Below, piece by piece: positions 1 to 64,000 of a DNA stretch of 64,000 nucleotides (within the stretch, counting starts at the first letter, position 1; the number at the start of each line of letters is the position of its first letter). The notes under the pieces are model-generated. The model did no database searches, was not told the origin of the DNA, and was given only the letters and a program-made list of their open reading frames with translations. This stretch comes from a virus. The position numbers were made by a program, and so were the translations under genes. The DNA lies in IMG/VR virus record IMGVR_UViG_3300029983_000007, positions 266,209 through 330,208 of that record, one strand, 5' to 3'.

Positions 1-2
1 TG

Positions 3-347
3 CCAATTGGCGGTGCAACAGATGAAGAATACGATGAAGTTGCTCAGGAGAATTGCGATTGGTATGATGGAACATTACAATCAATAAAAGATGGCATCAA
101 TACTGTCAACTCTTTTGATTTTGCAAGTGAAGGACCAGATTTTGTATTGGGCATAAATTATGAAGGAAACTTAGAAGATGAATCAGCAGAATTTGGTGAT
201 CTTTATATTTTTTTTAAAGATTACAGAAAGATTGAACTGATTTTTGTTTATGATTGTAAAAAGGAGAAATATTATAGTCCACACATATTCAAAAATCTTT
301 ATCGTACTCCTGGATTATACAATAATATAGATAAATTTAACTTATGA
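3..347 (+). CDS. 5'-truncated cassette protein with C-terminal KFNL tag
   Basis: The frame is open from the window edge, so the start lies upstream; an internal TTG at 147 is not needed. The visible 114 residues are acidic and match no family I know. The protein ends in DKFNL and its stop overlaps the next start as ATGA, so it is the first visible member of the tagged cassette array. Base composition is less AT-rich near the window edge than in the following genes. Function unknown. Confidence 0.75.
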   Translation, partial: PIGGATDEEYDEVAQENCDWYDGTLQSIKDGINTVNSFDFASEGPDFVLGINYEGNLEDESAEFGDLYIFFKDYRKIELIFVYDCKKEKYYSPHIFKNLYRTPGLYNNIDKFNL

Positions 348-697
348 AATATATAAAAAAATTTGAAAAATTTGAAAATATTCTAAAAATAGGAGATTAT
401 GTTTTGGCTATATCAAAGGCTAATGATGTGATTTTCACCAGTTATATTAACAATTCAATCGGTGAAGTAATTAAAATTACTCCTGTATATTCTAAAAATG
501 AAGGAAATAAATATAAAGTATACGATGATATTGATATTAGATATTATGGTGTACCAAAAAGTGAAATTGATTTGTTTACAAAAGAAAAAAAGCATAACTC
601 ATATAAAATAAAATTTCCTTCGTATATGATTTATAAATTTTCAGAAAATAAAGAAGAATTAGAAATTGAAATAAACGCAAATAAATTTAACTTATGA
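344..697 (+). CDS. Bookended cassette protein, GDYV (SH3-like) core
   Basis: 117 aa. The N-terminal leader MKYIKKFE is followed by a GDYVL motif near residue 20 and a predicted beta-rich core, with the tag ANKFNL at the end. GDYV cores resemble small SH3/KOW-like barrels (inference from the Gly-Asp turn and alternating hydrophobics). Start and stop both overlap neighbours by ATGA, implying translational coupling. It is a paralog of the next three genes. Molecular function unknown; the leader suggests a phage particle or compartment address. Confidence 0.85.
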   Translation: MKYIKKFEKFENILKIGDYVLAISKANDVIFTSYINNSIGEVIKITPVYSKNEGNKYKVYDDIDIRYYGVPKSEIDLFTKEKKHNSYKIKFPSYMIYKFSENKEELEIEINANKFNL

Positions 698-1005
698 AAT
701 ATATAAAAAAATTCGAACAGAATATAGATTTACCAGAAAGAGGTGATTATGTATTAATGAATAGTTATGGAATATCTGAAGTTGAATATTTTGTAACTCA
801 TAATTATGGAGTATATCTTAATGCTTATATTGATAAATTGACTAAAGATCCAAAAATTAGAGTTAGATATGAAAATATACCAGGCAACATAGCTTTGTTT
901 TTTCATGATGACACAATAACATTTGATATGGAGTTATTAGTTGCTTATGGTAAAACAATAGAAGAGTTAGAAATGAAATTAAAAGCAAATAAGTTTAACT
1001 TATGA
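694..1005 (+). CDS. Bookended cassette protein, GDYV core
   Basis: 103 aa. Leader MKYIKKFE, GDYVLMN at residues 17-23, a Y-E-N-I-P segment near residue 66 that recurs in the next two paralogs, and tag ANKFNL. ATGA overlaps on both sides. The core differs strongly from its neighbours while both ends stay nearly fixed. Function unknown. Confidence 0.85.
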   Translation: MKYIKKFEQNIDLPERGDYVLMNSYGISEVEYFVTHNYGVYLNAYIDKLTKDPKIRVRYENIPGNIALFFHDDTITFDMELLVAYGKTIEELEMKLKANKFNL

Positions 1006-1331
1006 AATATATTAAAAAATTTGAATTGAATACAAATATACCTGAGATTGGTGATTATATATTGACAGTATATGACATAAAAAATGATAGAAATACTTCT
1101 ATTAATCAGTTAAAAAAATTCATAGATAATACCATAGGAATAGTAGTAGATGACTTAGAATTTGGTGTACATAATAATTATGTTCGTGTAAAATATGAAA
1201 ACATTCCTGAAAATATAAAGAATTTTTTTATAGATGATAGAAAGAGATTTAATATTGTTAGCATAGTTGATTATGATAAAGATTTAGAAACATTAAAATA
1301 TAAAATTGAAGCAAATAAATTTAACATATGA
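1002..1331 (+). CDS. Bookended cassette protein, GDYV core
   Basis: 109 aa. Leader MKYIKKFE, GDYIL at residues 17-21, then a DNTIGIV turn, the Y-E-N-I-P segment and tag ANKFNI. It shares the GDY and YENIP landmarks with the genes at 694 and 1328, so the three form a recent paralog group. Overlaps both neighbours by four bases. Function unknown. Confidence 0.85.
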   Translation: MKYIKKFELNTNIPEIGDYILTVYDIKNDRNTSINQLKKFIDNTIGIVVDDLEFGVHNNYVRVKYENIPENIKNFFIDDRKRFNIVSIVDYDKDLETLKYKIEANKFNI

Positions 1332-1663
1332 AATATATAAGGAAGTTTGAAGAAAAAAATAGTGAACCAAAGGAAGGAGATTATGTATTAATGAATTCTA
1401 CAATGATGAATCCTAATCTAAATGAATTTATTGATAATGAAGTTGGTAAAATCGTAAAAATTGATGATAAACGTGGTTTCATATCAGTAGAAGTTGAATA
1501 TGAAAATATTCCTATGGAAATTGCAAGCTTATTTGGATATAATGATTATAAAAATCATGAAAATACAGGAATAAAAGTTTTTTTAATGAGTAGTATAATT
1601 GAATTTTCTGATAACAAAACAGATTTAGAATATAAAATAAACGCAAGAAAATTTAACTTATGA
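1328..1663 (+). CDS. Bookended cassette protein, GDYV core
   Basis: 111 aa. Leader MKYIRKFE (Arg for Lys), GDYVLMN near residue 17, FIDNEVGKIV turn, YENIP segment and tag ARKFNL. ATGA overlaps with both neighbours. Paralog of the preceding gene. Function unknown. Confidence 0.85.
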   Translation: MKYIRKFEEKNSEPKEGDYVLMNSTMMNPNLNEFIDNEVGKIVKIDDKRGFISVEVEYENIPMEIASLFGYNDYKNHENTGIKVFLMSSIIEFSDNKTDLEYKINARKFNL

Positions 1664-1998
1664 AACATATAAAAAAATTTGAAATATATAAACAGTGGGA
1701 TAATGAAAATAGATATTGGGAAGTGACATTGTTACGTCCATATTTTATTTTATCATTAAGAAAAATCGGAGTTCCAAATGATTTAATTGCGGAATGGGAT
1801 GAACAGTACTTAAATGAAGATCATATTGTATACGTATATAAAGAAGAAATTAAAAATTATGATAGTTTGATTGATGACTATGATATTATAACTGAATGGA
1901 GATTGCAGCTAGATAAAGATGACAGAGATAAATATATATTTGGAGGTAGAATTAAACTTAGAGAATTTGAAATAGATGCAGATAAATTTAACTTATGA
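1660..1998 (+). CDS. Bookended cassette protein, non-GDYV core
   Basis: 112 aa. Leader MKHIKKFE and tag ADKFNL, but the core has no GDYV motif. It carries an L-R-K-I-G-V-P segment and a Trp-containing helix and resembles the gene at 37152 in another array (shared Ile-Gly and a W around the same place). This is a distinct core type placed between the same two end peptides. Function unknown. Confidence 0.82.
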   Translation: MKHIKKFEIYKQWDNENRYWEVTLLRPYFILSLRKIGVPNDLIAEWDEQYLNEDHIVYVYKEEIKNYDSLIDDYDIITEWRLQLDKDDRDKYIFGGRIKLREFEIDADKFNL

Positions 1999-2393
1999 GA
2001 TACATAAAAACTTTTGAAAGTTCTTTAAATCAAGAAGAAAAAGAAACATTACTAAATAATACTGCTTATTATTTAGAAGAAGTTATACCAAAAATAGAAG
2101 GATTTTAAGAATGCGTATGGTCAGCCACTGATTGGATTGATTATGATGTTGATAACGATGTTGAATTTACATTTTATTTTGATACTATGTATTTTGAAGA
2201 TGAGGAAGATTTTGAAAAATTTGAAGAGTTCTTAACTGAAAACAATTTAGATAATGATATAAAAGAGAGTTATTATGACATAAAAGATAATTTTATTAAT
2301 AAAAGAATGTTAAGCATGTCAATAAAAATACCAATAAAAAAGGTGATTGAATTAGGAGAGTTATATAATTCTATGCATAAATTTAACATATAA
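1995..2393 (+). pseudogene. Bookended cassette gene interrupted by one in-frame TAA
   Basis: A start overlapping the preceding stop opens a frame with leader MRYIKTFE. After 37 codons there is TAA at 2106-2108. The same frame then runs on without further stop to the tag HKFNI at 2393, giving 131 sense codons in all. Frame, leader and tag are intact, so this is a single nonsense change, or a read-through site, rather than decay. A downstream ATG at 2187 could give a 68-aa fragment. See the tRNA with a UUA-looking anticodon at 54583. Confidence 0.8.
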
Positions 2394-2491
2394 AAACCAA
2401 AATAAAAAATTAATATATAATTATAACCATATCAATATTTTATCATTTTTTTATTTAAAAATGAAGATAAAATTAATATAGAGTTATAATT

Positions 2492-2704
2492 ATGAAAGTT
2501 AAAATAAACGATTTAAATCAAATCACGAAAGAAATAGCATTAGATAAACTTTCTGAATCAAACACATTAGATTTAGATCAAATCGATGAATATCTTGATA
2601 TTTTATCTGCTTTGAAGGACGGAATGATTGTTTTTAATATATCAACAACTGCAGGAGATTATATATTATTTATAACTGCGAATCAATCTAAAAATTTAAT
2701 ATAA
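2492..2704 (+). CDS. Small acidic orphan protein
   Basis: 70 aa, with neither the leader nor the KFN tag of its neighbours. It is helical at the N-terminus and beta-like at the C-terminus. Separated from the pseudogene by about 100 AT-rich bases, it ends 3 nt before the next gene. Function unknown. Confidence 0.65.
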   Translation: MKVKINDLNQITKEIALDKLSESNTLDLDQIDEYLDILSALKDGMIVFNISTTAGDYILFITANQSKNLI

Positions 2705-2707
2705 TTC

Positions 2708-3223
2708 ATGAAATACTTAAAAACTTTTGAGAAACAAAAAGAAAAGGAAAAAGAAGATATTATATTATATAAAAATGAGGATTTTACAATTACAGTAAAT
2801 GATAAAGGTAATATGACTTATTTTAATGATTATATGTCAAAATCTCCAATTTATGGTATAATGTTTGAAATAAAAAACAAATCTAAATATTTAAATGATA
2901 CTGAATTACGAGATATTAAAATAACAGAATCAGAAAAATACTTTGCTATATTATCATTAGATCCAAAATATGAAAGTAATAGGGTTAAATATCATTCCTC
3001 TATTATAAATAACTTCTTGATAAGAAATGGAAATAAAATAGAACTATCAGATATTTCAGATAAAGCTTACACAGCATTGAATGAAAGATATTTTCCTATG
3101 ATAGAAGATATTATAAAAAAATCTGAAACAATTGGTGATTTAATTGATTATTTTAAAGTTTTATATGATGAAATAACAGAGAATTTACCTACCTATTTGG
3201 CTACATCAAAATTTAACATATAA
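2708..3223 (+). CDS. Bookended cassette protein, large core
   Basis: 171 aa. Leader MKYLKTFE, then a Lys/Glu-rich linker and a mixed alpha/beta core, ending in SKFNI. It is the last gene of the first array and is followed directly by a hairpin terminator, yet it keeps the C-terminal tag although no further start overlaps it. This argues that the tag is conserved as peptide. Function unknown. Confidence 0.82.
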   Translation: MKYLKTFEKQKEKEKEDIILYKNEDFTITVNDKGNMTYFNDYMSKSPIYGIMFEIKNKSKYLNDTELRDIKITESEKYFAILSLDPKYESNRVKYHSSIINNFLIRNGNKIELSDISDKAYTALNERYFPMIEDIIKKSETIGDLIDYFKVLYDEITENLPTYLATSKFNI

Positions 3224-3254
3224 AAAACTCATCAATTAAATTGATGAGTTTTTA
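3224..3254. terminator. Bidirectional rho-independent terminator
   Basis: Inverted repeat ACTCATCAAT / ATTGATGAGT with flanking A and T runs, between convergent genes ending at 3223 (+) and 3256 (-). It can serve both strands. Confidence 0.85.
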
Positions 3255-3255
3255 T

Positions 3256-3948
3256 TTATTTCCATTTTTTAATAAATTCTTTTTCATTTTTTCTAAATAA
3301 AAGATCAAATCTATATCCATCACAAGTAAGAATTTTGTCCACAGAATATTTGAATTTAACTTTACCATAATGTTCATTATACTCAAACATTTTCTTACCG
3401 CAAATTTTAAATATTTTCTTACGCTTTCTTGGTAATCTCTTTCTAACCATTTCCCAACGAGAAGGATTTGGATTTTTTGGTTTTGTGTATGAATGTTTTT
3501 TACAATAATAATTGTCTTTATAATCAGTGCTATATGATGTTGGTTTACCACATTTACAGCAAGTTGTTAGTGGTTCAAATACAGTAGCTGAATATGAGCA
3601 TTTTTTACAATATGCATATCCATCTGTTCTATCTCTACGTTCCATTTCATGTTCACACACTGAAATTTTTTGAAATTTTTGCCAAGCATTTTCTTCAGCT
3701 TCTTCAATTGTATTTCCTTCTCCTCTGATAAAACAATCTGGTTGTTTTGGAAATGCTTCAAAGAATGCTGTTTCATAACATTCTTTATTTGAAAGTTCAT
3801 CAGATAATGCATCTAAAGTATTACCAGAAAAGATTTTATCTAAACTACCTGATGGTAAAACAACTCCATGTTCTCCTCCTTGACAAAAACAATTCCATTC
3901 ATACTTAGAATCATATCCTTCTTTTTTGCCTGATATTTGTACTTTCAT
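3256..3948 (-). CDS. Cys-rich, probable zinc-binding protein
   Basis: 230 aa. The N-terminal half is acidic. The central part has a C-x2-H pair followed by CKKC, and then CCKCG with a later CKKH, consistent with two structural zinc sites around residues 95-150. The C-terminal quarter is very basic (RKRLPRKRKK), suggesting nucleic-acid contact. It is the distal gene of a minus-strand operon. I do not recognise a named family. Confidence 0.75.
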   Translation of the reverse strand: MKVQISGKKEGYDSKYEWNCFCQGGEHGVVLPSGSLDKIFSGNTLDALSDELSNKECYETAFFEAFPKQPDCFIRGEGNTIEEAEENAWQKFQKISVCEHEMERRDRTDGYAYCKKCSYSATVFEPLTTCCKCGKPTSYSTDYKDNYYCKKHSYTKPKNPNPSRWEMVRKRLPRKRKKIFKICGKKMFEYNEHYGKVKFKYSVDKILTCDGYRFDLLFRKNEKEFIKKWK

Positions 3949-3951
3949 GAT

Positions 3952-4167
3952 TTATTCACTTATTTCGTTTAACTGTTTTAACTTTTTTTTTCTTATTTCT
4001 TTTTCAGTATAAAAATAATTATTTATATTTGATATGAATATTTCTTCAAAATCATAAAAATAATATTCATTAATAAATATAAATCCGTTATTATTCTCAT
4101 TTTTGCCATAATACATTTTTCCTACTATAAAATTATCATTGTATGCTTTTTTACATAAATATTTCAT
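3952..4167 (-). CDS. Small protein of the MKYLCKK paralog group, RK-x-KL tag
   Basis: 71 aa. It starts MKYLCKKAY and ends with the basic tail EIRKKKLKQLNE. One of four adjacent paralogs (3952-4900) sharing the start, a short beta-rich core and the sequence DYFYTEKEIRK near the end. Its start overlaps the end of the upstream paralog by 17 bases. Function unknown; see the finding on the second C-terminal tag. Confidence 0.8.
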   Translation of the reverse strand: MKYLCKKAYNDNFIVGKMYYGKNENNNGFIFINEYYFYDFEEIFISNINNYFYTEKEIRKKKLKQLNEISE

Positions 4168-4414
4168 TTAATTTTTTCAATTTAAGTTTTCTGTTTTCTC
4201 CAATATTAATAAAATAATCTTTTAATTTTGGTTCTAAATTTCCAGACACAACAAATTTGGTATTACAAACAAAAATATATTCATATGCTAAATATTTATT
4301 TTTCAATCTAATATTGCTTAGATTATATTTATTAAGATGAATAATATTATCACTATGATAATATTCTCCTGATTTAATATAACTAGAATAAGTTTTTATA
4401 CATTTTAATCTCAT
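4151..4414 (-). CDS. Small protein of the MKYLCKK paralog group
   Basis: 87 aa. Start MRLKCIKTY, core with SGEYYHSDNIIH, and tail ENRKLKLKKLNE. Divergent paralog of its neighbours. The end of this gene (KLNEIFM) and the start of the next (MKYLCK) are read in different frames from the same bases. Function unknown. Confidence 0.8.
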   Translation of the reverse strand: MRLKCIKTYSSYIKSGEYYHSDNIIHLNKYNLSNIRLKNKYLAYEYIFVCNTKFVVSGNLEPKLKDYFINIGENRKLKLKKLNEIFM

Positions 4415-4421
4415 ATGTAAT

Positions 4422-4646
4422 CTACTGTAATTTTTTCAATTTTATTTTTCGTATTTCTTTTTCAGTATAAAAATAATCTTTTAATTTTGGTTCTGCAATT
4501 CCATCAATTACAAATTTATATCCTTTTAGATTAATATATTTAAAAAAAGAACCTGATAATAAATAATCAGAATGAATAATATCATCACAACTGCAATAAT
4601 TTCCAACATTAATGTTTCTATATGTTTTTTTACATAAATATCTCAT
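4422..4646 (-). CDS. Small protein of the MKYLCKK paralog group, TAG stop
   Basis: 74 aa. Start MRYLCKKTY, then VGNYCSCDDIIH and tail EIRKIKLKKLQ. It ends in TAG (4422-4424), a rare stop here, which argues against TAG being reassigned to an amino acid. A TATCTTTG -7 box lies about 20 nt upstream, so a transcript probably starts at this gene. Function unknown. Confidence 0.8.
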   Translation of the reverse strand: MRYLCKKTYRNINVGNYCSCDDIIHSDYLLSGSFFKYINLKGYKFVIDGIAEPKLKDYFYTEKEIRKIKLKKLQ

Positions 4647-4666
4647 ATAATAATTTTAAGTAAAAA

Positions 4667-4674
4667 CAAAGATA
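4667..4674 (-). promoter_or_regulatory. Bacteroidota-type -7 box (TATCTTTG)
   Basis: The plus strand reads CAAAGATA, i.e. TAnnTTTG on the minus strand, 21 nt upstream of the start at 4646. This matches the Bacteroidota primary sigma -7 consensus and recurs in front of many minus-strand genes here. Confidence 0.6.
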
Positions 4675-4681
4675 CAATAAA

Positions 4682-4900
4682 TTATTTAATATTACACAAT
4701 ATTTCTAATTTTATTTTTCGTATTTCTTTTTCACTATAAAAATAATCATTTATTTTTGGAGAACAATATAGATTATTATCATCTGTTAAAAAAAGTAAAC
4801 TATTTATTTGAATCATTTTAGAATTAGTTAAAATAACACAATCATAAAATTTTCCAATAATAATATCTTTTGAATATGTTTTTTTGCATAGATATTTCAT
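4682..4900 (-). CDS. Small protein of the MKYLCKK paralog group
   Basis: 72 aa from the ATG at 4900, chosen because it overlaps the upstream stop as ATGA and aligns with the paralogs; an ATG two codons earlier also exists. MKYLCKKTY start, IIGKFYDC core, DYFYSEKEIRKIKLE tail. Function unknown. Confidence 0.78.
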   Translation of the reverse strand: MKYLCKKTYSKDIIIGKFYDCVILTNSKMIQINSLLFLTDDNNLYCSPKINDYFYSEKEIRKIKLEILCNIK

Positions 4901-5100
4901 TTGCACTTATTCATTATTGTTAATATTTCATCTTTGTCATTGATAGTATATTTTTTTAAATCATTCATTATATTTAAAGAGAATGAATCTTCAAATAATA
5001 CTACATCACTTTTAAAATATTTAAAAAAATTCAAATAATCACCTGAATTTGATATATTTTTAAGTGAATCTTTTGATATAAATCTTTTGTTGAATCCCAT
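4897..5100 (-). CDS. Small orphan protein
   Basis: 67 aa, no known motif, without the RK-x-KL tail of the four genes that follow it. First gene of this minus-strand run. Function unknown. Confidence 0.65.
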   Translation of the reverse strand: MGFNKRFISKDSLKNISNSGDYLNFFKYFKSDVVLFEDSFSLNIMNDLKKYTINDKDEILTIMNKCK

Positions 5101-5196
5101 AATTTTTTATTTTTAATTTATATGATTATTAATTTGGTATGTTTTATATTTAAGAATATTTAACCACAAAATAATGATATTAATTGACATATATTT

Positions 5197-5225
5197 TTGT
5201 ATATCAGATTTTTGTTGTACTTTTG
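5197..5225 (+). promoter_or_regulatory. Bacteroidota-type promoter for the PARG/HD operon
   Basis: TTG at 5197-5199 and TACTTTTG at 5218-5225 (18-nt spacer) fit the -33 TTG / -7 TAnnTTTG consensus. It lies 28 nt upstream of the first gene of a plus-strand operon. Confidence 0.65.
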
Positions 5226-5252
5226 TGTATCATTAATTAAAACACAAACAAC

Positions 5253-6014
5253 ATGAAATTAATTGGATTTGCAAATAAATTTTATACTCTGTGGAGTTAT
5301 TCAGAAGAAGAGTTATATACTACAGTTAATAATCAACCATATAAATATGGAGTCAAACAGATATATTCTTATATTAAGAATATTTCTTTTGATTTAGATA
5401 AAGTAAAAGAACTTTATCCTAATGTGAAAATTGATGATGATTTGAAAGGTAAAAGTGCAAGTTGGTCAACTGAACCAAAAATTCAATATCCTGCTGAATG
5501 TTTTCATTTTGGTAAATATGAAGGAAGTTTCATAAGTGAGTGTACAGATAAATCTTATCTGATTTGGTACTTTGAAAATGGTGTTTATGATGAGCGTCGT
5601 ACAATAACAACAAACAGATTAATTGAATTAGGATGTTATTTTTATAATGATATATTATTTCAATCTATTGAATTACTTAACCAGTATACTGATCATATCA
5701 AAAAGCAAGCTGAGATTTCAAAGATGATTATAGAAACATATGAAAAATATAAAATATCTGGTATTTTTTCATATAATTTTTATAATTCATTAAGTAGTGA
5801 AGGAAATTATAGAGATAATTCTTTTGAATTTAGATTTAATGAATTTTCTCAACAGTGTTATGCTGGATATGATTATGGCTTGCCTTTAATGAATGGAAAA
5901 TCTAAAAGAATTAAAAATAAAGTTCTTGAAATGGAAGTAATTACTGAAGAAGATAAAACTTTTGGTAATAAATATCTAAGAGTTTTAAGCATCAAATCTA
6001 TAAAAAATATTTAA
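5253..6014 (+). CDS. DUF3820-like motif protein
   Basis: 253 aa. Residues ~90-112 read FHFGKYEGS...DKSYLIWYFENG, the signature of DUF3820-like segments (F-x-G-K-Y-x-G ... YL-x-W) seen in bacterial and phage proteins of unknown or nucleic-acid-linked role. The N-terminus (LIGFANKFYTLW) is a separate short conserved-looking block. First gene of an operon with the PARG-like and HD genes, 1 nt from the next start. Confidence 0.75.
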   Translation: MKLIGFANKFYTLWSYSEEELYTTVNNQPYKYGVKQIYSYIKNISFDLDKVKELYPNVKIDDDLKGKSASWSTEPKIQYPAECFHFGKYEGSFISECTDKSYLIWYFENGVYDERRTITTNRLIELGCYFYNDILFQSIELLNQYTDHIKKQAEISKMIIETYEKYKISGIFSYNFYNSLSSEGNYRDNSFEFRFNEFSQQCYAGYDYGLPLMNGKSKRIKNKVLEMEVITEEDKTFGNKYLRVLSIKSIKNI

Positions 6015-6015
6015 T

Positions 6016-6819
6016 ATGATCAAAGAAGAATTAATACAGGTATTTGAAGATACTAAACTACACAGTGAAGGTATATTGAAATCTGAAACAACATATCATT
6101 CATTTGATGACAGATTAATGTCAGATGTTAGTATTCCTTGTAGTCAAAACATACAGGTTATTAATTCTGATAGTGTATCTGCTATTACAGAATATAGCAA
6201 ATTAGGGAAAACTTGTGTTCTTAATATGGCATCATTTAAACGTCCAGGTGGTGGAGTTGCAAAAGGCTCAAAAGCACAAGAAGAATGCTTATTTAGGTGC
6301 TCAAATTTGACTCATCTTATTAATACTGATAACTATCCATTAGGAGATGATAAAGCTTTATATACAAAGGATGCAGTATTTTTTAAGGATGTATATTATA
6401 ACTATATGGATGAGGTTAAATCTGATGTCATAACAATTGCAGCACTAAATCTTAAAAATATTGAGGTTAATAGTAATTTTGATACAATATCGAAAGATAA
6501 CATATCATCAATAAATTCTGATGGAGCAAAAATATCAAGGCATGATTATGAAGAATTAACAAAGGAAAAAATAAGATTAATGTTATCACTTGCAATTAAA
6601 AATGATGTTGATATTATTGTATTAGGTTCATTCGGTTGTGGTGTTTTCCAAAATGTTCCTGAAACAATGGCTAAAATGTTTAAAAAATTATTAGTAAATG
6701 AAGGATATTCTAAATATTTTGAGAAAGTAATATTTGCAATCATCAATGATAAAAACTCAGTTGGTAATAATTATGAGATTTTCAAAAATGTTTTTAGTGA
6801 TTATAATTTAATATATTAA
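6016..6819 (+). CDS. Bacterial-type PARG / macro-domain glycohydrolase (DUF2263, TIGR02452-like)
   Basis: 267 aa. It has the catalytic signature of bacterial-type poly(ADP-ribose) glycohydrolase: NMASFKRPGGG at 70-80 followed by KAQEE at 86-90, where the second Glu is the acid. A later LGSFGCGVFQN block (about residue 200) matches the C-terminal macro-fold loop. Such enzymes cleave ADP-ribose O-glycosidic bonds on proteins or nucleic acids. In a phage, removing defence-installed ADP-ribose is a reasonable role (inference). Full length for the family. Confidence 0.88.
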   Translation: MIKEELIQVFEDTKLHSEGILKSETTYHSFDDRLMSDVSIPCSQNIQVINSDSVSAITEYSKLGKTCVLNMASFKRPGGGVAKGSKAQEECLFRCSNLTHLINTDNYPLGDDKALYTKDAVFFKDVYYNYMDEVKSDVITIAALNLKNIEVNSNFDTISKDNISSINSDGAKISRHDYEELTKEKIRLMLSLAIKNDVDIIVLGSFGCGVFQNVPETMAKMFKKLLVNEGYSKYFEKVIFAIINDKNSVGNNYEIFKNVFSDYNLIY

Positions 6820-6821
6820 AA

Positions 6822-7574
6822 ATGAAAAATAAGTTAAACATATTACAAACAAGAAAATTGAGTGATATTGTAAGCAATTTATATAAAGATGGTGAATTAG
6901 AAAAAATTCTACCTGAATTATGTAAATTACATACTACTACTAATGGTCATAAAAATAATTTTTATCATACATTAGGAGTACTTAACAACGTGATTGAATA
7001 TGATAATGATAACTTAAAAATGAAGATTGTCGCTTTATTACACGACATTGGAAAGATTTCTGTTAGAACAAAAAACAATGAAGGAAATTGGACATTTCAT
7101 GATCATGAAAATGTAGGTGCAAAAATGATACATAAAATTTTAAAAAGATTCAATATAACTAATAAGAAAACTGTTGATTATATTTACAGAATGGTAAAGT
7201 ATCATGGTAGGGTAAAGATGCACAGGGATGTAACAGAATCAGCTATAAGAAGGTTAGATGTAGAAGTTGGACATGATATAGTATTAGAGTTAATAGAGTT
7301 CTGTAAGTGTGACATAACAACTAAATATGATGATAAGCGTCAACGTATTGTTTCAGGATTAGATGAAATAAAGAATAGAATATTAGAGGTTCGTGAGAAA
7401 GACAAAGAATCTAAATGGCGTTCTCCAATCACAGGTATTATAATAATGAAAATGTTAGAAATTACTACTGGTAGAATGGTTGGAGACATAAAGAAAGTAA
7501 CTGATGAAAAAATAAAATCAGGTGAATGGACTGAAGAAGATGCTATTAAATATATTAATACATTTAGAAAATAA
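6822..7574 (+). CDS. HD-domain phosphohydrolase of the CCA-adding-enzyme type
   Basis: 250 aa. H49, H74-D75 (ALLHDIGK) and FHDHE near residue 95 form an HD metal site with the spacing of the HD domain appended to bacterial CCA-adding/poly(A) polymerases, including a following YHGR. That domain has 2',3'-cyclic phosphodiesterase or phosphatase activity in characterised enzymes. Here it is a separate gene, 2 nt after the PARG-like gene, while a matching NTase head without HD is at 28287. It may act on RNA ends together with it (inference). Confidence 0.82.
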   Translation: MKNKLNILQTRKLSDIVSNLYKDGELEKILPELCKLHTTTNGHKNNFYHTLGVLNNVIEYDNDNLKMKIVALLHDIGKISVRTKNNEGNWTFHDHENVGAKMIHKILKRFNITNKKTVDYIYRMVKYHGRVKMHRDVTESAIRRLDVEVGHDIVLELIEFCKCDITTKYDDKRQRIVSGLDEIKNRILEVREKDKESKWRSPITGIIIMKMLEITTGRMVGDIKKVTDEKIKSGEWTEEDAIKYINTFRK

Positions 7575-7656
7575 TATGTAGTGTAATTAACACACTTGAT
7601 ACCCAAAAAAGGAAAACAATTATACTCAAGAGATACTGTAAAATCAGTCATATTCA

Positions 7657-7689
7657 GAAAAAGATAATACTTAGGTATTATCTTTTTTG
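7657..7689 (+). terminator. Rho-independent terminator
   Basis: AAAGATAATAC / GTATTATCTTT hairpin with a 4-nt loop followed by a T run, ~85 nt downstream of the HD gene and upstream of the epimerase gene. Confidence 0.8.
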
Positions 7690-7731
7690 TTTTATAACTC
7701 ATTATATTAATATATAAATAAAAAATAAAAA

Positions 7732-8601
7732 ATGCAAAGAGTATTAGTAACAGGAGGTTCTGGATTTGTAGGAACTAATCTTATTAAATATTTAAATAAA
7801 AATTATAAAGGTATTGAAATATCATCATTAGACAATTACTTCACAGGTAAAGAAGAAAATCATGTAGATGATGTTACATATTACAATGGTAATACATGGG
7901 ATGCTCCTGAAATATTAAAAAATAAGAAATTTGATACAGTTTTTCATTTTGGAGAATACTCTAGAATTGTAAAATCATTTGATGATATTAAATATGTCGA
8001 AAAAACAATTTTATATGGCACACCAATAATAATGGAATTGTGTAGAGAATGGAATGCAAAATTAATATATTCTGCTTCATCTTCTAAATTTGGAAATAAT
8101 GGTGAAAATGAAAATTTAGCTCCTTATTCATGGATGAAAGCAAAGATTGTTGAACTTATAAAAAATTACAATAAATGGTATAATTTACAATATGAAATTT
8201 GCTATTTTTTTAACGTGTATGGTGAAGGTCAAATAATGACAGGAGATTATGCTACTGTAATAGGCATATTTGAGCATCAATACTCAGAAGGTAACAAATG
8301 TACAGTTGTTGAGCCAGGTACTCAGAGCAGAGACTTTACCCACATTGAGGACATTGTTAGAGGTGTAGTATTATCATCTTTTACAAATATGAATCATGAA
8401 TGGTATTTACGTTCTGGAATAAATACTAGCATTATAGATGTTGCTAAAATGTTTGGAGAATTTGAATTTGTGTCTAAAAGAAGAGGAGAAAGATATAATT
8501 CAGAAGAATTTGAAACTGATACAGAAAGAGAATTAAATTGGGTACCAGAACACAAATTAGATGATTGGATTAAATCAATAAAAAACAAAAAGAGAGATTA
8601 A
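7732..8601 (+). CDS. NAD(P)-dependent sugar-nucleotide epimerase/dehydratase (extended SDR)
   Basis: 289 aa. N-terminal Rossmann motif TGGSGFVG (7-14). Catalytic Y132-x3-K136 (YSWMK) with an upstream SASSS segment. Substrate-side blocks NVYGEGQ and QSRDFTHIEDI are typical of UDP-glucose 4-epimerase and dTDP-glucose 4,6-dehydratase relatives. Soluble. Likely alters a nucleotide sugar for surface glycan or nucleic-acid/virion glycosylation; the substrate cannot be told from sequence. Alone between two terminators. Confidence 0.9.
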   Translation: MQRVLVTGGSGFVGTNLIKYLNKNYKGIEISSLDNYFTGKEENHVDDVTYYNGNTWDAPEILKNKKFDTVFHFGEYSRIVKSFDDIKYVEKTILYGTPIIMELCREWNAKLIYSASSSKFGNNGENENLAPYSWMKAKIVELIKNYNKWYNLQYEICYFFNVYGEGQIMTGDYATVIGIFEHQYSEGNKCTVVEPGTQSRDFTHIEDIVRGVVLSSFTNMNHEWYLRSGINTSIIDVAKMFGEFEFVSKRRGERYNSEEFETDTERELNWVPEHKLDDWIKSIKNKKRD

Positions 8602-8619
8602 AAATCTCTCATTTTTTTA
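8591..8619. terminator. Bidirectional terminator
   Basis: GAGAGATT / AATCTCTC stem with a 3-nt loop and T run, overlapping the end of the epimerase gene and facing the convergent gene ending at 8617. Confidence 0.8.
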
Positions 8620-8838
8620 TAATGCTCCTGATGTCCTCATATCATCTTCTAATTTTAAAACTCTTTCTTCAAGAGCTTCTTTTTTATCTTTCCACATGTA
8701 AGCTACGTTATTGTAGAATTCTAACCTCCATAATCTATTTGAATATTTCCATTCTGAATGACGTTTTAATCTGTCAATTAATGAATAATATTCAGGACTA
8801 TAAGTTTGTGAGACGTTTTGAGTTGAGTCGTTTCTCAT
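8617..8838 (-). CDS. Small charged orphan protein
   Basis: 73 aa, polar, with a C-terminal helical segment (KKEALEERVLKLEDDMR) likely to form a short coiled coil. Distal gene of a minus-strand operon. The plus-strand frame over the same bases is hydrophobic noise. Function unknown. Confidence 0.7.
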   Translation of the reverse strand: MRNDSTQNVSQTYSPEYYSLIDRLKRHSEWKYSNRLWRLEFYNNVAYMWKDKKEALEERVLKLEDDMRTSGAL

Positions 8839-8843
8839 GATTA

Positions 8844-9101
8844 TTATTTAGTTACTCTTACAATAGTAAATTTTTCAGAAAAATCACCATTATCATGCTT
8901 TGTTTTTTCAACTTGAAATTCTCCTTTATTTAAAGAATTTAAGTATTTAGAAAAATTTGATTCTTCTCCTTTTGAATTTTTTCCTGAATAACCTATACAG
9001 TTAAATTCTTTTATTTCTTCTTCTGTGAGAAAATTTAATTTATCATAAAAAGATGATAAATATCCACTATTTGTTACTATGTTATGAATTTCTATAGCCA
9101 T
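8844..9101 (-). CDS. Orphan protein
   Basis: 85 aa from ATG at 9101 (MAIEIHNIV). A longer frame to 9149 would overlap the upstream gene by over 40 bases, so the shorter start, 5 nt after the upstream stop, is preferred. The C-terminus is beta-rich. Function unknown. Confidence 0.65.
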   Translation of the reverse strand: MAIEIHNIVTNSGYLSSFYDKLNFLTEEEIKEFNCIGYSGKNSKGEESNFSKYLNSLNKGEFQVEKTKHDNGDFSEKFTIVRVTK

Positions 9102-9105
9102 AATA

Positions 9106-9492
9106 TTAATTAATTTCACATATTTGTAATTCTGAATTAACTTTTTCAACGAAAATTAATATTTTTTCTACAACTTTTTCTATTGATTTGACTGTACATT
9201 TTCTGAATTTAGAATTTAATCTATCTCTACTTGATGAATTTTTTTGATGTAAAGAACATTCAAATACTTCTACTTCACCAGATTGTTCAATACAAAATCT
9301 CAAATAGTTTGAATTTTGAATATAGCCATAATGCCAATTTTCTTTTTTATCAAAAGATAAAGTCAACATAATAGTATCTTTACCAATGCTAGCCTTTGAT
9401 ACATCAAGATACTCTACTTTGCCAGTTAGTTCATTACGTAAAAATTCAATTGCATCTACTCTTAATAAATTTTCAATATTGAAGATTCTCAT
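9106..9492 (-). CDS. Orphan protein
   Basis: 128 aa, mixed alpha/beta, no recognised motif. A TACTTTTG box ~33 nt upstream suggests this is the first gene of the transcript 9492 to 8617. Function unknown. Confidence 0.7.
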   Translation of the reverse strand: MRIFNIENLLRVDAIEFLRNELTGKVEYLDVSKASIGKDTIMLTLSFDKKENWHYGYIQNSNYLRFCIEQSGEVEVFECSLHQKNSSSRDRLNSKFRKCTVKSIEKVVEKILIFVEKVNSELQICEIN

Positions 9493-9525
9493 ATATTTAT
9501 AACTTTAAATGATTAATTTATAATA

Positions 9526-9533
9526 CAAAAGTA
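9526..9533 (-). promoter_or_regulatory. Bacteroidota-type -7 box (TACTTTTG)
   Basis: CAAAAGTA on the plus strand, 33 nt upstream of the start at 9492. No clear -33 TTTG; assigned from the -7 match and position only. Confidence 0.5.
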
Positions 9534-9586
9534 CAAATAATTAGTCACATATGGAAAAAACATAAAAAGTTTTAATATTTTTTATA

Positions 9587-9913
9587 CTATTCTTCTATTA
9601 TATTACCTAATTTATCTAACTTAGTCTTTCTTACATACTGAACACATTCATCATAATATTTTTTACAATCTCTATTATAAAAAGTTTCTACATTCTGCCG
9701 TCCTTTCTCATTTGCTTCTTTAACAACATCTTTTAAGCATTCTTCACAACAGTATGACCACAATGTACTCATTCTAGTATCATCACCAAGAAAAACTGAA
9801 AATTCTTGTTTATGAGTTTTGCAGTTGTTACATAATATTGAACTTGTTCCTGAATATCCTACTATAACATGACTAAATAGTTTATAATATTCATTTTTAT
9901 CTGGTTTTTTCAT
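9587..9913 (-). CDS. Small zinc-ribbon-like protein with RK-x-KL tail
   Basis: 108 aa from ATG at 9913 (MKKPDKNEY); the longer frame to 9970 would run into the preceding gene. CNNC and CCEEC pairs about 30 residues apart suggest one zinc site. The end, YVRKTKLDKLGN, is a variant of the second C-terminal tag found across the minus-strand operons. Function unknown. Confidence 0.7.
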   Translation of the reverse strand: MKKPDKNEYYKLFSHVIVGYSGTSSILCNNCKTHKQEFSVFLGDDTRMSTLWSYCCEECLKDVVKEANEKGRQNVETFYNRDCKKYYDECVQYVRKTKLDKLGNIIEE

Positions 9914-9914
9914 A

Positions 9915-10331
9915 TTATAATATAAATCCAAATTTGATACCAATTCCTGTGCTATTAGTATAAAATACACTAGTAATCAATGTATTTTCATAAATATATC
10001 CTATCTCTGCTCCTCCACTAAATAATTGTTTATTACTTACTAATTTAATATCATTTTGAGGTGTTGCACACATACCAGCTAACCCCATAATATAAAAATT
10101 AGAATCAAAAACATAACCTATTCCATAATTAAAATAATCTGGTAGTCTATCATCAACTGGTAATGATATGCTTAAACATTGATAAATTGATTTTTCAGAA
10201 ATATATCCAAAATCTACACCAACTGATTTGCTAGAGTATGATAATTTTGTGATTAACTTAGTCTGATCATTTTGTGAAAACATTGAAATTGATATAAATA
10301 ACAATACAATGATTAATTTAAAGTTTTTCAT
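9915..10331 (-). CDS. Secreted beta-barrel-like outer-membrane protein
   Basis: 138 aa. It has a clear Sec signal peptide (K-rich start, hydrophobic 5-16, cleavage around MFS-Q as in Flavobacteria). The mature part is made of alternating short beta segments with glycines (VGVDFGYI, FNYGIGYVF, GGAEIGYIY, GIGIKFGFIL) and ends in an aromatic/hydrophobic strand, as small outer-membrane barrels do. A phage-made OMP could mask or replace a receptor (superinfection exclusion; inference). It overlaps the upstream gene by 4 nt. Confidence 0.75.
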   Translation of the reverse strand: MKNFKLIIVLLFISISMFSQNDQTKLITKLSYSSKSVGVDFGYISEKSIYQCLSISLPVDDRLPDYFNYGIGYVFDSNFYIMGLAGMCATPQNDIKLVSNKQLFSGGAEIGYIYENTLITSVFYTNSTGIGIKFGFIL

Positions 10332-10624
10332 AATTTATTTAATTTATTTAATTTTTTCCTTCTCAAAAATTGCTCAATTTTCATATCAAGAAGTTGTTTA
10401 CTAACAAAATAACTACCTCTTCCTGCGGTATAATCACACTGATCAAGCCATAATTCAAATGATATTCCGTCATCTTCAATATTTTCATGAATAATACTAG
10501 AATATTTTCCAAATTGACCAGATTTATTTAAAATTTCAGTAGCCAATTCTAAATATTGTTCTGTAATAGAATCAGCTTTAATTATTAATTTTGATCTTTT
10601 TTCAAATGTTTCGTCGTAGTTCAT
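10328..10624 (-). CDS. Small protein with RK-x-KL tail
   Basis: 98 aa, soluble alpha/beta core. It ends LRRKKLNKLNKL, a strong example of the second tag. ATGA overlaps with both neighbours. Function unknown. Confidence 0.75.
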   Translation of the reverse strand: MNYDETFEKRSKLIIKADSITEQYLELATEILNKSGQFGKYSSIIHENIEDDGISFELWLDQCDYTAGRGSYFVSKQLLDMKIEQFLRRKKLNKLNKL

Positions 10625-10956
10625 TGAATTTCATCTTTTAACCAATTTAAAAAATCTTCTTCATTTGAAAAAGACAAAATAGAATCTTCATCATATGGAA
10701 ATTCACACATAACACTTGAACCAGATGTATTTTTTTCTATTTTTATATTATCTGATGTGAAAATAATTTTGACTTGAGTAGTTTCTCCTTCTTCATAATC
10801 AGTCCAACCATAAGTTGCTTCAATAATATTATCAAAAGTTACATCATAATCTAATATTGGTCCAGTTTCACTACCATTACTATAATGTTCAGAATTTATT
10901 TTTTCTTCTTTATCAAATAAAGCAATAGCATTTAACATTACATCTGTTACATTCAT
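10621..10956 (-). CDS. Orphan acidic protein
   Basis: 111 aa, acidic and beta-rich in the centre, ending in a short Trp-containing helix. First gene of the 10956-9587 operon, with a TATCTTTG box 32 nt upstream. Function unknown. Confidence 0.72.
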   Translation of the reverse strand: MNVTDVMLNAIALFDKEEKINSEHYSNGSETGPILDYDVTFDNIIEATYGWTDYEEGETTQVKIIFTSDNIKIEKNTSGSSVMCEFPYDEDSILSFSNEEDFLNWLKDEIQ

Positions 10957-10987
10957 AATATTTATATTATTAGAGATTATTAGAATG

Positions 10988-10995
10988 CAAAGATA
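10988..10995 (-). promoter_or_regulatory. Bacteroidota-type -7 box (TATCTTTG)
   Basis: CAAAGATA on the plus strand, 32 nt upstream of the operon start at 10956, in the divergent gap before the plus-strand array at 11077. Confidence 0.6.
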
Positions 10996-11076
10996 CTAAA
11001 TATAATTCGAATAAAAAAATATTATTTGTTTTTTTAAATTTTATTTTTAATGATTATATTTAATATATATAGTCAT

Positions 11077-11427
11077 ATGAAATACTTAAAAACATTTGAA
11101 TCATTATTATATAGTGATTATAAGGCTGGAGATTACGTACTACTTGATTTAATTAAAATAAAATCTAATAACAAAGATAATGATTATGAAATGGATGAAG
11201 TTGATGAATATGGCAATTCTATACCAATTGATGAATTTGCATTAATAAAGGATAAGACTGTTGAATTAAATAATGGACTTTATTTATATAGTGTAACTTT
11301 TTATAATTATAATAATGAAAAAAATGATTCTTATGGTGTTGAGTCAGATGAAATAATAAGAAAGCTAAATACAAATGAGATAGAAGAGTTCAACAGAAAA
11401 AAAGAAGCATTGAAATACAACATATGA
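11077..11427 (+). CDS. Bookended cassette protein, GDYV core
   Basis: 116 aa from the ATG that gives the leader MKYLKTFE; an upstream in-frame ATG at 11050 would add nine hydrophobic residues unlike the family. GDYVLLD near residue 18, acidic core, end ALKYNI (tag variant). First gene of the second array. Function unknown. Confidence 0.8.
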   Translation: MKYLKTFESLLYSDYKAGDYVLLDLIKIKSNNKDNDYEMDEVDEYGNSIPIDEFALIKDKTVELNNGLYLYSVTFYNYNNEKNDSYGVESDEIIRKLNTNEIEEFNRKKEALKYNI

Positions 11428-11858
11428 AATATTTAAAAAAATTTGAAAATAGATTAACTAACGTATTTAAATCTAAAGATGTAGATATGTGGGATGAATA
11501 TATAGAAACTGAGTTAGAAACCGAATATGGATATAATAAACTCATTGGGGCTGTACATGCTGGAAATCTTAAAAGATTTGAATATTTATTACCAATATAT
11601 AAAAATAAAATAAATAATATTTATGATGGAAAGAATGTATTAATTGAGGTTATAATACGAGATATTGATTTATATGAAAAAAAGAAAATGATTGAATTAT
11701 TATTGGATAATGGAGTTAATTATAAGCTCGAGTTTGGAGGTGATACATTTTATGATTTGATTACTAATGATAAATTAAAAAAATGGTTTGACGATAAATA
11801 TCCAGATATAGTAAAAGAGCTTAATTTATATAAAAATACAAATAAATATAATTTATGA
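11424..11858 (+). CDS. Bookended cassette protein, ankyrin-like core
   Basis: 144 aa. Leader MKYLKKFE. The core has ankyrin-type helices (LIGAVHAGNLKRFEYLL, then MIELLLDNGVNY), roughly two to three degenerate repeats. It ends TNKYNL. ATGA overlaps both sides. Ankyrin repeats bind proteins; the partner is unknown. Confidence 0.82.
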   Translation: MKYLKKFENRLTNVFKSKDVDMWDEYIETELETEYGYNKLIGAVHAGNLKRFEYLLPIYKNKINNIYDGKNVLIEVIIRDIDLYEKKKMIELLLDNGVNYKLEFGGDTFYDLITNDKLKKWFDDKYPDIVKELNLYKNTNKYNL

Positions 11859-12169
11859 AATATATAAAAACATTTGAAAAATTAGATAGAAAAATAAAAA
11901 AAGGAGATTATGCTATAATCGATTTTAAAACAACTAATCCTGGAGTTACAGAATTTTTTCAAAATAATATTAGTAAAATTATCGAAGTAAGAGGAATATG
12001 GATTAAATTTGGTTATAAATATGTACCAGAAGAAATCAAGGAATATTTTTATAAATCTAGAGTATATTATATATATCAAATAGAGTTAAACTTAGAAGAT
12101 GTTTACTCTTATGCTATCTCAAAAGAAAAATTAGAATTAGAATTATCAACAAAAAAATTCAACATATGA
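11855..12169 (+). CDS. Bookended cassette protein, GDY core
   Basis: 104 aa. Leader MKYIKTFE, KKGDYAII near residue 16, a VPEEIKEYF segment corresponding to the IP segment of other GDYV members, and end TKKFNI. Overlaps both neighbours by four bases. Function unknown. Confidence 0.83.
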   Translation: MKYIKTFEKLDRKIKKGDYAIIDFKTTNPGVTEFFQNNISKIIEVRGIWIKFGYKYVPEEIKEYFYKSRVYYIYQIELNLEDVYSYAISKEKLELELSTKKFNI

Positions 12170-12744
12170 AATATATAAAAACATTTGAATTATCAACTTT
12201 TTATGATGAAAAAGATATATTTTGGTATATCCATAATATTAATTTACCTAAAATTAAAGAATTAGTATCTGAAATACCTAATATTAATCTTAATATTAAA
12301 GATAGTACTGGTGAAACACCTTTGCTTCAGTCAGTTAGGTTTAGTTTATATAACGTGTTTAAATTTTTGATAGAATCAGGAGCAGATGTAAATTGTACAT
12401 GTACTAATGGAGTCACTCCATTGATGATAGCAGCAAGAAATAAAAAAGAAGAATTTGTTCAAGATTTAATAGATGCTCACGCAGATTTGAATATTAAAAA
12501 TGATGACGGCGAAACTGCATTAATTATGATTTCTAGCTACACAGATAAAAAGGCTTTTAAAATAATTGAAAACTTAATTGAAAGTGGTGCAGATTGGAAT
12601 ATATCTGATAATTATAATAATACTTTTTTGATGCATTTACAACCTGCATATATGAAAAAAATAATAGAAAAATATCCAGATAAATATGAAGAATTTATTA
12701 AAGAATATAATTTTAAAAATGATATAAAAAAATTCAATTTATGA
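12166..12744 (+). CDS. Bookended cassette protein, ankyrin repeats
   Basis: 192 aa. Leader MKYIKTFE, then about four ankyrin repeats: NIKDSTGETPLLQSV, NGVTPLMIAARNK, DDGETALIMISS and a final SGADWNISDNYNNT. The consensus TPL-x-x-A / GAD-x-N is clear. Ends IKKFNL. The repeats place it with protein-protein interaction modules; target unknown. The cleanest ankyrin member of this array. Confidence 0.9.
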   Translation: MKYIKTFELSTFYDEKDIFWYIHNINLPKIKELVSEIPNINLNIKDSTGETPLLQSVRFSLYNVFKFLIESGADVNCTCTNGVTPLMIAARNKKEEFVQDLIDAHADLNIKNDDGETALIMISSYTDKKAFKIIENLIESGADWNISDNYNNTFLMHLQPAYMKKIIEKYPDKYEEFIKEYNFKNDIKKFNL

Positions 12745-13142
12745 AATATATAAAAAAATTTGAAAGTGAAATATCAGATGATGAGAAAGCTATTTTGGAT
12801 AGTCAAAAAGCGGAAGATAATTATCTTAGACAAAGATATAAAGATATGAAGAAATATTTATTTTTTAAAGATAGAACGGGTAATATAGATAATGGAACAT
12901 ATTTTATATTAGAAAAAGATAGAATGGAAGCAGTATATGATCACACTAACCTTTTTATTGTGACTAACAAATTATATACATATAATTTGAACACAGATAA
13001 ATTGAAAAATGAAAAAAGAAAAGATAAGCATTACAATTTAAATAAATATAAACTTGGTTATATAATGACAGATTCAGATAATTTACAGGATTTATTAGAT
13101 TATATACCTGCTCTAAAACACACAAATAAATTTAATCTATGA
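12741..13142 (+). CDS. Bookended cassette protein, orphan core
   Basis: 133 aa. Leader MKYIKKFE and end TNKFNL around a charged core with no known motif. ATGA overlaps both sides. Function unknown. Confidence 0.8.
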   Translation: MKYIKKFESEISDDEKAILDSQKAEDNYLRQRYKDMKKYLFFKDRTGNIDNGTYFILEKDRMEAVYDHTNLFIVTNKLYTYNLNTDKLKNEKRKDKHYNLNKYKLGYIMTDSDNLQDLLDYIPALKHTNKFNL

Positions 13143-13612
13143 AACACATTAAAACGTTTGAAAATGCATTCACTGACATATTTAAAAAAAGGAAGAAATT
13201 ACCTCACGAAGTTATTAATTTTGGTGATGTATTAACTAAATTTATAGAGAAAAATATTGATATGGAATGGGATGTTTATTCAAATACATATGAAAGTAGT
13301 AATAAAAAATATTATGATGTTGTAAGAATTTTTATTGACCCACATGATATAGATGATGCTGCTGAAGTTTTGGAATTGCATTATAATTATGATAGAAATT
13401 CTATTTTATATTGTTACCATCCAATAATGAATTTTATGGAAGATATTAAAGACTATTTAGGAAATATTGTAAAGAATAGTTCTATTGAAGATGTTTCATC
13501 TGCTGGAGATAATAGATATTGGATACCACTAGATAAATTACCTGAAATAATAAATAAAATAAATAGCTCTGATTTTGATTATTATAAGTCGACAAAAAAA
13601 TTTAACATATGA
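13139..13612 (+). CDS. Bookended cassette protein, orphan core
   Basis: 157 aa. Leader MKHIKTFE, a Lys-rich segment, then a mixed alpha/beta core, ending TKKFNI. No recognised domain. Overlaps both neighbours by four bases. Function unknown. Confidence 0.8.
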   Translation: MKHIKTFENAFTDIFKKRKKLPHEVINFGDVLTKFIEKNIDMEWDVYSNTYESSNKKYYDVVRIFIDPHDIDDAAEVLELHYNYDRNSILYCYHPIMNFMEDIKDYLGNIVKNSSIEDVSSAGDNRYWIPLDKLPEIINKINSSDFDYYKSTKKFNI

Positions 13613-13986
13613 AATATATAAAAAAATTTGAACGTAAAAAGAATGAATTTTATACAATTAAAAATGAATTAATTAATGCTGTATATCATGGTAATTATTC
13701 TAAAACTAAAAAATTATTAGATTCTGGCTTTGATGTTAATAGTAATATAGATGGAAGAAATTCTGCATTATTATATGCTTCTTATAAAGGAGAATGGAAT
13801 ATTTTATTTCTAATATTAAAATATAATCCTGATTGGTACATAAAAGATATTTCAAAATATGATTTTATTGACTATATAAATGATCATATAGATGGAGATA
13901 AAGTAATAGAAAAAATAACAAAAAAATATCCTGTTAAATACAATGAGTATTTAATGATAAAAAAATCAGAAAAATTTAATTTATAA
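13609..13986 (+). CDS. Bookended cassette protein, ankyrin-like core
   Basis: 125 aa. Leader MKYIKKFE. AVYHGNYSKTKKLLDSGFDVN and SALLYASYKGEWNILFLIL are two ankyrin-type repeats. The C-terminal stretch KKYPVKYNEYLM recurs in the ankyrin cassettes at 23142 and 26090. Ends SEKFNL. The stop is TAA and the next gene starts 2 nt later, so the overlap is lost here. Confidence 0.83.
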   Translation: MKYIKKFERKKNEFYTIKNELINAVYHGNYSKTKKLLDSGFDVNSNIDGRNSALLYASYKGEWNILFLILKYNPDWYIKDISKYDFIDYINDHIDGDKVIEKITKKYPVKYNEYLMIKKSEKFNL

Positions 13987-13988
13987 AT

Positions 13989-14294
13989 ATGAAAGTAGAA
14001 AAATTTAATGAGCATAATTTTACAACATTTGATGATGATATTGTATATGCAGGTAAATCTAAATACCCAGTAGGCACCAAAATTAAATTTAAAGATGATG
14101 GTGAGTATTTAACTGGTACTTTGACACATCCATTTGGTTATGGTGATGTTGGTGTATTCTTAGATGAAAAAGGTAAATATAAATATGATAGGGTATCACT
14201 AAAAAACAATGAATATACAGTAATTGATGATGATGTTGATAAATTCATTAAAGATCACAATTTCAAAAAAGATATAAAAAAATTCAATTTATAA
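13989..14294 (+). CDS. Cassette-like protein with variant leader and KKFNL tag
   Basis: 101 aa. It starts MKVEKFNEHNF, closer to the F-N-E form of the leader (compare MKTYQQFNE at 24719), and ends IKKFNL. The core has a GTKIKFKDDGEYLTGTL beta segment that could be an SH3-like barrel. Last gene of the second array; the tag is kept with no following gene. Confidence 0.8.
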   Translation: MKVEKFNEHNFTTFDDDIVYAGKSKYPVGTKIKFKDDGEYLTGTLTHPFGYGDVGVFLDEKGKYKYDRVSLKNNEYTVIDDDVDKFIKDHNFKKDIKKFNL

Positions 14295-14340
14295 GTGAAA
14301 TAGCTTATAACTTATGTTTATAAGTGAAATAGCTTATAAC
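14290..14340. repeat. Two direct copies of a small hairpin
   Basis: The sequence AAGTGAAATAGCTTATAA occurs twice, 37 nt apart. Each copy can form a TTATAAG / CTTATAA stem. It lies between the last array gene and a terminator. Confidence 0.7.
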
Positions 14341-14384
14341 GAAAAAATCCTATCTAATTTTTCAATTAGATAGGATTTTTTTTA
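14341..14384. terminator. Bidirectional terminator
   Basis: ATCCTATCTAAT / ATTAGATAGGAT stem with A and T runs. It ends the plus-strand array and could also end minus-strand transcription from the RNA locus to the right. Confidence 0.85.
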
Positions 14385-14640
14385 ATATTGCTTGAGAATA
14401 CAGCATTATAGAGAAGAACTTTAGAAACTATTATTTTTTTCTCACTAACATTTGAATTAGTATTCTTCTAATACAATCTAAGAAATAATTAAACTTCTTT
14501 TGTTGTTAGATAGTTCGGTAAAATGATAAAAAATAATTAAATTCATTAAATTTTAATTAATATTTTACTTTTTTTTCTTCATTCATAGAGGATCTAATGG
14601 ATTTACTCTCCTGAAGCGTTAATTTGGGTGAACTCAACCC
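14385..14640 (-). other. Decayed partial copy of the large RNA 3' region
   Basis: No ORF. By eye it is alignable with 14726-14900: both contain GAGAA...TTATA...AGAAGAA...TTATT, later CTTTTGTTGTTA, and an (A)CTCAA block next to a CCCAAA/ACCC element (14625-14640 against 14905-14925). Both are followed, in minus-strand direction, by a terminator hairpin. I read it as a duplicated and degraded 3' domain of the neighbouring RNA. Confidence 0.5.
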
Positions 14641-14677
14641 TATTTTAATATTTTTTTATTAAAAATAAATAAATGAA

Positions 14678-14718
14678 AAAAAACACTACTTAATATTGAA
14701 TTAAGTAGTGTTTTTATT
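14678..14718 (-). terminator. Terminator of the large minus-strand RNA
   Basis: ACACTACTTAAT / ATTAAGTAGTGT hairpin, followed on the minus strand by eight T residues. No protein gene reads into it from either side, so it most likely ends a non-coding transcript. Confidence 0.75.
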
Positions 14719-15630
14719 TGTAATAGGCTGAGAAATATACCTTATACAGAAGAATCTTAAAAAGTTATTATTGTTTCTACTTTCTTTCCACTAATATTGG
14801 TTTCCCTAACATTAGTAATTCTCAATGACAGTCAATTAGATTAACTAATCCTTTTGTTGTTAATTACTCTCTCAGTACTTATTACCTATCTAGGTTGCCA
14901 CCCAAACTCAATCTTGCTACAGATTTAAGGAATTTTTCTGAAAATCATGTCAAACTTGGGGTTCTTCACGGCTACGACGATTTTCATCTCATAACTAGTA
15001 GTCACCTTTCATCAACAACAGTCGAACACTTTTCCTTTATTTGTTTTATTTTAATTGTGCATTAAATTTGCAATTTAAAGTTTGTTTTGTGGATAATGAA
15101 AGTAGTGGTTCGACAACCAGCGTCTCCATCTTTTGAACGGAAATATACTAAACTACTCTCTGAGATATCCCTATCTCCATATTTTAAGTCAACTAAGATA
15201 CTCTCATAGCACTTGGTAATGCTAAGGTAACCTTAATAACAGCACCACCTGTACATTGTATTACAATCTAATATTACCTTTCGGTTTTAAGCTAACTCTC
15301 ATAATGGACAACGCAATTATACAACTGGAAATCGTATTTCTTGCAATAATCCTTCAGGTTATTCTTATTGATGTTCCCATCTCACTTAGACTACCCACAT
15401 AGCCTTTGCATTAAACCACTTTCTCTACAGTGTTACCCTCGATAATTAAGGTTTAATGATATCCTGATTGTCTGCTCAAACACTAAATAATGTATTAATA
15501 ACAAATTAACTAACTATTAACTATTCATATTAATGAGTATGTGAAGAATCTTACCGAAGCAAAATCAATTACACACAAAAAAATGTGTCAAATTAATAAT
15601 TGTTGTATCTGTTGATTAATAAATAATTTA
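14719..15630 (-). ncRNA. Candidate giant structured non-coding RNA (~0.9 kb; GOLLD/ROOL-like class?)
   Basis: This stretch has no ORF on either strand. It is less AT-rich than the rest of the window, and its minus strand is purine-rich with GAAA-type loops (for example CCGAAAGG), as large structured RNAs are. A TATATTTG -7 box sits just upstream at 15637-15644, and a strong terminator with eight T residues follows at 14678. Giant phage RNAs such as GOLLD and ROOL are known next to tRNA genes, and a tRNA-like gene lies 1.5 kb upstream. Membership in either class is not shown; it may be a new class. Confidence 0.5.
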
Positions 15631-15636
15631 ATGTCG

Positions 15637-15644
15637 CAAATATA
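15637..15644 (-). promoter_or_regulatory. Putative -7 box for the large RNA
   Basis: TATATTTG on the minus strand. No good TTTG -33 box at the expected distance, so support is the -7 match and its position at the edge of the conserved-looking block. Confidence 0.4.
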
Positions 15645-15749
15645 TAGAAACAACTACATATTCACTTTATCCTACTTTCGTAGTTTATTTAATGACTACA
15701 GACAGCCAAATATTTTCAATTTTTACAAAGAACGCTTTTAATAAAAAAC

Positions 15750-15884
15750 AAACATTTAGATTGTAGTAAAAATTTATACTATCACTTCTTAACTAAAAGA
15801 AGTTAGTTCTAATAAAAGGAATTAACCTTTTAAACTTGTAAATTAACCATTTTCATAGTTATATATACTAATCAATCTAAATGT
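15750..15884 (-). ncRNA. Candidate structured RNA closed by a 12-bp stem
   Basis: CAATCTAAATGT (15873-15884) and ACATTTAGATTG (15750-15761) are perfect inverted repeats enclosing about 110 nt. Inside, the minus strand can form AAAAGG/CCTTTT and AACTAA/TTAGTT hairpins. On the minus strand the 3' arm is followed by TTTGTTTTTT. The closing stem resembles the AATCTAA/TTAGATT stem of the repeated RNAs to the right. Palindrome CAAGTA-N4-TACTTG is 18 nt upstream. Confidence 0.45.
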
Positions 15885-16065
15885 GTTGTTTCTTGTTGTT
15901 TCAAGTACGTTTACTTGAAAAATGACACAAATCTATTTCAGTCCATTTTTTTCTTTTCAGAACTTTTTTCAGTGGAACAATAAACATTTGGTATGTTCAT
16001 TATATTTACTGTTATAATATAAATCCTTAAATTTGTATTACATTTGCAACATTTACTTCTGTAAT

Positions 16066-16565
16066 ATTAATCGTACACTTTTGCAAGCTTCAAGTTGGCT
16101 TTTGCCTTTGATTATTTTTATTACTTTTTCAATTTCATTAATATCTAAGTGTGTTTAGTTGCACTATCTCCTTTTGCAAGCTTCAAGGTGGTTTCTGTAC
16201 CATTAGATTTTTCATTGCTTTTACTATCTAAGTGTGTTTAATTGCACTATCTCCTTTTGCAAGCTTCAAGGTGGTTTCTATACCATTAGATTTTCAGTTT
16301 CATTTACAATTTAGTTTATTTCTACATGTGTTCATTTATAGTTATACACCTATTGCAAGCTTCAAGGTGATTTCTGTATCAACATTTTTCATTGTATTTG
16401 AAATATATAAGTGTGTTCATTTGCACTATCTCCTTTTGCAAGCTTCAAGGTGGTTTCTATACCATTATATTTCTCATTGTATAAGCAAGATAATTAATAT
16501 GTAAGTGTGTTCATTTGCACTATCTCCTTTTGCAAGCTTCAAGGTGGTATTTTATACCATTACAT
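16066..16565 (-). ncRNA. Tandem array of six multi-hairpin small RNAs (units U1-U6)
   Basis: Units at 16066-16116, 16143-16208, 16226-16291, 16324-16386, 16405-16470 and 16499-16565. On the minus strand a full unit folds as a closing stem around three hairpins: UGGU/ACCA, a CCUU/AAGG stem with an 11-nt loop holding AAGCUUGCA, and GUG/CAC. Stems covary: closing ATCTAA/TTAGAT, ATATAA/TTATAT, ATGTAA/TTACAT; hairpin 1 TGGT/ACCA or TGAT/ATCA; hairpin 2 CCTT/AAGG or ACTT/AAGT. U1 is reduced and lacks hairpin 3. Promoter R1 reads into the array. Confidence 0.65.
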
Positions 16566-16604
16566 TTTTCATTGCTTCAATCTGAAATTTGATTTGTTTC
16601 ATTA

Positions 16605-16690
16605 TTGTAGTTCAAAATTACAAAAAGTTTTTTGTTTTACCAAATATTTAATGTTAAAGTTTTGAACTTTTTCAAGTACTCTTACTTGAA
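16605..16690 (-). promoter_or_regulatory. Repeated promoter module R1
   Basis: Minus-strand TTTG (16641-16644), 20-nt spacer, TAATTTTG (16613-16620): a near-ideal Bacteroidota promoter. Upstream lie the inverted repeats AAAGTT-TTG-AACTTT and CAAGTA-CTCT-TACTTG (16673-16688). The ~85-bp module recurs at 16913, 17968 and, shortened, at 17499, 17858 and 18069. It reads into RNA units U6 to U1, beginning ~48 nt downstream. Confidence 0.75.
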
Positions 16691-16809
16691 TGAGTATTAA
16701 AAAACCAAGTCATTTATAAGTTCTGTTAGCTTCTCAGCTTAGAAAAATAAACTTTCATTTGTCATATTTATTCTTGTAACTTTACAAATCTGCGAAATGT
16801 ATTATTATC

Positions 16810-16878
16810 AATCTAAGTGTGTTCATTTGCACTATCTCCTTTTGCAAGCTTCAAGGTGGTATTTTATACCATTAGATT
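16810..16878 (-). ncRNA. Multi-hairpin small RNA, unit U7
   Basis: Same fold as U2-U6: closing stem AATCTAA/TTAGATT, extended hairpin 1 TGGTAT/ATACCA, hairpin 2 CCTT/AAGG with the invariant AAGCTTGCA loop, hairpin 3 GTG/CAC. It is a single unit with its own promoter module R2, 43 nt upstream. Confidence 0.65.
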
Positions 16879-16912
16879 ATCTATTAAATCTGATATATGT
16901 TTTGCTTTTTTA

Positions 16913-16998
16913 TTGTAGTTCAAAATTACAAAAAGTTTTTTGTTTTACCAAATATTTAATGTTAAAGTTTGAACTATTTTTTCAAGTACTCCTACTTG
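16913..16998 (-). promoter_or_regulatory. Repeated promoter module R2
   Basis: TAATTTTG at 16921-16928 with TTTG 20 nt upstream and palindrome CAAGTA-CTCC-TACTTG at 16983-16998. Nearly identical to R1; drives U7. Confidence 0.75.
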
Positions 16999-17081
16999 TT
17001 TTTGTTATGAATAATAATCAAGGAACTTACTTCTTCTGACAAGTCAGTGTTTCAGTGTTAAAATTAATATTCATAGTGAAG

Positions 17082-17166
17082 ATAGATGGAGTTGAACCCA
17101 GTGTCAGTAACACTTGCCTTCTGCACAATTCGAATCGTGCTGCACCCTGTGTGCTTATCTTCATCA
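17082..17166 (-). tRNA. tRNA-like gene with large variable arm, irregular
   Basis: On the minus strand the ends pair as GAAGATA/TATCTTC (7 bp), followed by a GCAC/GTGC D-like arm with GG in the loop, a GCACG...TGTGC arm with an ATTCGAAT loop, an AGTGT/ACACT variable arm, and a GGTTCAACTCC T-like arm. The T stem has only two or three good pairs and the anticodon loop is 8 nt, so identity cannot be assigned. It may be a decayed class II tRNA or a tRNA mimic. It lies downstream of promoter R3. Confidence 0.4.
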
Positions 17167-17169
17167 TTT

Positions 17170-17495
17170 TTATAATTTAATCAATAGTCAGTCCTTGTAG
17201 AGAAATAATAGCAGTCAGTCACTGATCATCTGACATTAGGTTCACACATCATCAAAAATTAATTTGATAGGTAATTTCCACGGTGTAGTTACTATTTACA
17301 TTTATAACAAGATAAGTTCTACAGTTCTCATATCTATTTCAATGGACTTTTCATCTTTGATAATTTTCATTATCATTAACTCACCACTATTAGCATCAAA
17401 TTCATCTGGTTCATATATATTTTGTTACAAACATATACACTCTGATTTCAGATATTGCTGATATTTCTTGTTTAAATCTGATTTTTTGATTTAAA
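17170..17495 (-). other. Intergenic stretch with a possible gene remnant
   Basis: No intact gene. On the minus strand the frame around 17290-17415 codes an acidic, protein-like segment (YEPDEFDANSGELM and onward) that can be joined to an upstream ATG only by adding two bases in an AT repeat. It may be a dead small gene or coincidence inside the R3 transcript. Confidence 0.25.
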
Positions 17496-17498
17496 TTA

Positions 17499-17590
17499 TT
17501 GTAGTACAAATATACAAAAAGTTTTTTGTTTTACCAAATATTTTTTGATATTTTTTCTACATTTTTTACTCAAGTACGTTTACAAGAGTT
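17499..17590 (-). promoter_or_regulatory. Repeated promoter module R3 (diverged)
   Basis: TATATTTG (17507-17514) and TTTG 20 nt upstream, with an imperfect palindrome CAAGTACGTTTACAAG (17571-17586). Reads towards the tRNA-like gene at 17082-17166. Confidence 0.65.
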
Positions 17591-17759
17591 TTAAAAAATC
17601 AAATCATTTTTCAGTTCTTTTTATCTTCACAGATTAGAAATAACATTTTTTCATTTGTTATATTTACTTCTGTAACATTAAATTTATGTATTTTCAGTTT
17701 CACTATAATCTTGTTCAAGATTAAGGGTGGTTTCCTTACTACTAAATTGTGATTACTTT

Positions 17760-17827
17760 AATCTAAGTGTGTTCATTTGCACTATCATTCTCTTGCAAGC
17801 TTTGAGAGGTTTTTATACCATTAGATT
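17760..17827 (-). ncRNA. Multi-hairpin small RNA, unit U8
   Basis: Closing stem AATCTAA/TTAGATT, hairpin 1 GGT/ACC, and hairpin 2 with CTCT/AGAG replacing the usual CCTT/AAGG: both sides changed while the 11-nt AAGCTTGCA loop is kept. Promoter R4 is 39 nt upstream. A degraded further copy may lie at about 17700-17745. Confidence 0.65.
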
Positions 17828-17857
17828 TTTTTCAATCTGAAATTTGATTTGTTTTTA

Positions 17858-18129
17858 TTGTAGTTCAAAATTACAAAAAGTTTTTTGTTTTACCAAATAT
17901 TTAATGTTAAAGTTTTGAACTTTTTTTCAATTGAAATTTAATTTTTGTGATTATATTTCTTTTGATATTGTAGTGCAAAATTACAAAAAGTTTTTTGTTT
18001 TACCAAATATTTAATGTTAAAGTTTTGAACTTTTTCAAGTACTCTTACTTGAAGTTTTTTGTTTTTTATTGTAGTACAAAATTAATAAAAGTTTTTGATA
18101 CTACCAAATATTTAATGTTAAAGTTTCAG
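17858..18129 (-). promoter_or_regulatory. Three tandem promoter modules R4, R5, R6
   Basis: TAATTTTG boxes at 17866-17873, 17976-17983 and 18077-18084, each with the TTTG box 20 nt upstream and the same flanks. R5 also has the CAAGTA-CTCT-TACTTG palindrome at 18036-18051. They are stacked about 100 bp apart, all pointing left into U8. Tandem promoters may raise output or be duplication by-products. Confidence 0.7.
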
Positions 18130-18131
18130 TT

Positions 18132-18470
18132 TTAATATACGCATTCATATCCATCTGAATTCTCAAGTGTTTCAATAATTTCCAATAAAAAATCATTAAA
18201 GTTTTTACTTGTATAATCTTTTGAAAAGAAATAATGATATTTTTCTAAAATCTCATCTCCTCTATTATAAAACAATTTTAATTTTGTTGCAGTATCTAAT
18301 GCATCATCTTTTGACATTTCATGAGCCATATCTGCATAGTGCTCATTTTGACAATATTCATTATCTTGAAATTTCGCACCAATTTCTCTACATAAAGTTT
18401 CAATTAGATGTTCTCTATTTATGCTTGTTATAAACTTAATACCACTTTTTGTAATAATAGTTTTACTCAT
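18132..18470 (-). CDS. Orphan soluble protein
   Basis: 112 aa, charged alpha/beta protein without known motif. Its promoter (18496-18527) is the same type as the RNA-locus promoters, which supports calling those modules promoters. The C-terminus abuts module R6. Function unknown. Confidence 0.72.
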   Translation of the reverse strand: MSKTIITKSGIKFITSINREHLIETLCREIGAKFQDNEYCQNEHYADMAHEMSKDDALDTATKLKLFYNRGDEILEKYHYFFSKDYTSKNFNDFLLEIIETLENSDGYECVY

Positions 18471-18495
18471 ATATTTATGTTTTTAAACTGAATTA

Positions 18496-18527
18496 CAAAA
18501 TTACAAAAAGATTTTCATACTACCAAA
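18496..18527 (-). promoter_or_regulatory. Promoter R7 in front of a protein gene
   Basis: TAATTTTG (18496-18503), 20-nt spacer, TTTG (18524-18527) on the minus strand, 26 nt upstream of the start at 18470. Same architecture as R1-R6 but with diverged flanks. Confidence 0.7.
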
Positions 18528-18545
18528 CATTCACAAGTTAATTTT

Positions 18546-18890
18546 TCAATTATTTTTAAAATCTTCCAATGTTTTGTAATAACTACACATATTTTCAATT
18601 GAATAGAAAACTAATATATTATTTTTTATTGCAAATTCAACTTCCTTATCTGCACCACTTGATTCTCCTGGTAATCTCAATATACAATCACATACTGGAA
18701 TCCACTCAAAATCAATTTTAAGCCAATCTTCATATGGTCTAGGATGAGCCATATGCTGAAAATGTGAATATAATGGTGTAAATGGCACAAAACCTTTATT
18801 CATTAATTCATCTGCTGTGTCCATTTGTATTTTAACATTAACAGCAACATCACCTTTTGTATATGGTGAAGCTATATAAACTTTAATCAT
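18546..18890 (-). CDS. DUF4406 / nucleoside 2-deoxyribosyltransferase-fold protein
   Basis: 114 aa. It has YIASPYT at 5-11, a central W-x-x-x-D, then CDCILRLPGES-SGADKE, the pattern of the small DUF4406 group within the nucleoside 2-deoxyribosyltransferase fold (N-terminal nucleotide-binding strand; C-terminal Asp/Glu near the active site). Members may cleave or transfer N-glycosidic bonds of nucleosides; the activity of this subfamily is not settled. Cytoplasmic, single gene. Confidence 0.82.
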   Translation of the reverse strand: MIKVYIASPYTKGDVAVNVKIQMDTADELMNKGFVPFTPLYSHFQHMAHPRPYEDWLKIDFEWIPVCDCILRLPGESSGADKEVEFAIKNNILVFYSIENMCSYYKTLEDFKNN

Positions 18891-18925
18891 ATTTTTATTT
18901 TATTTTTTAATATATATATGATATA

Positions 18926-19453
18926 ATGAAAAATATAAAAAGTTTTGATAAATACAATGAAGATGTACTAACTGATGGTTTTACTCCTGAGAATGCAAGG
19001 TATAATGCAGGTATAAAAGCAAATAGAATAATATATCAACTTAAAAATTTATTATTACCTGTTGGTAAATTAACTGAGCAAGTTGTCACAAGGTCAATTG
19101 AATCAATAAATTCATTAAATAGAATTATTAATGATGAAATTATTGAAGATGATGCTATGATAACTCAATTAAAAAAATCAGATACTTCAAATACAATATT
19201 TGATGTTATAAAAAATATTGAAGTTAATCAAAATGGTATAAATAGATCTACAAATAAATACTCAGCTACAATAAATACTTTGTGGTTAGGAGGAAAAAAA
19301 TATGATTTAATAGTAAAGCCATTATCATTTTGGTTGAATATGGCAAAAAAAGACAGAGAAACAGAAAATAAAATATCCAATCAACTATGTGGTTGGATAA
19401 ATAGTAATATAAATTTAACTATTGAATCATTAAATAAAATAACACACAAATGA
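18926..19453 (+). CDS. Orphan protein with leader-like N-terminus
   Basis: 175 aa. It starts MKNIKSFDKYNED, a form of the cassette leader with the F-x-x-Y-N-E pattern, but has no KFN tag. The body is helical and polar. It overlaps the following membrane protease-like gene by 4 nt, so the two are probably made together. Function unknown. Confidence 0.75.
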   Translation: MKNIKSFDKYNEDVLTDGFTPENARYNAGIKANRIIYQLKNLLLPVGKLTEQVVTRSIESINSLNRIINDEIIEDDAMITQLKKSDTSNTIFDVIKNIEVNQNGINRSTNKYSATINTLWLGGKKYDLIVKPLSFWLNMAKKDRETENKISNQLCGWINSNINLTIESLNKITHK

Positions 19454-19995
19454 GCAAACCAATTAAAATAATAGGTATAATATTATTTAGTTTTATACTT
19501 ATTTTTATAGCATATGAAATATTCATACCAACTAAAGATTATCCTTTTAGTAAAATTGAAATTGTTAATTATCATCATCTATATAACTTAACAAATAGAA
19601 CTTATCTAGATACAATTGTAGAATCAGGATTACAATCACTTAAAATTGATACTGTTACTGTTGTTATTAAAAATATTGATAAATCATCAATAGTAATTAA
19701 TGGCGAAGATATTGATTTGAAAGCATATATAGTAGTTAATAACGATACATATTATATATTTATTGGTGACTATAGTAGAAATGAAAGTATTACAATATTA
19801 TCTCATGAATTAATTCATTTAAGACAATATTATGACAAAATGTTATTAATTAGTAGAACAGGAGTTTATTTATGGCTTGGTGATGTTATAGATATATCAA
19901 ATATGGATTATAATCAAAGACCTTGGGAAATAGAAGCATTTGATAATCAATCAGATAATGCAAATGCAATGAAATATATTTTATATAAATTATAA
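19450..19995 (+). CDS. Membrane-anchored zinc metalloprotease-like protein
   Basis: 181 aa. One N-terminal membrane helix (residues 7-25), then a domain with HELIH at about 119-123 and a downstream Glu in PWEIEAFDNQ about 40 residues later: the HExxH plus E arrangement of gluzincin-type peptidases. The orientation (short cytoplasmic N-terminus) would put the catalytic part in the periplasm, where it might process an envelope or cell-wall protein (inference). It converges with the array gene ending at 19990 and overlaps it by 6 nt. Confidence 0.75.
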   Translation: MSKPIKIIGIILFSFILIFIAYEIFIPTKDYPFSKIEIVNYHHLYNLTNRTYLDTIVESGLQSLKIDTVTVVIKNIDKSSIVINGEDIDLKAYIVVNNDTYYIFIGDYSRNESITILSHELIHLRQYYDKMLLISRTGVYLWLGDVIDISNMDYNQRPWEIEAFDNQSDNANAMKYILYKL

Positions 19996-20337
19996 GTTGA
20001 ATTTTTTTGATGCATTAATTATATTATAAAACTCTTCTGTTGTAAATTTATTTGGAAAAAAGTATTTACTATCTCCGTCATCTTTATCACAAATAATATA
20101 TCCTTTTTTATCTCTAAGTGTTATTATATCTCCATCACCTATTTTATAAACATTATTATAAGATCTCTTACCATTATATTCTGAATATTTTAAAATAGAA
20201 TCAATAATATATATCTCACCATATTTCAAATAATTACTCTGAAGTCCAATATATATAATTTCATCACCTATTTTTAAATCATTTAAGTAATCAGGATTAT
20301 CATGTTGTACTTCATATATTTTAAAATTTGTTATCAT
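19990..20337 (-). CDS. Minus-strand cassette protein, KFNL tag
   Basis: 115 aa. Leader MITNFKIYE, LKIGDEIIYIG near residue 20 (GD turn of the SH3-like group), tag ASKFNL. Last gene of the only minus-strand array. The leader differs from the plus-strand form but keeps basic-hydrophobic-Tyr-Glu, and the tag is unchanged. Confidence 0.8.
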   Translation of the reverse strand: MITNFKIYEVQHDNPDYLNDLKIGDEIIYIGLQSNYLKYGEIYIIDSILKYSEYNGKRSYNNVYKIGDGDIITLRDKKGYIICDKDDGDSKYFFPNKFTTEEFYNIINASKKFNL

Positions 20338-20687
20338 ATATTAAATTTATTAGTTTGTGTTAAAAATTCTAATTTTGATTTATCATCAGATATATGAATC
20401 AATTCTTCTAATGAAAAAGACATGGCATTTTTATATTTTTTGCTATAATCTATTTCGCTATGATAAATTTGATATGATTCTAAATAATCAGGAATATAAT
20501 CAAATTGAACTATAAATCTATCCCAACGATATTTAATATCAATAATTTCTATTATCTGTCCTATATTACTTAATGTAAAACTATTTAGTTCAGTAAAATC
20601 AATACTTTCACATATAACATAATCTCCAATAGATGGTAGTATTGATGATTTTTTATTTTTTTCATATATTTTAAAATCTGTTATCAT
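20334..20687 (-). CDS. Minus-strand cassette protein, GDYV core
   Basis: 117 aa. Leader MITDFKIYE, PSIGDYVICE near residue 20, SNIGQIIEI turn, tag TNKFNI. ATGA overlaps both neighbours. Clear homolog of the plus-strand GDYV cassettes despite the changed leader. Function unknown. Confidence 0.82.
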   Translation of the reverse strand: MITDFKIYEKNKKSSILPSIGDYVICESIDFTELNSFTLSNIGQIIEIIDIKYRWDRFIVQFDYIPDYLESYQIYHSEIDYSKKYKNAMSFSLEELIHISDDKSKLEFLTQTNKFNI

Positions 20688-20983
20688 ACATTAAAATTGT
20701 TGGATTTATTAATTAATTTCAGTCTATCTTCTAATATTTTTCTAACTGATGAGTATTTGTATACATCTTTTTTATCTATCCAAAAACCATCTTCATGATA
20801 ATAATCTTTAAAATCAATTTTATATTGTGATTTACTTTTATTTATTATTTTAAAAATATTATTGCTTATTTTGGTTTTATATTGAATATCATAATTTATT
20901 CCTTTAAGAACAGGTATAACATAATAATCAACAGGTATTTCTATCTGGTTATTAACAAATTCATATTTTTTTATATATTTCAT
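20684..20983 (-). CDS. Minus-strand cassette protein
   Basis: 99 aa. Leader MKYIKKYE, beta-rich core and tag variant SNNFNV. First gene of the minus-strand array; the upstream region is AT-only. Function unknown. Confidence 0.78.
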   Translation of the reverse strand: MKYIKKYEFVNNQIEIPVDYYVIPVLKGINYDIQYKTKISNNIFKIINKSKSQYKIDFKDYYHEDGFWIDKKDVYKYSSVRKILEDRLKLINKSNNFNV

Positions 20984-21089
20984 AATTATATTTTATAATT
21001 TATATTTTTGATATACTATATATTAAAAATAAAAATAACAATCTTATTTTTTTATATATAATATAAACAATAAAACAGCACAATTATAT

Positions 21090-22733
21090 ATGTTAAAATA
21101 TGATGATTATAATAAATTGAATGAGGCTTTCTTTCATCGTAGTAAAGATGAGTTAGAAAATCTCATACATTCATTTAAAAGCTTGATTATAAATCTAAAA
21201 CAATCAATAGATAAAAAATATACATTAGATTTCTATAAAACTCAAATCAAAGAGGATTTAGAATCATATAAAATAAATATATTGAATAATTACAATAAAA
21301 ATACAATTAGTAAATTTAAAGATTTGTTTAAAGAATTTTTAAATAATGTAGATAATGACATAATTAAGCATATGAAATTAGGTAAATTTGCTAATGATAT
21401 ATTAAAGATATATTCTATTAATAATTCTTTTGATATTAACATAAAGAATGTAAATAGTGTGTTTAAAGCTTATCTTGATAATGTTGATAGATATATAGAC
21501 AACACATATGATTTTTTCTACAATAAGATTGAGACTGATAAATCATATGAACCATATAATAAAATTGATATTAAAATAAATAAAGTCCCTATTGATGAAT
21601 ATCAAAAAACAAAATACAAATATCAAATTGAGTTATTAAAATTACAAGAATGGATTACATACAACAATAAAAAAGTATTGATTATATTTGAAGGTAGGGA
21701 TGCTGCAGGAAAAGGTTCAGCGATTAGAAATATCACAAGATTTCTAGATCCAAAGCATTTTAGAGTACAGACATTTGGTATACCTACAGAAGAAGAGAGT
21801 AATAATTGGTTTGATAGATATGAAAAATCTTTACCTAAAAATGGAGAAATTGTTTTTTTTGATAGATCTTGGTATACAAGAGGTTATGTTGAACCAGTGA
21901 TGAAATATTCAACTGAAGATAAATATAATAAATTTATGAAAGAAGTCAATAACTTTGAAGATAAATTAATAGATGATGACATCATACTTATAAAAATATG
22001 GTTCTCCATATCTCAAGATGTACAAAAAATGAGATTTGAATTAAGAAAATCTAATCCATTGAAATACTGGAAGTTTAGTAAGAATGATGAGCAAACATTA
22101 GACAAATGGGATGAATTTACTAAATATATAAATGAGATTTTCAAAAAAACAAATACTAAAGATTCTCCTTGGATAATAATAGATGCTGATGATGAAAATT
22201 ATTCAAGATTAGAATCTTTCAATAGTATAATAAAATCAATAGAAAAAGATAAATCAAACATCAAAGAGGGTGGAATAAAAGTAATATTTGAAGATTTAGA
22301 TGGACCATTAATTCCATATGATAAAAATTCAGATACCGACTATCATAAATTTTTTAATGATCCAGAAAAATGGAGTAAGACTGCTATGAGCAATTTAAAC
22401 AATATTATTGAAAAGACAGAAGCAAAAGTAGTATTATCTTCTTCATATAGAGATGATAAACCATTAAGCGAAATAGAAAAGATGATGAAAACTGCTGGAT
22501 TTAAATATAAAATATATGACGTTGTTCCAAATGACAAATCTAAAAAACGTGGATCTGATATAAAAGATTGGTTAAAGAATAATAAATCAGTTAGTAATTT
22601 TATTATTATTGACGATAATAAGCATGACTTATATGAAGTATTTAGCAAAAAACACATTGTTAAAACTACTCATGAATTAGGAATAACAGATGATATTAAA
22701 GATGAAGCTATTGATAAATTAAATACTAAATGA
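21090..22733 (+). CDS. Polyphosphate kinase 2 (PPK2) fused to a HAD-type domain
   Basis: 547 aa, three parts. Residues 1-~165 are helical and begin with a leader-like MLKYDDYNKLNEAF. About 175-390 is PPK2: Walker A GRDAAGKGS (202-210), DRSWYTRG (258-265) in the lid/Walker B region, and a Trp-rich C-terminal block. About 395-545 is a HAD-like domain with FEDLDG (DxDG), LSSSYR and FIIIDDN motifs. PPK2 enzymes phosphorylate nucleotides with polyphosphate or the reverse. The HAD half resembles those in nucleotide or RNA-end processing. The leader suggests possible packaging (inference). Far longer than ordinary PPK2 (~270-300 aa). Confidence 0.88.
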   Translation: MLKYDDYNKLNEAFFHRSKDELENLIHSFKSLIINLKQSIDKKYTLDFYKTQIKEDLESYKINILNNYNKNTISKFKDLFKEFLNNVDNDIIKHMKLGKFANDILKIYSINNSFDINIKNVNSVFKAYLDNVDRYIDNTYDFFYNKIETDKSYEPYNKIDIKINKVPIDEYQKTKYKYQIELLKLQEWITYNNKKVLIIFEGRDAAGKGSAIRNITRFLDPKHFRVQTFGIPTEEESNNWFDRYEKSLPKNGEIVFFDRSWYTRGYVEPVMKYSTEDKYNKFMKEVNNFEDKLIDDDIILIKIWFSISQDVQKMRFELRKSNPLKYWKFSKNDEQTLDKWDEFTKYINEIFKKTNTKDSPWIIIDADDENYSRLESFNSIIKSIEKDKSNIKEGGIKVIFEDLDGPLIPYDKNSDTDYHKFFNDPEKWSKTAMSNLNNIIEKTEAKVVLSSSYRDDKPLSEIEKMMKTAGFKYKIYDVVPNDKSKKRGSDIKDWLKNNKSVSNFIIIDDNKHDLYEVFSKKHIVKTTHELGITDDIKDEAIDKLNTK

Positions 22734-22737
22734 TATT

Positions 22738-23145
22738 ATGAAATATTTAAAAAAATATGAAATGTTAAACAAATTAGACACATCAGATAATCCTATATTT
22801 ATAGAATTTATGATTAATTTCATAACATCTTTAGATTATGACTTAACCACAAATTACAATAAAAAATACTCTAGAAATGAGATATTTTTTTATAACAAAG
22901 ATATAAATTCTGAGGGTTTAAAATTTTGTATTGAAATAACAAATGATGAATTAATTTTTAAAAAATACCATAATAATTTTAAGATTATTGAAGAATATTT
23001 AGAAACTATCAATGGATTAAATTTAATAAATATTGATCATCACATATACAACTTTAAGATATCAGGAAATACTCTAGATATCGAAGAACAGATAACAAAA
23101 AAGAATTTTGATATGTTTAGAGAAGCAAATAAATTTAATTTATGA
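22738..23145 (+). CDS. Bookended cassette protein, orphan core
   Basis: 135 aa. Leader MKYLKKYE and tag ANKFNL. Core alpha/beta without known motif. First gene of the third array, 4 nt after the PPK2-HAD gene and probably co-transcribed with it. Function unknown. Confidence 0.82.
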   Translation: MKYLKKYEMLNKLDTSDNPIFIEFMINFITSLDYDLTTNYNKKYSRNEIFFYNKDINSEGLKFCIEITNDELIFKKYHNNFKIIEEYLETINGLNLINIDHHIYNFKISGNTLDIEEQITKKNFDMFREANKFNL

Positions 23146-23483
23146 AATATTTAAAAAAGTTTGAATCTAAAGAAGTAGATTTATTTAATGCTATTGTAAA
23201 TGACAACACAAAAAGAGTTGAATATTTAATTAGACTTAATGCTGATATAAACATTCAAGATGCTGAAGGTAGAACTCCATTATTTTATGCAGCAAATCAT
23301 GATTTTATGAGTATTGTTAATATACTTATTGAAGCAGGAGCGGATTGGAATATTATTAACAACAAAGGATATGATTTTACATATTTATTAAGTGATAAAC
23401 AATTTGATTATATTATGAAAAAATATCCTGATGAATATAAAGAATATTTAATGAAAAAAACAGCAAACAAATTTAACTTATGA
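23142..23483 (+). CDS. Bookended cassette protein, ankyrin repeats
   Basis: 113 aa. Leader MKYLKKFE, then about two and a half ankyrin repeats (INIQDAEGRTPLFYAANHD, IVNILIEAGADWNI) and a capping helix KKYPDEYKEYLM shared with the other ankyrin cassettes, tag ANKFNL. ATGA overlaps both sides. Presumed protein-binding; target unknown. Confidence 0.88.
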   Translation: MKYLKKFESKEVDLFNAIVNDNTKRVEYLIRLNADINIQDAEGRTPLFYAANHDFMSIVNILIEAGADWNIINNKGYDFTYLLSDKQFDYIMKKYPDEYKEYLMKKTANKFNL

Positions 23484-23911
23484 ACCATTTAAAAATATAT
23501 GATAATTATAAAGATAAAATGAATTCAAAGAACAAATTCAATAATATGATAAATGAGTATATACCAGGATATTACATGATATATAAATCTAATACTTATC
23601 ATTGGAAGCAACATAGATACAATGAATATATAGTATTATGTAGAATTATAAATCCAGAAGTTTTTGATGAAGTGGATCTAAGATTAAACATAGATATTCT
23701 ATCTTATTTTTGTGAATTAGAACAACATGAATTAAGGGAAGATGAAAAAATAAAGACTGGAAAACAAATAATAAATCCAAATCATTCAACGTTTGAAAGA
23801 TTATTTTTGTCATCGTCATTAAAAACATCTCAAGATAAATTTGAAGAATTGAAAGAAACTACATATTATCAATGGGAATTAAATAAAGTCACAGATAAAT
23901 TTAACTTATGA
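23480..23911 (+). CDS. Bookended cassette protein, orphan core
   Basis: 143 aa. Leader variant MNHLKIYDNY, tag TDKFNL, polar core. No recognised domain. Overlaps both neighbours by four bases. Function unknown. Confidence 0.78.
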   Translation: MNHLKIYDNYKDKMNSKNKFNNMINEYIPGYYMIYKSNTYHWKQHRYNEYIVLCRIINPEVFDEVDLRLNIDILSYFCELEQHELREDEKIKTGKQIINPNHSTFERLFLSSSLKTSQDKFEELKETTYYQWELNKVTDKFNL

Positions 23912-24294
23912 AAACATTCAATCAATACAATGAATCTATAAAAAATAAACATTTTCCTATATATTTTAGAAGATATTATGAATCAGGTAGATATAAAATA
24001 TCAGATATATATTACGACATTGAACAAGCAAATAAATATAGTATTGAATATGTTCTATTTAATAATACCACTAAAGGAGATGAGTTCTTTTACTTATATT
24101 TATTTCCATGTAATGAAAATGAATCTAAAATTATTAGTTCTGAGTTAATAGGTATGTTTAATCTATCAAGTATATTTAATGAAGACTTAACAACAGAAGA
24201 AAATATAGAATTAATAAAAACATCAAAAAATGCGAATATTATAAATTTAGAAGATGTAAATTTAATAATAAATTCAAATAAATTTAATATATGA
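23908..24294 (+). CDS. Cassette protein with MKTF-type leader
   Basis: 128 aa. Leader MKTFNQYNES, close in pattern to the T4 capsid-targeting start MKTYQEF. Tag SNKFNI. With the next two genes it forms a subfamily sharing the leader and an acidic beta-rich core. Function unknown. Confidence 0.8.
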   Translation: MKTFNQYNESIKNKHFPIYFRRYYESGRYKISDIYYDIEQANKYSIEYVLFNNTTKGDEFFYLYLFPCNENESKIISSELIGMFNLSSIFNEDLTTEENIELIKTSKNANIINLEDVNLIINSNKFNI

Positions 24295-24722
24295 AAACAT
24301 TTATACAGTTCAATGAAACTGAAAATTATGGAGAACCAATGTACAGTAATACAAATAGAATAACTCTTAACCTTTATTCTTATAATGACGAAGAAAATGA
24401 TTTTCCTCTTTTAGAACGAGATATCAAAAAATTAGAAGAAAATAATATTTATTATATTATAATTAGTACAACAGACAATTATATTAACTCTACACAATTT
24501 CAAACAATGTTTAAAATTTATGCATTACCAAAAAATAAAGAACAGAGAGATATAACTTATTATAATATGAATTTTTCTTATAATACTAAAATTAACATAG
24601 AATACAATGGTGAAAATTTAGATGAAGTTTTAGATGCAATTAAAAAAAGAAATAAAAATTTTTCAATCATAAATAAAGAAGACTTATATGTTATTATAAA
24701 TTCAAATAAATTTAATATATGA
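24291..24722 (+). CDS. Cassette protein with MKTF-type leader
   Basis: 143 aa. Leader MKTFIQFNET, tag SNKFNI. The C-terminal third (KNFSIINKEDLYVIINSNKFNI in pieces) is similar to that of the preceding gene (NIINLEDVNLIINSNKFNI), so these two are tandem duplicates. Function unknown. Confidence 0.8.
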   Translation: MKTFIQFNETENYGEPMYSNTNRITLNLYSYNDEENDFPLLERDIKKLEENNIYYIIISTTDNYINSTQFQTMFKIYALPKNKEQRDITYYNMNFSYNTKINIEYNGENLDEVLDAIKKRNKNFSIINKEDLYVIINSNKFNI

Positions 24723-25078
24723 AAACATATCAACAATTTAATGAAATGAGCAATGTTGGATGTACTATATTTTTCAAAGTATATTTTAAATTTGAAAATG
24801 TGTATAAACAAATTGAGATATTAGATGAAAATAGAATAGATTATGATATATCTTATCATAATAAATTCATTAAAATAGATGCTTATGCTTATTCTATAAG
24901 TGAGTATAATTTTCTTATATCAATTGAATTCAAAATAAATAAAAAATCACAAGAACTAATAAATCCAAATATGTCACTTGATAAAATTAGAAGTATTGTA
25001 AAATCAGACAAAGGTTGGACGCCAACAAGTAAAGAAGAATTACCATACATTAATGATATAAATAAATTCAACTTATGA
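24719..25078 (+). CDS. Cassette protein with T4-CTS-like leader
   Basis: 119 aa. Leader MKTYQQFNEM: identical to the first five residues of the T4 capsid-targeting peptide, with F and E at matching positions. Tag INKFNL. Third of the MKT subfamily. It is the best single piece of evidence that the leader may target proteins into the capsid. Core function unknown. Confidence 0.8.
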   Translation: MKTYQQFNEMSNVGCTIFFKVYFKFENVYKQIEILDENRIDYDISYHNKFIKIDAYAYSISEYNFLISIEFKINKKSQELINPNMSLDKIRSIVKSDKGWTPTSKEELPYINDINKFNL

Positions 25079-25581
25079 AATATATAAAAAGATTTGAAAG
25101 TATAATAACAGAATTGAATTACTCAAGTAAAGGATTAACTTCTTTACCTGAGTTGCCTGATACATTAAAGAATTTGGGATGTCATCATAATAAATTAAGA
25201 TATCTACCAGAATTACCAACTACATTAGAAGAATTGTTTTGTGGCGATAATGAGTTAAAAAAATTGCCAACTTTACCAAACACAATAACAAATTTAATGA
25301 TTCATCATAATGATTTGACAGAATTGCCAGATCTACCAGATTCATTGATAAATTTTTCATGTGGGCATAATAATTTAACTGAAATACCAAAATTACCAAA
25401 TAATTTAGTATATTTTTTATGTGATAATAATAATTTATCTGAATTACCAGAAATGCCAGAAACTGTAACTCAATTTAGTTGTAAGTATAATAATTTACCA
25501 TATGAAGATTTGAATGGATATTGGGATTGGTTTTATGATAGAAATCCAGAAAGAAAACAAGCAAAAAAATTCAACTTATGA
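25075..25581 (+). CDS. Bookended cassette protein, leucine-rich repeats
   Basis: 168 aa. Leader MKYIKRFE, then six leucine-rich repeats of about 20-21 residues with the bacterial pattern LPELPDTLKNLGCHHNKL (L-P-x-L-P-x-x-L-x-x-L-x-C-x-x-N-x-L), a short cap with YWDWFYDRN, and tag AKKFNL. This LPxLP class is typical of bacterial interaction or effector proteins. The cap and both ends show it is part of the cassette family, not a stray gene. Confidence 0.92.
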   Translation: MKYIKRFESIITELNYSSKGLTSLPELPDTLKNLGCHHNKLRYLPELPTTLEELFCGDNELKKLPTLPNTITNLMIHHNDLTELPDLPDSLINFSCGHNNLTEIPKLPNNLVYFLCDNNNLSELPEMPETVTQFSCKYNNLPYEDLNGYWDWFYDRNPERKQAKKFNL

Positions 25582-26093
25582 GATATTTAAAAAAATTTGA
25601 AAAATATAATGCATCTTTAGATTTAAATTATATTTTAGAAGATGATGTATATAGTGATTCAGATGCAATAAAATTATTAAAAAAAGTGAAATATGCTATT
25701 GACAATGATTGTGTTATTGATAATATTAATATACATTGGATGGAAAGAACTCCTTTAATTACATGCGCTGTTTTAGACTGTCATATAAAAACCCAGTCTA
25801 AATATAGAAATATATTTGAGCAAATAGCAAAAGAACTAATTAATTCAGGAGCTAATATAAATCATATAGATAAAGATAACAGAAGTGCTTTAATATGGGC
25901 TACAGATAGAGGACATTTTGATGTAATGGAACTATTAATTGAAAATGGCGCAGATTGGAATATTATGGATGTATTCCATCATGAATTTCATGAATATTTG
26001 AGTGATGAACATTTTGAAAAAATTATTCATAAATATCCAGAACAATATGAATTGTATAACATGAAAAACAACACGAACAAATTCAATTTATGA
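25578..26093 (+). CDS. Bookended cassette protein, ankyrin repeats
   Basis: 171 aa. Leader MRYLKKFE. Ankyrin repeats in the central and C-terminal part (NINWMERTPLITCAV-like, LINSGANINHIDKDNRSAL, VMELLIENGADWNI) with a Tyr-rich cap and tag TNKFNL. Overlaps both neighbours by four bases. Target unknown. Confidence 0.88.
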   Translation: MRYLKKFEKYNASLDLNYILEDDVYSDSDAIKLLKKVKYAIDNDCVIDNINIHWMERTPLITCAVLDCHIKTQSKYRNIFEQIAKELINSGANINHIDKDNRSALIWATDRGHFDVMELLIENGADWNIMDVFHHEFHEYLSDEHFEKIIHKYPEQYELYNMKNNTNKFNL

Positions 26094-26581
26094 AACATAT
26101 AAAAACATATACTCAGAAAGAATTGGATGATAATTTGTTGAAATATTCAGCAAAACAGGCATCTTTGCAAAAAGTAAGAGAATTGATAACAGATGGAGCT
26201 AACGTTAATTGTTTTGATCGTATCAGATATAACACGCCATTAATTAACGCATCACAACAACTAAATTATAGTACAATTAAATTGTTAATAGAAAATGGTG
26301 CTGATATAAATTTAGTAAATAAAAACAATAAAAATTGTATATTTTATATTGTTAATCAAAACACATATACTTATACTAAATATAAAAATAAAATTAATAA
26401 TATAATTGATTTATTAATTTCATCTGGAATAAATTTAAACAATAAAAATAAAAGTGATGTTGATATTTTTGATAATATTCAAGAATCAAATCCTTTTATT
26501 CTTCAATATATAATAGATAATTATCCAGAAGAATACAAAGAATATTTAATGAAAAAAACTGCAAACAAATTTAACTTATGA
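26090..26581 (+). CDS. Bookended cassette protein, ankyrin repeats
   Basis: 163 aa. Leader variant MKHIKTYTQKE. Repeats include VRELITDGANVNCFDR, NTPLINASQQLN and IKLLIENGADINLVNK. The capping helix NYPEEYKEYLMKK is shared with 23142. Tag ANKFNL. Presumed interaction protein. Confidence 0.88.
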   Translation: MKHIKTYTQKELDDNLLKYSAKQASLQKVRELITDGANVNCFDRIRYNTPLINASQQLNYSTIKLLIENGADINLVNKNNKNCIFYIVNQNTYTYTKYKNKINNIIDLLISSGINLNNKNKSDVDIFDNIQESNPFILQYIIDNYPEEYKEYLMKKTANKFNL

Positions 26582-26898
26582 AATATATTAAAGCATATGA
26601 AACAGTTGAAGTCTGGAACGATAATAAAAGGATAAAAACATATGATTCATCAGAATACGAATTAAGTGATTATGTGATTTTGAATAAGCTTTATTTTCCA
26701 GATATAAGTGATAATTACACATATCTTATAGGTAAAATAATAGACATTTCAGAAAATAATAATATGTTTTATTGGGTTATTAAATTACCAGATAAAAAAG
26801 TAGTATGGACTGGAGATTATGAAATACATAAAACTATAACAAAAGAAGAATATGAAACGCTAGAAATAAAAAATTCATCAGATAAATATAATATATAA
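26578..26898 (+). CDS. Bookended cassette protein, SH3-like core
   Basis: 106 aa. Leader MKYIKAYE, YELSDYVILNK in the place of the GDYV turn, then beta strands, end SDKYNI. Last fully tagged member of this array. The stop is TAA and the next gene starts 4 nt on. Confidence 0.8.
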   Translation: MKYIKAYETVEVWNDNKRIKTYDSSEYELSDYVILNKLYFPDISDNYTYLIGKIIDISENNNMFYWVIKLPDKKVVWTGDYEIHKTITKEEYETLEIKNSSDKYNI

Positions 26899-26902
26899 GA
26901 AT

Positions 26903-27235
26903 ATGATAAGTAAATATAATGACTTCATTTTAGAAAATAAATATGAAGATGAACGTGAAGATGTCACAGGTAAAGTTAACAGAAGTAAAAAGTTATCGAA
27001 AGAAATGAAGGAAAAAATATTACCTTTGATTATTCCTGGTAATACAAAATACAAAAATGGTAGAATTTTTGATTTACATATACCTAAAATCGAAGGTAAA
27101 TCATTTAAATTAGTAAGCTTAGGTGCAGATAAAAATGGATTTTTTGTATTTACTCATAGAGCAAGATGTAAATCTAAACCAAATATTGAAGATATTCCAA
27201 ATAAAGATATTGAATTTATTGAAACAACAGGATAA
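26903..27235 (+). CDS. Leader-like N-terminus, no KFN tag
   Basis: 110 aa. MISKYNDFILENK start (aromatic-x-x-[FI]-x-E pattern like the leaders) followed by a basic, beta-rich body. The KFN tag is absent. Probably the same transcript as the array. Function unknown. Confidence 0.72.
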   Translation: MISKYNDFILENKYEDEREDVTGKVNRSKKLSKEMKEKILPLIIPGNTKYKNGRIFDLHIPKIEGKSFKLVSLGADKNGFFVFTHRARCKSKPNIEDIPNKDIEFIETTG

Positions 27236-27253
27236 TAAAATAATATATAGAAT

Positions 27254-27472
27254 ATGAAAATTAAAAAATTTAAAGAATTAAATGAAGCTGATACTAATCA
27301 GATACCAGGTACATCATTAGATAAATATTATTCTTATTATAAAAGATGGTGTGATGAAAATGGATTTGAATATAATTTTAAAGATATATCAGAAGATGAA
27401 ATTATTGAGATAGCAAAAAAATACGCTGATGATAATAATTTACCGAATATGACATATTACAGAAATGATTAA
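27254..27472 (+). CDS. Small protein with leader-like N-terminus
   Basis: 72 aa. MKIKKFKELNEAD start, again K-F-x-x-L-N-E; helical acidic body, no KFN tag. Followed by a terminator. Function unknown. Confidence 0.72.
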   Translation: MKIKKFKELNEADTNQIPGTSLDKYYSYYKRWCDENGFEYNFKDISEDEIIEIAKKYADDNNLPNMTYYRND

Positions 27473-27484
27473 TATATTTAACAA

Positions 27485-27523
27485 TAAAAAAATGAATTAT
27501 TTATTATAATTCATTTTTTTTGA
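27485..27523 (+). terminator. Terminator of the third array
   Basis: AATGAATTAT / ATAATTCATT hairpin followed by eight T residues, just downstream of the last leader-bearing gene. Confidence 0.85.
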
Positions 27524-27554
27524 TTATATTCGTAGATAAAAATAAATAGATAAA

Positions 27555-27737
27555 ATGACAAAAATATTAGATATTATAAATAAATTATTCTTATTTTTTG
27601 CTTTGCTTTGGTTAGCCTTATCATTGTGTGTAATAATTATATTATCATTAATTAAAACTTTTTTGAGAATAACATATAAATCAATTAAGAATAAAATCAA
27701 AAGAAAAAATGAAAAAAAAATTACTATGGTTGGATGA
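27555..27737 (+). CDS. Small single-helix membrane protein
   Basis: 60 aa. One long hydrophobic helix (residues ~11-35) and a very basic C-terminus (KSIKNKIKRKNEKK). It overlaps the next gene by 29 bases. The opposite strand also shows a hydrophobic frame, so confidence is moderate. Function unknown. Confidence 0.5.
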   Translation: MTKILDIINKLFLFFALLWLALSLCVIIILSLIKTFLRITYKSIKNKIKRKNEKKITMVG

Positions 27738-28047
27738 TTCTCGTAATCCATTAGAAAATGATTGGTTAGTTTTTAGTCCAATTGGAAAAGATGTAGAAGT
27801 GAGTTGGGTTATGACTCAAACTGAATTTGAAGATTGTATTATGATTAATGGATTACCTGATGCAATATGTTTTGATCATGACTTGGGTACAGGTAATGGT
27901 GATGGATATGAGTGTGCCAAATGGTTATGTAGATACTGTGACAACAAAAAATTAAAACTACCTTTATATGCTATGCAATCAGCTAATACAGTAGGAAGAG
28001 AAAATATTGATTGCTATTTAAAAAATTATATGAAACACTGCTATTAA
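27709..28047 (+). CDS. Cyclic-phosphate-processing receiver domain (cREC) protein
   Basis: 112 aa. It starts with LLWLDDSRNP and has CFDHDLGTGNGDGYECAKWL near residues 58-77, the signature of the stand-alone cREC receiver family. That family was predicted from genome neighbourhoods to act with RNA-repair and 2',3'-cyclic-phosphate systems. It is not a canonical phospho-receiver. The window also encodes PNKP, CCA-type head and HD genes, which fits that setting. Confidence 0.78.
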   Translation: MKKKLLWLDDSRNPLENDWLVFSPIGKDVEVSWVMTQTEFEDCIMINGLPDAICFDHDLGTGNGDGYECAKWLCRYCDNKKLKLPLYAMQSANTVGRENIDCYLKNYMKHCY

Positions 28048-28051
28048 TATT

Positions 28052-28249
28052 ATGAAAAACGAAAAAGAAAAAGAAATAAAGGATTTTGAAAAATGGAGAA
28101 TAAAAGAAGAATTAACTCTTCAAATTTTGATTGGATTAAATAAATCAATTGAAGATTTTAAATCTACTACAATTGAAGGATATAAACCAACAAATAAAGA
28201 TATAAATTCTGTTCTAAGTACAATTTTAAGCAAAAGGTTAAATAAATAA
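28052..28249 (+). CDS. Small charged orphan protein
   Basis: 65 aa, Lys/Glu-rich, helical, ending SKRLNK. It follows the cREC gene by 4 nt and ends at a terminator. Function unknown. Confidence 0.65.
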   Translation: MKNEKEKEIKDFEKWRIKEELTLQILIGLNKSIEDFKSTTIEGYKPTNKDINSVLSTILSKRLNK

Positions 28250-28251
28250 AA

Positions 28252-28283
28252 AAAGAGTTATGATTTAAATCATAACTCTTTTA
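28252..28283. terminator. Bidirectional terminator
   Basis: AGAGTTATGATT / AATCATAACTCT stem with A and T runs between convergent genes ending at 28249 and 28287. Confidence 0.85.
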
Positions 28284-28286
28284 TTT

Positions 28287-29009
28287 TTATTTCTGAAATG
28301 ATGGTTTCAGCCACATTTTTGTGTGTTTAAAAATATAATCTCTTAATTCTGGAAATTCATTCAGCATCAAAATTGTTTTTAATGTATCATACTTAAAACA
28401 CTTTGTAAGTTCATCTTGAATTCTTTCATTAGAAACTACTTTCATTTTTGATTCATAATCATAATTTTTGATAGCGATTTCAATATCATCAGTCATTCTG
28501 AATCCTTTTGTGATACAAAAACGGACGCATCTCAAAATCCGTAGGCTGTCCTCATCAAATGTAAGTTCACATGGTCTTGGAGTTCTAAGAATTCCCATTT
28601 TTAAATCTTTCACACCATCAAACAAGTCAATCAAAGTACCATTCTCATCAACAGCCATAGCATTTAATGTGAAATCACGTCTTATTAAATCATCTTCTAG
28701 TGTACCAAGTTCTAAAATTGGACGTCTTGTACCTTCATAATAGCCAATTTCCTTTCTTGCCATTACAAAATCTGCTGTCAATCCTTCATGCTTATGTCCT
28801 TTTGGAAATTTTGCTTTGATAGTAAAACATCTTGGTGTTGAATTGTATATAGTGTAACCATTTTTACGTAGCCATAACTCCATATCCATAAATCCAGATT
28901 CAACTGATTGATTCATATCATCTAATACAAAAGTAAAGTCAATGTCTTTACAATCAACTCCTAAAATACGGTCACGAACCGCTCCTCCCACTTCATAAAT
29001 TTTTGGCAT
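28287..29009 (-). CDS. CCA-adding / poly(A)-polymerase head domain, lacking HD and body
   Basis: 240 aa. Nucleotidyltransferase motifs are intact: GGAVRD (8-13), KDIDF with the DxD pair (22-24), RRDFTLNAMA, and the neck motif DEDSLRILRCVRF. Class II CCA-adding enzymes are ~400-450 aa with body, tail and often an HD domain; this one stops after the neck and a short helical part. Likely acts on tRNA 3' ends during repair. The separate HD gene at 6822 may supply the missing activity (inference). A good promoter lies upstream (29034-29065). Confidence 0.9.
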   Translation of the reverse strand: MPKIYEVGGAVRDRILGVDCKDIDFTFVLDDMNQSVESGFMDMELWLRKNGYTIYNSTPRCFTIKAKFPKGHKHEGLTADFVMARKEIGYYEGTRRPILELGTLEDDLIRRDFTLNAMAVDENGTLIDLFDGVKDLKMGILRTPRPCELTFDEDSLRILRCVRFCITKGFRMTDDIEIAIKNYDYESKMKVVSNERIQDELTKCFKYDTLKTILMLNEFPELRDYIFKHTKMWLKPSFQK

Positions 29010-29033
29010 ATTTTTATTTTTATTTAATTCTCA

Positions 29034-29065
29034 CAAAGATATGGAGAATAATTGATACTAGCAAA
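29034..29065 (-). promoter_or_regulatory. Bacteroidota-type promoter for the CCA-type gene
   Basis: TATCTTTG (29034-29041) with TTTG upstream across a spacer of about 20 nt on the minus strand, 25 nt before the start at 29009. Confidence 0.65.
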
Positions 29066-29081
29066 TCTTTAAGTTAAAAAA

Positions 29082-29645
29082 TCAATCTATAGGTAATCCA
29101 CCAAAAGTCTTTTGAGCCCATACAGCTAATGAGTGTCTTTCGGAATCTGTGTAATTATTAACATGGTTGTGGTAGTAATTATAAGTTTTAACTTCCTCAG
29201 CATATCTTCTATCTTCTATTTCCGATTTTAAAGTACTGTTAACTTCTATACCTTTTATATTATTGTGATTGAGTAACGTTTCTAGTATTGAAGTTTTAAT
29301 ATCTTCTAACTTGTAATCCTTAATTACAGAACCTATTACAATAGGTAACCTCTTTGTATTATCCAATACTGAATTGAGTGTGTTTGGATCAGTAAACTTT
29401 AAATATACATAAGCCCCATACATATCAATATCTAAGTTATACATGTCAAATAGTATTACGTTCTTGGAACAATAATTACCATGACAAAGAAGAGAATGTA
29501 AACTAATATGATTCTCATGAAGACAATACCTATCATCTAGTGATAACTCTTTTAATACTTTCTCAAAATATTCAGGAGTAGTTTTCTTATCTTGAACTGC
29601 CTGATGGACAATTCCTGCATTAGGGTGATATTTGTAATCTCTCAT
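29082..29645 (-). CDS. Orphan soluble protein
   Basis: 187 aa, His- and Tyr-rich, mixed alpha/beta, no motif I recognise. Upstream neighbours are small membrane proteins transcribed in the same direction. Function unknown. Confidence 0.75.
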   Translation of the reverse strand: MRDYKYHPNAGIVHQAVQDKKTTPEYFEKVLKELSLDDRYCLHENHISLHSLLCHGNYCSKNVILFDMYNLDIDMYGAYVYLKFTDPNTLNSVLDNTKRLPIVIGSVIKDYKLEDIKTSILETLLNHNNIKGIEVNSTLKSEIEDRRYAEEVKTYNYYHNHVNNYTDSERHSLAVWAQKTFGGLPID

Positions 29646-29650
29646 GATTT

Positions 29651-29881
29651 TTATTTTTTATATTTTTTAAACCACATACTGTAAATCGAATATATATACA
29701 CACTTAGAAGAAACAAAATAAACACACCTAGTATAATACAAATACTAGTAAAATCTACATTATGATTATTTATATTTGAATTATAAATTATCATAATAAC
29801 TTTAATTGACATTGAAATAAGATACATATACATAGCTGATACTGCTATTGTACCGAAAATTTTAAAAAATTTAATGTTCAT
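29651..29881 (-). CDS. Two-helix membrane protein
   Basis: 76 aa. Hydrophobic helices at about 9-30 and 45-66 with a basic C-terminus (WFKKYKK). One of a run of three adjacent small membrane proteins. Function unknown. Confidence 0.7.
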   Translation of the reverse strand: MNIKFFKIFGTIAVSAMYMYLISMSIKVIMIIYNSNINNHNVDFTSICIILGVFILFLLSVYIYSIYSMWFKKYKK

Positions 29882-30044
29882 ATCTTTTTTTATTTATATG
29901 TTTATCTTCTATTTTATCAGCGAATTCATTAATATCTTCTGATAATGCTATTAATAAGAAGCCTATTAATATAACACAAGTAAAAATACCAATGAAGCCT
30001 ATTAATAAAGCTAATAATCTCAATAATGTTATTATGAATCTCAT
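29871..30044 (-). CDS. Small membrane protein
   Basis: 57 aa frame below the usual size cut-off. Starts MRFIITLLRLLALL, hydrophobic to residue ~33, then an acidic tail (SEDINEFADKIEDK). Its end overlaps the start of the next membrane protein by 11 nt, as other real pairs here do. Function unknown. Confidence 0.6.
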   Translation of the reverse strand: MRFIITLLRLLALLIGFIGIFTCVILIGFLLIALSEDINEFADKIEDKHINKKRYEH

Positions 30045-30055
30045 ATTATTTTTTT

Positions 30056-30289
30056 TTATTTTTTTAATATCTTATATGAAAAAATTAATATTATAATAAT
30101 TAAAAAAAGAGTGATAATTGTTCCTATTCCAAAAAAAATATAATTCTCTATACATTTATTTAATGAATAATAATTAACATCATATAGATAATGTGTCATT
30201 TTAATTCCATCAATTATATAATATAACATGTATCCGTATCCAATCAATAACAAAAAATTAAAAACTATATTAAAAATTTTTTTCACCAT
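30056..30289 (-). CDS. Two-helix membrane protein
   Basis: 77 aa. Helices at about 6-27 and 50-72, basic ends. Follows the Cys-rich gene by 8 nt. Function unknown. Confidence 0.68.
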   Translation of the reverse strand: MVKKIFNIVFNFLLLIGYGYMLYYIIDGIKMTHYLYDVNYYSLNKCIENYIFFGIGTIITLFLIIIILIFSYKILKK

Positions 30290-30297
30290 AATATTAT

Positions 30298-30570
30298 TTA
30301 TAGTTTAAATACATAACCTTCTGGAAACTTCTTTCTACATTCTGAACCAACTCCCATAACCCATGCATTATCATAAGTTTCTTTATCATCTGCTTTATAC
30401 ATTCCACCACCAAATATTGAATTGATGAAATATTTTGGCTCTTTTAATATTCTACCGCAACATGGACAATGATCCATATTCATACTATCTGCTTTATCAG
30501 CATTAGAATAATATAAATCAAGATTCTCAATTGTAGGAATACTAATAATATCTTCAGGTTCTTTATTCAT
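30298..30570 (-). CDS. Small protein with CPCCGR knuckle
   Basis: 90 aa. CPCCGR at ~35-40 and a later single Cys suggest a metal knuckle. A GGGMY segment and aromatic residues follow. TACCTTTG upstream (30597-30604) marks the transcript start. Function unknown. Confidence 0.7.
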   Translation of the reverse strand: MNKEPEDIISIPTIENLDLYYSNADKADSMNMDHCPCCGRILKEPKYFINSIFGGGMYKADDKETYDNAWVMGVGSECRKKFPEGYVFKL

Positions 30571-30596
30571 ATAGTTGATTATTTATAATTACAATA

Positions 30597-30604
30597 CAAA
30601 GGTA
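30597..30604 (-). promoter_or_regulatory. Bacteroidota-type -7 box (TACCTTTG)
   Basis: CAAAGGTA on the plus strand, 27 nt upstream of the start at 30570 and downstream of the PNKP terminator. Confidence 0.55.
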
Positions 30605-30609
30605 TATAA

Positions 30610-30647
30610 AAAGCCTTGAATAAAAAATATTCAAGACTTTATTTAAT
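30610..30647 (-). terminator. Terminator after the PNKP gene
   Basis: Minus-strand GTCTTGAATA / TATTCAAGGC stem with a T-rich loop, followed by TTTTTATA, 16 nt after the PNKP stop. Confidence 0.75.
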
Positions 30648-30662
30648 ATATTTTAATACTAA

Positions 30663-31601
30663 TTAGAAAAAATTGGAAGCGTCAACATATTTGAATCCAC
30701 ATCTTTTAGCGAATGTTTTATCACTTGTCAAATCTCCAACCATTGTACATTGTGATGAGTCAAGTTTATATTTTTCAATAAAATCTACACCTAATCCTAC
30801 ACCTGGTTTTCTACAATAACAAATTATTGGAGGTACTGAATGTCCACAATATTTATAATCAATATTAACTCCTAACATTTCATTTGTTTTTTCAAAACAA
30901 GCTATTGCAGTTTCATGAGTTAATAAGCCTTTTGCTATACCGCTTTGATTTGAAACCCCTAGTAGTATATAACCTTGTTTCTGTAATTCTAAAAGTTTTT
31001 CTGTTCTACCAGGAATAATTTCTATATCATTCACATCAGTAGGGAAATGTCCTCCACTTTTAGTTACTCTTAAAGTACCGTCATAATCAAATAAAATAGC
31101 TTTATTTGTATATTCTGATGGTTTACGTTTAAAATCAATTTTTTCTATATCATCAATTCCTTCTGATAGTTCTGGTGCTTCAAAATGTTTATTAATTTTA
31201 TAAAGTGCTGCAACAGGAAACATATGTGGATCATTAACTTTAGAATAATCACTTAAATTTGTAAACAACCTACCTTGAGTTTTTATCATTCTGGTAACAG
31301 CATTGAACATACAATCTTCAATTTTTGTTGTGAAATAAAGACACAATACATAGTAGCCATATTTTTTTGCTAATGCAATAGCATCAGCCCTAGATAACTT
31401 AGTAGAATATGTACCATCTAAGATAATATCTACTCCATCTATCATCAAGTTTTCAAGTTTTTTGTTGAGTGAACTTAATGTACCACCTTCAATATCTCTT
31501 GAAAGTAATGTACACTTATAATCAACCCATTTTTCAACAATACTTGATTTTCCTGCTGCTGGTAATCCACAAGTTATAACTAATTTTTTATCTTTTATCA
31601 T
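30663..31601 (-). CDS. Polynucleotide kinase - 3'-phosphatase (T4 Pnkp-like order)
   Basis: 312 aa, two domains. N-terminal kinase: P-loop GLPAAGKSS (12-20), DGTYSTKLSR lid region. C-terminal HAD phosphatase: FDYDGTLR at about 170 (DxDGT), SNQSGIA, CRKPGVG and GDLTSDK. Kinase first, phosphatase second, and a length of ~300 aa match T4 Pnkp. Heals 5'-OH and 3'-phosphate ends, typically of tRNA cut by host anticodon nucleases. No RNA ligase gene is visible in this window. Overlaps the upstream gene by 14 nt. Confidence 0.92.
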   Translation of the reverse strand: MIKDKKLVITCGLPAAGKSSIVEKWVDYKCTLLSRDIEGGTLSSLNKKLENLMIDGVDIILDGTYSTKLSRADAIALAKKYGYYVLCLYFTTKIEDCMFNAVTRMIKTQGRLFTNLSDYSKVNDPHMFPVAALYKINKHFEAPELSEGIDDIEKIDFKRKPSEYTNKAILFDYDGTLRVTKSGGHFPTDVNDIEIIPGRTEKLLELQKQGYILLGVSNQSGIAKGLLTHETAIACFEKTNEMLGVNIDYKYCGHSVPPIICYCRKPGVGLGVDFIEKYKLDSSQCTMVGDLTSDKTFAKRCGFKYVDASNFF

Positions 31602-31932
31602 TTTTTGATATTTTTTTTATAAAATCACAATATTCTAACCACATCACACTTGAAACATCAGTAGAATATCCTATATCCTTATATGACTTTATAAATAATT
31701 CTTCAGTTATTTTGTCAGAAATTTCGTTTTTATATATAATATTAGTTGTTAATCTATCAAGATGCTCCCTGGCATATGATAATATTCTTTGTTTTACGAA
31801 TTTACTTTTTTGTTCTTGTAATTCTTCTTCTGTTTCTAAAATTTCAGTCTTAGTTGTTTTTGAAGTATGGCCTTCATATGTTTTCATGTCACCTCCCCAG
31901 TGTTCAATCAACATTTTACCAAATGCACCCAT
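31588..31932 (-). CDS. Orphan protein upstream of PNKP
   Basis: 114 aa, charged and helical, no known motif. Translationally linked to PNKP by the overlap, so it may act in the same step. Function unknown. Confidence 0.7.
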   Translation of the reverse strand: MGAFGKMLIEHWGGDMKTYEGHTSKTTKTEILETEEELQEQKSKFVKQRILSYAREHLDRLTTNIIYKNEISDKITEELFIKSYKDIGYSTDVSSVMWLEYCDFIKKISKNDKR

Positions 31933-31944
31933 ATTTATTACTAT

Positions 31945-33156
31945 TTAATATCTATAATTATTCCATTTATCATTTTCATCTACAATTTTTCCATTGTTAT
32001 CATAATAATAGTTATTAATAATTACATAAGTAGATAATCCTAATGATACTATAAGTATAATAATAAATAACCAAATTTGCTGTGTTCCACTTAAATCTAC
32101 ATCAATATAATCAAAATCTTTAAATTGCTTTCTTTGCCAGTATTTTGGTATATTGCTTTCTGTCCAATTTGCTAATTCTTCTAGATTTAATTTATCTTTA
32201 CCATTATAGTAACTTCTAAAATTAACTTCAAATGTTGGTTTATCACTCCATGAGAATGCATCTACCCACTGTAGTTTTTTTGATACTGAGTCCATACCAA
32301 AACATAATATGAGTTCATTCTTATTACCACCTAACCAATAGCTTTGTTGTTCTTTTACTATTGAACGAGATTTATTATAATAAAACATTAAAAATACTCT
32401 TATCTGATTTCTTGGACCATAATAGCCATTGATATATTGCCAAGATTTCAATTCTTTTAATGTTGGTTTATAACCTAAAAAAGGAGATTGCTCAGTTGTA
32501 CTGCTTCCTGAAAACATACCACTATCACCATCATTATTTGAATATAATTTTGGATAATCATATAATCCATCTATTTTTGCATCCTCTTTAGAAATTTTTG
32601 AAAATCCAAATATAGAATATGAACTATTTATTTTATTCGTGTATGTATGTTCAGTTGTTATTGTTTTTGAACTATAAATATTATTGTCCCATTTGATATT
32701 ATACATATTACCATCATGATTATAAAAATCTCTGTTCATATCTACAAATATTTTTTGAGCATTCCAAGATTTCAACAATCTATAATATTCATTTTTTGAG
32801 ATTTCTTGCTCTTTACCATTTGATAATACTTGTGACCAATGTTCAGGATGATCGTCTCTATGAGAACAATCATATGATTCACTGTGAGATTTACCATTAC
32901 CATCATCTACTGTTCTTGAACAAGTTTCTGTAATCCATTCATCCCAAAATTCATAATAATGTGCCTCAGTAACATAGTTACCAAAATACTCAGTTGCTTG
33001 TGTCTTACTATGAATCATTATAGTACTAATAAGTAAAGTTAGTAATATAGATGGTACAATAACAATGAGATATTCCCACCAAACAACTTTTGTTCTGAAA
33101 AAAATAAAAATTAAGATAGCAATTAAAATTGGAATGAAATAAATGAATGTTGTCAT
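31945..33156 (-). CDS. Membrane protein with large soluble central domain
   Basis: 403 aa. Two N-terminal membrane helices (about 3-20 and 28-50) and one near the C-terminus (about 365-387) flank a ~310-residue domain rich in Tyr, Trp and Ser, with CSRTVDDGNGKSHSESYDCSHRDDH near residue 85-110. The topology would place the central domain outside the cytoplasm. I do not recognise the family. An envelope role is inferred from the topology and from the LemA and MgtC genes nearby. Confidence 0.78.
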   Translation of the reverse strand: MTTFIYFIPILIAILIFIFFRTKVVWWEYLIVIVPSILLTLLISTIMIHSKTQATEYFGNYVTEAHYYEFWDEWITETCSRTVDDGNGKSHSESYDCSHRDDHPEHWSQVLSNGKEQEISKNEYYRLLKSWNAQKIFVDMNRDFYNHDGNMYNIKWDNNIYSSKTITTEHTYTNKINSSYSIFGFSKISKEDAKIDGLYDYPKLYSNNDGDSGMFSGSSTTEQSPFLGYKPTLKELKSWQYINGYYGPRNQIRVFLMFYYNKSRSIVKEQQSYWLGGNKNELILCFGMDSVSKKLQWVDAFSWSDKPTFEVNFRSYYNGKDKLNLEELANWTESNIPKYWQRKQFKDFDYIDVDLSGTQQIWLFIIILIVSLGLSTYVIINNYYYDNNGKIVDENDKWNNYRY

Positions 33157-33180
33157 AATTTTAAAATTTTAGTTTTTAAA

Positions 33181-33600
33181 TTAAATATATTTATTTTTAT
33201 GTTCTGAATAATATTTTTTCAATTCTTCAAAAGATTTCATATCTTTGTGAATAACACATCTTTTATAAGATTGTAATTCTGATAAAGAAAAATCGGAGAA
33301 TTCATTATTTGGTATAAATTCATATTCATTATTCTCATTTAATTTCAAATACTTCTCTAAATATTCATCTCCATCCATAAACCAATGATCAACAGATGAT
33401 GAAAAACTAACACTTGAAATATTATATTTTTCTTTTTCTTCTCCATCAAATACAATTTTACAGAAATCGTACCAGTCAATCAAAGGATTACCAGTATCAA
33501 ATCTCATTTCTTTCTTATCACCATAATATAGAATAAGAGCCACATATGATGATTGTAATGAATCATCATAATCTACAGTTAAAAATCCAGAGTTATCCAT
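33181..33600 (-). CDS. Orphan acidic protein
   Basis: 139 aa, acidic, aromatic-rich, no recognised motif. Own -7 box TATCTTTG at 33625-33632. First gene of the transcript that includes the membrane protein and PNKP. Function unknown. Confidence 0.72.
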   Translation of the reverse strand: MDNSGFLTVDYDDSLQSSYVALILYYGDKKEMRFDTGNPLIDWYDFCKIVFDGEEKEKYNISSVSFSSSVDHWFMDGDEYLEKYLKLNENNEYEFIPNNEFSDFSLSELQSYKRCVIHKDMKSFEELKKYYSEHKNKYI

Positions 33601-33624
33601 ATTGATTGAGTTTTAAATTGTGTA

Positions 33625-33632
33625 CAAAGATA
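33625..33632 (-). promoter_or_regulatory. Bacteroidota-type -7 box (TATCTTTG)
   Basis: CAAAGATA on the plus strand, 25 nt upstream of the start at 33600 and next to the LemA terminator. Confidence 0.6.
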
Positions 33633-33635
33633 ATA

Positions 33636-33674
33636 AAAAAAAGTCACTTATATACAAATAAGTGACTTTTTTTA
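33636..33674 (-). terminator. Terminator after the LemA gene
   Basis: AAGTCACTTAT / ATAAGTGACTT stem, 6-nt loop, A and T runs on both sides, 18 nt after the LemA stop at 33692. Confidence 0.85.
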
Positions 33675-33691
33675 AATAAATTTAATTTTTA

Positions 33692-34231
33692 TTATAGAGA
33701 AATCTCATTATCATCTACTCGAGTCTTCATTACTTCTTTTGTTACTGAGCAAGAAATTGGAACATATACAAATTGTTTAGAATTTTCTTTTGTTACAAAC
33801 CATTTTGCTGGTATTTGAGTTATATATGTATCATAATCACGTTTCATATCAATCATTCTTTTTTGCTGATTAGCGAAGTTTGTACGTTGAATTTCAATAC
33901 TATTCATTAAAGTTACATAGAGAGTATTATCAAATTTAGGATTAGATTCTTGAATCCATTTCATTAATGTACCATCACCTTTTGAATAACGTCCACCAAT
34001 CATATCAGTATAAATTTTATCAAAATTGTCTGCATATGCTGCAGGAACTTTTGCTTGATCTTTAAGAATTGTCCACATTTCATTATGAACTGCTTCAATG
34101 TTACCGTTCTGCGCTCCACAAGCTTTGTACTTTTGAATTGCATTGTTATTTACTGATACATAAGTAAAAAATACTGAAATTGCTAACAGTGCAACAATTC
34201 CTACAACAGTGAGAATAATAATTTTTTTCAT
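33692..34231 (-). CDS. LemA family protein
   Basis: 179 aa. N-terminal membrane helix (5-25), then the all-helical LemA fold with VSVNNNAIQKYKA near residue 26-37 in place of the usual YN-x-LV segment, and a C-terminal part with RTNFANQQKRMID. LemA proteins are membrane-anchored with a mostly extracytoplasmic helical domain of poorly defined role. Full length for the family. Phage copies are unusual and fit an envelope-modifying set with MgtC and PspC here. Confidence 0.85.
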   Translation of the reverse strand: MKKIIILTVVGIVALLAISVFFTYVSVNNNAIQKYKACGAQNGNIEAVHNEMWTILKDQAKVPAAYADNFDKIYTDMIGGRYSKGDGTLMKWIQESNPKFDNTLYVTLMNSIEIQRTNFANQQKRMIDMKRDYDTYITQIPAKWFVTKENSKQFVYVPISCSVTKEVMKTRVDDNEISL

Positions 34232-34339
34232 TTTTTTAAAAAATTTTTAATTGTTTTTATTAATATTTATTTGCATTTAGAATTAAAAAGTTCTGATATA
34301 ATTATTTTATTTTACATTTTATTGTTTTTAAATTATATG

Positions 34340-34347
34340 CAAAGATA
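34340..34347 (-). promoter_or_regulatory. Bacteroidota-type -7 box (TATCTTTG)
   Basis: CAAAGATA on the plus strand. It lies 109 nt upstream of the LemA start, further than usual, leaving a long AT-rich leader. Confidence 0.45.
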
Positions 34348-34407
34348 ATTATAATTATTTATATAAAAAATTATATTTACAATATTTAACAAAAAATGTT
34401 ATAATAT

Positions 34408-35085
34408 TTATTTTATAAATCCAAGTAGTTCTATTAAAAATTCATCTTTACCTTTAATTAATTGAATTGTAGATTCTTTTGCAAAATTTCCTTCATATCC
34501 TACGTTATTACGTCCAAAATTTTCATTTTCAATTAATAATGGTAGAATTTCTATTTTAGTTCCAATCCAGAATTCTTTAGTAATTTCAATTTCATTAAGA
34601 TATTCTTTAGTTGGAAATTCAGTAGTAGGAATCAACATCTTTCTCAAACTTCTCATTTTAGAATCCCATGATATATCTGCTTTATTATATGTTATTTTTT
34701 TCCATTCATTATTACATTCATTACATTTATTAATTTCAACTGTATCTATACTACCACTAATTGATGAAGAAGATATGAAATTAGGTAAATTTGTTGATGA
34801 TGATGAAGCTTCAATATTACCTTTCAATTGACATATTTTATCAACCACTTTATTGGATTTACATTTTGGACATGTTTCATTTTCGTGCTTGACTCTTTTA
34901 TTTTCTTGAATTTCATAATTTGTTTTTTCTTCAAATATTTTATCATTTAAACGCTCACTTTCTATTAAATAAAGTGCATGTAATCTATCATCTTCAAGTT
35001 TTTTAGAAATCTCTTCCTGTTTAACTATATCAGATTTAATTCTATCACGTTCTTTACGTGCACTACTTTTTAAAAAATTCCACAT
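34408..35085 (-). CDS. Coiled-coil protein with zinc ribbon
   Basis: 225 aa. An N-terminal basic helix and coiled coil (to ~75) is followed by CPKC (residue ~73) and CNEC about 60 residues later, forming one zinc ribbon split by a Ser-rich insertion, then a beta-rich C-terminal domain. No named family. Divided from the MgtC gene by 23 nt. Confidence 0.72.
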   Translation of the reverse strand: MWNFLKSSARKERDRIKSDIVKQEEISKKLEDDRLHALYLIESERLNDKIFEEKTNYEIQENKRVKHENETCPKCKSNKVVDKICQLKGNIEASSSSTNLPNFISSSSISGSIDTVEINKCNECNNEWKKITYNKADISWDSKMRSLRKMLIPTTEFPTKEYLNEIEITKEFWIGTKIEILPLLIENENFGRNNVGYEGNFAKESTIQLIKGKDEFLIELLGFIK

Positions 35086-35108
35086 AGTATTTAATTTTTA
35101 GGTTATTT

Positions 35109-35738
35109 TTATACATCAAATCCATTTATATGAGTATTATTAATCAAGAAATCATCAATTTTTTTCATATTTTTAAGTGGATAAATTACAACATCATATT
35201 CAACTCCAACCACGTTATTCTTTTTTCCTATTTTATATCTTTTATATTGTATTTCAAGTCCTGACATTTCTTTTTCTAAATCTTCTATTGAATAATCAGT
35301 AGATAAAAAATGAACAACATATAATTTAGAATGATGAAAAGTATCAAATATTTTCTCAAACTTAAATAATACAATCATAACTATTAGCACAACTAATAGA
35401 ACGAATAGAGCTAATGAATAATGTTGATATCCTATGCACATACCTATTGCTGATGCCATCCAAATGATAGCGGCAGAAGTTATACCACGAACATTTCCTC
35501 CTTCTTTAAAAACAACCCCAGCACCAATGAAGCCAATTCCTGTTACAATATTTGAAGCTATTCTATCGCCACTAATCAAATTAACTGATAGTATAGTAAA
35601 CAAGCATGAACTAACGCAAATCAATATCATTGTTTTGAAACCTGCAGGTTTACCATGAAATCCTCTTTCTATTCCTAATATAGATCCAGCAGCTAATGAT
35701 GCTAATATTTGTATTATATTTTCGTATTCTGGTAGCAT
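35109..35738 (-). CDS. MgtC/SapB family membrane protein
   Basis: 209 aa. Four or five membrane helices with the MgtC signature: AAGSILGIERG, GFIGAGVVFKEG, RGITSAAIIWMASAIGM. The cytoplasmic C-terminal ~85 residues form the ACT-like tail. MgtC in pathogens supports survival in low Mg2+ and inhibits the F-ATP synthase; many MgtC-like proteins have unknown roles. In a phage it could tune host membrane energetics during infection (inference). Complete length. Confidence 0.92.
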   Translation of the reverse strand: MLPEYENIIQILASLAAGSILGIERGFHGKPAGFKTMILICVSSCLFTILSVNLISGDRIASNIVTGIGFIGAGVVFKEGGNVRGITSAAIIWMASAIGMCIGYQHYSLALFVLLVVLIVMIVLFKFEKIFDTFHHSKLYVVHFLSTDYSIEDLEKEMSGLEIQYKRYKIGKKNNVVGVEYDVVIYPLKNMKKIDDFLINNTHINGFDV

Positions 35739-35741
35739 ATT

Positions 35742-35951
35742 TTATTTTTTTTCTAAAAAATTACAACATTTTTCTTTAGCATCTTTAATATTACCTTCTC
35801 TTGAACTAAAATATCCTACTGTTGGTATAGCAAAACCGACATATCTTTTACAAAGAGCAGAATGAAAACAAACCGCACCACAATAGTACATTTTGTTTTC
35901 TTTCTTTATATCCTTTTTTTTATTACCAAACAACATTTCAAATAAGTTCAT
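35742..35951 (-). CDS. Small Cys-containing protein
   Basis: 69 aa. Lys-rich after an amphipathic N-terminus, with Cys residues spread through CGAVCFHSALC and the C-terminus. It overlaps nothing but abuts the MgtC gene by 3 nt. Function unknown. Confidence 0.65.
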   Translation of the reverse strand: MNLFEMLFGNKKKDIKKENKMYYCGAVCFHSALCKRYVGFAIPTVGYFSSREGNIKDAKEKCCNFLEKK

Positions 35952-35975
35952 ATTTTATTGAATTGAATAATACTT

Positions 35976-36137
35976 TTATGATTTAGGCGTACATATTTTA
36001 TTTTCTACTTCTTTTCTTGATTGAATTGCTTTATAAATAAAATCTGTATTTATAAAATCTGTATTGAACACATCAAATACTTTTTTATAATAGTCTGATA
36101 ATAATAATTTATTGTTTTTTTCTTCAGTCTTTTGCAT
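35976..36137 (-). CDS. Small charged protein with internal repeat
   Basis: 53 aa frame, MQKTEEKNNKLLLSDYY start. It contains an adjacent duplication NTDFI-NTDFI (a 15-base direct repeat in the DNA). TAGTTTTG, a fitting -7 box, lies ~15-20 nt upstream. Function unknown. Confidence 0.55.
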   Translation of the reverse strand: MQKTEEKNNKLLLSDYYKKVFDVFNTDFINTDFIYKAIQSRKEVENKICTPKS

Positions 36138-36220
36138 ATCATTTTTAATTATGATGCAAAACTACTATTTTTTTTACTGTGTTCCAAAAAATAAAATACT
36201 ATTTATATTTTTTTCACAAC

Positions 36221-36745
36221 TTAATTATATTTATTAATGTTTTTTTCAGATATATAATCATAAACATGTCCAATATTTTTCAATTTATATAGCCAATCAT
36301 ATCCATCAAAGTACATTTTTTCTATTATGACATTCTTTTTATCATAATTGAATTTAACTTCATTACTATATTTTGGATAAGTTTTTGGTTTTTCAGGTTT
36401 GATAATTTCGAAATGGGATTTGATTATTTCATCTGTGACATCATTTGTTTTATATAATTTTTTTATTTTACCTCCTAAAATTTCATAAGGAATTTTACAT
36501 TTCGCATAAAGCTCATTTATATCAAATTTTTCTCCTACAAAAACAGTTTTCCACAAACGTTTATTCCAACCAATGCTATTAGGAGCATCGCTATAACAAT
36601 TAAACTTTGAGTCAATCATTCCTTCAAAATCTTCTGCCCAAAGTTTACTTTTTAATGCATAATCATAAACTATCGCAACTTCTCTGAAATGTTCAGCAAA
36701 TTTCTCAATAAAATATATCTTATAATCTACAACTTTGAATTCCAT
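36221..36745 (-). CDS. Orphan soluble protein
   Basis: 174 aa, aromatic-rich alpha/beta protein with no motif I recognise. TATTTTTG (about 36772-36779) upstream is a candidate -7 box. Divergent from the array at 36832. Function unknown. Confidence 0.72.
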   Translation of the reverse strand: MEFKVVDYKIYFIEKFAEHFREVAIVYDYALKSKLWAEDFEGMIDSKFNCYSDAPNSIGWNKRLWKTVFVGEKFDINELYAKCKIPYEILGGKIKKLYKTNDVTDEIIKSHFEIIKPEKPKTYPKYSNEVKFNYDKKNVIIEKMYFDGYDWLYKLKNIGHVYDYISEKNINKYN

Positions 36746-36831
36746 AATTTTACTTTTTTAAATATTGTCCACAAAAATACAACAATTATTTCAATTGAAG
36801 AATTTAATTAAGTTTTTTTAATATATAAAGT

Positions 36832-37155
36832 ATGAAATATATAAAGAAATTTGAAAATACTGAAGATAAACCAAAAGTTGGTGATTATGTATTGATATCA
36901 ATTGATAATGATGAAGAAAATGATTTTTACTCTAATAATCCAGGACAAATTATTAAATTTTTTACTCTACAAAAATATAGGTTTACAGTTATGATATCAT
37001 ATGGTAAAAACATTCCTGATAACATGAAAAATATATTATTACTTAATAAAAGATGTGGTTATTATAAAATTTTTGACTATGAAGATATCTTCATATTTTC
37101 TAAAAATAAAGAAGATTTAAAACTAAAAATAGCATCAAATAAATTTAACTTATGA
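36832..37155 (+). CDS. Bookended cassette protein, GDYV core
   Basis: 107 aa. Leader MKYIKKFE, PKVGDYVLIS near residue 15, SNNPGQIIKFF turn, and tag SNKFNL. First gene of the fourth plus-strand array and a close paralog of 37466. The upstream motif TTTTTTTAATATATAA ends only 4 nt before the ATG. Function unknown. Confidence 0.85.
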   Translation: MKYIKKFENTEDKPKVGDYVLISIDNDEENDFYSNNPGQIIKFFTLQKYRFTVMISYGKNIPDNMKNILLLNKRCGYYKIFDYEDIFIFSKNKEDLKLKIASNKFNL

Positions 37156-37469
37156 AATATATAAAATCATTTGAAAAAATAAATAATACAATTCATTATA
37201 AAATTCCAGCATATCCGTTAGAAGTATATTTTATTGCAATAACTAAAATTGGTATGACACAAGATGAAATATCTCATTGGATTAATAATAAATACGCTCA
37301 ATATTGGAATAACTCACATTTTAAATTTATATATTTAAATAACACATACAATGATTATACTAAAAAATATCAATGGAGTTGGACAAATAACATAAATAAA
37401 GCAAATGAGACTGTAATAGAAATAACTGTTGAAGATTATGAAATTGATGCAAACAAATTTAACATATGA
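37152..37469 (+). CDS. Bookended cassette protein, non-GDYV core
   Basis: 105 aa. Leader MKYIKSFE, tag ANKFNI. Core with IAITKIGMTQDEISHWIN and several Trp, related to the core at 1660 in the first array. It sits between two near-identical GDYV paralogs, showing that cassettes are inserted or swapped one at a time. Function unknown. Confidence 0.82.
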   Translation: MKYIKSFEKINNTIHYKIPAYPLEVYFIAITKIGMTQDEISHWINNKYAQYWNNSHFKFIYLNNTYNDYTKKYQWSWTNNINKANETVIEITVEDYEIDANKFNI

Positions 37470-37789
37470 AATACATTAAGAAATTTGAAATGATTGAAGA
37501 TAGCCCAAAAGTTGGAGATTATGTCTTAATGAATATTAGTTATGATAAAAATTCAGATTTTTATCTTAATTATCCAGGTAAAATAATTAAATTTTTTACA
37601 ATAGGAAAATATCGTCAAGGTGTAAATATATCATATGGAGATAATATTCCTGATAATATGACAGAAATATTAGGGTATACAAAAAAACATGGATATTATA
37701 AAAATTTTCAATATAAAGAGATATATGCATTTTCAAAAAATAAAGAAGATTTAAAAATTAAAATAAGCGCAAATAAATTCAATATATGA
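37466..37789 (+). CDS. Bookended cassette protein, GDYV core
   Basis: 107 aa. Leader MKYIKKFE, PKVGDYVLMN, LNYPGKIIKFF, NIPDNM segment and tag ANKFNI. Same length and layout as 36832, with which it shares most core positions: a recent duplication separated by an unrelated cassette. Confidence 0.85.
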   Translation: MKYIKKFEMIEDSPKVGDYVLMNISYDKNSDFYLNYPGKIIKFFTIGKYRQGVNISYGDNIPDNMTEILGYTKKHGYYKNFQYKEIYAFSKNKEDLKIKISANKFNI

Positions 37790-38154
37790 AATACTTGAAA
37801 AAATTTGAAGATAATATAAATGAGCCTGAAGTTGGAGATTATGTATCTATAATAGGTAAAAAATTTATTAATCATTTAAGAAGATACTATGATGATAAAG
37901 ATATTGTTAATTTGAAAAAATATCTTCTTAATTTTCCTGGAAAAATTCATAGTACCTTTAATGATAAAAGAATAGGTGTGACATATGGTTTTGATGTTCC
38001 AGAAGATGTAAAAAAATTTTTACAATATGATAAACCTTATGGAGGTTACAATAAAATATTTAATTATGAAGATATAAATGCATTTGGAAAAACAATAGAA
38101 GAATTAAAATATAAAATAGAACTTAAAAATAACATTAACAAATTTAATATATGA
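37786..38154 (+). CDS. Bookended cassette protein, GDYV core with insertion
   Basis: 122 aa. Leader MKYLKKFE, PEVGDYVSII, an insertion of about 15 residues compared with 37466, then FPGKIHSTF and DVPEDVKKFL, tag INKFNI. Member of the same paralog group. Function unknown. Confidence 0.84.
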   Translation: MKYLKKFEDNINEPEVGDYVSIIGKKFINHLRRYYDDKDIVNLKKYLLNFPGKIHSTFNDKRIGVTYGFDVPEDVKKFLQYDKPYGGYNKIFNYEDINAFGKTIEELKYKIELKNNINKFNI

Positions 38155-38462
38155 AATACATAAAATCATTCAAAAATAAAAATTTAGAATATGAGGTAGG
38201 AGATTGTGTTAAAATAAAAATAATTCCTGATTATGTAAGTCATATAGAAAGAATTGAAGATAATTTATTTGTAAAAATAATAGAAATGAATTTTTTGACG
38301 AATCATAATAATAGTGATATTGATAATATATTTATTGTGTTTGAAACATTAATCACTAAACAAAAAATATCTGGTAATATATATTTCATTTCTAAAAAAA
38401 TGACTGAATCAGAAATAGATTATTGTAAGATTAAATCAGAAACAAATAAATTCAACTTATGA
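38151..38462 (+). CDS. Bookended cassette protein, GD core
   Basis: 103 aa. Leader MKYIKSFK (Lys replaces the usual Glu), YEVGDCVKIK, beta-rich core, tag TNKFNL. Function unknown. Confidence 0.82.
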   Translation: MKYIKSFKNKNLEYEVGDCVKIKIIPDYVSHIERIEDNLFVKIIEMNFLTNHNNSDIDNIFIVFETLITKQKISGNIYFISKKMTESEIDYCKIKSETNKFNL

Positions 38463-38752
38463 AATACTTAAAAAAATTTGAAGATATTGAAAATACTCCA
38501 GAAATTGGTGATTACATTATTCCAAATGTAGAAACATTGAATCATCTTATTGACAATAAAATTAATAATCATGTATATCAAATAATAGGAACAAAAGAAA
38601 GAAATATGGGTGGTTTTTTATATATCATTAAAGTAAAATTGAATGATAATCAATTAGATGACTGGTATTTATCCAATTATGAAATAATGCATTTATCAAA
38701 AAACAAAGAAGATTTAGAAGTATTATTACAATCAAATAAATTTAACATATGA
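38459..38752 (+). CDS. Bookended cassette protein, GDYI core
   Basis: 97 aa. Leader MKYLKKFE, PEIGDYIIPN, then KINNHVYQIIGTK and a beta hairpin, tag SNKFNI. The NNHVYQII segment recurs in the gene at 39027 (TDNVYKII). Function unknown. Confidence 0.83.
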   Translation: MKYLKKFEDIENTPEIGDYIIPNVETLNHLIDNKINNHVYQIIGTKERNMGGFLYIIKVKLNDNQLDDWYLSNYEIMHLSKNKEDLEVLLQSNKFNI

Positions 38753-39030
38753 AATATATAAAAACATTTGAAAGAATTAATTATTATATACCAGAAAAAG
38801 GTGATTATGTTATTTGTGGTGGTAATAATACATGGGATAGTAAATTCGCAAAATTTATATCAAACAACATTGGAGTATTAATAAATCATTTACCTAATCA
38901 ATATAGAATAGATTATGATTATATTGATCCATATTCAATATATTTAACAAATAGAAAAGATATATTATATTGGTCAAGTGATAAGAAAGAATTAGAAGAA
39001 ATTCTACAAGCAAACAAATTTAATTTATGA
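38749..39030 (+). CDS. Bookended cassette protein, GDYV core
   Basis: 93 aa, the smallest GDYV member. Leader MKYIKTFE, PEKGDYVICG, FISNNIGVLI turn, tag ANKFNL. Function unknown. Confidence 0.83.
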   Translation: MKYIKTFERINYYIPEKGDYVICGGNNTWDSKFAKFISNNIGVLINHLPNQYRIDYDYIDPYSIYLTNRKDILYWSSDKKELEEILQANKFNL

Positions 39031-39338
39031 AACACATTAAAACATTTGAAAATAATTATGAATATGCAGAAGTTGGAGATTATGTTATTATTAATGTGAA
39101 TAATCTAAAATTCAGCAATGATAATATAGGTAATATTTACAAGAAAATGTTAACTGATAATGTATATAAAATAATTGACAGTAAAATAGTATCAGGAAAC
39201 AGACAAATATATCTAATTGATTTATATGACGATGAACATATTAACGGATATTATATTGATAGTAAGAATGTATTAGCATTTGATAAAGATAAAGAATTTG
39301 TTAAATGTAAAAATGATATAAACAAATATAATTTATAA
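39027..39338 (+). CDS. Bookended cassette protein, GDYV core
   Basis: 103 aa. Leader MKHIKTFE, AEVGDYVIIN, NVYKIID segment, end INKYNL. Last gene of the array; the tag persists with no downstream start. Converges on the minus-strand gene ending at 39333, overlapping by 6 nt. Confidence 0.83.
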   Translation: MKHIKTFENNYEYAEVGDYVIINVNNLKFSNDNIGNIYKKMLTDNVYKIIDSKIVSGNRQIYLIDLYDDEHINGYYIDSKNVLAFDKDKEFVKCKNDINKYNL

Positions 39339-39614
39339 AATATTTAATTTTTCTAACTTCCTCTTTCTTTGAATTGATTTATAATCAAAATGCTCAATTA
39401 TTTCTTCTTCAGTTAATAAGGCTAAATTACAATTACGATTAGAATAAATATATATTTCTGATTCTACTGTATAACATTTATATTCAAGGCAATAATGTGC
39501 ATATTTATATTTATTACCTTTTATAAATGTGTGATTTTGAAAACCTAAATCATATTTTGTCCAATCATCTAATGATATTAGAATATCTCCTACACTTAAA
39601 TCAAGCTTATTCAT
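39333..39614 (-). CDS. SH3-like small protein with RK-x-KL tail
   Basis: 93 aa from ATG at 39614 (MNKLDLSVGDILIS), chosen because a TATCTTTG box lies just upstream at 39636-39643; the longer frame to 39668 would start upstream of that box. GD turn near residue 10, beta-rich core, tail IQRKRKLEKLNIL. It combines the GD-type core with the second tag. Confidence 0.75.
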   Translation of the reverse strand: MNKLDLSVGDILISLDDWTKYDLGFQNHTFIKGNKYKYAHYCLEYKCYTVESEIYIYSNRNCNLALLTEEEIIEHFDYKSIQRKRKLEKLNIL

Positions 39615-39635
39615 ATCTATTAATTTTATATCAAA

Positions 39636-39643
39636 CAAAGATA
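39636..39643 (-). promoter_or_regulatory. Bacteroidota-type -7 box (TATCTTTG)
   Basis: CAAAGATA on the plus strand, 22 nt before the start at 39614. It decides the start choice for that gene. Confidence 0.6.
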
Positions 39644-39714
39644 CAAAATATTTTTGGTTAAATAACATTTTAATAATAAACTTTCATATAATTTTTGATA
39701 CAATAAAATAAACT

Positions 39715-40608
39715 ATGAAAGAATTAGAATTAAAAAAATTAGTACATTCAACTATAGACAACACTATCAAGTATATTTTTTATACTGAAGATAAATTGAT
39801 AGTTGAATTTTCTTATATCAATAAGAATGATGGTAAAAATATTATTTGCTGTCCAGTTTCAACATTTTGTAATATAGGCTGCAAATTTTGTCACACAGCA
39901 GAATATATTGGTAAAATTAAAAATAGAAACCTAACATCATTAGAGATTTCAAATGGAGTTGATTATATTTATAATGATTTGAAACTATCTGAAAACCCAA
40001 AAACTTTATTGATAAGCTCCATGGGTATTGGTGAAATTGTAACCAATGTTGATGAAGTTGTAGAATCAATGATAAATATTCAAAATACTTATCTTAAAGA
40101 TATATATGTTAGATTTGCATTTGCAACATCTTTACCTGAATCTCACAAAATCGAGTTTTTCAAATTGACAAATAAAATTGCAGAGAATAATTTACCTGTT
40201 AAGTTGCATCTATCATTACATTATACAACAGATGAATTAAGAAGTCAATGGATGCCAATGTCAATGAAAATTGAACCAACTATTGCAGCAGTTGATTACT
40301 ATAAAGCAACTACAGGAAATGATGTTGAAATACATTATGCACTAATAGAGAATGTTAATGATAAATCAGAAGATGCTATGAGATTAAGCAATCTTATTAA
40401 AGGTAAAGGTTATAATGTTAAATTTTTATTCTATAACAAGAAAGATAATATAGACGCTGAACCATCTAACATTTCTAAAATTAGAAACTTTGTTGATATA
40501 TTTAGTCTTGTAGGAATAAAACATGAATACTATGTACCTCCTGGACTCACAATTGGAGCATCTTGTGGTCAACTATCTATAAATGAGTATATTAAAATAA
40601 AAAAATAA
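39715..40608 (+). CDS. RlmN/Cfr-like radical SAM methyltransferase
   Basis: 297 aa. Radical SAM triad C52-x3-C56-x2-C59 (FCNIGCKFC). A Cys at 45/46 (ICCPVS) and the Cys of GASCGQL near 284 sit at the places of the two mechanistic Cys residues of RlmN/Cfr. These enzymes methylate A2503 of 23S rRNA at C2 (RlmN, also tRNA A37) or C8 (Cfr, antibiotic resistance). It is shorter than RlmN (~370-380) and lacks most of the N-terminal RNA-binding helical domain. 18 nt upstream of the TnpB-like gene. Confidence 0.9.
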   Translation: MKELELKKLVHSTIDNTIKYIFYTEDKLIVEFSYINKNDGKNIICCPVSTFCNIGCKFCHTAEYIGKIKNRNLTSLEISNGVDYIYNDLKLSENPKTLLISSMGIGEIVTNVDEVVESMINIQNTYLKDIYVRFAFATSLPESHKIEFFKLTNKIAENNLPVKLHLSLHYTTDELRSQWMPMSMKIEPTIAAVDYYKATTGNDVEIHYALIENVNDKSEDAMRLSNLIKGKGYNVKFLFYNKKDNIDAEPSNISKIRNFVDIFSLVGIKHEYYVPPGLTIGASCGQLSINEYIKIKK

Positions 40609-40626
40609 TAATTAAATAATAATTAA

Positions 40627-42087
40627 ATGAATAATAGAAACTTCATATTACATATAAAAGAAGATAAATACAAAAAATTATTAATTGATTATATTTTTAA
40701 ATATCGTCAATTCGAAAACTTATATCTTATAATATTAAAAGAGAATAAGGATGATTTTAATTTTTTATCTAATTATAAAGTAATGAGAGCTATTCTTGCG
40801 GAAACTACTGGAGGTAAAGATAAAAATGAAGTTGATTTTATTAGATATAAATATAAAGAAAATGATAAAATGAATGAATTAATTATTTTATCAAAAAGTC
40901 TTAAAATACATAATATTTCAGATTTGATTAAAAGAGTAAAATCAAATTATAAATCTTTTTTCACTAAAATAAGAAATAAAGTTAAAGCCAACGTTCCATG
41001 TACAAAAAAGTTATCACTATTGACTAAATATTCCATTCTAGTTGATAAAATTGCATTTTCAATAAAGAAAAAGGATAAAATTGGAATCAACTTGAGTAAT
41101 AAAATGTTTTATATTGATTTTAAGCATAAAATATTACCAGATAATATACAAAGTCTTAAAGTCGTTTACTCAAATAAAGAAGTTTATTTACATTTTAATT
41201 ACTTGACTGAAGATATATTAAACACAAATAATTCATTAATAAAAGAAGCAGGAATAGATGTAGGTATTAATAATTTATTAGCTATATTTATTGATGATAA
41301 AACATCTAAATCAATAATTGTTGACGGAAATATTTTTAAAACTTATAATTCAAAATTCAACAGGTTCTTGTCTAAACTTAATGAATCAATTTCTAAAGAA
41401 GTCATAGAATTTAAACTCAGTAATACTGGTACTAAATATGCAGTTAAGTGGACTAAAAGAGGAATAGAATTACGTAAATATAAGACATTTATTTATGAAA
41501 AAAGAAATCGTTATTTTTATGATCAATTTCATAAAGTTAGTAAACGTGTGGTTGAATTATTGAAATTAAATTCTGTAAACAATCTAACAATTTCATACAA
41601 TCTAGCTAGATTAAAATATAATGGTGATTGTAAATTAAATAAAAAAGTAAAACAAAATTTCATACAAATTCCTTTCATAAAACTACTAAATTACATTCAA
41701 TATAAAAGTAATGAAGTTGGAATTCAAGTAGATATAATTGATGAATCTTACACATCAAAGTGCTCATGTATTAGTGATAATGTGAATGATCCGTTAGATA
41801 AAGAACTAAATGGTGTTCGTTCTAAAAGAGATTTATTTACTGATAAACTAATAAATAAAACAATGAATGCTGATTTGAACGGTGCTGTCAATCATATAAA
41901 AAAATCAAACAAAAATAATAATTTTTCTTGGTTGGAAAATTATATGTTTAAACTGTGTAATCCAGTTAAAATTAAATGCGACTACGATTTCTTTAAATAT
42001 TTAAAGAATAGTGTGCTCTGGCAAGGAATTTCATCAAAAGAAGTTCAAACGTCACTTCATGTACAAAATTGTACAAGTTTAAGTTGA
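40627..42087 (+). CDS. TnpB-like RNA-guided nuclease (OrfB family), no TnpA nearby
   Basis: 486 aa. It has the layout of the TnpB lineage without zinc finger: N-terminal helical part, RuvC-I GIDVGINN (D211), KQNFIQIPFIKLLNYIQYKS, DESYTSK (E373), and KTMNADLNGAVNHI (D416). All three RuvC acids are present, so cleavage competence is plausible. The C-terminus after NPVKI (about 452) departs from the usual ending and overlaps a hairpin-rich segment likely to be the omega-RNA scaffold. No IS200-type TnpA or clear element ends are seen, so it may be a captured stand-alone TnpB. Confidence 0.88.
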   Translation: MNNRNFILHIKEDKYKKLLIDYIFKYRQFENLYLIILKENKDDFNFLSNYKVMRAILAETTGGKDKNEVDFIRYKYKENDKMNELIILSKSLKIHNISDLIKRVKSNYKSFFTKIRNKVKANVPCTKKLSLLTKYSILVDKIAFSIKKKDKIGINLSNKMFYIDFKHKILPDNIQSLKVVYSNKEVYLHFNYLTEDILNTNNSLIKEAGIDVGINNLLAIFIDDKTSKSIIVDGNIFKTYNSKFNRFLSKLNESISKEVIEFKLSNTGTKYAVKWTKRGIELRKYKTFIYEKRNRYFYDQFHKVSKRVVELLKLNSVNNLTISYNLARLKYNGDCKLNKKVKQNFIQIPFIKLLNYIQYKSNEVGIQVDIIDESYTSKCSCISDNVNDPLDKELNGVRSKRDLFTDKLINKTMNADLNGAVNHIKKSNKNNNFSWLENYMFKLCNPVKIKCDYDFFKYLKNSVLWQGISSKEVQTSLHVQNCTSLS

Positions 42088-42092
42088 CGAAT
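41995..42092 (+). ncRNA. Candidate omega-RNA scaffold overlapping the 3' end of the tnpB-like gene
   Basis: TnpB guide RNAs overlap the gene's 3' end. Here the last ~95 nt are less AT-rich and contain GAAGT/ACTTC (42040-42058), TGTACAA/TTGTACA (42060-42075) and CGTCA/TGACG (42050-42054 with 42085-42089), which gives nested and competing pairings. The guide would begin just downstream, near 42090. Inferred from position and structure only. Confidence 0.45.
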
Positions 42093-42108
42093 TTGATTAC
42101 TGCTGTAT

Positions 42109-42207
42109 ATGTTAAGTAATTTTAATAAAATTAAAGATGATGAATTTCATGAATTAAGAAGACAATATATTGAAAAGTTCAAAATTATTAGAAGATTATA
42201 TAAATAA
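42109..42207 (+). CDS. Very short possible ORF after the tnpB-like gene
   Basis: 32 aa, MLSNFNKIKDDEF start, basic C-terminus. If the omega-RNA reading is right, this stretch is guide or spacer rather than gene. Low support. Confidence 0.25.
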   Translation: MLSNFNKIKDDEFHELRRQYIEKFKIIRRLYK

Positions 42208-42215
42208 TAAATGTG

Positions 42216-42428
42216 ATGGAAAAATTTAAAATTGGAGATAATGTAATTAAAAATAAAGAAATCTGGATAAGTAATGATTTTGATGGTTGGGGTAGAGGAA
42301 TTGGAATTGGTATTGTTATGGAACCTCCATTTGAGATGAATGACAATGAAGTTGATATTAGATGGAACGGTGGTAGATGTTTTGAATTTACAGAAGAATT
42401 AATAAATATTAGTATAGAAAATGAATGA
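42216..42428 (+). CDS. Small SH3-like protein
   Basis: 70 aa from ATG at 42216. MEKFKIGDNVI start with a GD turn and GIGIGIVMEPP, consistent with a small beta barrel of the type seen in the cassettes but with no tag. Followed by a terminator. Function unknown. Confidence 0.65.
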   Translation: MEKFKIGDNVIKNKEIWISNDFDGWGRGIGIGIVMEPPFEMNDNEVDIRWNGGRCFEFTEELINISIENE

Positions 42429-42458
42429 GTAATCACGCATTAAGTATAAAAAAACAAA

Positions 42459-42490
42459 AGATTGAATGAGTAATCATTCAATCTTTTTTT
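42459..42490. terminator. Bidirectional terminator
   Basis: AAAAGATTGAAT / ATTCAATCTTTT with loop GAGTAATC. The string GAATGAGTAATCA also occurs at the end of the gene just upstream (42423-42435), a short direct repeat. Confidence 0.8.
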
Positions 42491-42630
42491 ATAAATTATT
42501 ACAGGTATTTATTTATAAAATGGCATACTTCAGTTCTTTTTTGGATCCCTCTGTAACTTAGACCTATTAATTTTTTTAGTCCTGCGACGAACTTGCTATC
42601 GTTTTTCAATGGCATCGTAGTTCCACTTCG
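42491..42630 (-). ncRNA. Candidate small structured RNA
   Basis: A 310-bp gap (42430-42744) without ORF. On the minus strand a TATATTTG box (42636-42643) is followed by a sequence whose start GACGAA pairs with TTCGTC about 45 nt on, then further short hairpins, and it ends at the terminator 42459-42490. Promoter, fold and terminator together suggest a ~145-170 nt RNA. The rest of the gap, 42650-42744, is plain AT-rich sequence. Confidence 0.45.
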
Positions 42631-42635
42631 TCTTA

Positions 42636-42643
42636 CAAATATA
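42636..42643 (-). promoter_or_regulatory. Putative -7 box for the small RNA
   Basis: CAAATATA on the plus strand (TATATTTG on the minus strand); no well-spaced TTTG -33 box. Confidence 0.4.
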
Positions 42644-42744
42644 ATATCATAAAATCACCAAGACAGTATGGTATCGCTTGTTGTAATTTCAACAAAATGA
42701 ATAACATAACTTTACAATAATAATACTTTAATAATTTATATTTA

Positions 42745-43125
42745 TTAATTAAAGCTAAAGTTAAAAAATAAAAAATTTAAAATATCATCACATTTCCTTA
42801 TAGAATTAATGAACTCTAATCTATTTTGATATAATGCTTCTAAACCAATTGAAATACCATCAAACTCTTCTAATTTATACTTAGTCCTTGGTACATTAAA
42901 ATAATCATAACCACCAAAAATTTTATGAGTTATCATAGATATATTAGCAAGACAAAAGTGTGTTCTCAAATCAGGTTGTAAGTAAGTATTGTTAATCTCA
43001 CTCACTTCCTTTAATGCATATTCTATAAGCTTCCTTTCAACAATATTACGAACAATACCATTAAACTCTATTTGGTGAGTATCAATTGTTAATTCTTCTT
43101 CTGGTGGATAAACTGCTACTGACAT
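42745..43125 (-). CDS. Orphan soluble protein
   Basis: 126 aa. MSVAVYPPEEELTID start; helical remainder. TATCTTTG lies within the inverted repeat upstream (43165). Function unknown. Confidence 0.72.
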   Translation of the reverse strand: MSVAVYPPEEELTIDTHQIEFNGIVRNIVERKLIEYALKEVSEINNTYLQPDLRTHFCLANISMITHKIFGGYDYFNVPRTKYKLEEFDGISIGLEALYQNRLEFINSIRKCDDILNFLFFNFSFN

Positions 43126-43162
43126 AATTATAGTGTTTTTTAATTGTTTGACTTAATTGAAT

Positions 43163-43206
43163 ACAAAGATACCACATATAATTAATATATGTGGTATCTT
43201 AAAAGT
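43163..43206 (-). terminator. Long inverted repeat: terminator with embedded promoter
   Basis: GATACCACATATA / TATATGTGGTATC with a 5-nt loop, 13 nt after the stop of the gene ending at 43219. Its distal arm contains TATCTTTG, the likely -7 box for the gene starting at 43125, so the end of one transcript and the start of the next share the same bases. Confidence 0.7.
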
Positions 43207-43218
43207 TAAATAATATTA

Positions 43219-43620
43219 TTAATAACTAATATGTATTAAAACGCTATTTCTTACTATGGCTTTTTTAAGAATATCTATAAATTCTGCATGTTCTTCATCA
43301 GTCCAATGCTTATTTTCTTTCATTAAACTTTTTATGTTTATAATATCGCTCTCTTTCATATTTACAATACAATCATTGAGTTCATTATTTTTATAGAAAG
43401 ATTCTTTATCATCTTTTATAATTCCATACTCTCCAATCAAATAAGATAGAAGAACCCAATTATTTCTAAGATAGTAAATCTCTGTTACTAATTTCTCAAA
43501 GTCTTCAAATATGATTGAATCTTTTTTTTGTTCATCACTATATTCTACATCTTCATATATAACTGGAGTAACTTCCTTATATGAATCCTTTGTTTTATAA
43601 AATGTTATATCAAGTCCCAT
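43219..43620 (-). CDS. Orphan protein, MGLDITFYK type
   Basis: 133 aa. The start MGLDITFYKTKD is typical of a widespread group of small phage/bacterial proteins of unknown function. Helical acidic body. Last gene of the operon before the inverted repeat. Confidence 0.75.
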   Translation of the reverse strand: MGLDITFYKTKDSYKEVTPVIYEDVEYSDEQKKDSIIFEDFEKLVTEIYYLRNNWVLLSYLIGEYGIIKDDKESFYKNNELNDCIVNMKESDIINIKSLMKENKHWTDEEHAEFIDILKKAIVRNSVLIHISY

Positions 43621-43622
43621 AA

Positions 43623-43916
43623 TTATGTTGTTTTTTCTTTGTGTCTAATCATCAATCCAGTACCACTTGGAGAATTTAAGCAATAATATATTTCCAGATT
43701 ATGAGTAACTAAATATCTAATTAATCCATTATATTCTTCTGCTGATACTTCTTTTGATTTTTGTGCTCTCAATTCTGTACCATCAATAAATCCTTTTGAA
43801 TACCCTAACTTTCTACCATTCTCAAATGATTCAGTATCATTTTTGTATTTTAAAAGAGTAATTTTAATTCTCATCTCGCATATCATATTAAAGATATAAT
43901 CAAAAAATTTTTTCAT
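43623..43916 (-). CDS. Orphan protein
   Basis: 97 aa. Hydrophobic/basic N-terminus followed by a compact soluble part with NGRKLGYSKGFIDGTELR. It overlaps the preceding gene by 17 nt. Function unknown. Confidence 0.7.
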   Translation of the reverse strand: MKKFFDYIFNMICEMRIKITLLKYKNDTESFENGRKLGYSKGFIDGTELRAQKSKEVSAEEYNGLIRYLVTHNLEIYYCLNSPSGTGLMIRHKEKTT

Positions 43917-44124
43917 TTGATATTTTATTTAATTTACGTTTTCTATATTCTGATAATGTTATAAATTCATGATATTCAGTTATAAAAACAACATCTTTAA
44001 ATTCAAGAAATTCAAAAGCAGTTTCATTATTACCAATACAAATAATATGTAATGGTTTAAAAAGTGGAAAATCATTATTCATAACTTTATTATTAGTACA
44101 AATTACTATATCACCTATTTTCAT
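43900..44124 (-). CDS. SH3-like small protein with RK-x-KL tail
   Basis: 74 aa from ATG at 44124, whose start overlaps the upstream stop as ATGA. MKIGDIVICTNNK start (GD turn), beta-rich core, SEYRKRKLNKI tail. Same plan as 52948. Function unknown. Confidence 0.78.
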   Translation of the reverse strand: MKIGDIVICTNNKVMNNDFPLFKPLHIICIGNNETAFEFLEFKDVVFITEYHEFITLSEYRKRKLNKISNEKIF

Positions 44125-44300
44125 AATCCTATTGTCCAATCAATTGGTCCTTCTTCAATATAAACACTTTCATACTTTGTTTGAAGTTCATCAAAAATGC
44201 TACTAATTAGTTCATATTCAGAAACTGTTAAATATCTCTCAATTCTCATATTATCTGTTCCAGATATTTCAAGATTATATAATTTTTTTTCGGTTTCCAT
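44121..44300 (-). CDS. Small acidic protein
   Basis: 59 aa frame, METEKKLYNLEISG start and PIDWTIGL end. It fits exactly between neighbours with ATGA and TAATG overlaps, so it is very likely real despite its size. Function unknown. Confidence 0.65.
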   Translation of the reverse strand: METEKKLYNLEISGTDNMRIERYLTVSEYELISSIFDELQTKYESVYIEEGPIDWTIGL

Positions 44301-44620
44301 TATATTTTTGGTTTTAAATTTTTAACTTTTTTTCTTCTTAAATATTTTTCAATAACATCAACACCAATTGTATCTAAAAATTTATCATCAATTAAAGCCT
44401 TAGGATTCATATAGTATTCCCATCCGTCAGCCCACTCATGTAAATTAAAGTCATGATGAAGATCCATAAAAATTTTACTTTTAGTAAATATAACATAGAT
44501 TCTATTATTAAGTATTCCTAAAAATATCATTTCTTCTCCTAAATAAGAACCATCATCTCCATGTGATCTTTCTGTTCTAACTATGCTATCTCCTTTTTTG
44601 AATTTTAAAATTGAACTCAT
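44300..44620 (-). CDS. GD-type small protein with RK-x-KV tail
   Basis: 106 aa. KKGDSIVRTERSHG near the N-terminus, beta-rich core, end YLRRKKVKNLKPKI, a variant of the second tag. Function unknown. Confidence 0.75.
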   Translation of the reverse strand: MSSILKFKKGDSIVRTERSHGDDGSYLGEEMIFLGILNNRIYVIFTKSKIFMDLHHDFNLHEWADGWEYYMNPKALIDDKFLDTIGVDVIEKYLRRKKVKNLKPKI

Positions 44621-44628
44621 TTATTTGT

Positions 44629-45120
44629 TTAAAATTTTGTTGTCCATTTTGGATTAGGTAAATAATTAACCTCTTCATATTTTTTTAATAGTTTATAAAG
44701 TGGTTCCCAATCTGAATCTGGAAAAAACGCTGCCTTATCATCCAGGATCACGTTGAAATACATCTTCTTATCATAGAATCCGAAATTTCCATTATTAGAT
44801 GATATGTTTGGATTTTCATTTATATTATCAAAATGTATAAAATTATTATCAAACTCTTTTATATAATTACTAATTTCATTTTGATATGATGATGTCCACA
44901 TTATTATATGAATATCATTTCTATTAGTTAATATTTGAAGTACTTCTTTTGCGAAAGGATAGAACTCAATAGTTTTATCATTCAAGTTATAACTTGGTTT
45001 AATTACAGTTGAATGCAAATCTATAACCCAATAAGTTGTATACCATTCTTTTTTAAAAGAATTGGTAAACACCTTATCAATGTATTTAGTCATGGATGTC
45101 GTTAATAATTCTTCAAACAT
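44629..45120 (-). CDS. HAD-like hydrolase, degenerate motif I
   Basis: 163 aa. VIDLHSTVIKP near 33-43 resembles HAD motif I but has His instead of the second Asp (D-L-H). IIMWTSSY fits motif II, and ILDDKAAFFPDSDW fits the C-terminal acidic motif. The missing acid suggests altered or lost phosphatase activity. Similar small HAD proteins in phages act on nucleotides. Confidence 0.7.
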   Translation of the reverse strand: MFEELLTTSMTKYIDKVFTNSFKKEWYTTYWVIDLHSTVIKPSYNLNDKTIEFYPFAKEVLQILTNRNDIHIIMWTSSYQNEISNYIKEFDNNFIHFDNINENPNISSNNGNFGFYDKKMYFNVILDDKAAFFPDSDWEPLYKLLKKYEEVNYLPNPKWTTKF

Positions 45121-45123
45121 ATT

Positions 45124-45432
45124 TTACTTATTATCTATATCAAATTCCTTTTTCAACTCAAGATATCGTTCTAATCTATTTTGTTTCAACCTTTCGTCTG
45201 TTTTCACCTTTTCAATCATTCTTTGATTATATTGCTCATCAGTTTCTTCTATCATTCTACTAATTTCGACATCGAAATATCCATCATGTTCATATTTTGT
45301 TGTACACTCAGGTTCTATATATTCACAAATGATTATATCATCATCCTGAAATTGTATATGTTTCAATTCTTTCCAAGTAATATTATTATCAGAAGTTTTA
45401 GAAAAAATTATTTTTTTAATTTTCTTTTTCAT
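45124..45432 (-). CDS. Orphan charged protein
   Basis: 102 aa. Very basic start (MKKKIKKIIF), acidic middle and a helical C-terminus (QRMIEKVKTDERLKQNRLER) that may be a coiled coil. Function unknown. Confidence 0.65.
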   Translation of the reverse strand: MKKKIKKIIFSKTSDNNITWKELKHIQFQDDDIIICEYIEPECTTKYEHDGYFDVEISRMIEETDEQYNQRMIEKVKTDERLKQNRLERYLELKKEFDIDNK

Positions 45433-45436
45433 ATTA

Positions 45437-45844
45437 TTAGTCGAATGGTTCTATAATTTTCTTAATATATTTAACTGGTATATCAACTTCACAACACAAA
45501 TGATTTCTATTAGATGACATATCTTGGTTTGAGAAGTTATCATCATAAAAAGTTATACCATCTTTAATTAATTCTTGTGTATCAAGTGCAACTATAAATG
45601 AATCATCATAATACCTAAACATATCGCCAGTTGTATGTTTAATAGGATACGAAAAGAACAACATTCCTGTATCAACAATTGATTTGTGTTGTGGTTGGTT
45701 AATTTTTAGTCCTTCTTTTTCAATATTTTCTATTCTATCTTCAGTAGTTACATGGTATAAAACATCATATTTGCTAATATCATGCTGATTAAACTCTTTT
45801 TCATACGTTTCACCTGTAAAAGGTGATGTGAATTGTTTTTTCAT
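45437..45844 (-). CDS. ADP-ribosyltransferase-fold-like protein
   Basis: 135 aa. YDVLYHVTTEDRIENIEKEGLKIN (in two parts around residues 26-48) matches the first conserved block of small ART-fold families (Tpt1/DarT/DUF4433 type: LYH-x-T ... I-x-x-x-GL) that bind NAD+. A later GMLFFSYP segment could be the second block, and the catalytic Glu would be near the C-terminus. Could ADP-ribosylate nucleic acid or protein, or be an RNA 2'-phosphotransferase relative. Homology is by motif only. Confidence 0.6.
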   Translation of the reverse strand: MKKQFTSPFTGETYEKEFNQHDISKYDVLYHVTTEDRIENIEKEGLKINQPQHKSIVDTGMLFFSYPIKHTTGDMFRYYDDSFIVALDTQELIKDGITFYDDNFSNQDMSSNRNHLCCEVDIPVKYIKKIIEPFD

Positions 45845-45845
45845 A

Positions 45846-46064
45846 TTATTTAATTAAAGTACAATTATTACATTTTTCAATTAATTCTACTGTGTGAATT
45901 TCACTATTTTCAACAGAATAATAAAAAAATGTCCAGTTTTTCATTGCATATCCTATATTGAATGGCTCTGTAGTACCAAAATCCTTTATACATGAAGGAA
46001 TGAATAAATATTTTAATTTATTTTTAAATTCTTCTCGACTTGTTACTATTTCAGTAGTATTCAT
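45846..46064 (-). CDS. Small orphan protein
   Basis: 72 aa, one Cys pair near the end (CNNC), no known motif. Follows 46066 with 1-nt spacing. Function unknown. Confidence 0.62.
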   Translation of the reverse strand: MNTTEIVTSREEFKNKLKYLFIPSCIKDFGTTEPFNIGYAMKNWTFFYYSVENSEIHTVELIEKCNNCTLIK

Positions 46065-46065
46065 A

Positions 46066-46490
46066 TTATTTCATCATTGTTTTTGCTTCAACTAATTCTT
46101 TAATTATTTGTTCCATTTGAATGATGTTGTTACTGTGTAGTCCTGGTATTTTTTTATAAACATCATTAATTAAATTATCAAAATTTTCTGATTGATATAT
46201 GAAATTATGAGTTGGAAACCATTTTTTGAGTACATCTTCTAATACATCACAACTTTCATCACCATCAAATGGTTCTTCCAATCCTAAAATAATATTATTT
46301 TTATCATCAATAGCAATAACATTATCAGATATTGGTTGAAGTGTACCCCAATTATTATAATATGACATAAATCTTAATTCATATCTTTCATTGAAAATTC
46401 TTTGACTTTCAAATTTAAATGGTAATCCAAGTGAACAATCATAAAACTCATCAGATGAATTATTTAGGAAATCTATAATTTAATTTCCAT
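46066..46490 (-). pseudogene. Small gene with probable one-base deletion near its start
   Basis: A 100-aa frame starts at 46368, but the same frame continues upstream without ATG, coding for protein-like sequence (IIDFLNNSSDEFYD...FESQRIFNERYEL). An ATG at 46490 opens MEIK and stops at once. Adding one A in the ATTAAATT tract (about 46480) joins the two into a ~141-residue protein. Either a sequencing/assembly slip, a frameshift mutation, or slippage. The short form MSYYNNW from 46368 may still be made. Confidence 0.6.
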
Positions 46491-46504
46491 TAATTTTATC
46501 TAAA

Positions 46505-46864
46505 TTAATCATTATCTTCAATATAATAATCCAAATCTAAACCATTTTTATCACAATAATCTTCAAATTCTACTGAGTAATCAGTACCATATTTTTCAAT
46601 TAATTCATTACAATTGTCTGGCATACCATCGCAAACACCAAAATAGCATACTTCTCCATCATATTTATCTGATGATACATATAAATTTCCACAAGGAACA
46701 TTATTTTCTTTTGAGAATTTTTCAAAGAAATGTAAAACAATATTTATTGCCTCTTTACTATTTTTAATATGTTCTTTATAGAAAATATCAAGAGTGTCTA
46801 TAATCATATAAAAATCTTTTGATTTTTCACTTGTAATAACTGGGTAATCTTTAAAATCTTTCAT
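46505..46864 (-). CDS. Orphan acidic protein
   Basis: 119 aa, acidic with several Cys (CGNLY, CYFGVCDG) and an Asp/Glu-rich C-terminus. No named family. Function unknown. Confidence 0.7.
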   Translation of the reverse strand: MKDFKDYPVITSEKSKDFYMIIDTLDIFYKEHIKNSKEAINIVLHFFEKFSKENNVPCGNLYVSSDKYDGEVCYFGVCDGMPDNCNELIEKYGTDYSVEFEDYCDKNGLDLDYYIEDND

Positions 46865-46873
46865 TATTTTATT

Positions 46874-47050
46874 TTATTTTATTTTGTTTAATTGTTCTAA
46901 TTTCTTTTTTCTTACATAATCCTCAATATCTTTCAGTTTCATATCACCAAGAACATTCCAACCATATTGCATAAATAAAAATTCTAGTTGTTTTGCTGTC
47001 CAATCTCCTGGATTATTCTTAATATTTTCAGAAAAAATTTAATATTCATG
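46874..47050 (-). pseudogene. RK-x-KL-tailed small gene with one-base deletion
   Basis: A continuous frame codes FSENIKNNPGDWTAKQLEF...KLKDIEDYVRKKKLEQLNK and ends at 46874 with the second tag, but has no start. ATG at 47050 (MNIK) is out of frame by one base, in the tract ATTAAATTTTTT. One added A restores a 58-aa protein. Same kind of lesion, in the same sequence context, as the gene ending at 46066. Confidence 0.65.
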
Positions 47051-47052
47051 AT

Positions 47053-47235
47053 TTATTTTTTTATTTCAATGCAACCATGTCTTGTTCCTTTATAACCAAT
47101 CATAATTTCTAAGAATGGTGTAATCTGTAAAGAATAAATGCTTGATTTATTACTAAATTTAGTTATGCTCACTCCGATTACAAATGGAATTATTCTATAA
47201 AATTTTGTATTAATAATACCTTTATAAGTTTTCAT
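47053..47235 (-). CDS. Small orphan protein, partly hydrophobic
   Basis: 60 aa. MKTYKGIINTKFY start, hydrophobic middle (RIIPFVIGVSI), basic end. Too short to classify. It fits 2 nt from neighbours on both sides. Function unknown. Confidence 0.55.
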   Translation of the reverse strand: MKTYKGIINTKFYRIIPFVIGVSITKFSNKSSIYSLQITPFLEIMIGYKGTRHGCIEIKK

Positions 47236-47237
47236 TT

Positions 47238-47603
47238 TTATTTATTTTCATTTTTATATTCATTTAAAAATTCTTCAATATATTTTAATTCTATACTTTC
47301 AAGAACACTATATATTGGATTATCATTTTCTTTACTAATTAAAGATTCATCTAAACATTCCAATTTCTTAATTCTTAAAAAAGATTCAATATTTTTAATA
47401 CTCATACCTTTAAGTGATTTATTGATTATATCTATTTTAAACCTAAGGTTAGATAACTTACTTTGTATTTCTACACAATCATCATTGGCTATGCTCCAAT
47501 ATAAATTACCGCCCATCATATCTCGAATTTCAATGGCTTTATCCAAATTTTTCTGTCCTTCTTCTACTTTATCAAAGTTCAATAGTTCACTGAAATTATG
47601 CAT
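47238..47603 (-). CDS. Orphan helical protein
   Basis: 121 aa, mainly helical. Contains SFLRIKKLECLDE, which looks like the second tag placed internally and followed by 28 further residues. Function unknown. Confidence 0.68.
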   Translation of the reverse strand: MHNFSELLNFDKVEEGQKNLDKAIEIRDMMGGNLYWSIANDDCVEIQSKLSNLRFKIDIINKSLKGMSIKNIESFLRIKKLECLDESLISKENDNPIYSVLESIELKYIEEFLNEYKNENK

Positions 47604-47606
47604 ATT

Positions 47607-47918
47607 TTAATAGTGTAAATTTTTAAATTCTAATTTTATACCATTCAATTTTTCAGAAATAAATTTATCTTTATTCCATAAAATTAAAAACTTCTTCCAC
47701 TTTTTAGATAAATTATTATATTGTGTTTTTGTTAAATGTTTATTATGATCATCATAATTCATAATATTAAACCAATGTTTATTTATGACAATATTCATTT
47801 CTACTGATTTTTCAATAATAAATTCAGCATAAAGTTCTTCTACATTATCAAAATTTACATCCCAAACACTTTCAATATAGCTATAATAATCTGAATATCT
47901 ACTTGTTATACAAATCAT
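47607..47918 (-). CDS. Orphan protein
   Basis: 103 aa, aromatic-rich, no known motif. Follows the NadD-like gene by 15 nt. Function unknown. Confidence 0.68.
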   Translation of the reverse strand: MICITSRYSDYYSYIESVWDVNFDNVEELYAEFIIEKSVEMNIVINKHWFNIMNYDDHNKHLTKTQYNNLSKKWKKFLILWNKDKFISEKLNGIKLEFKNLHY

Positions 47919-47933
47919 ATTAAAATATTTTAA

Positions 47934-48551
47934 TTAGTGATATAAATTATTTTGATGTATGTATTTATCAACATCTAATGGTACAAAGATACTAATATCT
48001 TCTGAATTGGCAACATTATTTCTTATTTTTGTTGATGATAATGATGATATTTTAAAATCTTTAAGAAAAACAGTATCTTTATTTATAATTACATTATCAC
48101 TAAGTAATTCAGATTTTTTATATTCAAAACATTTTTCATTTGTTTCATTATCAAAATCTCTTGGTAAAACTAAAAAAGGATAGTTTTTACATATAACTTT
48201 AAAATTTTTCCATTTATCTATATCTAGCCAAATATCTAATCCCATTATCATATAATAATTAGTATCTGGATTAGAATTACTTAGTGAAGTTAATGCATTA
48301 ATTGTATATGATGGCAAAGGTAAATACTGTTCAACGGTATTGACACTAATATTATCATAGTCTTCTACAGCTAATTTACACATATTACATCTATCCAAAT
48401 AATCAGCCAAGTCATATTTGAAAGGATTTTGTGGTGATACTACTAATTGTACTTCGTCAATATAATTTAGCTTATATATATACTCAGCTATCTTAACGTG
48501 TGTATTATGGCAAGGATTGTAGCTACCAAAAAAAAGTGCAACATTTTTCAT
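47934..48551 (-). CDS. nadD: Nicotinate-nucleotide adenylyltransferase (NadD-like NMNAT)
   Basis: 205 aa. FFGSYNPCHNTHVKIAEY (about 7-24) is the nucleotidyltransferase HxGH-type motif (H15 and H18). VVSPQNPFK is the substrate loop. SSLSSTKIRNN near the C-terminus is the ISST-x-IR motif. NadD/NMNAT transfers AMP from ATP to (nicotinate) mononucleotide, the last common step to NAD+. In a phage it could rebuild NAD+ after host depletion defences (inference). Full length. Confidence 0.9.
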   Translation of the reverse strand: MKNVALFFGSYNPCHNTHVKIAEYIYKLNYIDEVQLVVSPQNPFKYDLADYLDRCNMCKLAVEDYDNISVNTVEQYLPLPSYTINALTSLSNSNPDTNYYMIMGLDIWLDIDKWKNFKVICKNYPFLVLPRDFDNETNEKCFEYKKSELLSDNVIINKDTVFLKDFKISSLSSTKIRNNVANSEDISIFVPLDVDKYIHQNNLYH

Positions 48552-49054
48552 TTGAATATGTTATTGAGTTTTACTGAAATTTCATTATTTGTTGATACAT
48601 AAAATTTATGTAAATCAACTAAATCATCAACAAAAATTTCCAAATCTGATTTGGTTGATAATTTTTTTTCTTTATTCTTACTATATACTAAAGAAATATT
48701 ATTAGAGCTAAAACTCATCAATCCAATATTTTCATGTTCATTTTTACAATCATCATCATATTTTCCACCACAAAATATAATATTCGATGCAAACCAATTT
48801 AATGGATAATCTTCTCTATATTTCTCAGTGGAGTCTTTTAATGTCAAAGTAATATTAAAACTACTAACAATTGAATTATTGAGTATATTTTTAATATCAT
48901 CTAATACTAAAGTGTTAAATTTAACACAATCATAATCTCTAACTATATTTTCTCCATTTATACTAAAATGATATGTTGATTTATCATCAGAAAAAATATT
49001 ATGCATTAACAATTCTTCAAAAATTAGTATAATGAAATTTTTTATTTCTTCCAT
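48548..49054 (-). CDS. Orphan protein
   Basis: 168 aa, acidic alpha/beta, no recognised motif. ATGA overlap with NadD-like gene downstream and 13-nt overlap upstream; probably co-translated. Function unknown. Confidence 0.72.
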   Translation of the reverse strand: MEEIKNFIILIFEELLMHNIFSDDKSTYHFSINGENIVRDYDCVKFNTLVLDDIKNILNNSIVSSFNITLTLKDSTEKYREDYPLNWFASNIIFCGGKYDDDCKNEHENIGLMSFSSNNISLVYSKNKEKKLSTKSDLEIFVDDLVDLHKFYVSTNNEISVKLNNIFK

Positions 49055-49269
49055 GATATATTTTTATATTCACCTAAATAGTTATCAAATGCTGTCATCC
49101 AAGCATATACATCTTCTTCATATGATGTATCTGGATCATAATAATCCAATTTGACTTTCATTGACATATCATCAGAAAAAATCAAATCATATTTAGCATT
49201 CCAGCTCAAGTCAGAATTTACAATTTCATGAGCTTCTATGTTTAAATCTATTAATTCACCTATTTTCAT
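49042..49269 (-). CDS. Small orphan protein
   Basis: 75 aa, acidic, helical with a DPDTSYEEDVYAWMTAFDNYL segment. Function unknown. Confidence 0.66.
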   Translation of the reverse strand: MKIGELIDLNIEAHEIVNSDLSWNAKYDLIFSDDMSMKVKLDYYDPDTSYEEDVYAWMTAFDNYLGEYKNISWKK

Positions 49270-49274
49270 ATTGT

Positions 49275-49505
49275 TTATTTTAATTCAATTCTTATTTTAT
49301 AATAACAATTTTCTAACCCAGCATTTTTCAGTGCGTTGTAAACTTTCATTGCTTCTTCTTCATGATTATATGAAGTAAAAACTTCAATTGCCACTTTAGC
49401 CTTACCTTCTAATTCTCCTCCTCTTATCCAAAGTTCACGTGGATTATTATTTAACACATTCAAATTATCATTCTTGTCGATGTAAAAACTTTCTGAATTT
49501 GCCAT
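49275..49505 (-). CDS. Small orphan protein
   Basis: 76 aa alpha/beta protein, ending NCYYKIRIELK. The ELEGKAKVAIEVFTSY and EEAMKVYNALKNAG segments look like a compact two-layer fold. Function unknown. Confidence 0.66.
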   Translation of the reverse strand: MANSESFYIDKNDNLNVLNNNPRELWIRGGELEGKAKVAIEVFTSYNHEEEAMKVYNALKNAGLENCYYKIRIELK

Positions 49506-49507
49506 GA

Positions 49508-49717
49508 TTATTTAATTTTTTTTATTGACAATATAATAAATACTATACCGCCTGAAAAAATCACAAAAGAAAAAATAAATGATATTATCGCTAAATCTAA
49601 TACACTAAAAGGTGATTTACCAACTAATGATAAAAGAAAAAAGAATAACCATGTTGTTAATATGGTATATTTCATTTCCAGCATAACTGAAAAATATAGT
49701 TTTAAAAATTTTTTCAT
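49508..49717 (-). CDS. Two-helix membrane protein
   Basis: 69 aa. Helices at ~15-32 and 40-65 with basic ends. One of a pair with the next gene upstream. Function unknown. Confidence 0.66.
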   Translation of the reverse strand: MKKFLKLYFSVMLEMKYTILTTWLFFFLLSLVGKSPFSVLDLAIISFIFSFVIFSGGIVFIILSIKKIK

Positions 49718-49718
49718 G

Positions 49719-49895
49719 TTATTTAAGTTTTTTATAATTGTTATACGAAAAAATATTAATAATCAATAGTATAGGAAGAATAATTCCAGCAGCAATAAGA
49801 ATAGAAGATTGTCCTTTGTCACAAATATACAAAATAAAAATAGCAGACCAAATGAATACAGTTGATATAGAAATTCCAATTATGTCAGTTTTCAT
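49719..49895 (-). CDS. Two-helix membrane protein
   Basis: 58 aa frame. MKTDIIGISISTVFIW start, helices ~4-24 and 33-50, basic end (YNNYKKLK). It abuts the next genes by 0-1 nt. Function unknown. Confidence 0.6.
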   Translation of the reverse strand: MKTDIIGISISTVFIWSAIFILYICDKGQSSILIAAGIILPILLIINIFSYNNYKKLK

Positions 49896-50117
49896 TTATT
49901 TATAATTTACATTTTTAGTTTTTTTATTATATTTAGGTCTTGAATATTTATTCTTTTTTGCATCAGTAATCCAATATTGAAGAAAATGAAATAATCTTTC
50001 ATTGTCAGATATTCCGCCATAATTAGCCAGTTGAAACCTAACTTCTCTACAAATATCTTCTGCAGATTTGTTTCTGCGTTGTTCACGTTTATTTACAATT
50101 GATTTCATATTGAACAT
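49896..50117 (-). CDS. Small basic orphan protein
   Basis: 73 aa, basic at both ends, with a helical middle (ICREVRFQLANYG). It could bind nucleic acid. A start three codons later (MKSIVNK) is equally possible. TTACTTTTG upstream fits a -7 box. Function unknown. Confidence 0.66.
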   Translation of the reverse strand: MFNMKSIVNKREQRRNKSAEDICREVRFQLANYGGISDNERLFHFLQYWITDAKKNKYSRPKYNKKTKNVNYK

Positions 50118-50190
50118 TTTAATGTTATTAAATACAAAAGTAATAAATAAATATTACATTAAAACTAAATTATAATTTATTAACAGAAAA

Positions 50191-50577
50191 TTATAGATTA
50201 TTATACCATTTAATATTTTCAACTAACTGTTTCCAGGCATCATCTATTTCATAGCATGATACCTCATTATCTAATTTATCGCACAATTTTTCGTATTCAC
50301 TATAATATTGTATTACTAAAATATCTTTATCATTAATTACGTCCCATTTTTTACAAACAGGCATAAATAAATCCCATTTAGCATTAAAAAGTAGTGGATT
50401 ATCTTCTCCATTATTATTTTCCAATGAATTTGCGATATTATCTAAATGTAATAATGCATCATCATAACCGTTACCCCATTCAGATTCTGATATAATATAT
50501 AATTCTTTTTCTATATCATATGATATACCAATGAATTTTGAAATCAGTTTATTTCCTTCAATAATGTTTTTTTTCAT
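50191..50577 (-). CDS. Orphan protein
   Basis: 128 aa, acidic helical protein with several Trp. No known motif. Preceded by the gene at 50581 by 3 nt. Function unknown. Confidence 0.7.
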   Translation of the reverse strand: MKKNIIEGNKLISKFIGISYDIEKELYIISESEWGNGYDDALLHLDNIANSLENNNGEDNPLLFNAKWDLFMPVCKKWDVINDKDILVIQYYSEYEKLCDKLDNEVSCYEIDDAWKQLVENIKWYNNL

Positions 50578-50580
50578 AAT

Positions 50581-50823
50581 TTAGTCTATTTCTTCAATAG
50601 TTATTTTAACTTTTTTACCTATAAATTTATCAAAATCTTTATGCTCTAAGTTTTCATCCCAAGAGCACAATTTTATAAACATACCATTATCAGCATTTTC
50701 ATCCAAATCGATATGAAAACATTTGTAATGCATATCATCTTCAGTGTCCATCTCTTTTTCATTTAATTTATAATCAAAAGATACAAATGATTTTTCTTCT
50801 GTTGGTTTTTTTAATTCTTCCAT
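50581..50823 (-). CDS. Small orphan protein
   Basis: 80 aa, acidic, with a C-terminal beta strand (GKKVKITIEEID). Its start overlaps the stop of the secreted protein upstream. Function unknown. Confidence 0.66.
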   Translation of the reverse strand: MEELKKPTEEKSFVSFDYKLNEKEMDTEDDMHYKCFHIDLDENADNGMFIKLCSWDENLEHKDFDKFIGKKVKITIEEID

Positions 50824-51218
50824 TATTTATTTAATTTGTAAATTATTTCAATTTTATTGTAATCATCAATAATATAAAAATATCTATCATTTTTATATTC
50901 ATAAATTGATAATGTATAAATATCATCTGTATAGAAGCTATCTAGACTTATATTATTACTATAATTTTCAAGTTTCTCATTTAAATAATAATAGACAGTA
51001 GTATTATTTAATGCTAAAGTTATTTTTCTATTATCTTTGTCAATATACAATTGTCCATTTATCTTTTGCCAAGGTTGCCAATTATATAGAGAATAACAAT
51101 TTTCATATTTAACATTATTGACTCTTACTTTAACACTATCAATAATATATTTGTTGATAGGATATATATTTAAAAATATACCTGATACAAATATGAAAAT
51201 TGTTATTATTCTTTTCAT
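50823..51218 (-). CDS. Small exported protein
   Basis: 131 aa. N-terminal signal peptide or anchor (IITIFIFVSGIFL, residues 4-16) followed by a Tyr-rich beta domain. No lipobox Cys. Likely periplasmic. Function unknown. Confidence 0.7.
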   Translation of the reverse strand: MKRIITIFIFVSGIFLNIYPINKYIIDSVKVRVNNVKYENCYSLYNWQPWQKINGQLYIDKDNRKITLALNNTTVYYYLNEKLENYSNNISLDSFYTDDIYTLSIYEYKNDRYFYIIDDYNKIEIIYKLNK

Positions 51219-51227
51219 TTCTATAAT

Positions 51228-51398
51228 TTATTTAACATTATCAATTGAATCTTCTTCTGTTTCATTATAAGATTCATTAATATCAACATCAGGTGTCAAT
51301 ACAGTTGATTCAGTTACTTCAGTTTCAGGAATTTCATGTTCTACATATGAATTGATTCCAATTTCATTTACCCCCACACAATACGTTGCTTTTTTCAT
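51228..51398 (-). CDS. Small acidic tail-like protein
   Basis: 56 aa frame. MKKATYCVGVNEIG start, then a Thr/Glu-rich stretch (PETEVTESTV) that is probably disordered. Position between flanking genes supports it. Function unknown. Confidence 0.55.
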   Translation of the reverse strand: MKKATYCVGVNEIGINSYVEHEIPETEVTESTVLTPDVDINESYNETEEDSIDNVK

Positions 51399-51403
51399 TT
51401 TAT

Positions 51404-51733
51404 TTAATTTATTTGTTTTTTCTTTTTAATATAAATAATACTATTTTTAATTTCTAATGCGTTTGATAAAGATGCAATAAAAAACAAAAAAGGTAATATA
51501 AGCATAAGCCACAATGATTGAATCTTATTATTATCATTCAATAAAAAAATAAGAACATCATAAATTATACTCCAATAAATCATTTTTTTCCAATTATTAC
51601 ATTTTTTCCATATTTCAAAATATGACAAATTTAAATAATTTTGACATAAGAGTTCATCTGTCAACTCTTTTTCCTTTTCTTTAATTGAATACAATTGATC
51701 TTGTAATTCTTCCTTTGTTAATTTGCTTTCCAT
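51404..51733 (-). CDS. Membrane protein with N-terminal coiled coil
   Basis: 109 aa. Residues 1-30 are Glu/Lys-rich helical; two membrane helices follow at about 50-67 and 75-92; basic tail. Function unknown. Confidence 0.68.
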   Translation of the reverse strand: MESKLTKEELQDQLYSIKEKEKELTDELLCQNYLNLSYFEIWKKCNNWKKMIYWSIIYDVLIFLLNDNNKIQSLWLMLILPFLFFIASLSNALEIKNSIIYIKKKKQIN

Positions 51734-51734
51734 T

Positions 51735-52121
51735 TTATTTTAATCTTTTTAATTTTTCAACCTCAGTATCTCTTATATAAATTCCGTTGACTTTTTTACC
51801 CAACATGAAATCAGAGAATTTTAATCCAGAATAACATTGCACAAGTCCGTCAAATTTAGCATCAAATGGATTAGTGAAATGTTTATCACAATGATATGTA
51901 AAATCATGATTATCTTTTCCCCTTACTTTTGATATTTGATATCCACAAAATTTTTTAAAACTTCCATTTTTAAAATCCATTGAACAGTAGCTAGTACAAA
52001 TATAAATATTAAAGTTGTCATATAGCCATTTAATTATTGATTCAACTTCTAAATAACTTTCCAGTCCTTTTGGTTCATATCCTAAAATCTTGTATCTTTT
52101 TATTAATGTTTCATATTTCAT
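51735..52121 (-). CDS. Orphan protein
   Basis: 128 aa with scattered Cys/His (CTSYC, FTYHCDKHF) that could bind a metal. Ends EVEKLKRLK. Function unknown. Confidence 0.68.
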   Translation of the reverse strand: MKYETLIKRYKILGYEPKGLESYLEVESIIKWLYDNFNIYICTSYCSMDFKNGSFKKFCGYQISKVRGKDNHDFTYHCDKHFTNPFDAKFDGLVQCYSGLKFSDFMLGKKVNGIYIRDTEVEKLKRLK

Positions 52122-52348
52122 TATTCTATATTTTTAATGTTGGTTTGTTTGACTTTTTCTTCTTTATTTAATATTGAATAACAAAAAACACAAGTCCAAT
52201 ATGTCAATAATGCTATGTTAAATAATAAAAATTTAATTTTAATCTCAACACCTAATACATAATAAGATATCATATCTATTAATAGATATGTTATTACTAA
52301 CATCAATAAATAATAGAATAATAACTTCATTTTTTTGACTATTTTCAT
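52121..52348 (-). CDS. Two-helix membrane protein
   Basis: 75 aa. Helices ~9-30 and 38-58, charged tail. ATGA-type overlaps with the HAD gene. Function unknown. Confidence 0.66.
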   Translation of the reverse strand: MKIVKKMKLLFYYLLMLVITYLLIDMISYYVLGVEIKIKFLLFNIALLTYWTCVFCYSILNKEEKVKQTNIKNIE

Positions 52349-52746
52349 TTTAGATACAATTTTAATAATGATTCACAAATATCTTTCCAGTTAATTGTTT
52401 TATCATTAAATATGCACATGACTTTTGTTTCATCATTAATAAATTCCATGGCATCATCATCATCATCAAGATGCCAAATAAATTCTGGATTATCTAAAAA
52501 AAATTTATATTTATCTTTCATATTAAGAAAATGAATATTGTTTTTATCAATGCCCAATTTATTTACAACTTCAAATAAATATTTATTATTATATGCACAT
52601 TTAGTAGTATCTTCAAATCTATCAGTAACAATATGAACTTCTATTCCTTTTTCGATTAAAGATTTAGCATATTCCTGAATATCAGTTTTTGATAATGTAC
52701 TATCGAAATCAAATGAAACTTTTAGTTTTTTAGTTTGACTGTTCAT
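52345..52746 (-). CDS. Small HAD-family phosphatase
   Basis: 133 aa. FDFDSTLS (about 12-19, DxDxT), IVTDR (motif II Thr) and HLDDDDDA (C-terminal acids) cover the minimal HAD motifs; no large cap. Probably a nucleotide or polynucleotide-end phosphatase, substrate unknown. It overlaps the PspC gene by 17 nt. Confidence 0.82.
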   Translation of the reverse strand: MNSQTKKLKVSFDFDSTLSKTDIQEYAKSLIEKGIEVHIVTDRFEDTTKCAYNNKYLFEVVNKLGIDKNNIHFLNMKDKYKFFLDNPEFIWHLDDDDDAMEFINDETKVMCIFNDKTINWKDICESLLKLYLK

Positions 52747-52951
52747 CAGTTTGATTATTAAAATTATCTTCAGTCTTGTCTTTGTCAGTTTTTATTAATG
52801 CGATTAAAATATATGGATATAATGTAACATTTATAAACATTAAGAATAAGATTCTGATTAATAATAAATCAACATTAAAATATTTCGACAATCCAGAGCA
52901 AACTCCACACACCATGCCATTTTTAGTATCTAAATAAAATTTTTCTTTCAT
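52730..52951 (-). CDS. PspC-domain membrane protein
   Basis: 73 aa. DTKNGMVCGVCSGLSKYFNVDLLLIRILF is the PspC domain signature (shown here in part: GVCSGLSKYF) followed by a hydrophobic helix to ~50 and a polar tail. PspC acts in envelope-stress sensing; in a phage it may buffer membrane damage (inference). Complete for the minimal domain. Confidence 0.85.
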   Translation of the reverse strand: MKEKFYLDTKNGMVCGVCSGLSKYFNVDLLLIRILFLMFINVTLYPYILIALIKTDKDKTEDNFNNQTDEQSN

Positions 52952-53181
52952 ACTATTTTTTTGATATTATTTAATTTTTTTTTTCTATATTCAGTATTAG
53001 TTATAAAACAATCCTCTGAATATGTAAACTCTGGATGTTCCTCAATATAAATATCATATCTTGTAAATCCTACTATATGATAATCTTTTAGAGTATAAAC
53101 TCTATCTACATACAATCTTGGTTTAGGATCATATGCACCTCTTTTATTCAATATACAAACAATCTTATCACCTGGTTTCAT
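52948..53181 (-). CDS. SH3-like small protein with RK-x-KL tail
   Basis: 77 aa. MKPGDKIVCILNK start and YTLKDYHIVGF resemble the small phage SH3-like proteins that begin M-K-x-GD-K-V-V-C. Here the usual end is replaced by TEYRKKKLNNIKK. Function unknown. Confidence 0.8.
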   Translation of the reverse strand: MKPGDKIVCILNKRGAYDPKPRLYVDRVYTLKDYHIVGFTRYDIYIEEHPEFTYSEDCFITNTEYRKKKLNNIKKIV

Positions 53182-53185
53182 AGGA

Positions 53186-53446
53186 TTAGTAAGATATTTT
53201 ATATTTTTCTAAAATTGGAATAGAATCAGGACGATTAATAGCTAACAAAGCTATATCATATTCTGTCTCGTGTTCACCATCTGTTAAATAACATCTATAT
53301 GTGTCATGAACGTCATCAACTTTAAGAATTAGATTGGCATCCACTTTTTCTGAATGTCCCCACATGTTTCCTAAGTTAACTTTACATGATACAGAATAAA
53401 CAGTTTTATATTTACTTTTAGTAAATAATTTTTTAAAAAAATTCAT
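53186..53446 (-). CDS. Small orphan protein
   Basis: 86 aa, basic N-terminus then a beta-rich domain (KVNLGNMWGHSEKVDANLILKV in two strands). Function unknown. Confidence 0.66.
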   Translation of the reverse strand: MNFFKKLFTKSKYKTVYSVSCKVNLGNMWGHSEKVDANLILKVDDVHDTYRCYLTDGEHETEYDIALLAINRPDSIPILEKYKISY

Positions 53447-53494
53447 AATTGTATAGTTTTTTAATTAATTAGATATTTTTTATAAAATTTATAT

Positions 53495-53932
53495 TTAATT
53501 TAAGATTTCATATTTAGCATCTACATTATATGTAAAATCAGAAGGAGTATCCCACCAATGTTCAGTTTTAAATGGATATATCCGAATTTGTTGTTTTTCT
53601 ATCCATTGAGGTCTGTTATATATAATTTCTTCTGTATATAACCAAACAGTTTTTGAAATATCTGTAATTGTTCTTGTCTTTTTATTTGTGGAAACTTCAA
53701 AATTAACATTCTCTATATCATTAACAAGTTTTACCATTGTTGGTGAATTGCCATGCACAACATTAAAATCTTTACTTAATAATTCTGATAATGATTCTCC
53801 AGGTAAATCGCATTTTGAACATCTCAAATATTTATCAGATAAATCTAATATTGCTTCAATTTCTGTTAAATATTCACCTTCTACTGTCAATTTCCATGTT
53901 TGTAGTCTATATTTCATATTCTTAATTTTCAT
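53495..53932 (-). CDS. Orphan protein with CSKC pair
   Basis: 145 aa from ATG at 53932; MKYRLQTWK at 53917 is an alternative. The longer frame to 53971 is disfavoured because TATATTTG, a -7 box, lies at about 53955-53962. One C-x2-C pair (CSKC) near residue 40. Function unknown. Confidence 0.68.
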   Translation of the reverse strand: MKIKNMKYRLQTWKLTVEGEYLTEIEAILDLSDKYLRCSKCDLPGESLSELLSKDFNVVHGNSPTMVKLVNDIENVNFEVSTNKKTRTITDISKTVWLYTEEIIYNRPQWIEKQQIRIYPFKTEHWWDTPSDFTYNVDAKYEILN

Positions 53933-54014
53933 ATTAATAATAAATCCATAATATAATGTACAAATATACAACTATATTATGGATTAACCAAATAAAAAAT
54001 CTAATATTTTAATA

Positions 54015-54293
54015 TTATTTCAAAGATTCAAAAAAATCTTTATCTTGATCGCAAACTTCCCATTTATTACATTTAGGACCGTCATAATCTACAAATCTAG
54101 TTATCTTAGATTTTGTGTTTTTATCTAATAAGCATATTCCTGCAGATGCATAATAATTTTTAAAATTTTTACATGTACAGCAACAATCTAACATAAATGT
54201 TCTCTCAAGAATAGCATCTTCTTCTGTGTATTCTTCTATTTTTTGATTTTCTATATCAAAAAAACTACTAAAATCTAATTCTTCTGTTTTCAT
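54015..54293 (-). CDS. Small Cys-rich protein
   Basis: 92 aa. CCCTCKNFKNYY...GICLLD and later CNKWEVC give a Cys pattern (CxxC-x13-C-x20-C) like a small zinc- or cluster-binding domain. Function unknown. Confidence 0.68.
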   Translation of the reverse strand: MKTEELDFSSFFDIENQKIEEYTEEDAILERTFMLDCCCTCKNFKNYYASAGICLLDKNTKSKITRFVDYDGPKCNKWEVCDQDKDFFESLK

Positions 54294-54306
54294 AATTTAA
54301 AATTTA

Positions 54307-54470
54307 TTATTCAGCATAATAACCGCCGTGTCTACCTATTTTCAAATATAAATATCCTAAAATTCTTAAATATCTATAACCTTGTAATGTATATACAATT
54401 CTAACATCTGTATAGTCAGCAAATATAAATTTAAATAAAGTATTGTTTTTTTTGAGTATGAGTTTTCATA
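54307..54470 (-). pseudogene. Small gene frameshifted in an A-run
   Basis: A start-less frame codes FKFIFADYTDVRIVYTL...RILGYLYLKIGRHGGYYAE and ends at 54307. ATG at 54470 (MKTHTQKK) is in another frame. Removing one A from the eight-A run near 54450 joins them into a ~53-aa protein. Sequencing slip or real mutation. Confidence 0.45.
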
Positions 54471-54485
54471 TTTTTAATTTTGTAG

Positions 54486-54576
54486 GAAGAATGACTGGAT
54501 TCGAACCAGTAATAATTTATAATTTTTTACAAATGCTTTTTTGGCTACTAGTTTACCGATTAACTTACATTCTTCT
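54486..54576 (-). tRNA. tRNA with long variable arm and defective anticodon stem
   Basis: Acceptor AAGAATG/CATTCTT (with an extra G:C), U8, D arm AGTT/AACT with A-A-T-C-G-G-T-A loop, and T arm ACTGG-TTCGAAT-CCAGT are all good. The anticodon region, GTAGC-CAAAAAA-GCATT, pairs only at three of five positions and lacks U33. A ~22-nt AT-rich variable region follows. Amino acid not assignable. Decayed or atypical class II tRNA. Confidence 0.65.
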
Positions 54577-54582
54577 ATTTGG

Positions 54583-54658
54583 TGGAATTATGGGAGTCGA
54601 ACCCAAGTTTAATCAATTTAAAATTGACGCTTTAATGGCTATAAAATCCGTTATTCCA
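54583..54658 (-). tRNA. tRNA, anticodon reads UUA (would pair with UAA stop)
   Basis: 76 nt. Acceptor TGGAAT/ATTCCA, T arm with GGG-TTCGACT-CCC, five-nt variable loop, anticodon stem GTCAA/TTGAT closing a seven-nt loop TTTTAAA. Standard numbering puts TTA at 34-36 (54621-54619), which would decode UAA. The D arm is irregular: 23 nt between acceptor and anticodon stem, and no GG. Either an unusual ochre-reading tRNA or a degenerate gene. Confidence 0.6.
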
Positions 54659-54706
54659 TTTTTTTAAGTATTTTAAATATTTTTGGTATATTAATATTTT
54701 AACTGT

Positions 54707-54805
54707 AGTTAAGGCGGGACTCGAACCCGCATGAGAAATTAATCTCTGAGATACCTCATTAATAGGATTTTAATCCTAAACGTCTAACCATTTCGTCACC
54801 TAACT
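54707..54805 (-). tRNA. Class II tRNA, probably Leu(UAA)
   Basis: Acceptor AGTTAGG/CTTAACT, D arm ACG/CGT with GG in the loop, T arm GCGGG-TTCGAGT-CCCGC and a long two-stage variable arm (ATGAG...CTCAT with inner ATCTC/GAGAT). The anticodon stem TAGGA/TCCTA encloses TTAAAA, six rather than seven nt; TAA is the likely anticodon. About 99 nt, longer than normal because of the variable arm. Confidence 0.75.
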
Positions 54806-54900
54806 ATCTCCACCTGAGTCTACGATGAATGGATGTAACCGATGTTTTATTTACTTTGAAAAAACAACTTAATCATCTTACTGAATAAAAAAAGTCACCT

Positions 54901-54971
54901 AAAAATGGGGAATTGGTTATTCCTAATCCATTTAGCACTAACTAAACCATAGTACAATCTGTATCATTTTT
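54901..54971 (-). ncRNA. Cloverleaf-like RNA without tRNA consensus
   Basis: 71 nt closed by AAAAATG/CATTTTT, with internal TAC/GTA, TTTAG/CTAAA and GGAAT/ATTCC hairpins in the order of D, anticodon and T arms. There is no GTTC-type T loop. It lies in the same transcript as the three tRNAs. A tRNA mimic or a chance fold. The rest of 54806-55111 is AT-rich with no gene. Confidence 0.3.
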
Positions 54972-55062
54972 ATACGTAAATGATAAATCGTTAAGTGTCT
55001 CTTGCTTAATTAATTGAAAATTAAATTAATAATATTCAATCATAAACTATATATAAATATTT

Positions 55063-55092
55063 TAAATTTGCAATTTGCAAATTGCAAATATA
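55063..55092 (-). promoter_or_regulatory. Palindromic ATTTGCAA repeats with -7 box for the tRNA cluster
   Basis: ATTTGCAA-TTTGCAAA-TTGCAAAT is a nested inverted repeat ending in TATATTTG (55085-55092) on the minus strand, pointing at the tRNA cluster. It may be an operator over a promoter. Confidence 0.5.
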
Positions 55093-55111
55093 ATTTATAG
55101 TTCTTTGTTAA

Positions 55112-55318
55112 TCAATTATTTAAGCTCTCTTTTTCTATTAAAAATTCGACAATATCGTTTGTTAAATATGCTGTTGATTCTAGAGTATCTCCTGCATCAG
55201 AATGCTTCTTTCCTATTAAGTATGCATTTTGTAGCATTTCATTATTTGGTACATTAAAATAATCCATTTCATTTTTGAATCCTAACATATAGAATTCTAA
55301 TAATCTTTCATTTTTCAT
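55112..55318 (-). CDS. Small orphan protein
   Basis: 68 aa, acidic helical. It overlaps the upstream stop by 4 nt. Function unknown. Confidence 0.66.
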   Translation of the reverse strand: MKNERLLEFYMLGFKNEMDYFNVPNNEMLQNAYLIGKKHSDAGDTLESTAYLTNDIVEFLIEKESLNN

Positions 55319-55530
55319 AATTTATTAATTTTATCAAGTTTTTCTTTTCTTAATTCTTTTTTATCATAATATAAAAATGTGTATATTAATTCGTTATTAT
55401 CATTAAATGATTGTTTAAATTCTTTAATTTCAATATCATTATTGTAATTTAACCATTTGGTTATATCAGATTCAAAATCTCTCAAATCATATGAATCTCT
55501 CACATGGTTTTTAAATATTTTAATTTTCAT
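55315..55530 (-). CDS. Small protein with RK-x-KL tail
   Basis: 71 aa. Core FKQSFNDNNELIYTFLYY, tail ELRKEKLDKINKL. Strong example of the second tag. Function unknown. Confidence 0.76.
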   Translation of the reverse strand: MKIKIFKNHVRDSYDLRDFESDITKWLNYNNDIEIKEFKQSFNDNNELIYTFLYYDKKELRKEKLDKINKL

Positions 55531-55534
55531 ATGA

Positions 55535-56236
55535 TTAAATATTTAAAATATAACAAAAATCAGGTAGAGCATCAATATAAGTAATGGATGTATTATCTTT
55601 TTTTGATTCATTATGAGCTATCTTATCTAAGTGAGTATGGCCACAAATTTGATGATAATTTTTTAATGATTTAGTCCATGTTTCAGTTTTATCAGCCCAC
55701 AATGGACCGCCAACCTGGAAACGACCGTTTCTTATATATCCACAATCAACTAAACAACTCAATTCAAATTCTTGTGCTAAATTTAATTTTTCTGCTATTG
55801 TACCTTCAAAATCTGATATTTTTTTAAATTCTCTCAAAAATTTATCATACCATCCACGGTGAATACCAGCATGAGTCCAAATATAATTTTCATATTGATA
55901 TGACATTTGAAATAATTTTAAATTGATGTGGAATATATCATACAAATCGAAATGCATATCTGCTCTATAACCAGTACAATATCCTAATATTTTCATTTGG
56001 GGTGGGCGTATTGCATATTGGTAATCGTGATTACCTAATAATAAAACAACTTTATCTGGATATTGTTTTTTAAATTCAATTATATCTAATAAATTATTTA
56101 ATATTGTAATATTACTTAGATTATATTCATCTACATAATCTCCAACAAATATAATTTTATCATATTCTGATATATCTTTAACGAATTTCTTCCATGAATC
56201 AAAACCATGAATATCACCTATACTTAAAATTTTCAT
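55535..56236 (-). CDS. Calcineurin-like metallophosphoesterase
   Basis: 233 aa. All core metal motifs are present: GDIHG (7-11), GDYVD (32-36), GNHD, THAGIH and GHTH. Resembles Ser/Thr-phosphatase-like or diadenosine-tetraphosphatase-like phage enzymes (lambda phosphatase class). May act on phosphoproteins or dinucleotides; substrate unknown. ATGA overlap with the small gene upstream. Confidence 0.9.
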   Translation of the reverse strand: MKILSIGDIHGFDSWKKFVKDISEYDKIIFVGDYVDEYNLSNITILNNLLDIIEFKKQYPDKVVLLLGNHDYQYAIRPPQMKILGYCTGYRADMHFDLYDIFHINLKLFQMSYQYENYIWTHAGIHRGWYDKFLREFKKISDFEGTIAEKLNLAQEFELSCLVDCGYIRNGRFQVGGPLWADKTETWTKSLKNYHQICGHTHLDKIAHNESKKDNTSITYIDALPDFCYILNI

Positions 56237-56409
56237 TTGATAATAAAATTTGAAATGTCCCTACTAATAATATTACATGCTACAACAATAGCATCTTCAT
56301 CTATATCGAATTCACTTATTTCAATTGAGTCTAATACGTCATCGACATTTTTAGTATCTTCAACATCAATAATCAATTTAAAAACACAATCAATTTCTAT
56401 CCTTTTCAT
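56233..56409 (-). CDS. Small acidic protein
   Basis: 58 aa frame, MKRIEIDCVFKLII start, acidic middle, ending SNFIIK. ATGA overlap with the phosphoesterase gene and shared ATG/stop bases with the upstream gene support it. Function unknown. Confidence 0.62.
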   Translation of the reverse strand: MKRIEIDCVFKLIIDVEDTKNVDDVLDSIEISEFDIDEDAIVVACNIISRDISNFIIK

Positions 56410-56711
56410 TATATTAATATGAAATTTTCATTTAAATATTCTTCTGAATGAGAACCTAATGATGTTTCAATTTCATTCACATCAAATATAATATAATTAT
56501 TCATTGCAACTGATTCACTTATCATACCATATTCTCCTCGATGAGATATTATTAAAACATTCTCATCTCCATAGATATCTTTTCCAGCTTTTAATGTATC
56601 TTCGTGTGTTTTATTGAATGATTCAACTGCATTATTGATTTCATCAATAATTGCAAAATCTCCTACCCATTGAAACACCAATATATCTTCTAATCTTCTA
56701 TATCTTTTCAT
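56409..56711 (-). CDS. Orphan acidic protein
   Basis: 100 aa. DILVFQWVGDFAIIDEI near the N-terminus resembles small PAAR-unrelated beta domains but no family is evident. ATGA overlap upstream. Function unknown. Confidence 0.68.
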   Translation of the reverse strand: MKRYRRLEDILVFQWVGDFAIIDEINNAVESFNKTHEDTLKAGKDIYGDENVLIISHRGEYGMISESVAMNNYIIFDVNEIETSLGSHSEEYLNENFILI

Positions 56712-56950
56712 GTTATTGTAATTTCTTTTATTGTTACTTTGATTTTATCATTGATAACATTCATTCTTTCAGATAATGAAATATCGTGTTCCATAGAATG
56801 TTCTAAATGATCTATATTCCTATAACCATTACAATCTAAATCAACTTCAAGTCCAAATTCTTTAAGAGCTTTTACAATTGCTAATGTAACTGTAGATTTG
56901 CCTATAGCTGTTGCTCCTTCAACTTTAATAGTAATATTATTTTTGTTCAT
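56708..56950 (-). CDS. Short P-loop NTPase-like protein
   Basis: 80 aa. VEGATAIGKSTVTLAIVKAL (about 11-30) is a Walker A motif (GxxxxGKST) after a beta strand, followed by FGLEVDLDCNG (second strand). Nothing after residue 80: only the first third of a kinase fold is present. Could bind nucleotide or be a remnant of an adenylate-kinase-like gene. Confidence 0.7.
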   Translation of the reverse strand: MNKNNITIKVEGATAIGKSTVTLAIVKALKEFGLEVDLDCNGYRNIDHLEHSMEHDISLSERMNVINDKIKVTIKEITIT

Positions 56951-57146
56951 TATTTTTGTTTTTATTTTGTGTTGTTTTTTTTTCTAAATATAAAAAATAT
57001 TTTAAATATGCTAAAAAAAAGACTGATATGATTACAATTTGTAATTTAATATCAAAAGGATAAGACATTAGATATCCTAAAACTCCAAATGATATAATAA
57101 GTATAAATAATTTAAAATATGTTGTTTTTTTCATTTTAATTTTCAT
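56937..57146 (-). CDS. Two-helix membrane protein
   Basis: 69 aa. Helices ~11-27 and 32-50, Lys/Asn-rich tail. The start at 57146 overlaps the upstream stop as ATGA; an internal Met at residue 5 is possible. Function unknown. Confidence 0.66.
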   Translation of the reverse strand: MKIKMKKTTYFKLFILIISFGVLGYLMSYPFDIKLQIVIISVFFLAYLKYFLYLEKKTTQNKNKNNEQK

Positions 57147-57625
57147 TTTTCATAATACAAATTTTTAAAATCTATTCTAAATTTATATTCAGATGCATTT
57201 TTATCAACTGTAATATATTTAAGTTTAAAATTATTAACTATTGGACTTAATAATTCAGAACCAATTAAAAAATATTCAGTATCTTCACTGATAGTATCTT
57301 TATCAAGAGTACTATCATTATAAGTTTGAACGAATAAAACATAGTTATTTTTAACTCCTATAACTTTTTTATTTATTTTAATCTCTTGTTTAAATGGATC
57401 ATTTTTATAAATATTATAACTCCATGTTTGACCAACTTCAATTTTTTGTTTAATAGTAGGTGTCATTAAAGTTACATAATCTTCTTTTTCTGATTCTTGA
57501 CTAATCATAGTTCCAAATTGAAAAGACATAAATGAAACGAACGCTATACCTACAACAATTAGAGCGTGTTTAAAAGATGATAATCTCCTAGATTGCTTGT
57601 AATCATAATAATCATTTTCTTCCAT
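57143..57625 (-). CDS. Single-pass membrane protein with periplasmic-type domain
   Basis: 160 aa. Polar/basic N-terminus, membrane helix ~21-42, then a Ser/Lys-rich beta domain. TATCTTTG lies ~37 nt upstream (57662-57669). Function unknown. Confidence 0.7.
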   Translation of the reverse strand: MEENDYYDYKQSRRLSSFKHALIVVGIAFVSFMSFQFGTMISQESEKEDYVTLMTPTIKQKIEVGQTWSYNIYKNDPFKQEIKINKKVIGVKNNYVLFVQTYNDSTLDKDTISEDTEYFLIGSELLSPIVNNFKLKYITVDKNASEYKFRIDFKNLYYEK

Positions 57626-57661
57626 AATAAAATTTAAATTATTTTTTGTTTAATATAACAT

Positions 57662-57669
57662 TTCACAAA
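57662..57669 (-). promoter_or_regulatory. Bacteroidota-type -7 box (TATCTTTG)
   Basis: CAAAGATA on the plus strand upstream of the start at 57625; marks a transcript start for the 57625-55112 run. Confidence 0.55.
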
Positions 57670-57726
57670 GATACAATAAAATATTGATATATTGTTTATA
57701 TAGTAATATTTTTTTTATGTTTAACT

Positions 57727-58017
57727 TTAAAATCTAATATTTGATAAGCCATATTTTTTTAATATGGTATAAAAACTTGTCCAGGTTACAAAATATTGAT
57801 TCTTATTGTGATGAGATTCGTAAATGATGCAAATTTCAGTGTCTCCTTCTAATATTGGCTTAGAAATACTGATACATGGTTTAGAACTACTATAAGGAAT
57901 TACAAAAATTTCAGTTGGTGATTTTTCAATAAATAATTTTTTTATTTCATGAAATGTCAATTCAATTTCAATTTGTTTTGTTATTGTTTCAATTCTTATT
58001 AATCTATTATCTGTCAT
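57727..58017 (-). CDS. Orphan protein
   Basis: 96 aa, alpha/beta with a central beta hairpin, no known motif. Function unknown. Confidence 0.67.
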   Translation of the reverse strand: MTDNRLIRIETITKQIEIELTFHEIKKLFIEKSPTEIFVIPYSSSKPCISISKPILEGDTEICIIYESHHNKNQYFVTWTSFYTILKKYGLSNIRF

Positions 58018-58031
58018 TTTTTATATAATTT

Positions 58032-58295
58032 TTAAGGAAGTGATAAACTAAATGGCGAATATACATAAACATTAGCATCTATTGATATTATTCCACCGTG
58101 TTTAGTTTTAAAATAGTCAAATATAGCCATCTCAGCTTCAAAGAATGAATCATAATGATAATTAAAATTTATCAACATATGTACACTCACATCACTTGCT
58201 ATCACCCAACCAATAAAATTCTTCTTATATACTACAAAATATGTTTTATTATGTTGATATGTATGAACTTGTTTAATTATTTTAAATTTATCCAT
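58032..58295 (-). CDS. Orphan protein
   Basis: 87 aa from ATG at 58295 (MDKFKIIKQ), 4 nt after the upstream stop; the longer frame to 58319 would overlap the upstream gene. Alpha/beta, His-rich. Function unknown. Confidence 0.66.
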   Translation of the reverse strand: MDKFKIIKQVHTYQHNKTYFVVYKKNFIGWVIASDVSVHMLINFNYHYDSFFEAEMAIFDYFKTKHGGIISIDANVYVYSPFSLSLP

Positions 58296-58299
58296 ATGT

Positions 58300-58533
58300 T
58301 TAATATTTAGGAAATGCATGATTTTTATCTAACCAATAAATTGAGCCACACCACAATTTAGTCCAAAAATAGTCATGATTAAATATTGATAAAAACATAA
58401 AAATGATTGCGAATGGAAATAATACTAAACCGATAATACAATAATTAATTGTAATAAATATCATTTTTAATATACTTAAAATTATCAGCAATAAAATTTT
58501 AATTATCAGCAATAAAATTTTAATTATTTTCAT
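58300..58533 (-). CDS. Hydrophobic membrane protein with 21-bp tandem duplication
   Basis: 77 aa. Starts MKIIKILLLIIKILLLII: the heptad IKILLLI is duplicated through two perfect 21-base copies (about 58482-58525). Two membrane helices and an aromatic C-terminus follow. The duplication extends the first helix. Function unknown. Confidence 0.68.
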   Translation of the reverse strand: MKIIKILLLIIKILLLIILSILKMIFITINYCIIGLVLFPFAIIFMFLSIFNHDYFWTKLWCGSIYWLDKNHAFPKY

Positions 58534-58535
58534 GT

Positions 58536-58805
58536 TTATTTGTTATTTTCATTAATTTCATCTAATTTTTCTTTTCTTAAATTCATTGGATCAATAGTAA
58601 GCAATTTATCTAATTCTGATAGAACTTTATTTACTTCTTCAGATGAATCAAAATCAATAATCAATTCACAGATACCATCTTTAGATTTCCTTTCAACTAT
58701 AATATTCCAAAAATTTAATCTATCGCAAGGATAATATGCAAATATGCTATTTAAATTTAATCTATAAATACCAATTTTAATACACTTTTTTATTTTACAT
58801 TTCAT
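58536..58805 (-). CDS. Small protein with RK-x-KL tail (paralog pair)
   Basis: 89 aa. The core (IGIYRLNLNSIFAYYPCD) matches that of the next gene upstream (IGGRRIKIDSIFGYYTYN), so the two are tandem duplicates. Tail NLRKEKLDEINE. Overlaps it by 11 nt. Function unknown. Confidence 0.77.
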   Translation of the reverse strand: MKCKIKKCIKIGIYRLNLNSIFAYYPCDRLNFWNIIVERKSKDGICELIIDFDSSEEVNKVLSELDKLLTIDPMNLRKEKLDEINENNK

Positions 58806-59055
58806 CTTTATTTAACTCAATAAGTTTCTCTTTTCTTTTGTAGTTATTAATATTTAAAACAAACAAAGAATCTAATTCATCTATTGTTATTTTCAAATCT
58901 AATTCGTTTTCAAAAGATATATCAAATTCGTCTATATTATCCAGTAACAGACGTTCAATAACAAGATTTTTATTATTATAAGTATAGTAGCCAAATATAC
59001 TATCAATTTTTATTCTTCTACCTCCAATTATTATTTTATCTTTATCTATTACCAT
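58795..59055 (-). CDS. Small protein with RK-x-KL tail (paralog pair)
   Basis: 86 aa. Paralog of the gene at 58536; tail YKRKEKLIELNKDEM. Acidic middle. Function unknown. Confidence 0.77.
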   Translation of the reverse strand: MVIDKDKIIIGGRRIKIDSIFGYYTYNNKNLVIERLLLDNIDEFDISFENELDLKITIDELDSLFVLNINNYKRKEKLIELNKDEM

Positions 59056-59387
59056 AAATCTTCTGATGTTAATTCACTACCTAATAACTTATTTTTTAAT
59101 TGCCCATTTGATTTAACTAATTCTAATGCTTCTTCTCTTGTTAGAAATCTATTTTTTGTAGTTAGAAATCCCTGTACTGTTAACTCACCATATTTTTCAA
59201 ATGGATAAATTCTATTTGTTTGTTCAAATATAGAAGGATGACGATTACCGCTATATACAATTCCTTTATTTATATTATATGGTTTATATAAATAATCAAT
59301 TCCGTCATCAATCCAATTTGCTGCACACACAACATATTCTATCTCACCATTATTAAGGTGGACTTCTAATCTTTCTTTGTCTATCAT
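59049..59387 (-). CDS. Orphan protein
   Basis: 112 aa, beta-rich N-terminal half and helical end. No known motif. Overlaps both neighbours by a few bases. Function unknown. Confidence 0.68.
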   Translation of the reverse strand: MIDKERLEVHLNNGEIEYVVCAANWIDDGIDYLYKPYNINKGIVYSGNRHPSIFEQTNRIYPFEKYGELTVQGFLTTKNRFLTREEALELVKSNGQLKNKLLGSELTSEDLW

Positions 59388-59797
59388 TTACAATTCATGG
59401 TTTTGTTCCAACTTTTTATTACAACATCTCTCAATGTATCAAGAGTAAAATCATCATATACTAATTCCTCAGAATTTTGTCTCATTTCTAATCCACAAGT
59501 GTTACATTTAACATAAGCATAACCACAATTATTTAATCCTGTATGACTACAATTAACTTCAGCATTACCTCCACAAACACATTTACTAACACCACTTTCA
59601 GAAAATGATGGATTCCACCTATCTATTAATTTCTTATAAAAGAATAATAATTCATAATCACCAATATTAACAAAGTCTAAATCACTAGCATCTTTACAAA
59701 TATTTCCATATGAAAAATCTTTAAATTCATCACCTGTAAAATTATTAGTTTCTTCTCTAATATTTTCTATCTCTCTTAGTATAAAAGTTCTATTCAT
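59384..59797 (-). CDS. Lar-like (restriction-alleviation type) zinc-ribbon protein
   Basis: 137 aa. The C-terminal half carries CVCGGNAEV...YVKCNTCGLEM and ends with VIKSWNK: the two CxxC pairs and the terminal Trp-Asn of Lar-like zinc ribbons. Rac Lar modulates type I restriction-modification; most phage members are uncharacterised. The N-terminal ~60 residues are a separate helical part. Confidence 0.72.
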   Translation of the reverse strand: MNRTFILREIENIREETNNFTGDEFKDFSYGNICKDASDLDFVNIGDYELLFFYKKLIDRWNPSFSESGVSKCVCGGNAEVNCSHTGLNNCGYAYVKCNTCGLEMRQNSEELVYDDFTLDTLRDVVIKSWNKTMNCK

Positions 59798-59809
59798 CTA
59801 TTTTTATTT

Positions 59810-60109
59810 TTAATTATAATTTGGATAGATTATTGATTCAAATTTATCAGTTAATCTTTCTTTAATATTATCAATAGCTTCTTCTAGCGTAATAACATTA
59901 ATACCAATACTTGAAATATGAGTTTTAAAATGTTCATCATATTGTTCATCAGACATTTTTTTAAAAAAATTGCATGATTTGCGATTTTTAATATAATATT
60001 CTTCAATCTTTATATCATAAAGTTTAGTTGCTTCATCTTTATCTGAAAAAACTTCAATTATTTCAGATACGCATAAATCATATACTACCCAAGTGTCAAT
60101 TAATTTCAT
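59810..60109 (-). CDS. Orphan protein
   Basis: 99 aa, helical, Lys/Glu-rich. Follows the 368-aa gene by 7 nt. Function unknown. Confidence 0.67.
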   Translation of the reverse strand: MKLIDTWVVYDLCVSEIIEVFSDKDEATKLYDIKIEEYYIKNRKSCNFFKKMSDEQYDEHFKTHISSIGINVITLEEAIDNIKERLTDKFESIIYPNYN

Positions 60110-60116
60110 AACATTT

Positions 60117-61223
60117 TTATTTTAGCCAATAATTAGTTTTATTTGTTCCTTTTACATTCATCATTTGTAAGAATTCTTTTGGAAATTCTGTACCCCATGC
60201 AAATCCAACATCACAATGAGTATCTTCAGAAAAATCTGTTATTATATTTGATGTAGAAAAAATTAGAGGATCTTCCCTTCTTGCTAATGCTTGCTGAACT
60301 TCAAGCTTCAATGTTTTAATTTGTTCTGCTTGCTGTATAGCCATTTGCTGTTGACGAATTTGTTCTTTTGATATTTTTTCAAGTTCAGATTGTATTCTAC
60401 CAATATTTTGTTCGATTCCTTTTACTTGTTCTTTGAGTATCTTTGTTGAATTTTCAAGTGCATCTACTCTATTACCAAGATTTACCATTGTTTCATACAT
60501 ACTTCTAAATAATGGTAAATTCATACCAACATTCATACTAACCATTGATAATGAATTTGGAAAATATACATCGTAATATTTTTGACTCTTTACGTGTTTT
60601 TCAAAATCATAAAAACCAATAGGACATAATATATAAAAGTTTCTTTCTGAGTTAGCATTTTTGTAGTTATTAATAGCAGACTCAATATCTTTTGATGCCC
60701 TTTTTGGGTCACAAGTCAGAATGGAATTTTTTGCTAATTCTAATGGAATAATCATAAATCCAAAAGTCTCTGCAATTTGAACAATAGAACTAAGATTCGA
60801 ATTTAATCTTGAGTTAAGGTACTGATTGTAATTTTTGTCTATTTGAATTTCAACTTGATCATATCTGTCGCCTGAAGAAGTTCTTTCTTTTTTTATCAAG
60901 TTGTATTTTATTAAGTTTTCAGGAATCTTAACATTATATGATTTCAAACTGCCTAATATATTATTATATTCAGTAACTTTTTCGTTGATTGAATATCCTA
61001 ACTGTTTAAAAATTTCCCTTTTAGTAGAAAAATTAGTTTTGGTTTCATCATAATAGGAATTAGATCTAATAATATTGGCTTTTTCTAACACTTTTAATGT
61101 TAACATAAATTCTTTTAAATCAGAGTCTATTAATTTTAGCTTATCAATTAATAATTGACTCTTTTCAGTGCTTTTTGCTGCACCTGATACATTTTTTGTT
61201 GGAGTGACATTTAATAAATTCAT
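60117..61223 (-). CDS. Large coiled-coil protein
   Basis: 368 aa. A soluble alpha/beta first two thirds is followed by a long coiled coil (about 245-320) rich in Gln/Glu/Lys (ILKEQVKGIEQNIGRIQSEL), then a ~45-residue globular end. The start is supported by TATCTTTG about 50 nt upstream (near 61273). An oligomeric scaffold or sensor is possible. Family not recognised. Confidence 0.78.
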   Translation of the reverse strand: MNLLNVTPTKNVSGAAKSTEKSQLLIDKLKLIDSDLKEFMLTLKVLEKANIIRSNSYYDETKTNFSTKREIFKQLGYSINEKVTEYNNILGSLKSYNVKIPENLIKYNLIKKERTSSGDRYDQVEIQIDKNYNQYLNSRLNSNLSSIVQIAETFGFMIIPLELAKNSILTCDPKRASKDIESAINNYKNANSERNFYILCPIGFYDFEKHVKSQKYYDVYFPNSLSMVSMNVGMNLPLFRSMYETMVNLGNRVDALENSTKILKEQVKGIEQNIGRIQSELEKISKEQIRQQQMAIQQAEQIKTLKLEVQQALARREDPLIFSTSNIITDFSEDTHCDVGFAWGTEFPKEFLQMMNVKGTNKTNYWLK

Positions 61224-61313
61224 AATAATAATTTTTAATTACACAAAAATTGAAATAATTTTTAATTTCAAACACAAAGATAATAAAAAAAATCAATTAC
61301 ACAAATTAATTGT

Positions 61314-61754
61314 TCATATATTATTCAATTTATTTAGTTTTTTCTTTCTTAAATATAAATTATAATTACCATTATGATTTAACATATTAATATAATCTTT
61401 TAATGTCAATTCAGATAACTCAGAAATATATTTATTTAGTTTTACTTTATAATCTCTAAGACTAACTAAAAAATCTTTATCAAAAAAATAAAACATCAAT
61501 AATATTAAATCAAAAAAATCAGAAATTTCTTCATTTTTTATTCGTAGTAAGTCATCTTTTAATTTTAATGACAAATCATATAAAGAAATAAATTTATAAT
61601 CATTTTTTTGATATTCAATTATAGTATTTAATAATTGATAAAAAATACGGGAATATCTTTCATCAATAGCCTGAATATCTACTAAAAAAAGAAATCTATT
61701 ACGATATAACATATCATTATATTTCTTAGTATCAAGTTTTTTGATTTCAATCAT
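61314..61754 (-). CDS. Orphan helical protein with RK-x-KL tail
   Basis: 146 aa, the longest protein ending in the second tag (YLRKKKLNKLNNI). Helical with Phe/Leu-rich segments (DFFDLILLMFYFF). Overlaps upstream by 8 nt. Function unknown. Confidence 0.77.
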   Translation of the reverse strand: MIEIKKLDTKKYNDMLYRNRFLFLVDIQAIDERYSRIFYQLLNTIIEYQKNDYKFISLYDLSLKLKDDLLRIKNEEISDFFDLILLMFYFFDKDFLVSLRDYKVKLNKYISELSELTLKDYINMLNHNGNYNLYLRKKKLNKLNNI

Positions 61755-61962
61755 TAATTTTTTTTGATAATTGTATTAACTTCTCTTTTCTAATTTCTAT
61801 CTTCGCTTTTGAATAATATTCTAAATAGTTATCGTGTTCTAACAGGAAATCAAAAAATGTATGATTTACACCACGATAAGGTGTATCTTCATCTTGACCA
61901 CAATATAAATCATATGCTTTATGATCTAATTCAGTAATAATATAATCATTATAATTAATCAT
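61747..61962 (-). CDS. Small protein with RK-x-KL tail
   Basis: 71 aa. Tail KIEIRKEKLIQLSKK. The end and the start of the next gene share bases. Function unknown. Confidence 0.76.
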   Translation of the reverse strand: MINYNDYIITELDHKAYDLYCGQDEDTPYRGVNHTFFDFLLEHDNYLEYYSKAKIEIRKEKLIQLSKKIND

Positions 61963-62197
61963 TTGATTCTGTTATTTTATTTAACTTATCTATTCTTAAT
62001 TTAGTTTTTAAATTAAATGCAACAGCATGAGCATACTTTGAGTGACAATCATCTATTGATTTCATAATATAAATATATTCATCATAATCTTCTTCATTGG
62101 TTATTTCAAATTCTTCATTTAGTTTAATTTTTTCAAAATAACGTAATTCTGATTCAAAATAATTTATTTCTGATAGTATATTTTTTTCATTTATCAT
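61955..62197 (-). CDS. Small protein with RK-x-KL-type tail
   Basis: 80 aa from ATG at 62197 (MINEKNILSE), 4 nt after the upstream stop; the longer frame to 62272 lies inside the upstream gene. Tail KTKLRIDKLNKI is a looser form of the second tag. Function unknown. Confidence 0.72.
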   Translation of the reverse strand: MINEKNILSEINYFESELRYFEKIKLNEEFEITNEEDYDEYIYIMKSIDDCHSKYAHAVAFNLKTKLRIDKLNKITESND

Positions 62198-62201
62198 AAT
62201 T

Positions 62202-62450
62202 TTATATTTTACCTTGAACAAAAAACTCAAGTATAAATACAAGTTTAGACTCAAATTCTTTATCTTCTTCAATCTCTTTCAACATTTTATAATAATATGA
62301 TGTGTCTAATGTATTATCATCAGGCTCACCACTTCTTAAAAACATCTGATAATGTTCATTAACATAGTTGTCAATATTTCCATATTTATTTATCTCAACT
62401 ATAGATTCTTTTATCTTATTGATAATTTCTTTTGATTCGCTATATCTCAT
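62202..62450 (-). CDS. Small orphan protein
   Basis: 82 aa, helical, acidic. First gene of the minus-strand run 62450-61314, divergent from the NADAR-like gene. Function unknown. Confidence 0.68.
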   Translation of the reverse strand: MRYSESKEIINKIKESIVEINKYGNIDNYVNEHYQMFLRSGEPDDNTLDTSYYYKMLKEIEEDKEFESKLVFILEFFVQGKI

Positions 62451-62488
62451 TTTTGTAACTTTTTTATTTTTTTATCATATAATATAAC

Positions 62489-62977
62489 ATGGAAATATTA
62501 GATATTAAATTTAGAATGGAAGGCTTAGAAAAAAAACTATCGAATTTATATCCATATGAATTCGAGATTGATGGCGTATCTGTGGCTTCATATGAAGGCT
62601 TTATACAGTCATTAAGAACTCCAGACATACAAATTAAAGAGAGTATATGGAAACTATCAGGGTTTGAAGCATGGTCAGCTGGTCAATGTTTAGATTGGAT
62701 AGATACTCAAGAATTATATTGGATATCTACACCAATCAATAGACAATCTGAAGAATATGATGAACTAATAAAACGATCATATGATTGTTTATTTGAACAA
62801 AATGAATCTTTCAGAAACAGTTTAAAAGAATCAATACCTTATAAATTAGATCACACTATTGGTAAATCTGGCAAAACTAACACATTAATGACAAAAAGTG
62901 AATTCTTAATCCAATTAAATAGATTAAGATCCAAATTGACAGAAAAGAAGTTTTTTAATTTACTTGACTTGTTCTGA
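62489..62977 (+). CDS. NADAR-superfamily-like protein (YbiA-like)
   Basis: 162 aa. FEIDGVSVASYEGFIQSL, GFEAWSAGQ, QTQELYWISTPINR-type segment, a FEQNESFRNSL helix and the ending LDHTIGKSG...LNRLRSK follow the order of small phage NADAR-like proteins (S-x-E-x-x-x-Q, F-x-x-N-x-x-F, L-x-H/E-x-x-G). NADAR proteins are N-glycosidases acting on ADP-ribose-linked or riboflavin-pathway substrates. It is the only plus-strand gene in the 43-64 kb region. Confidence 0.68.
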   Translation: MEILDIKFRMEGLEKKLSNLYPYEFEIDGVSVASYEGFIQSLRTPDIQIKESIWKLSGFEAWSAGQCLDWIDTQELYWISTPINRQSEEYDELIKRSYDCLFEQNESFRNSLKESIPYKLDHTIGKSGKTNTLMTKSEFLIQLNRLRSKLTEKKFFNLLDLF

Positions 62978-63304
62978 TTTATAATAATTTCTAAATCTCA
63001 TCAATGTTTCACAAACCCAAGATTCAACTTCTTTTGCTTTCCATCCATGTTTAAGCTGAAGTATTGCTAATTTAAGTACTCCTCTTTCATATCTGGTTGA
63101 TGCACCTCCTTTGTACATATAGATAAGACTTGCTACTTTCTCTGCTTCTGATACGTTTGTGCCATCACGTACAATAACTTTTCTACAGTTAACTGACTTA
63201 TTTGTATCTGCTTCGGCTTTAACATTACTTGAATGTCTATCTCTTAAAATTTCACAAGAAATAACCTTTAAATTCTTATCATAATAAACTGCTGTGTAAT
63301 CCAT
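62960..63304 (-). CDS. Orphan basic protein
   Basis: 114 aa, basic alpha/beta; C-terminal helices (LAILQLKHGWKAKEVESW). Converges with the NADAR-like gene, overlapping it by 18 nt. Function unknown. Confidence 0.72.
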   Translation of the reverse strand: MDYTAVYYDKNLKVISCEILRDRHSSNVKAEADTNKSVNCRKVIVRDGTNVSEAEKVASLIYMYKGGASTRYERGVLKLAILQLKHGWKAKEVESWVCETLMRFRNYYKSEQVK

Positions 63305-63318
63305 GTTTTTTTGTTTAA

Positions 63319-63441
63319 TTATTTAAATTTTGGTGGCTTTGGTATATTATATCCACCTTTATCTAGAAATGTGCTAATTGCCATATATATGAATAATATG
63401 GTAAATGGAACACAAATACATAATACTAATATATCATCCAT
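63319..63441 (-). CDS. Very small membrane protein
   Basis: 40 aa frame. MDDILVLCICVPFTILF start, one helix (4-24), then GGYNIPKPPKFK. Its ATG overlaps the upstream stop (ATGGATGA). Function unknown. Confidence 0.55.
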   Translation of the reverse strand: MDDILVLCICVPFTILFIYMAISTFLDKGGYNIPKPPKFK

Positions 63442-63715
63442 GATTTAATTGTTTATAGTTTTTATTCATTAATTTATAATAAGTTAAATATCCAATGAGC
63501 CAATATAGACTTAAATCATGACTATCAATATACACATCATGTTCTAAATTTTCTTTATCATTATCAATAATTCTATAAAAAGGATTATCTACATCATTAA
63601 CTATAATAACATCACATTTGTCATTACTATAATTATAATCATCAATTTTATTGAAGTCATTCTCTTCTAAAAAATCTGTAATTGGTCTGTAAATCATTTC
63701 TTTAGTTAATACCAT
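63434..63715 (-). CDS. Small acidic orphan protein
   Basis: 93 aa from ATG at 63715 (MVLTKEMIY), which follows the upstream stop as TAATATG; the longer frame begins with TTG. Acidic, Tyr-rich. Function unknown. Confidence 0.68.
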   Translation of the reverse strand: MVLTKEMIYRPITDFLEENDFNKIDDYNYSNDKCDVIIVNDVDNPFYRIIDNDKENLEHDVYIDSHDLSLYWLIGYLTYYKLMNKNYKQLNHG

Positions 63716-63716
63716 A

Positions 63717-64000
63717 TTATCGTATTGTATCACCAACGTTATGAGTTTTTCCTATAATATTAGCCAAATTTGAATCATATTTATAATACTTAATTGTTTT
63801 TTCTGAATCTTTAACTACGATTGAATATGATGTATCAGGTACACTACCGCTCTTATCTATTGATAAATGAATTGTTTTATAACAACTGGTGGTTTTAACT
63901 TATTTAATGAATAATCAGCATACATATCATAATTATCAAACACTTTACCATCATAATTTATTTTTTCATTACAACTAAATAATAAAACACACAATCCACA
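63717..64000 (-). pseudogene. Lipoprotein gene, frameshifted, running off the window
   Basis: At the right edge the minus strand codes LCVLLFSC-NEKINYDG, a lipoprotein signal peptide with lipobox, on to KLKPPVV and then a TAG. A second frame, shifted by one base near 63890, continues YKTIHLSIDKSGS...GKTHNVGDTIR to the stop at 63717. One added base rejoins them. The gene's start is outside the window. Sequencing error or real frameshift. Confidence 0.5.

Follow-up and report, generated by a model that had tools for sequence, protein, structure and literature searches.

A family of small structured RNAs predicted beside GOLLD in a probable Bacteroidota phage

Layout of the noncoding island

The window analysed here, 64,000 nucleotides long, is the end (266209-330208) of a virus record of 330,208 bases; its carrier is a large phage, probably of Bacteroidota. 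Within the window, a noncoding island of about 3.4 kb lies between an open reading frame ending at 14294 and another starting at 18132. Elsewhere, the plus strand encodes a PPK2 polyphosphate kinase domain fused to a Swiss-Army-Knife HAD RNA-repair domain (21090-22733) and a 486-aa TnpB/Cas12f-like OrfB protein (40627-42087), which adjoins a weak frame resembling radical-SAM proteins (39715-40608); the span 30663-31601 encodes a polynucleotide kinase/phosphatase.

The minus strand of the island carries nine related units between 16068 and 17826, of which six are intact (67 nt, a closing stem enclosing three hairpins), one is degenerate (W3), one is diverged (W7), and one is truncated (W0). The array described in the original prediction was therefore recovered, with its count of eight copies becoming nine once the diverged copy at 17681-17747 is included, and no further copies were found in the 330-kb record. 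The intact units W1 (16142-16208), W2 (16225-16291), W4 (16404-16470), W5 (16498-16565), W6 (16810-16877), and W8 (17760-17826) score 84-98 bits with the covariance model R1 (95.8, 97.3, 97.7, 93.6, 94.2, and 83.7 bits, respectively). W3 (16319-16387) scores 58.7 bits, W7, with the loop AATCTTGAAC, scores 33.9 bits (E 1.3e-4), and W0 (16068-16115), which has the stems GGC/GCC and ACTT/AAGT, was recognised by sequence. A short conserved tail element follows 3' of the last unit on the minus strand (16041-16064), with other copies at 16756-16779 and 17652-17675. The units diverge from one another and their start-to-start spacing is irregular (79-871 nt), which argues against a CRISPR repeat array. 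A Shine-Dalgarno-like AAAGGAG and an ATG occur in some units but were rejected as a coding signal because neither is kept in every copy.

Directly downstream of the units, on the same strand, lies GOLLD, a giant, cage-forming RNA that is among the largest known structured RNAs. Its conserved 3' domain was detected at 14725-15160 on the minus strand (RF02032, 243.3 bits, E 6.6e-68), with the 5' domain extending upstream to about 15740, and an intrinsic terminator at 14679-14715, the sole terminator recognised on the minus strand, stands 3' of it. Beyond this terminator, a sub-threshold second GOLLD 3' end (RF02032, 14390-14491, minus strand, 30.8 bits) resembles the GOLLD 3' end of two related lineages described below, and the main GOLLD of the window thus seems to have been given a new 3' end. 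As RF02032 matches only these two regions and not the units, we rejected the idea that the units are part of GOLLD.

The island also contains a tRNA-like element (17077-17162, minus strand) with a 7-bp closing stem, a D-arm-like hairpin, an extra hairpin, and a T-arm-like end. It is conserved in all three lineages, with its middle hairpin swapped for a different one in L011, and is called by neither the Rfam tRNA model nor ARAGORN at default settings. In another part of the window, 54486-54805 on the minus strand holds two aberrant tRNAs with an insert or long variable arm and a short anticodon loop, and the tRNA-like stretch between them (54583-54657) is uncalled and might have a UUA anticodon, as in a stop-codon suppressor.

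The primary Bacteroidota sigma factor has the consensus TTTG-N20-TAnnTTTG (PMC7366714), and the window holds 12 matches to this motif against 1.0 expected; seven of the 12 lie in or at the island, all on the minus strand. Those at 18077-18108 and 17976-18007 lie at the upstream end of the island, where the motif is in tandem, and others stand 40 nt upstream of W8 (17866-17897), upstream of the tRNA-like element (17507-17538), upstream of W6 (16921-16952), and upstream of W5-W0 (16613-16644). The 34-base promoter repeat occurs only in this island within the 330-kb record. With minus-strand promoter motifs and a single minus-strand terminator after GOLLD, we infer that the island is transcribed from the minus strand, and the units, tRNA-like element, and GOLLD would form a dedicated stable-RNA operon running from the tandem promoters to that terminator. 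A hairpin, CAAGTA-NNNN-TACTTG, is repeated on the minus strand ahead of promoters or between transcripts (15902-15917, 16673-16688, 16983-16998, 17571-17586, and 18036-18051) and is kept in the three lineages.

Support for a common fold

The stem variants on which the original prediction had been built are present in the sequence. The closing stem is ATCTAA/TTAGAT in W1, W2, W6, and W8, ATATAA/TTATAT in W4, and ATGTAA/TTACAT in W5; hairpin 1 is TGGT/ACCA, with TGAT/ATCA in W3. Hairpin 2 is CCTT/AAGG in most units and ACTT/AAGT in the truncated copy, as had been claimed, but the reported CTCT/AGAG is the TCTC/GAGA of W8 read one base out of register. Hairpin 3 (GTG/CAC, only about 3 bp) is the weakest part of the fold. 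The constant 11-nt loop is likewise present as GAAGCTTGCAA, and its core, AAGCUUGC, is invariant across 17 sequences. The fold is not common to every copy, since W3 as a single sequence folds otherwise and the 3'-most copy, W0, has no third hairpin.

An alignment of 17 units from the three lineages, made on sequence alone, was tested against a structure of 17 pairs. Of the cells in this structure, 95.6% are paired, and five pairs carry two-sided changes. None of 500 shuffles reached any of five structure measures, and sliding the pairing partners abolished the signal. We also wrote an R-scape-like null in which the tree and substitution counts are kept, and in none of its 1000 simulations were pairing or two-sided changes as high as those observed. 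Of 543 column pairs, the two that rank highest belong to the predicted structure (columns 7-72 and 26-44), with E values of 0.007 and 0.024 within the proposed pairs and of 0.21 and 0.76 over all pairs. Adding variants gives nine pairs with two-sided changes, in an alignment built by fitting to the model. Two compensatory replacements stand at orthologous positions: W8, A1, and B1 have U-A, A-U, and C-G, respectively, as the outermost pair of hairpin 2, and the truncated unit has ACTT/AAGT against CCTT/AAGG.

RNAalifold, unaided, returns the same fold on the minus strand; on the reverse strand its fold differs and the covariation term is unfavourable. Of the eight longest units, six take the common fold, or nearly so, as single sequences, and single-sequence folding energies are ordinary (z +0.2 to -1.6 on the minus strand). 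G-U and A-C cells number 5 and 3, which barely favours the minus strand. Taken as a whole, the fold is well supported, and covariation at single pairs is moderately significant. Two-sided changes had been put forward as strong evidence; the changes are real, but that strength was overstated, as two pairs stand out and none falls below E 0.2 over all pairs, a modest signal that we attribute to all copies being close relatives with few independent events among them. The reading of a conserved structured RNA on the minus strand stands, with the promoter motifs and RNAalifold both pointing to that strand.

Family assignment and distribution

In agreement with the claim that no described RNA class fits, the units match none of the 4227 Rfam 15 models at E up to 5, including tRNA (RF00005); outside the units, Rfam searches of the region from 14 to 19 kb gave only GOLLD and sub-threshold snoRNA matches attributable to chance. 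ARAGORN, at default, intron, and mitochondrial settings, made one weak plus-strand call on one copy only. We found no description of such an array in the full-text literature, within which journal coverage is incomplete. Some known small RNAs invite comparison. The phi29 pRNA is a phage small RNA whose copies are joined through loops; the units have no sequence match to it, no packaging role is indicated, and kissing between units is only putative. YrlA and Y RNAs are small RNAs with a closing stem and a resemblance to tRNA; in contrast, the units have no Rfam match, and no Ro60/TROVE protein (PF05731) is encoded in the 330-kb phage record, to which the search was confined. GOLLD itself shares the island, strand, and promoters of the units and is likewise a phage-encoded, probably abundant structured RNA, but the units are 67 nt long, match it in neither sequence nor structure, and are missing from many phages with GOLLD.

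Two further phage lineages carry the array (L010-L014/L019/L026/L030 and L016/L024/L027), and in all three lineages the promoters, units, tail elements, tRNA-like element, and GOLLD, which lies downstream of the units, occur in the same order and on the same strand. Orthologous units show 91-94% three-way identity (79% for W4) against 73% for the remaining noncoding island, and the promoters are similarly kept. Orthologues of W8 (L011:1648 and L027:1044), W7 (L011:1729-1786), and W0 (L011:3491 and L027:2798) were located, whereas W2 and W3 have no clear counterparts in the other lineages, so copy number varies. Orthologues (93%) are slightly closer than paralogues (87-90%). Searches of IMG/VR with loop, flank, and promoter patterns returned these three lineages only, other pattern matches being chance or coding (those in L042/L051 lie inside a 156-aa gene). 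The exact unit pattern has no match in 84,980 prokaryote genomes, and GenBank phages gave short chance matches only. Relatives found through a flanking gene or topoisomerase have no units, nor do the huge phages LR756501, LR756502, LR756504, and LR745206 or 27 GOLLD-bearing records.

We retrieved 33 other GOLLD loci with a pattern from the GOLLD core, and Rfam confirmed GOLLD in 15 of the 16 checked. None has units, and tRNA or tmRNA genes lie near GOLLD in 29 of the 33, with at least 20 in several cases. In contrast, ARAGORN finds no tRNA in the loci of the unit-bearing lineages, where the occasional tRNA-like element is all that occurs. The units thus occupy the place of tRNA or tmRNA genes beside GOLLD and are, on these sequence comparisons, a new small-RNA family within a known kind of GOLLD/tRNA stable-RNA locus. 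In L165, a tandem promoter closely resembling the one here precedes GOLLD, and the surroundings hold no tRNAs and no units.

Among other GOLLD loci, those of the huge phages LR745206 and LR756502 have GOLLD flanked by near-identical tRNAs (L140:6097-6190 and 7291-7390; L141:6038-7175), several of which are unusual in their anticodon loops and carry an insertion of roughly 20 nt or longer in the D-loop region. A tmRNA gene lies about 0.5-4.6 kb from GOLLD in phage contigs (L146:463-806, L147, L162:5182-5581, L168, L170, L171, and L173), with the tag ANVDYSTEYYAVAA in most.

Discussion

GOLLD assembles through kissing loops, some of them symmetric (PMC12286853), and the multi-copy units might similarly assemble through either palindrome of the 11-nt loop, AAGCUU or UUGCAA, with or without GOLLD. 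We consider this unlikely. The invariant core would suit such a scaffold, and GOLLD carries UUGCAAG, a 7-nt complement of the loop; however, matches of at least 7 nt arise in 16% of shuffled GOLLD sequences, which puts this complementarity at chance level, and the diverged W7 has lost the AAGCUU palindrome. Invariance fits protein binding equally well, and, the loop being invariant, dimerisation through AAGCUU would yield no covariation signal. The same accessible, invariant loop could instead pair with phage or host messages, and 10 of its 11 bases are complementary to one phage site, which falls within the plus-strand frame 1328-1663. The units themselves aside, no other site in 330 kb comes within one mismatch of the loop complement, and with an estimated 0.5 sites or so expected at this base composition, phage-message targets are at chance level, making antisense regulators decidedly unlikely.

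The position of the units raises the possibility that they derive from, or mimic, the tRNAs adjoining GOLLD elsewhere, for they share the place and strand of those arrays, a tRNA-like size, and a cloverleaf plan of closing stem and three hairpins, and have a tRNA-like element in their operon. Nevertheless, they lack a T-loop, a 7-bp acceptor, and a 7-nt anticodon loop with U33, the spacers are misplaced for the transcribed strand, and the Rfam and ARAGORN results above give little to set against this, so we find degenerate or mimic tRNAs improbable. Short repeats clustered at one locus could also be DNA-level elements, bound by protein or folding as single-stranded DNA at an origin, packaging, or recombination site, and DNA hairpins could likewise give paired changes. 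Such elements are very improbable here, as the units lie behind promoter motifs on one strand, RNAalifold finds the fold with favourable covariation on that strand only, and copies occur, within the 330-kb record, only inside the GOLLD operon; dispersed repeats were likewise rejected.

The explanation that we favour, and hold to be probable though far from certain, is that the units are unclassified, trans-acting small structured RNAs co-encoded with GOLLD, with the loop as their contact. The family, its fold, the strand of the promoter motifs, the operon context, and the conservation are established. Long minus-strand precursors would start at the tandem dedicated promoters and run through the units and tRNA-like element to the GOLLD terminator; because all of these lie in the promoter direction with one recognised terminator, the units are probably cut from such precursors. 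Each would form a four-way junction in which a 6-bp closing stem and three hairpins (about 4, 4, and 3 bp) present the invariant 11-nt loop. The number of copies, the tandem dedicated promoters, and the constancy of the loop on changeable stems together suggest an abundant trans-acting RNA recognised via its loop, made at high dosage alongside GOLLD. The loop, as a putative binding site, may be a contact surface for a protein, GOLLD, or another copy, in a decoy, adaptor, or cargo role. A protein-binding decoy or adaptor is our tentative guess, with the odds against it, and a GOLLD-linked assembly or cargo function is a more doubtful one.

The best functional context for the units comes from GOLLD, the promoters they share with it, and the association with tRNA arrays, a context absent from the earlier reading. 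It has been proposed that the GOLLD cage may hold phage tRNAs (PMC12286853). That the units are a new phage RNA class which serves the GOLLD nanocage as partner or cargo in place of tRNAs, docking via the loop, is a long shot, but if true it would give a way into the purpose of GOLLD cages. The array adds a new structured RNA family, and a GOLLD encoded with an amplified, unclassified small RNA rather than with recognised tRNAs would provide a natural test of the tRNA-cage idea.
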